Virus record (IMG/VR): IMGVR_UViG_3300021961_000328
Span: 1-33,907 of that record
Reading direction: 5' to 3' (one strand)
Origin: a virus
Length of the DNA: 33,907 bases
Of the stretch, positions 1 through 33,907 are shown piece after piece. Position 1 is the first letter of the stretch, and every line of letters starts with the position of its first letter. The translations under genes were made by a program, and so were the position numbers. The notes beneath the pieces are model-generated. The model did not search any database and had not been told where the DNA came from. It worked only from the letters and a program-made list of their open reading frames with translations.

Positions 1-188
1 GAACGAGAATTTCTATACTTTGCCCTCTTCTTTTTTAAATCTTTTGAGTTTAATTTGTGATATTCTCTTTGATATTCAGAACAACAAGACTTGCAGGTGT
101 ACTGTCTACCATCCTTCTCGTTCTTGTTTCTATAATATTGATCCAAGGATTTGAATACATTACATTTATTGCAGATTTTTCCTTCCAT
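1..188 (-). CDS. Zinc-ribbon protein, runs off the window start
   Basis: The ATG is at 188 and 62 codons are open to the window edge. Two cysteine pairs are visible, C6-x2-C9 and C32-x2-C35 followed by C36, then a Lys/Arg-rich helical stretch. This is the zinc-ribbon layout found at the N-terminus of many phage HNH or DNA-binding proteins, but no HNH motif is present here. It begins 2 nt after the stop of the small membrane gene, so the two are probably co-transcribed. The leftover TC at position 1 plus the C at 33907 makes an in-frame Ser codon leading into the open frame at 33906-33730, so this may be the first half of a 121-aa protein on a circular genome. Function unknown. Confidence 0.6.
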   Translation of the reverse strand, partial: MEGKICNKCNVFKSLDQYYRNKNEKDGRQYTCKSCCSEYQREYHKLNSKDLKKKRAKYRNSR

Positions 189-190
189 AT

Positions 191-301
191 TTACCAGCAA
201 TAAATTGCCAGACCAGAAACCATAATAACAAATGTCGCTGTGCAGATCACAGCTCCTAATACATAAGCGGCTATCATTAAGCCAAAGTGTTTGTTGTTCA
301 T
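191..301 (-). CDS. Small single-pass membrane peptide (36 aa)
   Basis: The ORF starts at ATG 301. After a short polar N-terminus (MNNKHFG) almost the whole chain is hydrophobic, with Ala, Val, Ile, Leu and two Cys, so it is one transmembrane segment. It ends at a TAA 2 nt before the zinc-ribbon gene. A Bacteroidetes-type promoter lies immediately upstream, with its -7 box only 4 nt from the ATG, so the message would be nearly leaderless. Met-9 is an alternative start. No family recognised; a membrane-targeted accessory or exclusion peptide is a guess. Confidence 0.5.
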   Translation of the reverse strand: MNNKHFGLMIAAYVLGAVICTATFVIMVSGLAIYCW

Positions 302-304
302 ATT

Positions 305-335
305 CAAATGTAGTCAATATATATTAAAAAACAAA
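305..335 (-). promoter_or_regulatory. Bacteroidetes-type promoter of the accessory operon
   Basis: The minus strand reads TTTG (332-335), 19 nt, then TACATTTG (305-312), matching the TTG/TAnnTTTG consensus. It overlaps the U-tract and stem of the terL terminator, so one unit ends where the next begins. It drives the gene at 301-191 and, if the genome is circular, genes down to 32796. Confidence 0.6.
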
Positions 336-367
336 GAGGCTAGCTACTATTATTCGCTAACCTCTTT
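326..367 (-). terminator. Rho-independent terminator after terL
   Basis: On the minus strand a 12-bp stem (AAAGAGGTTAGC with GCTAGCCTCTTT, one G-U pair; arms at 356-367 and 333-344) encloses an 11-nt loop and is followed by TTGTTTTTT. It ends the long early/packaging transcript. Confidence 0.85.
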
Positions 368-389
368 TGCACAAGAATCCGTAATGTTC

Positions 390-410
390 AGACGCTCACC
401 ACAAGCGTCT
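390..410 (-). other. Hairpin immediately downstream of terL
   Basis: The perfect 7-bp arms AGACGCT and AGCGTCT (390-396 and 404-410) lie between the terL stop and its terminator. No U-tract follows, so it is not a terminator by itself. A TATATTTG box sits just upstream at 414-421, so a short RNA ending at the terminator is possible. Confidence 0.45.
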
Positions 411-432
411 ATACAAATATAATAAAATATCC

Positions 433-1647
433 TTATCGGATCACATATCTTCCTAAAGATTTTCCTTGTACTAAATATTGCAATCCATACCTGATTGAGT
501 CTAAATAATGGTCATATGCCATTACTGGCTTTGCATTCCTTTCCTGCCAAACATAATTGTTAAGCTCCCTTATAATGCCATTGGCATTCTTGTCCACTAT
601 AATCTCATAATCCTGCATAAGGGCAATGCCTGATAGTATACTACCCTTCTTCTTAATAGCTCCTCTTATATTTAAGTCCTGAGCTTTCAGCTCTTGGATA
701 AGTCTTGGCTCGGCTGAGTCACAGATAATCAAGTCCAGGCCGCAGTACTGCTTATTCTTTTGAGCGATCTGGCTAGTAGTCATATTCTTCTGACCATAGC
801 ACTCTCTAACCCACATCTTCTTTTCCTCAGGGTCTACGCTAATCTGCACCAATGTAGTGGGGTCAGTAGAGAAACCAAAATCCTGTCCGAATACTGTGAG
901 CTCTTTCTGCTGATAATCGCCAACCCTCCAGTTCTTATAGATAGTACCCTCTGCCTTGTTAAGCCATCCCCCTAATATAGAATGCTGGTACTGGTCGGGT
1001 CTTCTGCGTTTCATATCCATTACTTGCTCTAAGAACGACTCAGACAAGTTCTCTTTATTGTCCATGTAAGTAGTATGAATGTAGGTTGTGTTGCCTTCAG
1101 ATCCGTTCCATCCCTCAGGAACTCCTACGCTCTGATACCATCGCTTATAAATCCAATGCTCTTTTGTTGTAGGGTTCAATATTAAGATACACCTGTTTGG
1201 CCTGTCCTGTACCCTCACCGATAAGTCTATCTTGTTAAAGGTATCTTCGTCTACTAGCTCTTCTGCCTCGTCTAATACAAAGGTCGTGATGCCATTTAGA
1301 GACTTCAGGGCAGCCGTTTGATTACCCGATGAAGTTCTGATACCTTTGAATATAATAGAGTTCTTAGTGGTCATATTAATGATCTCGTCTTTGGTAATAC
1401 GAAAATCACTCTGCACCCCCATCATCTCAATCTTCTCTACAAACTCAGGTATAATAGAAGTCTGAGCTGAAGTCATAGTGTAACGGCTAAACAGCACCTT
1501 ATGCCCCTCCTCGTAGGTTAGATTAAGTAAGAACACTGCTACGCCAAAGGACTTTCCAGACCCTCTACCTCCAGTAATTACATAGTACCTGCTATCGTCC
1601 TGGAACAGAGGTATGTACTTTTCATTGAGAACTACGCTATTCTTCAT
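433..1647 (-). CDS. terL: Terminase large subunit (TerL)
   Basis: This is the packaging motor ATPase/nuclease that moves DNA into the prohead through the portal and cuts it. The 404-aa length is normal. The N-terminal ATPase has Walker A GGRGSGKS at about 26-33 and Walker B VLDEAEE at about 124-130. The RNase H-like nuclease carries acidic residues at D256 (FGQDFGF), D310 (LIICDSAEP) and D383 in the HYLDSIRYG motif. It resembles the Terminase_3/PBSX-like group. The start overlaps the end of the putative terS by 11 nt. It is the last gene of the early/packaging transcript, before the terminator at 326-367. Unusually, the portal gene is about 18 kb away. Confidence 0.97.
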   Translation of the reverse strand: MKNSVVLNEKYIPLFQDDSRYYVITGGRGSGKSFGVAVFLLNLTYEEGHKVLFSRYTMTSAQTSIIPEFVEKIEMMGVQSDFRITKDEIINMTTKNSIIFKGIRTSSGNQTAALKSLNGITTFVLDEAEELVDEDTFNKIDLSVRVQDRPNRCILILNPTTKEHWIYKRWYQSVGVPEGWNGSEGNTTYIHTTYMDNKENLSESFLEQVMDMKRRRPDQYQHSILGGWLNKAEGTIYKNWRVGDYQQKELTVFGQDFGFSTDPTTLVQISVDPEEKKMWVRECYGQKNMTTSQIAQKNKQYCGLDLIICDSAEPRLIQELKAQDLNIRGAIKKKGSILSGIALMQDYEIIVDKNANGIIRELNNYVWQERNAKPVMAYDHYLDSIRYGLQYLVQGKSLGRYVIR

Positions 1648-2035
1648 CTACTTCTTCAGATTGTATATCTATTGTATTCTCGTCAGGTTGCTGATTAAAA
1701 GAGAAGTTAATGGTAGGCGCACTCTTGCTAGGCGTATGTGTCTGCTCACCCTTCTCAAGGTGTTCTAAGTACATCTTAATAGCATTCAGTTTAATTGCGT
1801 CAGATTCTGAAGACTTAATAATATCTGCTAACTGAGTGAAGATGCCTGCCGCACCTCCCAACTCCTTGATTGCTACCTTCTCTGCTATCTTAGGCAGTAG
1901 CTTCTTCTTAGCATCATTCATTCTAGCAGGCTGCGAAGTTACCTGCCCCTTAATCTGTACTTTGGAAGGCAGTCGCTTATTATGCTTCCTGCCGTCCGTA
2001 GATCTAATCTCCTGACTCTTTTCTCTCTGTGCCAT
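1637..2035 (-). CDS. Probable terminase small subunit
   Basis: A 132-aa basic protein directly upstream of terL with an 11-nt overlap; position is the main argument for TerS. The N-terminus is Lys/Arg-rich and the middle is helical (KLLPKIAEKVAIKELGG and IKLNAIKMYLEHLEKG), as in small terminases. The C-terminus is acidic (QSEEVDEE). I chose ATG 2035, which follows the previous stop by 2 nt. The in-frame GTG at 2053 would add six residues inside the upstream gene. Its role in recognising viral DNA is inferred from family and context. Confidence 0.65.
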   Translation of the reverse strand: MAQREKSQEIRSTDGRKHNKRLPSKVQIKGQVTSQPARMNDAKKKLLPKIAEKVAIKELGGAAGIFTQLADIIKSSESDAIKLNAIKMYLEHLEKGEQTHTPSKSAPTINFSFNQQPDENTIDIQSEEVDEE

Positions 2036-2037
2036 AA

Positions 2038-2664
2038 TTATATATTTCCCCACTGATTAGCCATTGCTTTGGCTATACCAATGAATGTTTTGCTCCTCAA
2101 AGTTCTTCTTTCTTCTGATGTCTTAGCTTTGCTTAAAGCCTCTGCGTACCACTTAGGGTGGCTCTTGCCACTCTTATACACAACTCGCTCACCTTTGTCA
2201 ACTAAGTTTGTAGGATACAAAGGAGGCAGGTTCTTTAGCCAAAGGCAAGTTGTTTTTGTAGCTTGGTCTCCGAACATATACGGCTGTATTATTTGCTCAG
2301 GCTTTCTTATCTGAGAGCTGATAACGCTGACAGGGTTTTCTAGTGCTATCCTTTGTATTGGAGATTCTAAGAGTGTTCTAACAAAGTCAAGAGCTTCAGA
2401 TCTGTTTTTCCATCGCTCTTCATTTTTGCTCCCATCTTTATTATACAGCCATCTGTTTCCACTGACAGCTAAATAAGTGCAAGGTGGATGCGCTATCATT
2501 AAATCCCATCCATCTTTAAGAATCTTAGTGACGTCTCCTTGAATGTGCCACTCAGGATAGCCCCCACTGCAAGGCAGTATATCTGCGCTGTAAGCCTGGT
2601 GACCTAAAGCCCTAAACTCTTTACAGACTGTCTGTGATTCTTCGCAAGCAATTAAAACTCTCAT
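2038..2664 (-). CDS. Cytosine methyltransferase-like phage protein
   Basis: 208 aa, starting MRVLIACEESQTVC. Visible motifs are a DILPCSGG segment (about 28-35), HPPC at about 59-62 in a context like the catalytic Pro-Cys of C5 methylases, and ENP at about 109-111, comparable to their ENV motif. Similar compact phage proteins are widely labelled DNA cytosine methyltransferase, but a canonical SAM-binding FxGxG motif is not obvious, so the activity is not secure. Its start overlaps the end of the upstream 90-aa gene by 4 nt (ATGA). If active it could protect phage DNA from host restriction. Confidence 0.7.
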   Translation of the reverse strand: MRVLIACEESQTVCKEFRALGHQAYSADILPCSGGYPEWHIQGDVTKILKDGWDLMIAHPPCTYLAVSGNRWLYNKDGSKNEERWKNRSEALDFVRTLLESPIQRIALENPVSVISSQIRKPEQIIQPYMFGDQATKTTCLWLKNLPPLYPTNLVDKGERVVYKSGKSHPKWYAEALSKAKTSEERRTLRSKTFIGIAKAMANQWGNI

Positions 2665-2933
2665 TTGTTCTTGTTGTATATATATCTGTATGCGTCATAG
2701 ATCGCATCTACAATATTACTCTTATCGTATATATATTCGCTCTCCTTGTATTGATCTCCGTTCCTTACAGTCAAACAATACTTGTTGCCCATTTCCCAAT
2801 ACCCACCTATTTGCTCGCCTTCTATGCTACAGCTAACCGTTATCTTGTTCTCTATACACCAGCTCATCTCCTTCATTGGGTTTGCAGTCTTCGGATACTT
2901 TAGCGCATAAGGATTTACCCTCGTCTTAGCCAT
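2661..2933 (-). CDS. Hypothetical 90-aa protein
   Basis: An open frame with ATGA coupling to the methylase-like gene downstream and a 1-nt overlap with the DnaA-like gene upstream, so it is certainly translated in the operon. The sequence is mixed, with several Tyr and Cys residues (IENKITVSCSIEGEQ, MGNKYCLTV), suggesting a small beta-sheet protein with a helical end (VDAIYDAYRYIYNK). No family recognised. Confidence 0.75.
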   Translation of the reverse strand: MAKTRVNPYALKYPKTANPMKEMSWCIENKITVSCSIEGEQIGGYWEMGNKYCLTVRNGDQYKESEYIYDKSNIVDAIYDAYRYIYNKNK

Positions 2934-3439
2934 TAAAGGTAAACTCTACTCTTGATCGCCTTAACAAAGATGTCTAACTTGTTGTACACTTCATCTATTT
3001 CTTCCTCCCTTAAGCCCTGTAGCAGCGAATTAAAGTTACTCTCGTTGTCCTTGAGCAAGCGAAGCTTATATCTCAGCGCATCATTATCTTTCTGCAAGGT
3101 CTCCACCATTTCGGCAAGCTCCTTTGTGCTATCAAACTTCTCCTCTACCTCTTCTGTTTGCGAACCCTCATCTACAACAGCCCTCAGGACTTCATATAAG
3201 CGCTTGTAATAAATTTCTCTCTCTGCGAAGGGGTACACTACTCTAAGATTGTGAAGCACCGTAGCGTGGTCTCTATTGATCACCTGGCCTATTGCGGACA
3301 AAGAAAGCCCCATATCTCTTCCTGTTCTACAAAATACAGCTCTGGCGTAAGTTAAATCTCTTCTTCTGTTTTTAGTGTCTATGCGTTCACCAATCTCGTT
3401 TTCAATTATTCTTTTTATGCTTACCAATCTGCTTTTCAT
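2933..3439 (-). CDS. DnaA domain IV-like DNA-binding protein with coiled coil
   Basis: 168 aa. Residues about 10-75 match the DNA-binding domain IV of bacterial DnaA. RARAVFCRTGRDMGLSLSAIGQ-type sequence (here starting YARAVFC) is followed by NRDHATVLHNLR at about 55-66, the DnaA signature helix that reads DnaA boxes. The AAA+ ATPase of true DnaA is missing. In its place is a charged coiled coil (about 95-150, EMVETLQKDNDALRYKLRLL). It may bind the phage or host origin or recruit replication proteins; that role is inference. Its start lies within the last 38 nt of the upstream gene. Confidence 0.8.
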   Translation of the reverse strand: MKSRLVSIKRIIENEIGERIDTKNRRRDLTYARAVFCRTGRDMGLSLSAIGQVINRDHATVLHNLRVVYPFAEREIYYKRLYEVLRAVVDEGSQTEEVEEKFDSTKELAEMVETLQKDNDALRYKLRLLKDNESNFNSLLQGLREEEIDEVYNKLDIFVKAIKSRVYL

Positions 3440-3761
3440 AAATCTCTTTTAGTATATCTTCAAATATTAGGGCGCTTACTCTGCTGTGCTCTTGCATGGA
3501 ATAAACCACCTCACTCTCTGTCTCCTTTATCTTATCGGCCTGTTCAAAGCGTTCAGCCATTATGTCGTCTACCTTGCTCAGGGCTTTGTGGATCCCTTCG
3601 CAGACCGCATACTGCTCCTGCTCTTCATAGTATTCTATAAGTGATTCATAGATTCCAAAATCACTATTAATAATCCAGCAGCTAAGGGTATGTAAATAAA
3701 CATATTCGGCTATTAACTTGTCGTCACTTGCATCGTACTTATAAAATTCCTCTAGTAACAT
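3402..3761 (-). CDS. Hypothetical 119-aa acidic helical protein
   Basis: A mostly helical, Glu/Tyr-rich protein (YEEQEQYAVCEGIHKALSKV, ERFEQADKIKETESEVV). It overlaps the RecE-like nuclease gene by 23 nt on one side and the DnaA-like gene by 38 nt on the other, the tight packing of a translationally coupled early operon. No motif for a function; probably an accessory of the replication/recombination set. Confidence 0.7.
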   Translation of the reverse strand: MLLEEFYKYDASDDKLIAEYVYLHTLSCWIINSDFGIYESLIEYYEEQEQYAVCEGIHKALSKVDDIMAERFEQADKIKETESEVVYSMQEHSRVSALIFEDILKEIYEKQIGKHKKNN

Positions 3762-4518
3762 TATTCTTAATTAGATCTTCTGAATTGGGTTGCGTGAAGA
3801 AGTACTTGTAGCTCTCAATAGCCGCCTCAATATCTAGCGAACCATAAGACAAGAACTCATCACTACAAGTAAATATACCAATATCCTTTGTGTCTTTCTG
3901 CACAACCAAGAAAATAAATTCTTCTGCGCCAAAGATGTGCTTGTAGAGTGCCGCTTGCAGTCCGTAGTTAAACTTCTTGGCCGACCACTTAAAGTCTTCT
4001 ATATCCGAGCTAGTAGTCTTCACATCTATGATTACCTTTCTGTCTTTGCTGATTGCATCGGCCTTAGCTCTGTGAGCTATGCCTTGCACCATTGCAATAC
4101 CAGGCACCTCATAATCGCAGTCAGACAATAGATACATAGCCTCTTGATTAGAATGCACTGCATCTGCTATCCAATAGGCATTGTTTACTTCAGACTCTGT
4201 AAAGACCATATGCTCTCCGTACTGGGCAACAGCATCCTTAAACTCCTTTCTCGCCTTAGTTCCCTCTATGATAACTAGATCTTTAAGTTTATGTTTCTCA
4301 AGTATTGATAGATGAACGAGCTGCCCATCTCTTAAAGCTTGGCTGCTATCAGATCTCCTTAGGGACGCCTGATAGGCTCTAGGAGATTGCAGTATCTTCT
4401 TTAATGAAGAGCTGCTTAAGGCATACTGTCCTAAGTGTCCATAGTAAAAAGAGTCGTCCTCCATTCTTTTGAGAATGTCAGCCTCTTGCCACTCTTCTCC
4501 GTTTAGTAGTGTAATCAT
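3739..4518 (-). CDS. PD-(D/E)XK exonuclease, RecE/exodeoxyribonuclease VIII-like
   Basis: 259 aa. The nuclease core is visible: RDGQLVHLSIL (His at about 69), AHRAKADAI (Asp about 154), then IIDVKTT (Asp 165, Lys 167), followed by the YGLQAALY helix whose Gln is typical of RecB/lambda-exonuclease-type folds. This matches the PDDEXK family annotated as phage exodeoxyribonuclease 8-like. It would resect double-stranded ends to provide single strands for the ERF annealing protein encoded about 5 kb upstream, giving a two-component recombination system. The start overlaps the upstream gene's stop (ATGA). Confidence 0.85.
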   Translation of the reverse strand: MITLLNGEEWQEADILKRMEDDSFYYGHLGQYALSSSSLKKILQSPRAYQASLRRSDSSQALRDGQLVHLSILEKHKLKDLVIIEGTKARKEFKDAVAQYGEHMVFTESEVNNAYWIADAVHSNQEAMYLLSDCDYEVPGIAMVQGIAHRAKADAISKDRKVIIDVKTTSSDIEDFKWSAKKFNYGLQAALYKHIFGAEEFIFLVVQKDTKDIGIFTCSDEFLSYGSLDIEAAIESYKYFFTQPNSEDLIKNNVTRGIL

Positions 4519-4730
4519 ATCTCTAAGTATAAATTTTCTCGTTCCAGCTGTAAGTCGTTCACATAAAAGGCTATCTGCTGTATGGCTATTGACATCTGCC
4601 TTAGCTTCTCAGAATCCCTGTTCTTCCTTGCTTCTACAACCATATTGCCTATGGTAGTGATAGCATCAAGGTAAACAATCTCTGCTTCGTTGTTCTTAAT
4701 CTGCCTTCTCCTCTGATTCGGCTCCTTCAT
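4515..4730 (-). CDS. Hypothetical 71-aa helical protein
   Basis: I chose ATG 4730 (MKEPNQRRRQIK), which overlaps the upstream gene by 35 nt. The ATG at 4787 would add 19 residues but overlap by 92 nt. The sequence is one long amphipathic helix pattern (LRQMSIAIQQIAFYVNDLQLERENLYLEI), so probably a coiled coil. It ends with ATGA coupling into the exonuclease gene and may be a small partner of that enzyme. No family recognised. Confidence 0.6.
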   Translation of the reverse strand: MKEPNQRRRQIKNNEAEIVYLDAITTIGNMVVEARKNRDSEKLRQMSIAIQQIAFYVNDLQLERENLYLEI

Positions 4731-4944
4731 AAGCCTTTTTGCTTTCTTCGTCAAATCGGGCAGACCACTCAGATAATTTAGTTTCATTGGTAAAGTCTAT
4801 AAAGAAATTAAAACACAAGAACGAAAATTGTGCACAAAAGAATACATTGTCCCAACTAAGTTCAATAGCAGGCAATAGATTCCACTTCCAATCGGTAACA
4901 TAAGCCTTAGACTCAATGCTGTAGTTCTTGTATTCTGCTTTCAT
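4696..4944 (-). CDS. Hypothetical 82-aa protein with hydrophobic core
   Basis: It starts at ATG 4944, coupled by ATGA to the previous gene. The centre (about 26-50) is aromatic and hydrophobic with many Phe and two Cys (FFCAQFSFLCFNFFIDFT), then an acidic tail (EESKKAYEGAESEEKAD). The core could be one membrane segment or a buried beta-hairpin. No family recognised with confidence. Confidence 0.7.
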   Translation of the reverse strand: MKAEYKNYSIESKAYVTDWKWNLLPAIELSWDNVFFCAQFSFLCFNFFIDFTNETKLSEWSARFDEESKKAYEGAESEEKAD

Positions 4945-5147
4945 TTCTTAAATTTTTCGTTGTAGTAGTTCCTTGCATACTCAGGAAAGCCTTCGTCAGG
5001 TGAGTGTAAGTAACCATCTAAGAAAGCGTTTTCTATTACCTCTCTTTCTTTTTCAAGAAGTTCGTGCGCCATCATAGTAATTTCAAAATACGGCATTCCT
5101 GATTTGCCTACTATTTTTGAGAGCAACTCTTGTATCGGTGTTTTCAT
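4941..5147 (-). CDS. Hypothetical 68-aa protein
   Basis: The start is set at ATG 5147, which overlaps the TGA of the 46-aa gene upstream (ATGA); in-frame ATGs at 5159 and 5171 lie deep inside that gene. The protein begins MKTPIQELLSKIVGK and is helical and acidic, ending RNYYNEKFKK. Coupled by 4 nt to the next gene. Function unknown. Confidence 0.65.
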   Translation of the reverse strand: MKTPIQELLSKIVGKSGMPYFEITMMAHELLEKEREVIENAFLDGYLHSPDEGFPEYARNYYNEKFKK

Positions 5148-5284
5148 TTCTCTTTCCATTGAACATAGCACACGGCTAATCGTTGGTCTTTCTCTCTGTA
5201 CTCAATCATCATGGTTCCATCAGACATACATCTGCTGATAAACTCCTGTTGCTTTTCTTTAGGCTTTGGTTTGGGTAATGGCAT
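5144..5284 (-). CDS. 46-aa conserved phage micro-protein
   Basis: ATG at 5284 and TGA at 5144. The sequence reads MPLPKPKPKEKQQEF, then ISRCMSDGTMM, then DQRLAVCYVQW. This Pro-Lys start, RCMSD and QRxAVCYxQW pattern recurs in phage and prophage proteins, both alone and as the N-terminus of some head proteins, so it is a real gene. It overlaps the upstream diphosphohydrolase-like gene by 26 nt and the next gene by 4 nt. The two conserved Cys suggest a metal site or disulfide. Function unknown. Confidence 0.75.
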   Translation of the reverse strand: MPLPKPKPKEKQQEFISRCMSDGTMMIEYREKDQRLAVCYVQWKEK

Positions 5285-5567
5285 CTTGTCCTGCTTTTTC
5301 TATTTCTAATTGTAAGTTTGCTAAGGCTCTCCATGCTACTTTAGCTGAGTGCCTAACTCCATCGCTGTCTATTTGACCCGACTGAATAGTATGCCTAAGC
5401 ATAGCGTCTAAGTGGTCGTTAGACTTGCCTCTGTCCCAATGTAATTCTTTATCAGGATGGTGTTGTTGATTGCCCGCCCAAGAACATCTTGCTACTTCTA
5501 AGAGGGCGTCAGGAAAGTATTTAATGAGTCCTGAGAACACAGGATACTTCTTCCTATCTGATCGCAT
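5259..5567 (-). CDS. dATP/dGTP diphosphohydrolase-like protein (DUF5664)
   Basis: 102 aa. It reads like the all-alpha DUF5664 domain (named dATP/dGTP diphosphohydrolase N-terminal in Pfam): PDALLEVARCSWAGNQQHH, then SNDHLDAMLRHTIQSG, then DGVRHSAKVAWRALANLQLEIE. The spaced acidic residues and His (LDAMLRH, RHSAKVAW) are the likely metal and nucleotide site. Relatives hydrolyse purine dNTPs and in some phages take part in 2-aminoadenine (Z) DNA synthesis, but no PurZ or specialised polymerase is seen here. A role in adjusting the nucleotide pool is the safer reading. Confidence 0.75.
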   Translation of the reverse strand: MRSDRKKYPVFSGLIKYFPDALLEVARCSWAGNQQHHPDKELHWDRGKSNDHLDAMLRHTIQSGQIDSDGVRHSAKVAWRALANLQLEIEKAGQDAITQTKA

Positions 5568-5718
5568 TGTCTACCTGTTGAATTAGACTTCTAAGCTCCC
5601 AGTGTTCAAACTTACCACTGATACAATCTTTGTAGGTCTTAATCTCTACGTTGTACCAGTTCTTGTCTCTTTTCTCATCGTCTCTTAGACGAGAGATTTT
5701 CACATCAATCTTTGGCAT
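5554..5718 (-). CDS. Hypothetical 54-aa protein, first gene of early operon 2
   Basis: ATG at 5718, TAG at 5554. It begins MPKIDVKISRLRDDEK and continues WYNVEIKTYKD, then FEHWELRSLIQQVDNAIR. It lies 23 nt downstream of a strong promoter and overlaps the next gene by 14 nt. The charged N-terminal half and helical C-terminal half look like a compact folded protein. No family recognised. Confidence 0.65.
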   Translation of the reverse strand: MPKIDVKISRLRDDEKRDKNWYNVEIKTYKDCISGKFEHWELRSLIQQVDNAIR

Positions 5719-5741
5719 ATATTTAAATTTTAATATTTACT

Positions 5742-5772
5742 CAAATATATGAATAATCTGTTTACAAGTCAA
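5742..5772 (-). promoter_or_regulatory. Early promoter 2 (TTG-N20-TATATTTG)
   Basis: The minus strand has TTGACT with its TTG at 5770-5772, a 20-nt spacer, then TATATTTG (5742-5749), an exact TAnnTTTG match. The region is AT-rich and the first ATG follows at 5718. It shares the TTGACT start, spacer length and upstream 17-bp box with the promoter at 10136. Confidence 0.8.
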
Positions 5773-5781
5773 TACTTATCA

Positions 5782-5798
5782 AACAAACTTTAACATTT
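5782..5798 (-). promoter_or_regulatory. 17-bp upstream box, copy 1
   Basis: The minus strand reads AAATGTTAAAGTTTGTT, identical to 10174-10190. It starts 9 nt upstream of the promoter TTG and covers the stop of the nuclease gene at 5790. The matching place at both promoters suggests an activator or operator site. Confidence 0.65.
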
Positions 5799-6269
5799 TA
5801 TTATAAAATGATACAGGTGCTTAATGTGATTGTAGGAAACCTTTACAAGTAAATCCTTCTGATCCCATTGGTCTCTGGTGTAGAGTTTTAGAAACGGCTT
5901 AGATGTTTTACAGGTCTCAGTAACATTCTCCTCTACGAACTTTAACAGGTCTTCTCTTCTGAAGAACTTGAAATGATTAAAGTCTGGAAAGTGAAAGGCT
6001 ATATATTCAGCCTCCCCCTTTAACCATCCATGATACCCTCTTGTGTTTGTGAGCTCAAGCCATATCTTATTAAGCCCTCTTTTAGCTTTCACATCAACAC
6101 CTACACCGTTGACATAAAAGTCTATGTGCTTCATCTTGTCGTCTTCAACAGAAGACTTCTCAACCGTACAGCCTCTAGCTCTTAAAGTGTCAGCAAATAG
6201 CATCTCAATATCTTTACCAGTTCCCCAGCTGTGAGCCCATCTGCCAGCACTTATTTTTTGTGTCTTCAT
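5790..6269 (-). CDS. PD-(D/E)XK-type phage endonuclease
   Basis: 159 aa. The core reads HIDFYVNGVGVDVKAKRG, then IWLELTN: Asp in IDF, Asp-x-Lys in VDVKAK, as in PDDEXK nucleases, and a following aromatic GYHGWLKG motif typical of a small phage endonuclease family. The N-terminus has GKDIEMLFADTLRARG, a helix common before this core. It could be a structure-specific or host-DNA-degrading nuclease; RusA is also present, so it need not be the resolvase. It starts directly after the stop of the 150-aa gene. Confidence 0.75.
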   Translation of the reverse strand: MKTQKISAGRWAHSWGTGKDIEMLFADTLRARGCTVEKSSVEDDKMKHIDFYVNGVGVDVKAKRGLNKIWLELTNTRGYHGWLKGEAEYIAFHFPDFNHFKFFRREDLLKFVEENVTETCKTSKPFLKLYTRDQWDQKDLLVKVSYNHIKHLYHFIIKC

Positions 6270-6722
6270 CTATTGATATGCTTCAAAGTACTGCTTAAGC
6301 TTATCATAGATGTTTCTTAAACACGCAGAGCAAGAAGTCATTCTTTTGTTAGATCTAAAGACTCTATTGTATATTAAAAGTAATTGTTGCTTTTCCATTC
6401 CGCTGATAACGGACTTCCTTTGAGAATAGAAATCAGACAGGTAGTTGTACTCGTCCTCTGTTAAGCACTCTGGCTTGTTGTAGCTAAATAATTTGTTAAG
6501 CGTTTCTTTACGCTCATCGCATCCGCAGTCTTCGCCTGCTAGAAACTTAACCGCAGCCTTGATGCCTGTAGCTTCAGTAACCTTTTCAATGCTATCTCCC
6601 AGGCCCTCTGATGCGGCTTCTTGACTTTCCTTCCATTCAGAATAGGTTTTGTACTCTTTAGTACGCTTGTCCAAGTTTTCATAGTATTCTTGGTTTTCTT
6701 CGTATTTACTAATACTATCCAT
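6270..6722 (-). CDS. Conserved Cys-containing Bacteroidetes phage protein
   Basis: 150 aa. Residues about 41-75 read GLGDSIEKVTEATGIKAAV, then GEDCGCDERKETLNKLF, a pattern I recognise from many Bacteroidetes phages and prophages without a known function. A second Cys pair, CSACLRN, lies near residue 132, so C-G-C and C-x2-C could form one zinc site. The remainder is helical. It sits between a 99-aa gene and the endonuclease, 1 nt from the latter. Confidence 0.75.
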   Translation of the reverse strand: MDSISKYEENQEYYENLDKRTKEYKTYSEWKESQEAASEGLGDSIEKVTEATGIKAAVKFLAGEDCGCDERKETLNKLFSYNKPECLTEDEYNYLSDFYSQRKSVISGMEKQQLLLIYNRVFRSNKRMTSCSACLRNIYDKLKQYFEAYQ

Positions 6723-6724
6723 AT

Positions 6725-7024
6725 TTAACTTCTTATAAATTCACATTTATTAAAATACTCTTTAACCTGATCTACAGTTTCAAAGTCTGTAGGAAATGGC
6801 TTCCATCCCTTAGGAGTATATCCTCCATTAGCCACATCAACTCTGCTGACCTCAGCCTGATAGTGGTTCACCCAATGCAAGCATTCATTGATGTGATCTA
6901 TGTCATTTTTATAATCATAAAGATGATTCCACCAATACCATTTCTTTTCTTGATAAAAATCACATAGCGAATAGACCTCACTATAGTCCAATTTCAATGT
7001 GTAGTTTCTTTCTTCTTTTGTCAT
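6725..7024 (-). CDS. Hypothetical 99-aa Trp/Tyr-rich protein
   Basis: It starts MTKEERNYTLKLDYSEV and contains a Trp-rich stretch (KKWYWWNHLYDY) and paired His (ECLHWVNHYQAEV), then GWKPFPTDFETVDQVKEYF. It is 2 nt from the next gene and 6 nt after the sigma-like gene, so clearly in the operon. No family recognised. Confidence 0.7.
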   Translation of the reverse strand: MTKEERNYTLKLDYSEVYSLCDFYQEKKWYWWNHLYDYKNDIDHINECLHWVNHYQAEVSRVDVANGGYTPKGWKPFPTDFETVDQVKEYFNKCEFIRS

Positions 7025-7030
7025 GATAAA

Positions 7031-7576
7031 TTAAATTAAGTTGTAATCTCCATTTTTAAAGTCTTCGTAGTCTTCAGCAAACTTATCCTTAAGTATTCGC
7101 TTGTTCTCTCTCATGCTATTAAATATGCTTGTCAGGCTAATGCCTGACCCGCTTGCTATATCTCTAAGGCTATAGTCTGACTTTAGGTACTTCTCAGAGA
7201 GGATCCTGTCATACTTGTGCCAGGTATTCATCTCAAATGAAATCTTATCTATAAGACGATCAAATGCGGTCTCCATCGCCTCATCAAAGCAAAACTCCCT
7301 AAGCTCCGTATCTATAACATCATCCTCTCTTATGTCAAAGAATGCGTACTTATTGGCCGCATTCATATATGTCTTGTACATATTCTTTAGTGTGACGTAA
7401 CAAAAGAAGCGATTAACCTCTTCGTCATTATACATTATCCTTTGTTCGTCTTTAACGTACTTGTGCATTCTTAAATAGAATGACTGTACAATATCCTGAG
7501 AAAGATCATAGTCGGCACCGAAGCCTACCACCATCTTGATCCACAGTTTATGATTCTTTGCTAAGAGCTCAAGCAT
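7031..7576 (-). CDS. Sigma-70-like/ECF-type factor
   Basis: 181 aa from ATG 7576 (MLELLAKNHKLW). A longer start at 7660 would lie inside rusA and adds an unlikely basic Cys-rich stretch. The region-2-like part is about 8-60 (LWIKMVVGFGADYDLSQDIVQ, then FYLRMHKYV), and the region-4-like helix-turn-helix is near the end (LKSDYSLRDIASGSGISLTS). Such factors redirect host RNA polymerase. Because the late region shows few TAnnTTTG promoters, this protein is the best candidate for switching on late genes; that link is inference. It overlaps rusA by 16 nt. Confidence 0.75.
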   Translation of the reverse strand: MLELLAKNHKLWIKMVVGFGADYDLSQDIVQSFYLRMHKYVKDEQRIMYNDEEVNRFFCYVTLKNMYKTYMNAANKYAFFDIREDDVIDTELREFCFDEAMETAFDRLIDKISFEMNTWHKYDRILSEKYLKSDYSLRDIASGSGISLTSIFNSMRENKRILKDKFAEDYEDFKNGDYNLI

Positions 7577-7986
7577 TTTATGTGTATTATTATTTGGTCG
7601 GTTGTTCCGTAGTATTTCTTTACATCGTCCATTGCAACTACATTTTGATCTCTTTCCCATACTATCCCTTCTAGCGCATCAAACAATGCCTTGTTAAGGT
7701 TGTCGTGTAAATCAGGTTTTGTGTGTTTAAAGTGCATCCTATCTTCAGCCTTCTTTTTATTAGAGAAACTCTTAGGATATTCAAACACATAGTGTAGCCT
7801 AACAATGTGTATTTGTGAGTCCGCACTAATGCAAGAAAAGCCGTCAGGGAGTTGTCCCTGTACGGCTTCTTGTACTTGAGTCTTGTAGTCAGCGATCTTC
7901 TTAGGCTGGTATGTTCTGCCTGACCTGGTAACTCTGACCGACTGATGTGGCGTTGGCTTTATTGGTATGTTTAATTCTATTTGCAC
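7561..7986 (-). CDS. rusA: RusA-like Holliday junction resolvase
   Basis: 141 aa. It has the RusA layout: a beta-strand start with IPIKPTPHQSVR, then YQPKKIADYKTQV, and the catalytic segment KPDLHDNLNKALFDALEGIVW, then ERDQNVVAM, with the conserved acidic residues that bind Mg. It cuts four-way junctions formed during phage recombination and replication. The start lies 86 nt inside the preceding ATPase gene in another frame, and the RusA N-terminal strand makes that overlap necessary. Confidence 0.93.
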   Translation of the reverse strand: MQIELNIPIKPTPHQSVRVTRSGRTYQPKKIADYKTQVQEAVQGQLPDGFSCISADSQIHIVRLHYVFEYPKSFSNKKKAEDRMHFKHTKPDLHDNLNKALFDALEGIVWERDQNVVAMDDVKKYYGTTDQIIIHIKCLSS

Positions 7987-8833
7987 CTACTAAATCTAAA
8001 ACGTCTATATCTTTATTGGCTATCTCTGGAAGAGAGTTTGAGTTGACATAAAAGCTAAAGTTGTCAAATGCTCTACCCCTAGAAGACTTACATTTAACAT
8101 CAACGATGCTATTGTCCATCTCATTCTTTTCCAAGTGTATTTCTGTTTCACACTTCTTTTGTAATGCTGACCCCAAATGTCCCGTTGGCTTCGTAGAACC
8201 CCAGTTCATGTGAATCACTGTTATTATATGTATGTTGTGCACCTCAGTCCATCTCATCAGCATCTGAACAACCTCATTTGCCTCATCTATATTATTTACA
8301 TCACTCACAAGATCGGCAATTCCATCTATAATCACCAAACCTAAATTGTCTGATGTGCGTATAGCAAAGTCAATAATGCTTAGTCTTTCTTTATGAGTTC
8401 TTGCTCTAAGTCCATAAGTCCTGTAGCATTCGTTTGATAGTCCAGACATATCAAGAGGTCTTCTGAAGACTCTTTGGGCGTGAAACCGACCCTGCTCTGT
8501 ATCAAAGTGCAAAACGCATTTGCCATCTCTGTGTCCTTTTATATTTCCCGTAAACCTTTTAACATCGCCTCCTAAGTAAGCTGCTGATAATAAGCTAACT
8601 AAAAATGTCTTTTTATGTTTTGGAGGAGCAGCGATAAAACTAAAATTACCATACGTTCCTATTGGTGTTGGATATGTAACCGATCCGTCTTTTGTTGTGT
8701 ATGTATGCTCTCCATAACTGATTGCTACTGGCGGGTGCTCTATTAATTCATTTGGGTCTACATAGCATTGTTCTAAATATACCTCCGCCCTTAAGTCTCT
8801 TTCTTCTTGTTCGTAATCAATATCTTTTGTCAT
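7901..8833 (-). CDS. RecA-fold replicative ATPase/helicase (RepA/AAA_25-like)
   Basis: 310 aa. A P-loop is present at about 69-76 but degenerate (APPKHKKT rather than GxxxxGKT). Walker B is LGLVIIDGIADL (Asp about 170) and the sensor/loop region is TVIHMNWGSTKPTGHLGS. This order is that of RepA/DnaB-type hexameric helicases and their AAA_25 relatives. With the SSB-like gene just upstream it probably unwinds phage DNA. The C-terminus (SYQVRQNIPA) extends 86 nt into rusA in another frame. A G6/C6 hairpin lies between it and the SSB-like gene. Confidence 0.85.
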   Translation of the reverse strand: MTKDIDYEQEERDLRAEVYLEQCYVDPNELIEHPPVAISYGEHTYTTKDGSVTYPTPIGTYGNFSFIAAPPKHKKTFLVSLLSAAYLGGDVKRFTGNIKGHRDGKCVLHFDTEQGRFHAQRVFRRPLDMSGLSNECYRTYGLRARTHKERLSIIDFAIRTSDNLGLVIIDGIADLVSDVNNIDEANEVVQMLMRWTEVHNIHIITVIHMNWGSTKPTGHLGSALQKKCETEIHLEKNEMDNSIVDVKCKSSRGRAFDNFSFYVNSNSLPEIANKDIDVLDLVGANRIKHTNKANATSVGQSYQVRQNIPA

Positions 8834-8860
8834 CTTGTTTGTTTGCTGTTTAAAGTCTTT

Positions 8861-8878
8861 GGGGGGAAAAATCCCCCC
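8861..8878 (-). other. G6/C6 hairpin between SSB-like and helicase genes
   Basis: The minus strand has six G, ATTTTT, six C in the 58-bp gap between two early genes. No U-tract follows on either strand, so it is not a standard terminator. It may pause polymerase, protect the upstream message, or tune helicase translation. Confidence 0.6.
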
Positions 8879-8891
8879 TAGACTGAATTAA

Positions 8892-9197
8892 CTAAAAGGG
8901 CAAGTCAATATCCTGAGTTGCGGGCTGAGGTTGAGATGCAGGTTGATCCTGTCTAACTGCGACAGAAACTGCACCATCAGTGCTAACTACCTTTCCGTTT
9001 GCAACGTAATCTGTCTTTGCTCCTGCTTCTCTCTCTTCTTTAGTGAGACCAGTAGCCACAGCTACATTGTTACCAAACTGATCTGTATCATCGTTTACAA
9101 ATAATGTAAGTGGATAATAAGATCCCTTTTTTCCTTGTACAATCTTAGCTTTATCTAGTTTACTAAGATTAAGATTAACTGCAATAATTGCTCCCAT
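8892..9197 (-). CDS. Single-stranded DNA-binding protein-like
   Basis: 101 aa. It begins with beta-rich sequence (AVNLNLSKLDKAKIV, then YYPLTLFVNDDTDQFG, then TGLTKEEREAG), has a Gln/Pro/Ala-rich linker, and ends DIDLPF, the acidic phenylalanine tip by which SSB proteins recruit partners. The body is shorter than classical SSB but like the compact phage form. It lies between the ERF annealing gene and the helicase, where an SSB is expected. Confidence 0.8.
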   Translation of the reverse strand: MGAIIAVNLNLSKLDKAKIVQGKKGSYYPLTLFVNDDTDQFGNNVAVATGLTKEEREAGAKTDYVANGKVVSTDGAVSVAVRQDQPASQPQPATQDIDLPF

Positions 9198-9200
9198 AAT

Positions 9201-9755
9201 TTAAGATAATAATAATTGTTCTACTTGATTACTTACTTGATACTTGGCCTTTATAGAATCCATAGAGCCTCCGCCCTTAATGAAATCTTTAGCCTTTTGA
9301 AACTTAGCGCCTGACTTAGGCAAAGCTTCCTTTCCAGCACTAGGTGCGGTATTGTGTGTATTGGTAGTGTCTGCATCTCTAGTATCGTCAATTAGAAATA
9401 ATCCATTGAGCGCATACTTTCTTGCATAACTACTAGATGAACCGAATGACTGAGCAATATCCATTCCCTTGCGGTCTGGATCTACACCTGCCTGAGCAGA
9501 TACCTCAACAATAGGCTCACTTTGATCGCCAAAGATTTTAGCGGTAGCATTAACAAATACTAATCCTCCAATTTCTCTCACCTCATCTGTGACGATCAGA
9601 TTGAGGGAGTACTTAGCAAGCAGCGGCTTAACTGCTTCTAAGATGTCCTCCTGGTTTCGGTACTTGTACTTCCCAAAACTGTTGTACTGATTCTTAGGTG
9701 CTTTTAATTCTGTCTGCACCTTAAGCAATCTTTCTGGTAGAGTTAAATTTTCCAT
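9201..9755 (-). CDS. erf: ERF-family single-strand annealing protein
   Basis: 184 aa from ATG 9755 (MENLTLPERLLKVQ). An in-frame ATG at 9791 would lie in the upstream gene. The ERF core is clear: KNQYNSFGKYKYRNQEDILE, then VKPLLAKYSLNLIV, then DIAQSFGSSSSYARKYAL and LFLIDDTRDAD. The C-terminal part is a linker and a small KFQKAKDFI helix. It anneals single strands made by an exonuclease, here presumably the RecE-like protein at 4518. It is 3 nt upstream of the SSB-like gene. Confidence 0.93.
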   Translation of the reverse strand: MENLTLPERLLKVQTELKAPKNQYNSFGKYKYRNQEDILEAVKPLLAKYSLNLIVTDEVREIGGLVFVNATAKIFGDQSEPIVEVSAQAGVDPDRKGMDIAQSFGSSSSYARKYALNGLFLIDDTRDADTTNTHNTAPSAGKEALPKSGAKFQKAKDFIKGGGSMDSIKAKYQVSNQVEQLLLS

Positions 9756-9777
9756 AGTGTAAATATAAACAAAATTA

Positions 9778-9966
9778 TTAAACTTCCTCAATATCCTTGA
9801 AGACTTCTGATATTACTACCTGGCGGTAGCTCTCAGGACAGGTAGGATCACACACCTCAAATATGTATGTTTCTAACTGTTGTAGGCGATTTTTCAATCG
9901 CTCTTGTTCTTTAAGCAATGCTTCTATCCTCGCATCCTTAAATGTAATTAAGTTGTGGTTTGCCAT
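9778..9966 (-). CDS. Hypothetical 62-aa coiled-coil protein
   Basis: A heptad-like stretch (IEALLKEQERLKNRLQQLETYI) is followed by a short Cys-containing tail (EVCDPTCPESYRQVV). The gene is 2 nt from the 48-aa ORF upstream and 22 nt from the ERF start, so it belongs to the first early operon. Probably a small dimer; function unknown. Confidence 0.7.
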   Translation of the reverse strand: MANHNLITFKDARIEALLKEQERLKNRLQQLETYIFEVCDPTCPESYRQVVISEVFKDIEEV

Positions 9967-9968
9967 AG

Positions 9969-10115
9969 TTACTTGTTCTCTTTTTTAGTACTTCTCTTAA
10001 TCTCTCCTGATGATGTGATTTCTAATCCGTAAGCACTTCTTCTAAACATTTTTGATCTGTCAGACGATGTGTACATTTCGTATCCCAATATCGGGTTCAC
10101 TTTAGATAAGTCCAT
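9969..10115 (-). CDS. Hypothetical 48-aa basic protein, first gene of early operon 1
   Basis: ATG at 10115, TAA at 9969. The sequence begins MDLSKVNPILGYEMYTSS and ends EIKRSTKKENK; a Lys/Arg-rich, Ser-rich chain. It lies about 20 nt below a promoter and only 2 nt from the next gene, so it should be the first protein made from this unit. Such leading small genes are often host-takeover factors, but nothing in the sequence proves that here. Confidence 0.65.
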   Translation of the reverse strand: MDLSKVNPILGYEMYTSSDRSKMFRRSAYGLEITSSGEIKRSTKKENK

Positions 10116-10135
10116 AGATTAATAATTATTTGATG

Positions 10136-10166
10136 TAAACCTACGGCTATTATAAATGCCAGTCAA
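10136..10166 (-). promoter_or_regulatory. Early promoter 1 (TTG-N20-TAGGTTTA)
   Basis: The minus strand has TTGACT with TTG at 10164-10166, a 20-nt spacer and TAGGTTTA at 10136-10143, one base off TAnnTTTG. It follows the terminator at 10190-10220 and precedes the 48-aa gene. Spacing and TTGACT match early promoter 2. Confidence 0.75.
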
Positions 10167-10173
10167 GGACTTT

Positions 10174-10190
10174 AACAAACTTTAACATTT
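10174..10190 (-). promoter_or_regulatory. 17-bp upstream box, copy 2
   Basis: Identical to 5782-5798 and placed 7 nt upstream of the promoter TTG. A second TGTTAAAG lies next to it toward the promoter (10170-10177), so the site may be a direct repeat about one helical turn apart. Confidence 0.65.
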
Positions 10191-10220
10191 CAAGAAGAAA
10201 AGAGGGGCCGAAGCCCCCCT
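10190..10220 (-). terminator. Terminator with C(UUCG)G tetraloop
   Basis: The minus strand reads AGGGGGGC, UUCG loop, GCCCC, then TCTTTTCTTCTT. The stem is capped by a very stable C(UUCG)G loop and followed by a T-rich tract. It ends the single-gene unit at 10654-10268 just before early promoter 1. Confidence 0.85.
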
Positions 10221-10267
10221 AAACCAAACAAACAAACTAATTAACTAAAAAGAAAAAATAACTCTGA

Positions 10268-10654
10268 TTACCAGAGGTATATTGCAGGCGGCTTTAACTC
10301 ATCAGTATCAAAGTAAACAACTTCCCTACTGATCGCAAATCTTTGTACGCCTTGTTCCATGAGCGACCTAACAAGCTTAAGACGCTTTTTATATCCGACA
10401 CATCTAATTTGAATAGCCTTACCGATGCGGTGAGAATTATCGCTAACCAAACCAAGCTTATCAGCAACAGGCTTAGATGTATATCCGAGAGTGACATTTG
10501 GTGTATATTCATATCTATGTGCAGCTCTATCAAGTGCAATTACTGGTTCTCGTTCCATAAAACGATATCCTGATCCAGGAGAGTCTGAGCTATCAAACAT
10601 AGACCATCTCAGCACTCGTAGTCCTTCTCTATCTAATTCTTCTTCTTTGGTCAT
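10268..10654 (-). CDS. Degenerate M15-peptidase-like protein
   Basis: 128 aa from ATG 10654; a TTG at 10684 would add ten residues. The fold signature of phage M15 D-Ala-D-Ala peptidases is intact: FDSSDSPGSG (20-29), NSHRIGKAIQI (73-83), RFAISREVVYFDTDE (105-119). Two zinc ligands are changed: the Asp of HxxGxAxD is Gln-82 and the His of the HxD motif is Tyr-114. The usual ITSGYRT is VTLGYTS. It is therefore probably inactive as a peptidase but may still bind cell-wall peptides. It forms its own unit between a promoter (10741) and a terminator (10190), separate from the lysis genes. Confidence 0.75.
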   Translation of the reverse strand: MTKEEELDREGLRVLRWSMFDSSDSPGSGYRFMEREPVIALDRAAHRYEYTPNVTLGYTSKPVADKLGLVSDNSHRIGKAIQIRCVGYKKRLKLVRSLMEQGVQRFAISREVVYFDTDELKPPAIYLW

Positions 10655-10740
10655 CTCGTTAAAGTATCGGGGAGGCTCCCACAAAGATAAGTTTCCCTTA
10701 ATATCTCATACCTCCCCTAACCTTATAATTAGAAACTACT

Positions 10741-10771
10741 CAAAGATACAAATAAATATCTGAGATATAAA
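10741..10771 (-). promoter_or_regulatory. Promoter of the M15-like gene
   Basis: The minus strand has TATCTTTG (10741-10748), an exact TAnnTTTG. Twenty nt upstream is only TTT instead of TTG, so the -33 element is weak. The next gene starts at 10654, with a leader of about 80 nt that contains a small GGGAG/CTCCC inverted repeat. Confidence 0.55.
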
Positions 10772-10797
10772 ATAAGTATGTAAATAAAATAAAGGGC

Positions 10798-10828
10798 TTG
10801 ATTATGTCAAAAAAAAGTTGTAACTTTA
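10798..10828 (+). promoter_or_regulatory. Rightward promoter in front of the candidate RNA
   Basis: The plus strand reads TTG (10798-10800), exactly 20 nt, then TAACTTTA (10821-10828), the same spacing and TAnnTTTA form as early promoter 1. The expected start, about 10833-10835, coincides with the 5' arm of the RNA stem. It is the only rightward promoter I found. Confidence 0.5.
10809..10827 (-). terminator. Weak leftward terminator candidate
   Basis: The minus strand has AAAGT, TACA, ACTTT followed by further T residues. The 5-bp stem is weak. It could end the lysis-operon transcript after 10925, but the same bases form part of the rightward promoter, so one reading may be accidental. Confidence 0.3.
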
Positions 10829-10833
10829 CCACG

Positions 10834-10904
10834 TCTTACTGTTAGTAACATATGCAAGTTGCGAGAGCATTAAGCGGAAGCAACTTGACAGACGCCGAGT
10901 AAGA
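10834..10904 (+). ncRNA. Candidate structured small RNA
   Basis: A 7-bp outer stem TCTTACT/AGTAAGA (10834-10840, 10898-10904) encloses an 8-bp perfect stem CAAGTTGC/GCAACTTG (10855-10862, 10880-10887). The purine-rich loop holds a GC/GC mini-stem flanked by GAGA and GGAA. GTTA/TAAC at 10841-10849 adds a small palindrome. No ORF lies here. A promoter-like sequence points at its 5' end. It is not a tRNA: there is no T-arm or CCA-adjacent stem. The reverse strand folds too, so a 3' UTR of the lysis operon is the alternative. No Rfam family recognised. Confidence 0.5.
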
Positions 10905-10924
10905 TTACTTTGAATACAGGATAG

Positions 10925-11311
10925 CTATATTGTTTTGTAGTTCCACCTAGCCCTGGTTCCTCTAATATCGTAATGAGTGAACGTATTGTAGCGTCCTACT
11001 CCCCCTTCTTTTAATAGCCCCGTAGAGATAAGAAACTCTATGGCATCAGCTACTTCATCTGGAGTGTATCCTTTTACAACTATATCGGCAGCCTTTCCAA
11101 GGACGTGCTGACTGGTGTCGTTTGAGCCTATCTTGCGATTATGCTCTAAACTTCTATACGCACTATTGATTGTTATTGGAGCGTTAAAATGAGATCTGAT
11201 AATCTCAAGCTGAACAGCAAGTTCTGCTATATTGAGCTGAACCTCTATTGGCATCTCTGATCCATCTGAACAATCAAACTCTTCTCTATTAAAGTTCTTA
11301 GTAAGATTCAT
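10925..11311 (-). CDS. M15-family peptidase, probable endolysin
   Basis: 128 aa. This is a Peptidase_M15_3-type zinc D-Ala-D-Ala peptidase with all ligands: ITINSAYRSLEHN (47-58), SQHVLGKAADI (67-77; His-69, Asp-76) and THYDIRG (112-118; His-113). It starts FNREEFDCSDGSEM, the usual entry of the domain. It would cut peptidoglycan cross-links or stem peptides at lysis. It lies directly after the holin-like genes and so completes the lysis cassette. No signal peptide is visible, so export depends on a holin. Confidence 0.9.
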   Translation of the reverse strand: MNLTKNFNREEFDCSDGSEMPIEVQLNIAELAVQLEIIRSHFNAPITINSAYRSLEHNRKIGSNDTSQHVLGKAADIVVKGYTPDEVADAIEFLISTGLLKEGGVGRYNTFTHYDIRGTRARWNYKTI

Positions 11312-11331
11312 ACCCTAACTATATTAAAGAG

Positions 11332-11781
11332 TTACTTTTTCTCGTTATCCTTCATAGAAGTCCCGAAGTAGTAGCCAAAAATGGAAAGGCTAACGCCTTC
11401 CACAATACCTATAAGATGATAGAATAACTCTTTATTGGTCTCAGGAATATCTAACGCAAGGATGGCCCATATAATCACTCCAAACGCACCTAAACCTACT
11501 AACCCTGTTATATTAAAGAGCCAGTCATTTTTTCCCGTCTTAGCAATCTCCACTTCTCTACCCCTTGCACTATCTCTATCTGCAACCTCGGCCTTATAGG
11601 CCTCTACGAGCTCTCTGTGGAGTCTTGCCTTCTCTTCTGGACCTATAGACTCGTCAGAGTCAATAATCGTTCTAAGAGCCTCTAAAGGCCCTTCTGTGAG
11701 GGCTGCGCCCGCAAACTCAGGAAGCTTCTGCATTAAAAACTTTCCTACAGCGGTATCCTTAAACTTCTTCTTATCGCTCAT
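11332..11781 (-). CDS. Holin-like membrane protein (3TM/GTA-holin-like)
   Basis: 149 aa. The soluble N-terminal half is helical (LTEGPLEALRTIIDSDESIG) with the ADRDSARGREVEIAKTG stretch that precedes the membrane part in this family. Two clear hydrophobic segments follow, about 89-108 (ITGLVGLGAFGVIIWAILAL) and about 120-141 (YHLIGIVEGVSLSIFGYYFG). The C-terminus is charged (MKDNEKK). It probably makes or helps the membrane lesion that releases or activates the M15 peptidase encoded 20 nt downstream. Confidence 0.75.
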   Translation of the reverse strand: MSDKKKFKDTAVGKFLMQKLPEFAGAALTEGPLEALRTIIDSDESIGPEEKARLHRELVEAYKAEVADRDSARGREVEIAKTGKNDWLFNITGLVGLGAFGVIIWAILALDIPETNKELFYHLIGIVEGVSLSIFGYYFGTSMKDNEKK

Positions 11782-12052
11782 TTACTAATTCTCTTAATCG
11801 TTGTATGTCCTTACGGACCCTCTCCCGCTCCATCTTAAAGTCAATTACCTCTGACTCTAAGACCCTAATGTCAGGAAATATATAGGTGTTTTGGTTATAC
11901 CTAATGCCACGAATCTCATCCTCGTTAGCCGTAACCCTATTGTCTAAGCCAAGATATAGATAGACCGCTGTACCAACCAATATGATGATTTGTACCAACC
12001 ATTTAATATTGATGGCAACGGAACTATCGTCATTAACCTTTAGACTTGACAT
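11771..12052 (-). CDS. Single-TM coiled-coil lysis-cassette protein (spanin-like?)
   Basis: 93 aa. One membrane segment at about 17-35 (IKWLVQIIILVGTAVYLYLG) is followed by a long charged coiled coil (VIDFKMERERVRKDIQRLREL). This resembles an inner-membrane spanin or an antiholin more than a pore. It overlaps the genes on both sides (11 nt and 20 nt), so it is part of the cassette. No partner outer-membrane lipoprotein with a lipobox was seen nearby. Confidence 0.6.
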   Translation of the reverse strand: MSSLKVNDDSSVAINIKWLVQIIILVGTAVYLYLGLDNRVTANEDEIRGIRYNQNTYIFPDIRVLESEVIDFKMERERVRKDIQRLRELVNER

Positions 12053-12257
12053 AGGCCTTTACTTTAGCCCACCAAGCCTTTACCTTAGGAGCACTCTCCT
12101 TTACCTCTCTCTTGGTATAGAAATAAGCCTCCTTGCCTAAAAGACCAAAGAAGCCACCCAGTAGACCTAAGATTATTGCATTTAAAAATCCTGCTGCTGA
12201 TATCGTAGATGCGGTAGTTAAAAACCAGCCCGCTATAAAGGAAATCTTGTTATCCAT
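12033..12257 (-). CDS. Small holin-like protein (two TM segments)
   Basis: 74 aa. Two hydrophobic stretches, about 4-22 (ISFIAGWFLTTASTISAAG) and about 23-43 (FLNAIILGLLGGFFGLLGK), are followed by a basic tail (WWAKVKAYVKSKG). Size, topology and position as first gene of the lysis cassette suit a holin. Its ATG is part of an inverted repeat (12257-12288), which could hide the start and time its translation. Confidence 0.65.
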   Translation of the reverse strand: MDNKISFIAGWFLTTASTISAAGFLNAIILGLLGGFFGLLGKEAYFYTKREVKESAPKVKAWWAKVKAYVKSKG

Positions 12258-12288
12258 TTTTAGTTGTTTATATATGGATAACTAAAAA
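12257..12288 (-). promoter_or_regulatory. Inverted repeat at the holin-like start codon
   Basis: Nine-base arms TTTTTAGTT (12257-12265) and AACTAAAAA (12280-12288) with a 14-nt loop. In the mRNA the 3' arm ends on the A of the ATG, so pairing would cover the ribosome entry site. It could be an RNA switch or a DNA operator. Confidence 0.55.
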
Positions 12289-12305
12289 GTAACAAACTGT
12301 TGTAT

Positions 12306-12330
12306 ATTAAAAGAGGGGCTATTGCCCCTC
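12306..12330 (-). terminator. Terminator overlapping the stop of the 81-aa gene
   Basis: On the minus strand GAGGGGC (12324-12330) pairs with GCCCCTC (12313-12319), and TTTTAAT follows. The TAG stop (12319-12321) of the 81-aa gene sits at the loop and 3' arm, so ribosomes finishing translation may weaken it. It separates the structural genes from the lysis cassette. Confidence 0.75.
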
Positions 12331-12564
12331 CTTTACTTCTTCTGCGATGATCTCGTAGGAGCCATCGTCTAAATTTACACTAATCTTTCCGTACTTGTCT
12401 TCAAGTAGTGTTTTAGTCTTGCTCTGCTCTTCTTGAATTTGAGCAAATGCATGAAGCAATGTGTGCCTTTGCACGTCAAGAGTCCCTAGATCTAATTTAA
12501 TAGCATTCTTCTTGGTCTCTTGGTCTTTGAGCTGATTAAGCTCTTCTTCTGTAATTTTTGACAT
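12319..12564 (-). CDS. 81-aa coiled-coil phage protein
   Basis: The N-terminus is helical and charged (ITEEELNQLKDQETKKNAI, then HTLLHAFAQIQEEQSKTK). The C-terminus reads EDKYGKISVNLDDGSYEII, a KYGxxSxNLxDG ending that I have seen repeatedly in Bacteroidetes phage structural regions. It is the last gene before the terminator that precedes the lysis cassette. Possibly a tail or virion accessory protein; function unknown. Confidence 0.7.
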   Translation of the reverse strand: MSKITEEELNQLKDQETKKNAIKLDLGTLDVQRHTLLHAFAQIQEEQSKTKTLLEDKYGKISVNLDDGSYEIIAEEVKEGQ

Positions 12565-12593
12565 AATAAAACTAGTTTGTACGAATATACAAA

Positions 12594-12962
12594 TTATTCT
12601 TCAATTACAGGATCTTCAGTTGTTGTTTCTTCAACAACAGGCTCAAGCGTTTCAGGGATAGACAAACGCACCTGTGTTGGCGTAACCTTTTCAGCCATGC
12701 GTGCATCTAAACTTGCCTGCGTAGCCTCTAAGTCAATTAGTGGCTTAATCCATTCAATAACATCAGCCTGTACTAATTGGTCTGCTGGTACGAATACTTC
12801 AGGTTGTGGTGCTGGTAAAACGACAGCATCATTTCTGCTAACCATAACGTTATCAGCGTTAGTTGCAATTTGCGTGTAGTGTACTCGTGTAATTACGTTG
12901 CTAAGACCATCTAAGCTAACCTTAGCATCTACTGCGTTAATTCTAAAAGTGTAAGTGTTCAT
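12594..12962 (-). CDS. 122-aa tail-region protein
   Basis: The start MNTYTFRINAVDAKVSLDGL and following beta-strands (VITRVHYTQIATNADN) recall small phage proteins found next to tail fibres, in which a WI/WV helix (ADVIEWIKPLIDLEATQASL, here about 69-88) follows the sheet. The C-terminus is Glu/Thr-rich and probably disordered. It may be a fibre assembly or attachment factor; that is inferred from position. Confidence 0.6.
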   Translation of the reverse strand: MNTYTFRINAVDAKVSLDGLSNVITRVHYTQIATNADNVMVSRNDAVVLPAPQPEVFVPADQLVQADVIEWIKPLIDLEATQASLDARMAEKVTPTQVRLSIPETLEPVVEETTTEDPVIEE

Positions 12963-12982
12963 GTTTATATTTAAAATTTAAA

Positions 12983-13582
12983 TTATACGTCTAATACTTC
13001 AATACCTATGCCCATTTCCATTATGGCAGTACTTGAAAAGAAATAATCGTTGTCTAATCTTATGCGAAAATAATCATTATCTGAAGTTGAAGGTGTAAAC
13101 GCAAAGCTAACTGTTGCGCCACTTGTTGAAAATGTTACCGCCTTAATTGTCCAAGGGCCACTTGAACTTGTGGATTGTTCTAAAAATATATTGCCTGAAA
13201 AATTACCTGAAATAGTGTAATCGTGAATTACATATATTCTTACTTGGTAATCAGTGGAAAGTGGCGAATAACCATATTGGTAAGTGTTAATTAACTTCCA
13301 GATACTGCTCGCTTCAGAACCAGAAGCTACATCATCATTAAACTTTTTGTAGTTGTTAAATGAACTGTCTAAATCACCAGTTGCACTTGAAATACCATAC
13401 GCACCTGAAATATGATTAAATCTATCTACTTGGTTGTTCTCAAAATCAACAAACGAATCAGGCGTTGTTCTACCCCTTGCTAAGTTCAAAGCCCTAAAAG
13501 ATATATCGCTATTGGTCGTTGTATAGGTATTAGTAAAATAATCCTTAATAAACTTCAGCGATAAAGGTCTTTCTATTGCCAT
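12983..13582 (-). CDS. Putative tail-tip/fibre-associated protein (199 aa)
   Basis: A beta-rich, Ser/Thr/Asn/Tyr-rich protein with a helical start (RPLSLKFIKDYFTNT). Later strands such as DYQVRIYVIHDYTISGNFSG and YFRIRLDNDYFF give a jelly-roll or lectin-like appearance. Its start touches the stop of the large tail fibre (1-nt overlap), so it may sit with it on the tail and contact the host surface. No named family recognised. Confidence 0.6.
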   Translation of the reverse strand: MAIERPLSLKFIKDYFTNTYTTTNSDISFRALNLARGRTTPDSFVDFENNQVDRFNHISGAYGISSATGDLDSSFNNYKKFNDDVASGSEASSIWKLINTYQYGYSPLSTDYQVRIYVIHDYTISGNFSGNIFLEQSTSSSGPWTIKAVTFSTSGATVSFAFTPSTSDNDYFRIRLDNDYFFSSTAIMEMGIGIEVLDV

Positions 13583-16500
13583 TAGAACAAGCCTTTTAAG
13601 TTATTAATTTCAGCCTTCAAATCTTCAATCTGCTCTTGTTGTTCTTTTACTGTTTCAATAAGCAGCCCAATCAAACCATTGTACTCAACAGTCAAATATG
13701 GTTCTTCACTTGTAATAGAACCTTCTCGTTTTTGTACTGCCTCAGGAAGTATCTTCTCAACCTCTTGCGCTATAACACCAGCAGAAGATTTACCATTGTG
13801 TTTCCAGTCAAATGTATAACCATTGATTTGCTTTATTTTATCAATAGGTGAATCAATCAGTTTAACATTCTCCTTCTTATTTACGTCTGAAATTGTAGTA
13901 GAAGTGTAACCAATAATATCGCCAGTACATTCAAGATAATTGTTTGTCTTATCTACCCTTACAGTATCAGCAATATCAACATAGTCAACAGCACCCTCAA
14001 CCATATTAATCATCTCAACACCACCAGCAACAAAGAAAACTCTATCGCTACTGAATCGCATATAAGTATTGGTATCGCCATTGTGATATAAAATATCACC
14101 TAAAAACAAGTCATCTGTGACTCTTGCACTACCTGTAACGTCAAGTGGATAGCTTGGCGATGTGTTGCCTATTCCTAAATATCCAGTTTCTCCATCTAAT
14201 TTTAGCAGCCAATCAGATATAGTAGCAGATGCACCATGCCTACCAATCATAAAATCAGCAGAAGAAGTGTTGTTGTTGTTTGAATCTAAGTTTATATATA
14301 CAGCACCATAACTATTTATGCGTATATCATCAGTAGCTGTCCAAGTATCACTTCTTGAACTAATAGAATGGTCTGTGTTGTTGTTGCCATAAAAAGTTAT
14401 AGCACTATTTAAATCAAGGTGTATATTATCTGCGCTGTTAAATACAATATCCCCAGTAACACCAAAGCCACCATTGGTTATAAGCCCACTGTCAAAGGTT
14501 ATAATACCTGAAGCTGTGTCTGCTGTATCTGAACGTAAGTATTTTGGGTCTGTATAATCAGTAATATCAAAGGTGCTTGAGAAGCTATATGCACTTTGCC
14601 AATTAGATATGTTAGTACCACTAAAGTGTCCTGTATGATAAACCTGAACAGCACCACTTCCTAAAGTACCACCACCATTGCCACTATCTCCATTCACAAA
14701 AATACCCATTGGGTAACTACCAGAATAATTTCCAAGGCTTGCTGGAGCAAAAGCATCACTTGCATCTATCCAAATAGAATATGCTTCAGGCGCAAGGGTT
14801 AATTCTTGGTTTGATAGTGTTAAGTATTGGGCTTTTAATTGTGTAGTAGCTTCTACCTTTCCAGCACTATCAATCGTTAATTGAAGCGTACCACTACCTC
14901 CTGCTGAACCAGTATAGAAGGTTATATCGCCTCCAGCGTTTTGTAATGCTAATTCATTCGCCCTTGAAGGGTTAGAGGAATTATACCCAGCAACTAATTT
15001 ATCTTCAGTAGAAGCATCACCAACAAAGCGTAGTATCTCAAACAAGGTGCTTGAAGATTCTTCAATGCGTATCTCAGCTACTCCATCGCCATTACCATCA
15101 ATATGCAGCGAAGCATTTGAATTAGGTACTGTACCAATGCCTAAATGTCCATCTACATCAAACGTAGTAAGTACATTGGTTAAGCTATCTTGTAGTGTTA
15201 AAATAGGGTCTGTTCCACCACCATTTCTAACAGTCCAAGTTTCGCCTGAATTGGTTGTGATTAACTGCGCACCAGCATCTGAAGCAATACTTTCCCCATT
15301 TCCTATAACAAGCGAGCCACTAAAATCAATGTTACCAAACACTTGTATTCCTGTACTTGTGGTTGCTAGTCGTGCTGAACCTTCCCAATATAATAAGACA
15401 GTTTGGTTATCATAATAAATTTGTTGATTCCAACTAGCATCTGTCCCTATTAGACCACCAACTGACATAGCAACATCAGAAACCCTAAATGACCTCCAAC
15501 CACTTCCTTGACTCCATTCATCGTGAAATATAAACCCAGCTTCTGTACACTCATTAGTGCCACTTGGGTTATCATAATTCCCAATCCTCATATTGAAGTT
15601 GCCATCTCCATCGTTAAATGTTATCCAATGGCTTCCATTCTCAAAGGCGAGCGAATCATTAGCCTCTAAATAAAGCGTATTATTAAACTGTCCAGTACCA
15701 TTAACAGTAAGCGTTTCAGTTGGTACAACATTACCAACGCCAACATTTCCAGTAAAAAAGCCACTTCCATCTACATCAAGGTCATATAATGGGCTTGTTA
15801 CGCCAATACCAACCTTACCATCAGTATCAATGCGTAACTGTTCTAGGTCATTAGTATAAAAACGCATTGCATTTATACTGTGGTCATAAAATATACGACC
15901 TACATTGCTATCAGTAGAATCACCAAATTGAATTGAAGTTGCATCGTCAGTTGTACTTTGTATTCTTAGATTTACAATACCTGAATCAGAAATATCAAGT
16001 TGAGATGTAGGGGAGTCTGTTCCAATTCCCACATTTCCATCAGTATCTATAACAACCTTATTTGTTGATGCGCCATTGGTTCTGAAGTGTATATTACCAC
16101 CAGTACCTGAATTAACATATAATACTTTATTGCTTAGTCCACCAAAAATTCTTGGTTCGCCATTGGTAGTACCACCAAATCCAATCATTCCATAGTCAGA
16201 ACCATAAGTTCCATCTTCTCCTAATTGAACAAGTCCCTCAACATCTACCTTATGACTTGGAACACTTGTTCCAATACCCAAATTACCATCTTGGTCAAGG
16301 CGCATACCTTCACCTGCACCTTGTTTCCAAATATGCTGCTTACCACCACCTGAACCAAATGAGGTAGTGTAGGTAGCACCAGTTGAATCAACTTCTAATC
16401 TAAACCTTGTAGCTGTTCCTGAAAGCGTTTCGTAAAGCTGAATTGCTGGTTCATCTTCACGAATATCAAGACTATAAGCTGGTGTAGACCAATTAATACC

Positions 16501-18744
16501 AACATTACCAATAGAAGATACTGTTAAAACATCTGTTCCTGTGCCACCTGCGTTATCTGTGCGAAGTACAATATCACCTCTGCTATTAAATAAATGTAAA
16601 TCATTAGCTGAAAATGAGTTTGTTGAGTTGTAGCCTATTAAGCCTTTCTCGCCTGTTGAAGAATCTCCTATAAAGCGCAATGTTTGGAAAAGTGTTGTAC
16701 TTGAAGATTCCTCTATTCTAATCTCTGCAACACCATCACCATTCCCATCTATGTGTAATGCTGCGGCAGCATTTGGAACTATGCCTATTCCTATATGTCC
16801 ATGTTGGTCTACTGTGGTAAGTACATTGGTTAGGTTATTTTGGAACTCAAGTATAGGAAGTGAACTATCTCCACCCCTAAATATCCAAGTGTTTCCTTCA
16901 TTAACGCCTATATCGTTTCTAGTGATTAATTGTGCGCCACCATCACTAAATAGTCCAAAGCCATTTGCTAATACTAAAGACCCTTCAAAGTCTATGCTTC
17001 CAAAGACCTGTATTCCTGCGCTTGTAGTGGCTAATCTTGCATCGCCTTCCCAATAAAGCAATACTGTTTGATAATCATACTGGAGCTGTAAATTCCAATT
17101 CCAATCTACATTATGCAAATCTCCCACTGCTGTTGAAACATCAGACACCAAGAACTGTCTCCAACCACCTGCTTGCGACCATTCATCGTGAAATACATAA
17201 CCAGCCTCTGTTGTTTCTTCTTCTTGACTTGGGTTAGAATAATGACCTACACGAATGTTAAAATTACCTTCTCCATCATTGGAAGTTATCCAATGCTTAC
17301 CATCCTCAAATGCGACAGCGTCATCAGACTGCAAGTAAAGCGTTTGACTAATAGTTACGCTACCATCGCTTCCATCAATGCGTATTCTGTCTGCGCCTGT
17401 ACCACCTGAATCATCTGTTCTAAATACAATATCTCCAGCACCATTAAATAAGTGTAAAGCATTTGCATCAAAAGCGTTAGCAGAGTTGTACGCAATTAAT
17501 CCTTTTTCATAGGTTCCTGAATCCCCAATAAATCTTAAAACCCCAAAGGTTGTGCTTGTGTTATCCTCAAGTCTTATTTCTGCGCCATCGTCATCTTTGA
17601 CGTGTAATTTAGAAGCTGCGTTAGGCGAAGTTCCTATCCCTAAATTACCATTATCGTCAAGACGCATTTTTTCGTCGCCATCAATCTCAAAAATAAATCT
17701 ACTTATGCTTCTGATATTATCTCTGTCAACCCTAAAAAGCATCGCACCTCCATTGTGTAGTATGTCTGCAATACTACCATCTGTTGTGTCCTCAAAGGTA
17801 ATTATAGGTGCTACTTCAGCTAAGTGAAGAATGGTATCAGGGCTTGTAGTACCCAACCCTAAACGACCAGAAGAATCAAAACGAGCAACCTCTACGCCAT
17901 TAGCATCAAACTGAATAGAAGAACCTATGTCAGTTACAGTAACACCATAAAGGTCAGATGCAATAGTTACTGCATTATCTCCAAACAACTCAAGACCATT
18001 GGTTGTGTATATATCGCCCATTCTGATATATCCATTAGGCGTACCACCTGATTCTAATCTTATGTATTTTTCAGCAGTTTGTAATAATAAATTACCATCT
18101 GCATCTATGCGTAAGCGTTCAGTATCATCTATCCTAAAGGATATATAAGAATTAGCTAGTGTATTAGCAACATCGTTTTCTATTATAAACGCTTCTGCTG
18201 ATTGTCTAAAACGAGTTTCCCCTGTGTTATCTTTTAAATAAATAGACGCAGTAGAATCTGTTGATTCAAATAAGGCTACGTTATTCTCTACCCCTGAATT
18301 AACATGAAATACCTCTTGTGGGCTTAATGTACCTATACCAAATCCAGTAGCATTAAGGCGCATACGCTCTACGCCATCTAATTCAAATTGAATAGTAGAT
18401 GAATCAGCTACATTATCAGGGTCTACCTGTATTAAGAAATCTGTATTGACATTTTTTAAATCAACCCTACCACCATCAGGCGAAGGTGAAGTATCAATTA
18501 GGCTAATAGATGGGCTAAGGTTTTCAATCTCAATATTGTCGTTTGACATAGAGATCGTGATAGTAGTCCCAGAAGATGACACGCTAATAGGACTTGCCCC
18601 TGCTATATTCAACAGTCCAGTTAAACCATTTAAACTACCAACACCAGAAACACCACTTGCAATATCTTCTTCTATCTGAAGGATCGCCTCTCTTACAGGA
18701 TCAAACTTATTGTTATTGGGTATCTTTGATACGTCTACTGCCAT
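13582..18744 (-). CDS. Large tail fibre with S74 self-cleaving chaperone
   Basis: 1720 aa, the largest gene. It is built from many GIGTxSPxxxLxV-type fibre repeats with beta strands and ERLRIDxxGNLG motifs. The last 100 residues are a Peptidase_S74 intramolecular chaperone: SDVNKKENVKLID, NGYTFDWKHNGKSSAGVIAQEVEKILPEAV, and a C-terminal coiled coil (KEQQEQIEDLKAEINNL). The Ser and Lys of the self-cleavage dyad appear present in SDVNKKEN. The chaperone trimerises the fibre and then cuts itself off. A block of about 270 residues is duplicated. It is the likely host-binding protein. Confidence 0.93.
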   Translation of the reverse strand: MAVDVSKIPNNNKFDPVREAILQIEEDIASGVSGVGSLNGLTGLLNIAGASPISVSSSGTTITISMSNDNIEIENLSPSISLIDTSPSPDGGRVDLKNVNTDFLIQVDPDNVADSSTIQFELDGVERMRLNATGFGIGTLSPQEVFHVNSGVENNVALFESTDSTASIYLKDNTGETRFRQSAEAFIIENDVANTLANSYISFRIDDTERLRIDADGNLLLQTAEKYIRLESGGTPNGYIRMGDIYTTNGLELFGDNAVTIASDLYGVTVTDIGSSIQFDANGVEVARFDSSGRLGLGTTSPDTILHLAEVAPIITFEDTTDGSIADILHNGGAMLFRVDRDNIRSISRFIFEIDGDEKMRLDDNGNLGIGTSPNAASKLHVKDDDGAEIRLEDNTSTTFGVLRFIGDSGTYEKGLIAYNSANAFDANALHLFNGAGDIVFRTDDSGGTGADRIRIDGSDGSVTISQTLYLQSDDAVAFEDGKHWITSNDGEGNFNIRVGHYSNPSQEEETTEAGYVFHDEWSQAGGWRQFLVSDVSTAVGDLHNVDWNWNLQLQYDYQTVLLYWEGDARLATTSAGIQVFGSIDFEGSLVLANGFGLFSDGGAQLITRNDIGVNEGNTWIFRGGDSSLPILEFQNNLTNVLTTVDQHGHIGIGIVPNAAAALHIDGNGDGVAEIRIEESSSTTLFQTLRFIGDSSTGEKGLIGYNSTNSFSANDLHLFNSRGDIVLRTDNAGGTGTDVLTVSSIGNVGINWSTPAYSLDIREDEPAIQLYETLSGTATRFRLEVDSTGATYTTSFGSGGGKQHIWKQGAGEGMRLDQDGNLGIGTSVPSHKVDVEGLVQLGEDGTYGSDYGMIGFGGTTNGEPRIFGGLSNKVLYVNSGTGGNIHFRTNGASTNKVVIDTDGNVGIGTDSPTSQLDISDSGIVNLRIQSTTDDATSIQFGDSTDSNVGRIFYDHSINAMRFYTNDLEQLRIDTDGKVGIGVTSPLYDLDVDGSGFFTGNVGVGNVVPTETLTVNGTGQFNNTLYLEANDSLAFENGSHWITFNDGDGNFNMRIGNYDNPSGTNECTEAGFIFHDEWSQGSGWRSFRVSDVAMSVGGLIGTDASWNQQIYYDNQTVLLYWEGSARLATTSTGIQVFGNIDFSGSLVIGNGESIASDAGAQLITTNSGETWTVRNGGGTDPILTLQDSLTNVLTTFDVDGHLGIGTVPNSNASLHIDGNGDGVAEIRIEESSSTLFEILRFVGDASTEDKLVAGYNSSNPSRANELALQNAGGDITFYTGSAGGSGTLQLTIDSAGKVEATTQLKAQYLTLSNQELTLAPEAYSIWIDASDAFAPASLGNYSGSYPMGIFVNGDSGNGGGTLGSGAVQVYHTGHFSGTNISNWQSAYSFSSTFDITDYTDPKYLRSDTADTASGIITFDSGLITNGGFGVTGDIVFNSADNIHLDLNSAITFYGNNNTDHSISSRSDTWTATDDIRINSYGAVYINLDSNNNNTSSADFMIGRHGASATISDWLLKLDGETGYLGIGNTSPSYPLDVTGSARVTDDLFLGDILYHNGDTNTYMRFSSDRVFFVAGGVEMINMVEGAVDYVDIADTVRVDKTNNYLECTGDIIGYTSTTISDVNKKENVKLIDSPIDKIKQINGYTFDWKHNGKSSAGVIAQEVEKILPEAVQKREGSITSEEPYLTVEYNGLIGLLIETVKEQQEQIEDLKAEINNLKGLF
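14868..15679 (-). repeat. Tail fibre internal duplication, C-terminal copy
   Basis: It encodes LYLEANDSLAFENGSHWIT through FHDEWSQGSGWRSF, NQTVLLYWEGSARLATTS, HIDGNGDGVAEIRIEESSS to the GGSGT segment. It aligns along its length with the product of 16520-17343. Edges are approximate. Confidence 0.8.
16520..17343 (-). repeat. Tail fibre internal duplication, N-terminal copy
   Basis: It encodes LYLQSDDAVAFEDGKHWIT through FHDEWSQAGGWRQF, YQTVLLYWEGDARLATTS, HIDGNGDGVAEIRIEESSS to the GGTGT segment. A third, partial copy of only the last third lies just upstream (about 17362-17600, AEIRLEDNTSTTFGVLRF). Confidence 0.8.
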
Positions 18745-18841
18745 CTTTGCTTAAGTTTTGTGTACGCTCCTTCTCTATGAAAGCGATTAATTTCTTTACA
18801 TTCTCGTCTTTGGGTTTGTACTTCCCTCTGATCTTGCCCAT
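18713..18841 (-). CDS. Hypothetical 42-aa basic protein
   Basis: ATG at 18841, 3 nt after the stop of the DUF6712 gene; TAA at 18713, overlapping the tail fibre start by 32 nt. It begins MGKIRGKYKPKDENVKKL and is strongly basic and helical. The exact fit between two real genes favours a coding sequence, but its short length keeps this uncertain. Function unknown. Confidence 0.5.
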   Translation of the reverse strand: MGKIRGKYKPKDENVKKLIAFIEKERTQNLSKDGSRRIKDTQ

Positions 18842-18844
18842 AAA

Positions 18845-19363
18845 TTAACCTAGATATATTCCACCAAAGTTTACATCTCTGTCTGGATTCATATCTTCAT
18901 TGGCGGTAGATGTATATTCAGGATATAATTCGCTATTATGATCCATATAATCCATAAAGCGTCTAGTATAAAACTCAGCGGTCTCTTGAGCTCTTGCTAC
19001 AAGCATATTAAGCTCGTCCATAGTGATTGTGTCACTGCTCTCGCTTCTGTGCTTATAAATACCTCCGTTGCCTATTTGAAAGGCCGCAAATGGCATATAA
19101 TCACTCTGAGTAAACCAAATAAGCATTGGCTTGATGTAGGTGTTTAAAAGCGTCTTGTAGTCTGAATTGGCCACCAAATCTATCTCATCATCAATGATTA
19201 GCTCTTGTAGCTTCTTGTACAGCTTGCCACCTAAATAGTTTTGAATATGCGTGTCCTGGGCAACCTCAACAAATTGCACAATCTTATCTGGATCTACATT
19301 ACCACTAATGATAGATTTCTTCTTTATGTCTGCTATTGTAACAAATAATGCCTTCTGTGCCAT
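18845..19363 (-). CDS. DUF6712-type neck/head-completion protein
   Basis: 172 aa. The helical pattern NVDPDKIVQFVEVAQDTHIQ, then YIKPMLIWFTQSDYMPFAAFQ, then ETAEFYTRRFMDYM and FGGIYLG is the DUF6712 family of Bacteroidetes phages, helical proteins that I take as head-tail connector components like gp6/gp15-type adaptors. It follows the portal gene with a 2-nt gap, the usual place for an adaptor. Confidence 0.85.
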   Translation of the reverse strand: MAQKALFVTIADIKKKSIISGNVDPDKIVQFVEVAQDTHIQNYLGGKLYKKLQELIIDDEIDLVANSDYKTLLNTYIKPMLIWFTQSDYMPFAAFQIGNGGIYKHRSESSDTITMDELNMLVARAQETAEFYTRRFMDYMDHNSELYPEYTSTANEDMNPDRDVNFGGIYLG

Positions 19364-19365
19364 AA

Positions 19366-21123
19366 TTATTTACTTGTTGGGTAAGCTCCTCTATTAGGCA
19401 TATCCTTTGGTGCTATTGGCACTTCTGTAGGATTGTTGGGGGCCTCAAAGCCCTCAGCTAACGCCTCATCCTCACTTACTCTTGTTTTCTTCTTATATAC
19501 TCGTTTTTCCCAGTAGTGATGGCAATTCTTTCCTCCCTTATACTTAAAGAGCGAATAGTTTCTACCATTACGTCCTAATTCGTTATTGATACCTCTAAAC
19601 GACATCTGATTGATGTCTTCTAGCCTAAATACAATATCCTTTTCTGTTAAAGACTCCATTCTTGTGCAGAACTGTCTGCTATCAGGAGACTTTCTCATGG
19701 GCATATAGGCATATCTTACTTTATAGCCCTTATTGTCCTGCTTAGAGGTTTTTCCTGGTTTAGCATCGTCCTCTGAAACGGCAGCTAAATCTACTTTTTC
19801 AGCAGATACTAATTCCCACTCATCAGAGATTACTTCCCCATAATCTTCTAGCTGATCAAACAAATCCTCAAACTCCTCGTCAGATAAGTCAGATAATTCC
19901 TCAGGCTCTTGCTTAGAAAGCTTCTCGCCTGTTTCCTCTTCTCTCTTAACTTTAGTAGAGATATTGTCTAACTCTGTAAACTCAATTGGTTGTAGCGTTA
20001 CAAAGTATAAGTTGAGGTATATCTTGTTAAATGCTAGGATTTCATCCAAGCCATCTATGATCTGTTGTTGGAATGGTCTGATAACCATATTGTCCATGAT
20101 AATAGATGCCGTGCGAAGCTCTTCAGCGTTATTACCAAACCCTGTATTGTCTTTAATACCAAGAAGAATAGGAGACACAATTCTGTGGCCCAACATAATC
20201 TTCTCTCTTGACTCATCTGCTAAGAATTGGTATTGTGCGTGTGCATCAGGCAAATGAATTGCCTCAATGCTTGCTTGATCTTCTGCCGTCTCATTAAAAG
20301 TAAGTATAAACTTACCTGCATTAGAAGACCCTGAGAACTTGTCGTATATCTTACGCTCTATAAGTTCCTGCGTCTCCTCGTTGGGAATACCGTTATTAAA
20401 ATTAACCAAAAGTGAAGGTTGGAGGCCATTTTGGATATTGTTGATGTGATAATTGGCCACTTCTTCTTCCAATTCCGCATACTGAAGGCATCCGTTGTAA
20501 TCAACTGGCGCATAATAATAAAATCCTGATTTATATGGTTTAAATATGTATAATTCAATCAAATCGCCCTTACCTCCATTGCCAAAAGTAGGAATACGTT
20601 TAGGCTTATCAGATGGCTTTAATTCAGCCCATTTAGGGTGATAATAATATGCTTGACATTTACCGTCTTTAGCCTTTTCAGCTCTCAATGTTTCCATTGG
20701 GAAGTGAACAACCTTAGTGATGGCAGTTTTCTGCTTATTATAGATAACCTGTACGGCACCCTGACCTAATAGCTTATAGTCATTGACCAACTTACGCATA
20801 CAAGATGGCTTAAGAAGAAGTTTCATCTTAGCATACATCTCAGGCTTTTCAGCACTATCTGTTGCGTCTAATCCTCTACCGTATATCATTTCTGTTATAC
20901 CGTTGATGCAGCAAGCATTGGTAGGACTGCCAAGATACTTCTCTATTAAAGATTCAAAGTAGTCTTGTCCGTCATCTCCAGTTCTGTACAGTACCCAATC
21001 CTTTCTATCATCTTCAATGATTTCTGGAGACTGATAGCCACTAAGGTTTACCAACCTAACACTATTCTTATAGGGCTTAGGCTGCTCGTTTGCGTTAACT
21101 AATCTTACTCTAGGTTTTGCCAT
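19366..21123 (-). CDS. Portal protein with C-terminal extension
   Basis: 585 aa. The portal core includes YGRGLDATD, VNDYKLLGQGAVQVIY, TFNETAEDQASIEAIHLPD and SREKIMLGHRIVSPILLGI, typical of the Bacteroidetes-phage portal family. After an acidic linker (ELSDLSDEEFEDLFDQL) comes an extra domain ending SRQFCTRM, EDINQMSF, GKNCHHYWEKRVY, which resembles the capsid-facing part of Mu gpF-like proteins. The Cys/His cluster may bind a metal. The protein forms the DNA channel at one head vertex and docks TerL. Confidence 0.9.
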   Translation of the reverse strand: MAKPRVRLVNANEQPKPYKNSVRLVNLSGYQSPEIIEDDRKDWVLYRTGDDGQDYFESLIEKYLGSPTNACCINGITEMIYGRGLDATDSAEKPEMYAKMKLLLKPSCMRKLVNDYKLLGQGAVQVIYNKQKTAITKVVHFPMETLRAEKAKDGKCQAYYYHPKWAELKPSDKPKRIPTFGNGGKGDLIELYIFKPYKSGFYYYAPVDYNGCLQYAELEEEVANYHINNIQNGLQPSLLVNFNNGIPNEETQELIERKIYDKFSGSSNAGKFILTFNETAEDQASIEAIHLPDAHAQYQFLADESREKIMLGHRIVSPILLGIKDNTGFGNNAEELRTASIIMDNMVIRPFQQQIIDGLDEILAFNKIYLNLYFVTLQPIEFTELDNISTKVKREEETGEKLSKQEPEELSDLSDEEFEDLFDQLEDYGEVISDEWELVSAEKVDLAAVSEDDAKPGKTSKQDNKGYKVRYAYMPMRKSPDSRQFCTRMESLTEKDIVFRLEDINQMSFRGINNELGRNGRNYSLFKYKGGKNCHHYWEKRVYKKKTRVSEDEALAEGFEAPNNPTEVPIAPKDMPNRGAYPTSK

Positions 21124-21124
21124 A

Positions 21125-21487
21125 TCACAATACTATATATTCGTCATCTCCGTCTGAATACTCATCATAAGATTCAGGGTATGCGAACACTTCTTTTTTA
21201 TTTGTCTTACTAGTTACATAGATTAAATCTCTATATAACACATCTGTAGTTGTAGCGATTTCTATTGAGTATATCTGATCTTCTTTTAATGTTATCGTAG
21301 GCGTTATGCTGATCTCAATGAAATTTCCATTAGACGATGCGGCCCATGTAAATGTAACATCCGCCTCAGATAGATTGGTTCCATTCTCTACTAAAGAGAT
21401 AGAAGCTGAATCTAGGTCTGCCGAAGCGAAAGAAGACGGTATAATACTAAACGTCTGCTCTGTATCTGTTGGTAATAGTCTTATCAC
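21125..21487 (-). CDS. 120-aa virion protein with Ig-like strands
   Basis: Alternating beta-strand sequence (FTWAASSNGNFIEISITPTI, then DQIYSIEIATTTDVLYRDLIYV) suggests one Ig-like or beta-sandwich domain. It ends with an acidic Tyr-rich tail (YPESYDEYSDGDDEYIVL) of a type common in flavobacterial phages. It lies 1 nt upstream of the portal gene and just below a terminator, so it starts the portal transcript. Possibly a head decoration or adaptor-associated protein. Confidence 0.65.
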   Translation of the reverse strand: MIRLLPTDTEQTFSIIPSSFASADLDSASISLVENGTNLSEADVTFTWAASSNGNFIEISITPTITLKEDQIYSIEIATTTDVLYRDLIYVTSKTNKKEVFAYPESYDEYSDGDDEYIVL

Positions 21488-21531
21488 AATAAGATAACTA
21501 AAAGGGTTATGTTTTGTTTTTTATTGGGCAT

Positions 21532-21557
21532 AAAAAAAGCAGCCTTACGGGGCTGCT
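21532..21557 (-). terminator. Terminator after the tail-tube-like gene
   Basis: The minus strand reads AGCAGCC, CCGTAA, GGCTGCT, then seven T, a perfect 7-bp stem with strong U-tract. The remaining transcript must read through it or restart to express the portal genes. Confidence 0.9.
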
Positions 21558-21581
21558 CTTTGTTACCTAAGACCTTATTTA

Positions 21582-22091
21582 CTATGAAATACTAGCCTCA
21601 GACGTGAAATCTCCAGTGATAGAGTTAGCAGGAAGTCTTTCCATTCCTGTGAATGTAAGGGTGTATCCTGAAAGATCTCCCATAGCAGCACCAGTTACGA
21701 TAGTACCACCTGTTACATCGGCTCCATGCTCTCTACCTACTAAAAAGAAGTTTCCGTTGTAGTCCTCTACCACAATGTGTGGACGACCAAATGCCAACAA
21801 TTTGATTGCTTGGTTATCGGTTGCACTTAGTTTGGGTAGGGTAAGCTCTAATACCTGCTCAAAAGCAGTTGTTCCATTCTCTCTTGAAGTCTGGATATTC
21901 TGTGTTAAAGAAGAGTTTCCTTTAAGCTCATATTGATAGAAAGTGTCTCCTGTAAACTCTGCGGCTGCAATAGAGTCATCTGCACTTAAAGTAACAGAGA
22001 TCGCTCCATAGTTCGCAAAGTAAACATTCTTCAGACCACCAACCTGATCCTTGCAAGGTAACGTTCTTCCTGCTGAAATGTCACAAGCCAT
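21582..22091 (-). CDS. Major structural protein, probably tail tube
   Basis: 169 aa, beta-rich. Sequence such as ISVTLSADDSIAAAEFTGD, TTAFEQVLELTLPKLSA, GRPHIVVEDYNGNFFLVG and YTLTFTGMERLPA fits the tail-tube/major structural proteins next to the capsid gene in Bacteroidetes siphophages. It is flanked by strong terminators on both sides, which fits a highly expressed monomer. A head-decoration role is the alternative. Confidence 0.65.
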   Translation of the reverse strand: MACDISAGRTLPCKDQVGGLKNVYFANYGAISVTLSADDSIAAAEFTGDTFYQYELKGNSSLTQNIQTSRENGTTAFEQVLELTLPKLSATDNQAIKLLAFGRPHIVVEDYNGNFFLVGREHGADVTGGTIVTGAAMGDLSGYTLTFTGMERLPANSITGDFTSEASIS

Positions 22092-22109
22092 AATTTGATT
22101 TTTATTATT

Positions 22110-22145
22110 AAAAAAGGGCAGGTAGGCTCTGAGGCTTACCTACCC
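22110..22145 (-). terminator. Strong terminator after the major capsid gene
   Basis: A 12-bp stem GGGTAGGTAAGC with GCCTACCTGCCC (wobble tolerated; 22116-22145) is followed by six T on the minus strand. It follows the capsid stop closely. Confidence 0.92.
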
Positions 22146-22168
22146 TTCTTTGTTATACAATTATTTTA

Positions 22169-23113
22169 TTAAGCTAAAGTAAGAAGAACTAGATCAGATC
22201 CAATTCCGTACTGTACTCCAGAAGTAAATCTCATGATAACGCGAACGTTTTGAGATCCATCTAGATCAGCCATATCAATAACTTTAACTTCGTTGTGGTC
22301 AGAAAGAAGACCAGTACCAAAGTAAAGGTTAGAAGCCTCACCAGCAACGATGTGGTCAGCAGGCATACCTGGAGCGTGTTGGATTTTAACTCCGTCAAAA
22401 GAAAGAGCATTTCCATTGTTGTACCAAAGTGATCCTTGTGAACCAACACCCGCAGCACCAAGACCTGAAGCTCCGAATCCACCTAAAGAACGGATATAAG
22501 CTTTGTAGGCGATAGTTGGAACGTAGATGGTAAGATCCTCACGACCGTAAACAGTTGAAGGAACTGCATCCAAAGTGTTTTCTAGCAAAGAAACGATGTT
22601 AGCGGCAGTAAAGCTAGTAGCTGAAGCATTGTCAGCATCATTTACAGTACCGTCAGCAGCCATAAGAACTGTGAAACCGTCAAACTCACCAGCAGTAGCG
22701 TTTACACCACCCCAGATGTTTTGCTCAGTTTTCTCAGCTACCTTACCTGCAACGTGAGCGATAAGGAAGTCAGCGAATGAAGGAGGAAGTTGGTCAAATG
22801 CACCAACACCCATTTGGATAGCTTCCCAATCAGAGCGGAAGTCTTTTTTACAAAGCTCTACGTTTACTTGGAACTCTTCTGGTTGAAGGATTCTCTCTGT
22901 TAAAGTAACAGATCCTGTGTCAGTGAAGTCACAAGTAGCGTTAGAAATCAAGTCAGCAGTTGATACCTTCTTGATTACTTCTTTGTACTTTACGTTTGGT
23001 TTGATACCAATCGCAGATTCATTCAGGGTTTTACCTGAAAGTAACGCTGCTGAGATGTACTGTCCAGCAAATTCACCAGCGTAAGTAGTTGTAATTGATG
23101 TAGTAGTTGCCAT
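22169..23113 (-). CDS. Major capsid protein
   Basis: 314 aa, no Cys-rich or enzymatic motif, fairly even composition. It reads as an HK97-fold capsid of the Bacteroidetes phage type: an N-arm, then LTERILQPEEFQVNVELCKKD, GQNIWGGV-like NIWGGVNATAG, EDLTIYVPTIAYKAYIRSLG and a C-terminal DGSQNVRVIMRFTSGVQYG. It follows an acidic scaffold-like gene and precedes a strong terminator, as expected for the most abundant virion protein. Confidence 0.88.
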   Translation of the reverse strand: MATTTSITTTYAGEFAGQYISAALLSGKTLNESAIGIKPNVKYKEVIKKVSTADLISNATCDFTDTGSVTLTERILQPEEFQVNVELCKKDFRSDWEAIQMGVGAFDQLPPSFADFLIAHVAGKVAEKTEQNIWGGVNATAGEFDGFTVLMAADGTVNDADNASATSFTAANIVSLLENTLDAVPSTVYGREDLTIYVPTIAYKAYIRSLGGFGASGLGAAGVGSQGSLWYNNGNALSFDGVKIQHAPGMPADHIVAGEASNLYFGTGLLSDHNEVKVIDMADLDGSQNVRVIMRFTSGVQYGIGSDLVLLTLA

Positions 23114-23129
23114 TTTTTAAATAGATAAA

Positions 23130-23597
23130 TTACTTGTTAAACATTTTTTCGTACACAGTACTCATCGTATTGCGTGGTTTAGAAGCATTGAAGAAGTTCA
23201 ATTTTTGTCCTTCAACTACTTCAGGAGAGTGCTGAATTGGCTCTGCTCCATCTTCTTGAGAAGATAACTCCTCTTTTGATAGTTCTTCGGCAGGAACTTC
23301 TACTTCCATTTCCTCAGACCCCATTTTTTCTACGATTGCCTCGTACATAGCTTTCATCTCTGCAACAGCAGCATCAAGCTCTTCTTTAGTAGCATACTTT
23401 TCTACTTCTTCTGCTACGTCTTCTGCTACATCTTCAGGAGAAGCCTCATCTTCTGGCATATCCTCAAGTTCTATAGCATCTTTTACTTCTACTTCTTCTA
23501 CAGATAATTCAACTTGCTCTTCTTGAGCATCCTGAACATTGTCATCAGAAGAAAGCAGCACAGACTTTAATTTGTCTACGATTTCAGTTGCTTTCAT
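23130..23597 (-). CDS. Scaffold-like acidic protein
   Basis: 155 aa, extremely Glu/Val/Ala-rich and low in aromatic residues (EEVEVKDAIELEDMPEDEAS, then ATKEELDAAVAEMKAMYEAIVEKMG). A coiled-coil centre and a basic C-terminal hook (NTMSTVYEKMFNK) are the features of a capsid scaffolding protein. It lies 16 nt upstream of the capsid gene and below the protease gene, the normal place for scaffold. Confidence 0.8.
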   Translation of the reverse strand: MKATEIVDKLKSVLLSSDDNVQDAQEEQVELSVEEVEVKDAIELEDMPEDEASPEDVAEDVAEEVEKYATKEELDAAVAEMKAMYEAIVEKMGSEEMEVEVPAEELSKEELSSQEDGAEPIQHSPEVVEGQKLNFFNASKPRNTMSTVYEKMFNK

Positions 23598-23649
23598 AAA
23601 TACTTAATTTATATTAGGTTAACTATTGATTACTTTTGTTGTTGTATTT

Positions 23650-23793
23650 TCAGATTCTTCCAATACCCTGATTGATCATGTTGCCGTTGCAACACTTTCT
23701 ACTATACAAAGATCCCTTAGCACACAAGCAGGCCTTTCTATTTTCTCTTGGACTTGTTTTACTAGGATTATATCTGCTGCGATTTCTACGCAT
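23650..23793 (-). CDS. 47-aa Cys-rich conserved micro-protein
   Basis: ATG at 23793, TGA at 23650. The N-terminal third is Arg/Asn/Ser-rich (MRRNRSRYNPSKT), then ACLCAKGSLYSRKCCNGNM and QGIGRI. The C-L-C, YSxxCCxG and QGIG pattern is one I know from many Bacteroidetes phages and prophages, always small and next to head or tail genes. The four Cys could bind zinc. The start overlaps the previous stop by 8 nt. Confidence 0.75.
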   Translation of the reverse strand: MRRNRSRYNPSKTSPRENRKACLCAKGSLYSRKCCNGNMINQGIGRI

Positions 23794-24415
23794 AGCTTTG
23801 CGTTTTTTGAATGAAATAAATTACATCCCATATTTGAGCAGTACCACCTGTGGCAGTGATCCTCCATTGAGATCCATTCTCTACAAAACTAGCATCTGCA
23901 TAATATTGAAATACTTGATGAAACTCATGTGCCACATCATTTCCTTTAGGGAAAGGAACATCAACGCCAACTCTTTCATAAGGAGTTCCATTACTAGAGT
24001 CCAATTGAAGTCTAAGGAATGTTTGGTTAGCATTTGGTGCCTGTGTCTTAAATACAATAGTCATTAAGTACACATCATTCTCAGTATCAGCCAATACTTT
24101 CTTGTCTGTAGAATTGTAGTAATCAATTCCTGTATAACTTCTGTAGACTGTAGCCCCATCATTAGGTAAAACCGTTTCGGTATCTAGCGCAAGAGTTAAC
24201 TTGTTATCTACATCATAAGTGCCATCGTCATAACGAGTCCATCCCATTCCAGTGCCAATTCCTGACTGTGGATATAGTTTAACCCATTCTCCATTGTACA
24301 CAGTCCACACCCCTGCTGAGGTTGTTACATAGGCGCCTTCTTCAATTTGATAATACAAACGTTCTTCTTCTGTGTTAACGTCTGACTGTACTTTGTATGA
24401 AGTGTTTTTAATCAT
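23786..24415 (-). CDS. Putative head or tail surface protein (209 aa)
   Basis: The first part reads RLYYQIEEGAYVTTSAGVW and GEWVKLYPQSGIG, a short carbohydrate-module-like repeat, and the rest is a beta jelly-roll pattern (LTLALDTETVLPNDGATVY, then VYLMTIVFKTQAPNANQTF). It resembles the TNF-like domain proteins that decorate virions. It is encoded between two micro-proteins in the head region. Host-surface or decoration role inferred. Confidence 0.6.
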   Translation of the reverse strand: MIKNTSYKVQSDVNTEEERLYYQIEEGAYVTTSAGVWTVYNGEWVKLYPQSGIGTGMGWTRYDDGTYDVDNKLTLALDTETVLPNDGATVYRSYTGIDYYNSTDKKVLADTENDVYLMTIVFKTQAPNANQTFLRLQLDSSNGTPYERVGVDVPFPKGNDVAHEFHQVFQYYADASFVENGSQWRITATGGTAQIWDVIYFIQKTQSYA

Positions 24416-24549
24416 CTGCCTTGTCCTCTATAGGGTTTTTTATAGTTCTTAGAATCTTTGTTCTTGCTAGTCTTTGTCTTCGCCTCAACTCCTTTGCGGT
24501 TTACCTTTGGCGCAGGTTGAAATACCGCTACAGTTTGCTTCTTAGCCAT
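24412..24549 (-). CDS. 45-aa basic micro-protein (KKPYRGQGR tail)
   Basis: ATG at 24549 and TGA at 24412, overlapping the protease gene by 8 nt and the next gene by 4 nt (ATGA). The chain is Lys-rich (VEAKTKTSKNKDSKN) and ends YKKPYRGQGR, an ending that recurs at this place in flavobacterial phage head regions. A basic, probably disordered protein that may touch DNA or the inner capsid. Function unknown. Confidence 0.75.
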   Translation of the reverse strand: MAKKQTVAVFQPAPKVNRKGVEAKTKTSKNKDSKNYKKPYRGQGR

Positions 24550-25495
24550 CTAATTCATCAAGTCCTTTAAGTTTAGACTCTACCCAATTCTTCATTGATT
24601 TACCACCCCAAAGTAGGTAGCTAATCGTACCGCAAGCCTCTGGCTTTGCTGGGTCGTAATATGCTTCTGCTCTGCTTAGGTAGCTGTAGATTCTCTTCAT
24701 CGTTGGTACTGTGAACTTCTCTTTCCTTACCAACTGCTGTGCCCTTACTTTTCCTACCTGTGTAGCGCATTTATTACCTAGCTCTTTATTGCGTTTGATA
24801 CCTAATTTGGCGTTGTTAGAAGCACTTTCAGGGTATCCGCCATATGATTCTAGCTCTACCTCTGTTGAAAGCGCTGAGAGAGCCTCTAAAAGAGCATATT
24901 CCGCTTGTAATTCCTCAAAGCACTCATCACATATCTGTTTAGATGCAGAAATTTCCTCTTCCACCTGTTCCTTAGGTCTGCTAGTGCTATCGCTAAAGTA
25001 TCCCTCAATACTAAAACCTTTAACTTTTCCAGTTTTGACAAATTCTTCCCAGACTTCTTCATTATTTACTTTTACGGAGACCATCCAAGTCCCTTTTGGC
25101 ATATTTAGATTGTATAGTGCAGATTTATCTTTCTTTTCATCCTCCACAATCCAAGATTCAACCACAGACATACCTTTTAGTTGGTATTCGTGCTCTAATG
25201 TTGAGTTATTTTGATTTCCTCTGCTTAAAAAGAGTTCTGATGCCTTTTTTACAGTATCCTCGCTAAAAAAGATGTAATATTCCTCTCCCTCACCGTTTCT
25301 GCGATATATTTGCTTGTTTGGGATAAGAGCAGGGCCCATTAGTATGCGCTTTTCAGCATTTACCTCAGCCATTTCTATCTTGTGAGCTTTTAAAGCCACA
25401 AAATCAGCCTCTATAGCAGGCTCCTCTACGATTGAGATAGCCTCTACTCCTGAGAACTCGCTATCTTCCTCTATAAATAATTCGTAAACTTCCAT
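24542..25495 (-). CDS. XkdF-like prohead protease with C-terminal extension
   Basis: 317 aa. The XkdF core is clear: MGPALIPNKQIYRRN, EEYYIFFSEDTVKKASELF, NSTLEHEYQLKGMSVVESW, DKSALYNLNMPKGTWMVSVKV and VKGFSIEGYF. The His in LEHE and Ser in FSIEG are likely active-site residues. The C-terminal block (SASNNAKLGIKRNKELGNKC, then ACGTISYLLWGGKSMKNWV) is a domain fused to phage proteins in this host group. It matures the prohead by cutting scaffold and capsid arms, and is encoded upstream of them. Confidence 0.85.
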   Translation of the reverse strand: MEVYELFIEEDSEFSGVEAISIVEEPAIEADFVALKAHKIEMAEVNAEKRILMGPALIPNKQIYRRNGEGEEYYIFFSEDTVKKASELFLSRGNQNNSTLEHEYQLKGMSVVESWIVEDEKKDKSALYNLNMPKGTWMVSVKVNNEEVWEEFVKTGKVKGFSIEGYFSDSTSRPKEQVEEEISASKQICDECFEELQAEYALLEALSALSTEVELESYGGYPESASNNAKLGIKRNKELGNKCATQVGKVRAQQLVRKEKFTVPTMKRIYSYLSRAEAYYDPAKPEACGTISYLLWGGKSMKNWVESKLKGLDELDG

Positions 25496-25525
25496 ATAAG
25501 GATAACTTATTAGTTAGTATTCGTT

Positions 25526-27340
25526 TTAAATTGATGCTCCCTGTATAATCTTGCGATCAAGCTCTTGAGCAGTAGTAACATCTGATGACACAACATACGC
25601 CTTAACAGGTTGAGACGTTTGTCCAGCAATTGCAGCAGCTAACTGATTCTGTGAAGATGCACCAACTACGTTAAAGGCAGGGGTTTGTTCCGCAACGGTA
25701 GTGCCTTGAGCAGAAAGAGCGGGGCTAGGTAAAGCCTGACCAACAAATTGCTGTCTTGATATGGCGGCAACTTGTGCAAGACCCGATGCAATAGTTACAG
25801 TCATTGCAATAATCTTAGCAGCCAATCCTCCTTTTTCTTTAGCCAATACATCTGAAGCCGCTAAATAAGTGTTAATGGTGGCTTGAGCAATAGAGAACGC
25901 TTTCTCTTGTTGGAATCGCTTCTTGTTTAATTCATTGCTTTTTTGTACTAGGGCCGCATCATTACGAGATATTTGCTGATTAATTTTATCTCTTTCCTCG
26001 GCAGAAAGCCTTTCGTTCGCCAATCTCTGTCTTAACTGGTCGTTTAGAGCATTAGTCTTGTTTGTTTCAATGTCTATTGCCCTGTCTGATTCCGACTGTA
26101 AAAGATCATTTGCTATTTCAGAAATGTCCACAACACCTGCAAGAATGTCTTCTGGGAACACAGCATTTTTGACTATGCCTTTAAGTCTCTCGGCCGTTCC
26201 TGTTTCTTCTAATCCGTCAACAAGACCAAGAATCCCCTCTCCTAAGGCTTTTTTTCCTTCTTCTCCACCTAATATGATTGAAGCGAAATCAATGCCAAGC
26301 TCTTTAGACCTCTTCTCTACCTCCTTCTTGTATTTCGCTGCTTCAACTATAGACAAGTCGTATGTGTCCACCACAAACTTCTTAACCTTATCTCTACTTT
26401 CCTTATTAGGCTTGCCCTCCTTATCAGAACCAAGGATTAAGTCTATTAGACCCTCTCCTTTCATAGCCTCACCTAACACCTTTATCTTTTCATCTATAGT
26501 TCCCAATTCGTTTGTGAATTGTTGAAGCTGTATATTGGCCCCAACTATAGTGTTACCATATCCAAGAACTGCATTTGTAAGAGCATTTGTTATAGACCCC
26601 TGTTTAGTCATATAATCAGAAGTCAACTGAGCTTTTTCAGCATACAGATCTTCTATTGCGGATTGGTACGCCTTAGCTTTAGCCAATCTTTCAAGAGCCA
26701 TTATCTCTCCATCAATCTTAGCAACATTTTCCTCTGATATGTCTCCAGACTCGGTAAGAGTTAAGTTCCATTTAGGATACTCTTCATTAAGGGCTGTTAT
26801 AATTTCTTGTTTTTCTTCTAGAGCAACAGTTTCATCTACAAGAGCGTCTTTTGCTATCTTCAAGCTTGAAGCAGCTCTAGCTTGAGCTTCAGCAATTTTA
26901 TTTGTTTCTTTGGCCGCACCTTCTTGGCTCTTTCTGAATATTTCAAGTGCAGCAACAGCTATCTGAATCAAAACAACAATACCTAATGGCCCCATTAACT
27001 CTGCTTTTAAAGCAGCAAGAGCTTCTTTTGATGTTTTGGCAGATCTAGTAAATTGCCCCATGATGGTAACCAACTGAGTAATGTTGTTACCCATACCTTG
27101 AAGACCGTATGGAGCATCAGACACAGTTCTACCAAATTCCAATACTGCCGTACTAGCTAAACCAGAATTTGTAGCTGTAGATCCTAGTCCATCATTTACT
27201 TGTCCAAGAGCGTCTTGCATCTTCTTAAATGCAGTCTCAGATTTAACGAAACTCTTAGTAAGCCCTTCTATTTTGACTTTACCGTCCTCTGTGCGGACTT
27301 GTACGTTAAATACTACATCCCTAATTTCTTGTTGAGCCAT
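25526..27340 (-). CDS. Tail tape measure protein
   Basis: 604 aa, helical. It starts with IRDVVFNVQVRTEDGKVKIE and SGLASTAVLEFGRTVSDAPYGLQGMGNN, a hallmark of Bacteroidetes tape measure proteins, followed by a hydrophobic segment near 110-130 (GPLGIVVLIQIAVAALEIF) and a second near 490-515 (AAKIIAMTVTIASGLAQVAA). Long coiled-coil stretches lie between them. At about 0.15 nm per residue it would set a tail near 90 nm. The tail chaperone gene is about 5 kb upstream, with other tail genes between. Confidence 0.88.
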   Translation of the reverse strand: MAQQEIRDVVFNVQVRTEDGKVKIEGLTKSFVKSETAFKKMQDALGQVNDGLGSTATNSGLASTAVLEFGRTVSDAPYGLQGMGNNITQLVTIMGQFTRSAKTSKEALAALKAELMGPLGIVVLIQIAVAALEIFRKSQEGAAKETNKIAEAQARAASSLKIAKDALVDETVALEEKQEIITALNEEYPKWNLTLTESGDISEENVAKIDGEIMALERLAKAKAYQSAIEDLYAEKAQLTSDYMTKQGSITNALTNAVLGYGNTIVGANIQLQQFTNELGTIDEKIKVLGEAMKGEGLIDLILGSDKEGKPNKESRDKVKKFVVDTYDLSIVEAAKYKKEVEKRSKELGIDFASIILGGEEGKKALGEGILGLVDGLEETGTAERLKGIVKNAVFPEDILAGVVDISEIANDLLQSESDRAIDIETNKTNALNDQLRQRLANERLSAEERDKINQQISRNDAALVQKSNELNKKRFQQEKAFSIAQATINTYLAASDVLAKEKGGLAAKIIAMTVTIASGLAQVAAISRQQFVGQALPSPALSAQGTTVAEQTPAFNVVGASSQNQLAAAIAGQTSQPVKAYVVSSDVTTAQELDRKIIQGASI

Positions 27341-27353
27341 ATCTTAGTTTAAT

Positions 27354-27473
27354 TAGTCGTTTTGCTTCTTTCATTTTAATTGGCAATTGATGTTTGCCTA
27401 TAGCCAAATCAATATCTATATCATTGGTAATTCTGTTGTAATCTTGCAGCAAAGCTATAATGTCCTTAATCAT
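27354..27473 (-). CDS. Hypothetical 39-aa protein
   Basis: ATG at 27473, overlapping the preceding tail gene by 8 nt; TAA at 27354, 13 nt before the tape measure start. It reads MIKDIIALLQDYNRITND and DLAIGKHQLPIKMKEAND, an amphipathic helix and a short tail. It fits exactly between two tail genes, which argues that it is coding. Function unknown. Confidence 0.55.
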
Positions 27474-29508
27474 AATAATTAATTAATTCAAAATCTGTCT
27501 TACCTGTATTTAAATCGGTATCAAAGCTGTTTATTCTGTACTTATTGTTGTTTATTACAATAATATCAGATAGACTGAGTTGCAATATATCTCCAGCAGG
27601 CAAGTAAGAAGAGACTCTTATTAGCCTGGTATTTGAGTTGAATACATTTTCTATGTAAGACTGATAATATCTCTTAAATAGCGTTTCAGTAGCATCAACA
27701 TTTGTGTATTCGCTTTTTTCTACGCCAAAGTGTATGTTATTAGTGGTCTCATCGTCTATGGTCTGCGTATTAGACGGCATATTGATTGAAGATGAGGTAG
27801 TGATTGCAGATCTTGAGTTTCTGCTTACAAATCCAACGGTTCTATTGGCCTGTATATTGTTAATGTATAGTATTAAAGGACTTCCCAAGTAAGCCTCTTC
27901 GTTGTCAGTTACGAAATATCCAACTTGTACTCCTGTATCAGCTAAACCTTGTCCTGAGTCTAAAATCTTCTCGTATTTAGAGTGATTGAAGTTGGGCTCT
28001 ACCTTATAAATACCTCCACTTAACTCTCCCGCATCTGTGTACTCAACTCCTCCCCACTCAATTTCAGATATTTCTTGTAGATGCTGTTCAGCGAGAATAG
28101 TCTTAGTGTCCCTGTATTTAAAGAATATTTCTTTGTACGGCAATGCCGCATTCACTTGAGACTGATTAATGTCTATATATTGTGTAATGTCTCTTTGCGT
28201 GGTGCCATAAAAGTCGTCTAATGGTTCTACATAGATGTCTCCATTGTCGTCAACATAAGCCACAAGGTTGAACATCTTGAATAGACTAGACAAGAAGTCT
28301 ATAATGGTTATTTCTGGTAGATTTTCCGCAATATTGAATCTGTATCCAGTAGTAACACTTGAGTTTGACAAGTTTGACGTATAAGTATCCGTCACAACAG
28401 GCCCTGAAGCGGGTGCCCATACAAAATCCCATTTAAGTGATGAGAAGTTTGCGTTCTTTTCATAAACGCTCACATACACCTCAAAGGTATCATTTTGAGC
28501 AAATGCAGGAACTCCGATTATCTGATTCCCAACCACCTCTTCAACGCTCTTATATATAGAGCCGTTTCTATAAATGTCTATTGTATAAGCGAAGTCATCC
28601 GTGGCGGTCTCTACGGTGAAGTCTAAACGCTGACCAGTAGCCACGTCTATTGTAAGTGTACTCCCAGACATGGTAGACCCATATGTGTCTGGAGGATAAG
28701 ATCCACCACCACTAATAAAGGTTACTTTTACAGGAGTACTTTGTGATATTTCTACCGCTCCTTTTTTTCTGTGGCACCACATATATAACTTTGTGATGTC
28801 CGTATTTTGGGCAGCGTCAAAGAAGCTACCAGAAGCAAAGTTTATTGCGGCATACTTGCTTTCAATAGCTTCAATAATCTTATCTAGTCTTACAGCATAC
28901 TTAAGCTGATCAAACTTTACTCCTTGAACTAGGGTTCCATAATAAAGATTCCCTGATTGCTTAGATTCTCTGCTGCTATCATAATACAGCCTTTGGCTGT
29001 TGGTGATTAATGGAAGAGAAACCCCAGGAACAGCAACTGCACTCTCATCTTGAGAGGTTAGCTGTGTAAGATTGGTCTTTATGTTGTCAGAGTCATAAGG
29101 CATATCTATATCAAGACTTCCTGCTCCTACTATTAAAGAGGGAAGTTTATCTTCTCCAAGCACATCCTTAAGCTCAACTACGCTTCCATAGAAAGTTACT
29201 TTGTAGGCATATGGGCTGTTATTACGCATATCAACTCCATCAAGTTTCAGCTTGCCTCTTCTGAATGTACCTCCATTGATTTCTATTCTTGCATCTTTCT
29301 TTACTCTAGCATCAAAATTGTTTGCTGCATAGTAGTGCTTGAATATTTTATTGTTGTTTTTAGATGCAGGAACAGTGAACTGCTTGCTGAAGGTAGTAAA
29401 TACCTTAGATACATCTTTAGCGTTTTTAATAGACTCTGTAATGGATATACCTTCGTCTCCAAACAGATCTACTCTATCTGATTCTATGTATAGTTGTGTC
29501 TCTCGCAT
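27466..29508 (-). CDS. Tail protein, probable baseplate/tail-tip component
   Basis: 680 aa, beta-rich. The N-terminal region DVSKVFTTFSKQFTVPASKN, NNFDARVKKDARIEINGGTF and RRGKLKLDGVDMRN is conserved in large tail proteins of Bacteroidetes phages. A central hub-like part includes LPEITIIDFLSSLFKMFNLV and VEPLDDFYGTTQRDIT, like the tail-associated hub that sits below the tape measure. Adjacent genes encode the tape measure and another tail protein. Confidence 0.8.
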   Translation of the reverse strand: MRETQLYIESDRVDLFGDEGISITESIKNAKDVSKVFTTFSKQFTVPASKNNNKIFKHYYAANNFDARVKKDARIEINGGTFRRGKLKLDGVDMRNNSPYAYKVTFYGSVVELKDVLGEDKLPSLIVGAGSLDIDMPYDSDNIKTNLTQLTSQDESAVAVPGVSLPLITNSQRLYYDSSRESKQSGNLYYGTLVQGVKFDQLKYAVRLDKIIEAIESKYAAINFASGSFFDAAQNTDITKLYMWCHRKKGAVEISQSTPVKVTFISGGGSYPPDTYGSTMSGSTLTIDVATGQRLDFTVETATDDFAYTIDIYRNGSIYKSVEEVVGNQIIGVPAFAQNDTFEVYVSVYEKNANFSSLKWDFVWAPASGPVVTDTYTSNLSNSSVTTGYRFNIAENLPEITIIDFLSSLFKMFNLVAYVDDNGDIYVEPLDDFYGTTQRDITQYIDINQSQVNAALPYKEIFFKYRDTKTILAEQHLQEISEIEWGGVEYTDAGELSGGIYKVEPNFNHSKYEKILDSGQGLADTGVQVGYFVTDNEEAYLGSPLILYINNIQANRTVGFVSRNSRSAITTSSSINMPSNTQTIDDETTNNIHFGVEKSEYTNVDATETLFKRYYQSYIENVFNSNTRLIRVSSYLPAGDILQLSLSDIIVINNNKYRINSFDTDLNTGKTDFELINYYD

Positions 29509-30386
29509 TATCGCATTGTTGATATAAGGTCATTAGCCTGTTCAAATTCAACAGTGTAGTTTACAAGCTTGTCGTTTAGTGATGTTCTGAATTGTACGGA
29601 AGATGTTCTTGGCTTAACTGGCCTTGTAACGCCGTCAATAACCAACCATACTTGCTCAGAGAGCATTAGCTCTCTCATATATTCAGTATACACCTCAGAA
29701 ACGAATGCAGTGTTTAAAACATACGAAGTAGTTCCGTTCTTTATCAGTGTTCTTCTTTGATGAGATGTAGGGCTGTAAGAACCATTTACCGCACCAGTCT
29801 TATAGCTCTCTTCGTCTGTAGAAACAGCCTCTCTAGTGGCACCAAAGAAGTAAAGTTCTTGCGGCACACCAAATCTGTTAATGAAGGCCACTTTCTGAGG
29901 CGCATATTTGCTACAGTTATATCTTTTGATTGTTATTCCGCCAACACTAGAGTCTCCTGCCAAGAAAGATGTTGTAGCTGTCTGAGTGGTATATATTGCT
30001 CCCGCAGTATTTTCAGGAAACCATATCTCTGTGCCGCTAATTGGTGTGCCCGTTAGGTTGTATGTATTGCCATCCTCAAAATAGGCGTATCCGTCATAGG
30101 CTGTATGAGAGAATGACCCCAATCCTGAACTTACTACTCCGCCTGACGCGTTGTATATCGTGTAAGAACCGCTAACAGCCGTTGATCCAGGAGACGAAGA
30201 TCCTATAGACCCGCTATAAGTTGGTAATACGCCATCCCTTGCTATATCTGATATGTCTATATAACCAGTAGCATCTTTTCTTATGGTATAGGTATTTGAA
30301 CCAACAGTCACCGAAAGTATCGCATAGGCGCCTCCTGATGTGGATACAGAAACAAAATAGGGGCTTCTTACTGCTATGTTTGCCAT
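29508..30386 (-). CDS. Tail protein (292 aa)
   Basis: It begins ANIAVRSPYFVSVSTSGGAYA and is beta-rich with many Ser, Gly and Thr. The second half contains KVAFINRFGVPQELYFFG and YMRELMLSEQVWLV, then FRTSLNDKLVNYTVEFEQAND, a family found between tail completion and tail-tip genes in Bacteroidetes phages. It shares one base with each neighbour. Likely a distal-tail or tail-tip protein. Confidence 0.75.
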   Translation of the reverse strand: MANIAVRSPYFVSVSTSGGAYAILSVTVGSNTYTIRKDATGYIDISDIARDGVLPTYSGSIGSSSPGSTAVSGSYTIYNASGGVVSSGLGSFSHTAYDGYAYFEDGNTYNLTGTPISGTEIWFPENTAGAIYTTQTATTSFLAGDSSVGGITIKRYNCSKYAPQKVAFINRFGVPQELYFFGATREAVSTDEESYKTGAVNGSYSPTSHQRRTLIKNGTTSYVLNTAFVSEVYTEYMRELMLSEQVWLVIDGVTRPVKPRTSSVQFRTSLNDKLVNYTVEFEQANDLISTMR

Positions 30387-30862
30387 TATCTAGTAGTTTT
30401 TGTGTTTATTTGGTCTGATATTCTTGTGATTTCATCTTGTATAATATCGGCAAGATCTGCATCAAACCTTGGTATAAATTGATTTTTTATATCTGTGAGC
30501 ATATTGTTGCCCTTAATTCCTCTTTCTCCAATCTTCTTTGCTATAATGTATGCAAGGCTTCCTATCCTTCCTCTTTTGTTCTTGTATGCAGCGCTCTTAA
30601 TAGGCATTCCTTTCTTAGCCTCTAACCACTCAACTATCTTTCCTATTGGAGGAGCCTTTCTACCAGGCTCTCTTCCTCCAGATATTACTTCTATATACTT
30701 CCACCCTTCTATTGAGAGTGTGTTAGGCGTTACTTTTTTTATAAGCGTATTATAAGCCTTACCAGTTGCATACTTATCATCGTCTTTTAGACGCTTCTGT
30801 ATAGCAATCTTTATCTCGTCTCCATAGAGATCTAGCAAAGCTCTTAAGTCCGCCTCTAACAT
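30386..30862 (-). CDS. Tail-completion protein, HK97 gp10-like
   Basis: 158 aa. Features are YATGKAYNTLIKKVTPNTL, EVISGGREPGRKAPPIGKIV and EWLEAKKGMP, the conserved GRxPGKxPPxxxIxxWxxxKG pattern of phage head-tail joining/tail completion proteins. The C-terminal half is basic and helical. It overlaps the neighbour upstream by 7 nt. Confidence 0.8.
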   Translation of the reverse strand: MLEADLRALLDLYGDEIKIAIQKRLKDDDKYATGKAYNTLIKKVTPNTLSIEGWKYIEVISGGREPGRKAPPIGKIVEWLEAKKGMPIKSAAYKNKRGRIGSLAYIIAKKIGERGIKGNNMLTDIKNQFIPRFDADLADIIQDEITRISDQINTKTTR

Positions 30863-31320
30863 ATAGAAAGATTGTTTGGTACTTCTATAGTTAAATCAAC
30901 TCCCCATCCAGCCAACTCATTCTCAAATCTATCTTTGAACGGTTCGCATACAGGATCTCCAACGAGCTGAAACTTGTCCCTAAACAGGTCGCCTCTTTTA
31001 AGATGGCTGATTAATTCATTTGCTATTTGAAGCTGTGTATTGTATACATCAATGAGATTAGAATCGTCTTGCCTATCTCCCTGGTCGTTGCTATTGAATT
31101 CCTTTGTGTAATCAACGATGTCTAGAAAGAGCATACTTATCGTAACTCTGAGTGTGTTGTCTGTGATTACCGTGTTCGCTAAAAGAAAGTGCGATAGTGG
31201 AAATATAGTTGTCTTGTTGAGGTCAACCTGAGAAATATCACCAAATGTTACATAATTAACAATTGGGTTGGCCCTTAGAAAGGTCTTTATCTCAGAGATA
31301 ATGTCGTAAATCGTTGTCAT
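30856..31320 (-). CDS. Tail terminator/neck-like protein
   Basis: 154 aa. It starts TTIYDIISEIKTFLRANP and has alternating beta-strands (TLRVTISMLFLDIVDY) and the ending NELAGWGVDLTIEVPNN, seen in Bacteroidetes phage proteins beside the gp10-like gene. The ring-forming tail terminator fold is plausible. Its ATG overlaps the TGA that ends the -1 frame of the tail chaperone (ATGA), which supports real translation of that frame. Confidence 0.7.
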   Translation of the reverse strand: MTTIYDIISEIKTFLRANPIVNYVTFGDISQVDLNKTTIFPLSHFLLANTVITDNTLRVTISMLFLDIVDYTKEFNSNDQGDRQDDSNLIDVYNTQLQIANELISHLKRGDLFRDKFQLVGDPVCEPFKDRFENELAGWGVDLTIEVPNNLSIC

Positions 31321-32125
31321 CTATATGCTTCTTTTATTCTTTTGTTTTCTAGGTCTATCTTTTCTGATTCAAACATTAACCAGGTTAGACACTTATATAA
31401 TGGTTGTTTTGTAACCTTGTCAAATTTTGTGACATCACCTCCAGCAAGAGCGTATAGTGACTGATACCAACCCCACCTTTCTCCAAAAACTTGCTCTCTG
31501 CTTTTGATAAGTCCTTCAGAGGAATCTGATCCAGTGAAGAGCTGATCAAACGTTTCGCTAACTTCATTCCTAAACGATAAAAAAAAACCAACGCTCCTAA
31601 CGCTACGCTTGTTGGCATATATCTAAGAAGGTCTGCATACTTGTCACTAGACTCATAATCCTCTATTCTGTACATATCCCTCTTAGAGCCTATCACTGGT
31701 CTGTATAGTACAGCCATTGCCTTATGCATCTGCTTCCAATCCTTTATGTAAGTGTCTAAGTCAACATACTCACCAAAGCTCATCTCCTTAATGTTGGGAT
31801 TAAAACCAAACTCTATTTGAGCTCCGTCTGTTCCCCTCATGGTAAATCGCTTGACCAATGGGGTCTCTTCTGATAGACATTTAGCTAATTGCTCTAATAC
31901 TGCATTAAAAGCCGACATCGGTAACTTGTAACTATCTTTTAGTTGCAAACCACAAAAGATGTCTAGTGCTTTAAGGTTTAAGAAATCAGAAGACTCCTCC
32001 GACTCTACATCCACGCCCTCCACTACCTGCATATACCTTTGGTAGTTGTTTAGTGGGATATGATATAATCCAGAAGGAACTCTTACCTCTAAGTCTAATA
32101 TTTCTGCCATATTTTCTTTATACAT
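31317..32125 (-). CDS. Tail assembly chaperone GT-type frameshift product
   Basis: A -1 shift at the T9 run (31579-31587) joins the first 182 residues of the chaperone to an 87-residue second frame, giving 269 aa. The second frame contains VFGERWGWYQSLYALAGGDV, TKFDKVTKQPLYKCLTWLMF and EKIDLENKRIKEAYR, a conserved ending of Bacteroidetes-phage tail chaperones, and its TGA couples to the next ATG. It corresponds to lambda gpGT: the long form binds tape measure and tube protein in correct ratio. A natural one-base deletion or sequencing error in the run is the alternative. Confidence 0.7.
31385..32125 (-). CDS. Tail assembly chaperone (short, zero-frame form)
   Basis: 246 aa. GLYHIPLNNYQRYMQVVEG, MSFGEYVDLDTYIKDWKQM, HKAMAVLYRPVIGSKRDMY and MPTSVALGALVFFYRLG match a chaperone family found before tape measure genes in these phages. 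I kept ATG 32125 because AGAGG lies 8 nt upstream; ATG 32110 (MAEILDLEV) is the alternative. A run of nine T codes for the VFFY segment and is a good slip site. It is the first gene of the late operon. Confidence 0.8.
   Translation of the reverse strand: MYKENMAEILDLEVRVPSGLYHIPLNNYQRYMQVVEGVDVESEESSDFLNLKALDIFCGLQLKDSYKLPMSAFNAVLEQLAKCLSEETPLVKRFTMRGTDGAQIEFGFNPNIKEMSFGEYVDLDTYIKDWKQMHKAMAVLYRPVIGSKRDMYRIEDYESSDKYADLLRYMPTSVALGALVFFYRLGMKLAKRLISSSLDQIPLKDLSKAESKFLEKGGVGISHYTLLLEVMSQNLTRLQNNHYISV
31579..31588 (-). other. Slippery T9 frameshift site
   Basis: The minus strand reads G followed by nine T, then ATC. In the zero frame this is GTT TTT TTT TAT, so a T TTT TTT heptamer is available for -1 tandem slippage. 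After the shift the next codons TTA TCG stay open for 87 codons. Confidence 0.7.
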
Positions 32126-32177
32126 ATAGATAACCTCTATTCTTGTTTTTGTACCATCATAAGGTTTATTTATGGTG

Positions 32178-32306
32178 CTATAAGAAATATCTATGAACAG
32201 TTTCAGATAATTTAGTTATCTTTATAGAGCGAGGATAGCTTATAGTCCCAAACTTCCATAGAGATATGGTTGGATCAGATAGGCTAAGTCTGCTTAAGAA
32301 CTGCAC
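32178..32306 (-). CDS. Possible 42-aa helix-turn-helix protein or gene remnant
   Basis: A frame from GTG 32306 to TAG 32178 reads FLSRLSLSDPTISLWKFG then TISYPRSIKITKLS. This closely mimics the recognition helix and trailing helix of XRE/Cro-type HTH domains (LxVSxxTISxWExGxxxPxxxxxxKI). The start is not an ATG, and the protein lacks the first helix. The preceding residues in another frame (YTDGRTQRLVKSISAV) could be its lost N-terminus, so it may be a frameshifted pseudogene. It lies just before the late operon. Confidence 0.4.
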   Translation of the reverse strand: MQFLSRLSLSDPTISLWKFGTISYPRSIKITKLSETVHRYFL

Positions 32307-32417
32307 TGATACTCTTTACTAACCTTTGTGTGCGCCCATCAGTATACAGCTTAACCAGCACTCATATTTAAAATTTAAGGTTTGTAGGGGGCGCATATTC
32401 CCTGATCGTATCAGTCA

Positions 32418-32490
32418 TCTATTAGACTCCTTTCCGCTTTAGATTACTTCTCTTCTACGCCTGTCAGACGCCACTCTCCTATCAGACTCC
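32418..32490. repeat. Three copies of a 13-bp motif
   Basis: TCTATTAGACTCC at 32418, CCTGTCAGACGCC at 32460 and CCTATCAGACTCC at 32478 (plus strand). The consensus is YCTRTYAGACKCC with starts 42 and 18 bp apart. Could be binding sites (iterons or operators). Confidence 0.55.
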
Positions 32491-32493
32491 ACT

Positions 32494-32513
32494 GACCTGC
32501 CTACGGCAAGGTC
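32494..32513. other. Stable hairpin in the control region
   Basis: GACCT and AGGTC arms with an inner GCC/GGC stem, a 3-nt TAC loop and one bulged base. No U-tract on either side. It sits between the 13-bp motifs and the 49-bp repeats. Confidence 0.55.
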
Positions 32514-32523
32514 GTATGTAATT

Positions 32524-32621
32524 GAATTCGTAGAAATGGGTTACCCAACATAGTGGATCTCCGTTTTACGTTGAATTCATCTAAATGAGTTACTCAATAT
32601 AGCAAACCTTAGTATCACGTT
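32524..32621. repeat. Tandem 49-bp repeat with palindromic cores
   Basis: Two adjoining 49-bp units (32524-32572 and 32573-32621) both begin GAATTC and end ACGTT. Each contains an 11-bp palindrome, TGGGTTACCCA (32537-32547) and TGAGTTACTCA (32586-32596); the changed bases are complementary, so the dyad is preserved. The unit length is not a multiple of three, so it is not coding. Confidence 0.75.
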
Positions 32622-32731
32622 AATTTATAGTAAGTTAAGGCGTAATAGACTGAGCCTATAGTGTTGAGGTGTTGTATTTAAAAGATATTGTTACATCCCT
32701 AACACTTACCTCAACTGAGGATCAAAAGGAT

Positions 32732-32771
32732 AAAAAAAATTAGGGCACAAAAAAGCCCGCAATTAGCGGGC
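32732..32771 (-). terminator. Nested double terminator
   Basis: On the minus strand GCCCGC, TAATT, GCGGGC, then six T makes a strong terminator (32749-32771). Its GGGC can also pair with the following GCCC (32742-32745), after which TAATTTTTTTT gives a second one. It ends the accessory operon. Confidence 0.85.
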
Positions 32772-32795
32772 GTATTTAAGGCGTTTTAAGGGGGG

Positions 32796-32996
32796 TTAAT
32801 CAATAAGGCTATATATAGCTACATTATAAGCGGGTTCGTCTTTGTAACGCTCCCTAATTAGCTTTGCGGGATCCTCTACTAGGTGTATATTAAGACCTCC
32901 GACAATAACGCAAAAAGGTTTTGTGCTTGCTAGGATCCTTAGCATTTGGTGCGCGGTTAGGTCTAATTTGTTTAGTTCTGAAATAGACTGTATCAT
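32796..32996 (-). CDS. Hypothetical 66-aa protein
   Basis: It starts at ATG 32996, sharing one base with the stop of the GP88-like gene, so the two are coupled. The sequence is amphipathic (LDLTAHQMLRILASTKPF, then CVIVGGLNIHLVEDPAKLI). One Cys and a beta-like core are visible. It ends 25 bp before the terminator. No family recognised. It may act together with the GP88-like protein. Confidence 0.7.
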   Translation of the reverse strand: MIQSISELNKLDLTAHQMLRILASTKPFCVIVGGLNIHLVEDPAKLIRERYKDEPAYNVAIYSLID

Positions 32997-33718
32997 TATT
33001 GCGCGGTATTAATTACAAAACCTGAGCTATCTTTTTTGGCGTCACCTTTTGCCTTAAGACCTAGAACGGCGCCTTTATTGTAGATCATTACGATATCGCT
33101 TTGATCCCCGTCAATTACGGGAGCTCCTTTGTAGGTCTTTGGTATTGGCCCGTTAAACACGGCCGAAACATTGGCGCCTAGTTCCAGAGCCGTTAGGGCG
33201 TCCTGGTGGTTATCCTCAGCCCTAGAAAAGGTTAAGATATATCTAGTTTCGTTAATGTACTTTTTAACTTTGCCTAGGATCTTTGTATAATCATAATATA
33301 TCAACTGTTCTAGGCTAAAGGGATCCAATTGCGCGTACTTTTTTAGCAAGTAGATAAAGTCTAGATCCGAGGTACCGTTTAAACGGATCGCAACTTGTTC
33401 ACCTGTTTTTTGGGCCGTCTTATTAATCTTAATTAATTCGCCCGCCAATTGTAAACAAAATCTTTCTTTGTCCTGTAGATAGTATTCGGTTCGGTTTATT
33501 CTAGCGTTTTTAACGTTATTAAATTTGCCACGGCCCGCGGTGAACAAGCAAGCAGCCGCGCAACCTTTAGACGCCTTTGGGCAAATGTTAATGCCTTTGC
33601 TATTTTGGTTATAAGGGGCCAAGTACAGAATATAAGTCTTTAGGCTATTTTTAGCCGTCTTTGTGTTGCTAGTTCCTTTAGATAATAAGTTTTTTGGGAT
33701 AGTGTAATTTGTTTGCAT
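32996..33718 (-). CDS. GP88/DUF7227-like phage protein
   Basis: 240 aa. The conserved block ICPKASKGCAAACLFTAGRG (C-x6-C-x3-C, about 45-64) and SKGTSNTKTAKNSLKTYILY before it, followed by RLNGTSDLDF, YYDYTKIL, YILTFSRAEDN, AVFNGPIP and VIDGDQSDIV, belong to a widespread phage family of unknown function (GP88). Its regular strand-helix pattern suggests a TIM-barrel-like fold, and the three Cys could carry a metal or iron-sulfur cluster. The DNA here looks more GC-rich than the structural genes, so this block may have been acquired separately. Confidence 0.75.
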   Translation of the reverse strand: MQTNYTIPKNLLSKGTSNTKTAKNSLKTYILYLAPYNQNSKGINICPKASKGCAAACLFTAGRGKFNNVKNARINRTEYYLQDKERFCLQLAGELIKINKTAQKTGEQVAIRLNGTSDLDFIYLLKKYAQLDPFSLEQLIYYDYTKILGKVKKYINETRYILTFSRAEDNHQDALTALELGANVSAVFNGPIPKTYKGAPVIDGDQSDIVMIYNKGAVLGLKAKGDAKKDSSGFVINTAQ

Positions 33719-33729
33719 GGTTTTTTTAT

Positions 33730-33906
33730 TTAGTAGTTCATTTTTATTTCATAAGCGTCAACGCCCTGGATCTCTGGATCAAAAGGCCTAGTAAAAACCC
33801 CGTATATTTCTCGGCGGTCTAATTGTTTCATGAGGTGCTTGTGTTCTCTAGTTAATCTAGGATTTTTGCAGTACCTAATAAATACGGGATTTTCCTCGCG
33901 ATCGCG
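33730..33906 (-). CDS. C-terminal part of an ORF cut by the window end
   Basis: 58 codons are open from the window edge to TAA at 33730, reading RDREENPVFIRYCKNPRLT, EHKHLMKQLDRREIYGVF and PFDPEIQGVDAYEIKMNY. It ends 12 nt before the GP88-like gene. Together with the C at 33907 it is in frame with the zinc-ribbon ORF that runs off position 1, so on a circular genome the two halves make one 121-aa protein. No family recognised for this half. Confidence 0.6.
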   Translation of the reverse strand, partial: RDREENPVFIRYCKNPRLTREHKHLMKQLDRREIYGVFTRPFDPEIQGVDAYEIKMNY

Positions 33907-33907
33907 G

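Follow-up and report, generated by a model that had tools for sequence, protein, structure and literature searches.

Why does a virus genome whose long genes all run leftward carry, in one of its intergenic gaps, a promoter that points to the right? We addressed this question in a 33.9-kb virus record (IMGVR_UViG_3300021961_000328), the whole 33,907 nucleotides of which are referred to here as the window; the host of the virus is marine flavobacteria. On the left side of the site lies the early region, with gene A, an ERF annealing protein, an AAA ATPase, a RusA-like resolvase, an exonuclease, a methyltransferase and the terminase, and on the right side lie the lysis and structural genes. The 270-base gap between the start of gene A (10654) and the stop of the M15_3 endolysin gene (10925) is where the late (lysis) transcription unit meets the early (recombination/replication) one. 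The gap holds the rightward promoter and the first early promoter, placed back to back, and a hairpin; no open frame or rightward gene that the promoter might serve was found at this locus in the window. The original prediction had read the site as a rightward promoter aimed at a structured small RNA in an otherwise leftward genome, and every element that it named (promoter, inner stem, loop, mini-stem, outer stem and the CGTC/GACG pair) is present. The features of the locus are as follows.

10268..10654 (−): gene A, divergent; M15-fold protein with two of three zinc ligands lost
10741..10748 (−): −7 box TATCTTTG of the leftward gene A promoter, predicted start 10736; no clear −33 TTG in the window
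10798..10828 (+): rightward promoter; −33 TTG at 10798–10800, 20-nt spacer with an A8 tract, −7 box TAACTTTA at 10821–10828
10833 (+): predicted transcription start, from a sigma-A box at −12 to −5 (PMC9723704)
10834..10904 (+): outer 7-bp stem, TCTTACT (10834–10840) with AGTAAGA (10898–10904), from the minimum-energy fold; window only
10855..10887 (+): core hairpin; 8-bp stem, G..A/G..A purine internal loop (GAGA/GGAA), GC mini-stem, loop AUUAA; supported by covariation and by out-of-sample model matches at the promoter-linked site
10919..10930 (+): 3′ motif GGATAGCTATAT, overlapping the M15 gene stop codon on the opposite strand; sole exact copy in the window
10925..11311 (−): M15_3 endolysin gene, convergent with the RNA; Pfam PF08291 (8.8e-22), PHROG endolysin (2.1e-40)

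A host-type promoter and its predicted start

The −7 box and spacing of the rightward promoter are the same as those of Bacteroidota sigma-A promoters (TAnnTTTG with a TTG ~19–21 nt upstream): the window box carries A as its last base, and the boxes of relatives vary as far as TAACTTTG or TAACTTCG. In Flavobacterium psychrophilum, the sigma-A box TAnnTTTG spans −12 to −5 (PMC9723704), and this placement predicts a start at 10833, the foot of the hairpin, within the interval 10833–10835 proposed originally. Among the 18 loci compared, the box TAACTT[TC][AG] is kept throughout, and the TTG spacer measures 20–21 nt in 17, the remaining one (L106) being rearranged, with 24 nt. Judged by its sequence, the element would be a strong Bacteroidota sigma-A promoter of the host's usual type. 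In relatives the same box precedes the RNA, which is placed there between the end of the lysis gene and the leftward early gene that comes first, and the hairpin covaries; this bears out the idea of a promoter aimed at a structured RNA.

Across the whole window, the pattern TTG-N(18-21)-TAACTT[TC][AG] has one match on the + strand and none on the − strand, GNNAGCNNNNNGCGNNAGC occurs once against 0.00 expected, and a descriptor of the hairpin matches once against a mean of 0.0 in 100 shuffles; both descriptors were composed after the hairpin had been seen. Because they were chosen post hoc, the main protection is provided by the out-of-sample model matches described below. In contrast to Bacteroidota sigma-A promoters at large, the strict form TTGACNNNGTCAAAAAAANNNNGTAACTTYRC was found only in viral contigs, in 16 viral stretches versus none in 257 Gb of genome contigs. 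Several of these matches are unrelated phages with the promoter ahead of early genes, and the window's own copy, TTGATTATGTC, deviates from the strict pattern. A relaxed pattern matched 19 viral and 18 genome stretches, the latter nearly all Bacteroidota going by record title; one such record, labelled Balneolaceae, is very similar to two flavobacterial records. The promoter's complement was also considered as a leftward terminator, but the short stem concerned is not conserved and the idea was dropped.

The core hairpin and its internal loop

The inner stem pairs CAAGTTGC (10855–10862) with GCAACTTG (10880–10887) over 8 bp and encloses the internal loop GAGA/GGAA (10863–10866/10876–10879) and a GC/GC mini-stem (10867–10868/10874–10875) capped by an A-rich loop. 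Taken singly, the window sequence does not fold with significant energy (z −1.5, with 16 of 200 shuffles equally good), so the case rests on comparison. In relatives, the hairpin arms vary while the shape is kept (AAGTTGC/GCAACTT, AAGTGGC/GCCACTT, GTTTGTAGC/GCTACAAAT, TTTGTGGT/ACCACAAA and TAGAGGC/GCCTCTA). A first covariance model, built on the window, L003, L004 and L006, was searched against 64 sources (473 kb, both strands), and its matches at E <= 1 were confined to the promoter-linked site in the window, L005, L045/L113, L065 and L009. A second model recovered L072 (1.7e-8) and L007 (0.065) out of sample, and was positive in 7 of 42 records, with a single copy in each.

MAFFT misplaces the 3′ arm, which alignments A3 and A5 shift by one base, and the covariance-model alignment A9 was therefore used in their place. 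In this alignment, which is fitted to the structure and contains the four seed sequences, 98.7% of the paired cells are paired, compared with 24–38% in slid controls; for this reason, the out-of-sample matches outweigh such percentages. Two-sided changes occur at five pairs, and the covariation score is 0.443, compared with 0.137 ± 0.045 in shuffles, none of 500 being as high. A covariation search in relatives, which the original prediction had proposed as a check, thus gave a positive answer. Fitting by hand kept 96 of 108 stem cells in 12 loci, among them L108 and L035, which neither covariance model recovers; exact relatives are few, at ~12 contigs, some of them near-identical. Collectively, these comparisons indicate that the inner hairpin 10855–10887 is real and is conserved with compensatory changes.

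The internal loop measures 3×3 or 4×4 (2×2 in L035), and its sides start with G and end with A in 22 of 22 cases from 11 loci, a count that omits L035 because its loop boundary is ambiguous. Such G...A sides fit predicted sheared G–A pairs. They make sense only on the + strand, which is accordingly favoured; the promoter also favours it. We consider it very unlikely that the hairpin is part of the leftward late mRNA, as a 3′-end or intergenic structure past the lysis gene, with the rightward promoter a coincidence. A perfect stem can fold on both strands, and the hairpin lies directly past the lysis stop codon, as this reading would have it; however, the internal-loop sides would become U...C in that mRNA, G.U cells outnumber A.C cells by 3 to 1 (a weak indication), and relatives have a sigma-A promoter upstream at a similar distance. 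By contrast, it is highly probable that the + strand carries a real RNA gene, the fold of which is kept in at least 12 related uncultured viruses while its sequence changes.

Other loci depart from this form. In a second group (L008, L089, L103, L104 and L106), the promoter and place are kept and the hairpin is longer and uninterrupted, itself showing partial covariation; the same RNA may have diverged here, or another may have replaced it. Since the stem there is uninterrupted, either the loop is dispensable in this group or the RNAs differ. In the phages L011, L024 and L118, the 3′ motif of the window recurs with a promoter and a structure of another, AT-rich kind, next to a NinG-like gene. 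In L002, a gene occupies the place of the element, which is absent from L112 and L115.

No Rfam 15 family matched at the gathering threshold, and a relaxed threshold gave a chance mir-969 match (E 0.78). Nucleotide searches of isolate phages returned chance matches only, two Nonlabens phage genomes gave no covariance-model match, and 299 host genomes of one family gave no R2 matches in a search run without a positive control. The papers found on phage noncoding RNAs concern mostly Proteobacteria phages, and a 2025 review of the subject makes no mention of Bacteroidetes or Flavobacteria phages. The RNA would constitute a new family within phage noncoding RNAs.

Outer pairings, the 3′ motif and the end of the RNA

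The hairpin had been proposed to have two levels. The inner stem is the conserved part; the outer stem is confined to the window and missing from the consensus of relatives, and its pairing across loci is not above shuffles (combined p 0.21; window alone, 0.05). CGTC (10832–10835) and GACG (10891–10894) are present in the window, and the pseudoknot suggested for them was abandoned upon inspection because the pairing is not kept in relatives. Local 5′ and 3′ hairpins, together with a strand-exchange idea based on them, were not clearly above shuffles, and a conserved small peptide was rejected by inspection, as the ATG frame of the window is not kept in L005 or L006.

The 3′ motif GGATAGCTATRT (10919–10930) stands at the close of the element in the window and in L035 and L045, and L011–L015 and L024 have it next to other, AT-rich structures; exact copies, which occur in a subset of relatives, lie ~75–95 nt downstream of the −7 box. 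A scan for the motif additionally gave probable chance matches within coding sequence (L120, L122, L125, L127, L128 and L131). A single-stranded stretch of this kind could make the product a base-pairing small RNA that pairs with a phage or host mRNA, and the exactness of the 12-nt motif in several relatives and its uniqueness within the window speak for such a role. Nonetheless, we regard this as unlikely: other loci with the core hairpin (L003–L005 and L108) carry degenerate forms of the motif, in L119/L126 it sits directly ahead of an ATG, in an mRNA leader, and matching sites near gene starts of the window do not exceed chance (RNA pairing, 3 of 45 at p<0.05). The analysis identified neither a protein partner nor a target.

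No rightward intrinsic terminator lies near the hairpin in the window, the first + strand site being at 12313, and the RNA may therefore continue as antisense. Terminator-like hairpins are present in L104 and, by inspection, in L106, where the RNA would stop after ~100 nt.

Neighbouring genes and proposed mode of action

In the window and in most relatives, the RNA faces an M15 endolysin gene; L108 and L035 have a spanin-like lipoprotein in this convergent position, and L045, L065, L111 and L024 a holin-like gene. These functional labels were given by inspection rather than by profile. The hairpin is kept though the convergent gene switches among these three kinds, and the earlier suggestion that the RNA regulates the lysis peptidase is weakened, since the same RNA faces a different gene in relatives. 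Phage PAK_P4 of Pseudomonas likewise makes an RNA antisense to an endolysin gene, PAK_P4as15 (PMC12197685). That RNA is ~550 nt long, whereas the window RNA overlaps only the 3′ end of the gene and relatives carry other genes there. A dedicated endolysin antisense RNA of the PAK_P4as15 kind is unlikely, as the convergent gene varies and the hairpin persists beside neighbours other than an endolysin.

Regulation of the M15-like gene A, the other neighbour originally put forward, would fit most loci, in which gene A is the divergent neighbour; against this, L011, L024 and L118 adjoin the NinG-like gene, which takes the place of gene A as divergent neighbour in L024 and L118, two loci whose RNA structure also differs, and L112 and L115 have the divergent gene without the RNA. 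Gene A encodes a conserved M15/hedgehog-fold protein (AlphaFold pLDDT 89.5; best PDB match 1LBU, E 2e-3). By profile this protein matches active M15 peptidases (E 1e-12), and two of its three zinc ligands are substituted, KAVDI reading KAIQI/KAVRI and FVHLD reading VYFD. It is likely, on this modelling, to be a pseudo-peptidase adjoining the active M15 endolysin. The host-genome proteins that match it are M15 peptidases of the ordinary kind, for which the scan used found no divergent promoter. The leftward gene A promoter takes the form TTG-N19-TATCTTTA in L003 and L004. The 5′ leader of gene A (10660–10715, −) contains a kept hairpin, GGGGAGG-N~35-CCTCCCC, just before the start codon, and in another lineage the leader shares the loop TTGGATTCTGGT; this hairpin is a possible cis-regulatory element. 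Downstream of gene A, a strong leftward terminator, AGGGGGGC-TTCG-GCCCCTCT-TTTC (10201–10220, −), suggests that gene A forms a separate unit.

The arrangement at the junction resembles that of OOP and its promoter pO in phage lambda, a short counter-transcribed RNA by the replication region that overlaps its convergent neighbour at that gene's 3′ end (PMC3985674, PMC12197685). The window RNA shares the opposite strand, the early region and the 3′-end overlap, provided that it reaches the 3′ motif, and the likeness is one of arrangement only. No homology was seen; the host phylum and promoter differ, the G..A internal loop is conserved here, and the window has no terminator near the hairpin. 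Moreover, lambda keeps cII as the antisense target, whereas here the convergent gene varies. An effect in cis of this type is the main rival to our reading, although we hold it to be rather unlikely. Transcription against the end of the late operon, through collision or as antisense to the last lysis gene, would limit late read-through into the early operon, and the hairpin would just stabilise the RNA. Consistent with this, among the loci examined the RNA opposes the 3′ end of whichever lysis gene comes last, although this gene varies, no leftward terminator was found between the M15 gene and gene A in the window, the nearby rightward terminator is lacking there as well, and lambda pO works by convergent interference (PMC3985674). 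However, such an effect requires neither the kept G..A internal loop nor base-pair covariation, and the hairpins of L104 and L106 would end the RNA at ~100 nt.

A structured RNA at or near an early promoter is also seen in the put RNA of phage HK022. Like put RNAs, which are ~70 nt long and act on RNA polymerase (PMC9378689), the element lies immediately downstream of an early-type promoter, and it has a purine internal loop. It is nevertheless highly improbable that the element serves rightward transcription as a put-like antiterminator leader acting in cis: put RNA has two stem-loops in ~70 nt and acts in cis on downstream early genes, whereas the window RNA has one supported hairpin and the window no rightward gene.

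We favour a dedicated noncoding RNA gene of a flavobacterial phage lineage, spanning 10798 to ~10930 (+). Sequence comparison supports its promoter, the covariation of its hairpin and its position, and from these we infer the transcription, timing, 3′ end, action in trans and protein partner that we propose. Host RNA polymerase with the primary sigma factor would start at ~10833 and yield a counter-transcribed RNA of ~100 nt or more, built on the core hairpin with its G..A-bounded purine internal loop. Most likely, this RNA would be made early and would act in trans as a structured RNA with a function of its own. Action in trans could by itself go either way in our estimation, and we see an RNA gene together with such action as about evenly balanced. 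The kept non-canonical internal loop suggests protein binding, which we propose tentatively as the way in which the RNA may work. In full, and with similar caution, the RNA may represent a new early noncoding RNA family of flavobacterial viruses whose purine loop is bound by a protein of the host or the phage, such as RNA polymerase, a nuclease or a defence protein, and which is kept at the late/early junction while its neighbours are exchanged. In an abundant lineage of marine viruses, the locus offers a small element that can be tested: the predicted RNA is compact, its hairpin covaries, its promoter is of the host type and its late/early place is fixed. The covariance model can be used to look for more such RNAs.

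Further structures follow promoters of this type elsewhere. In another phage group (L083, L085, L087, L091 and L097), the strict promoter is followed by a structured stretch of 130–150 nt before early genes, which ends in covarying terminator hairpins (CCGAC..GTCGG and CCGCT..AGCGG) and is a second candidate RNA. The host genomes L147 and L148 (Dysgonomonas and Chryseobacterium) have tandem TTGACTTTGTCAAAAAAAA..TAACTTTG promoters with the same palindrome after each, and in three genome records (L142, L146 and L149) a similar promoter precedes a near-identical long stretch, GGCAAGCTTTATGCGAAT...AAAGCTTGG.
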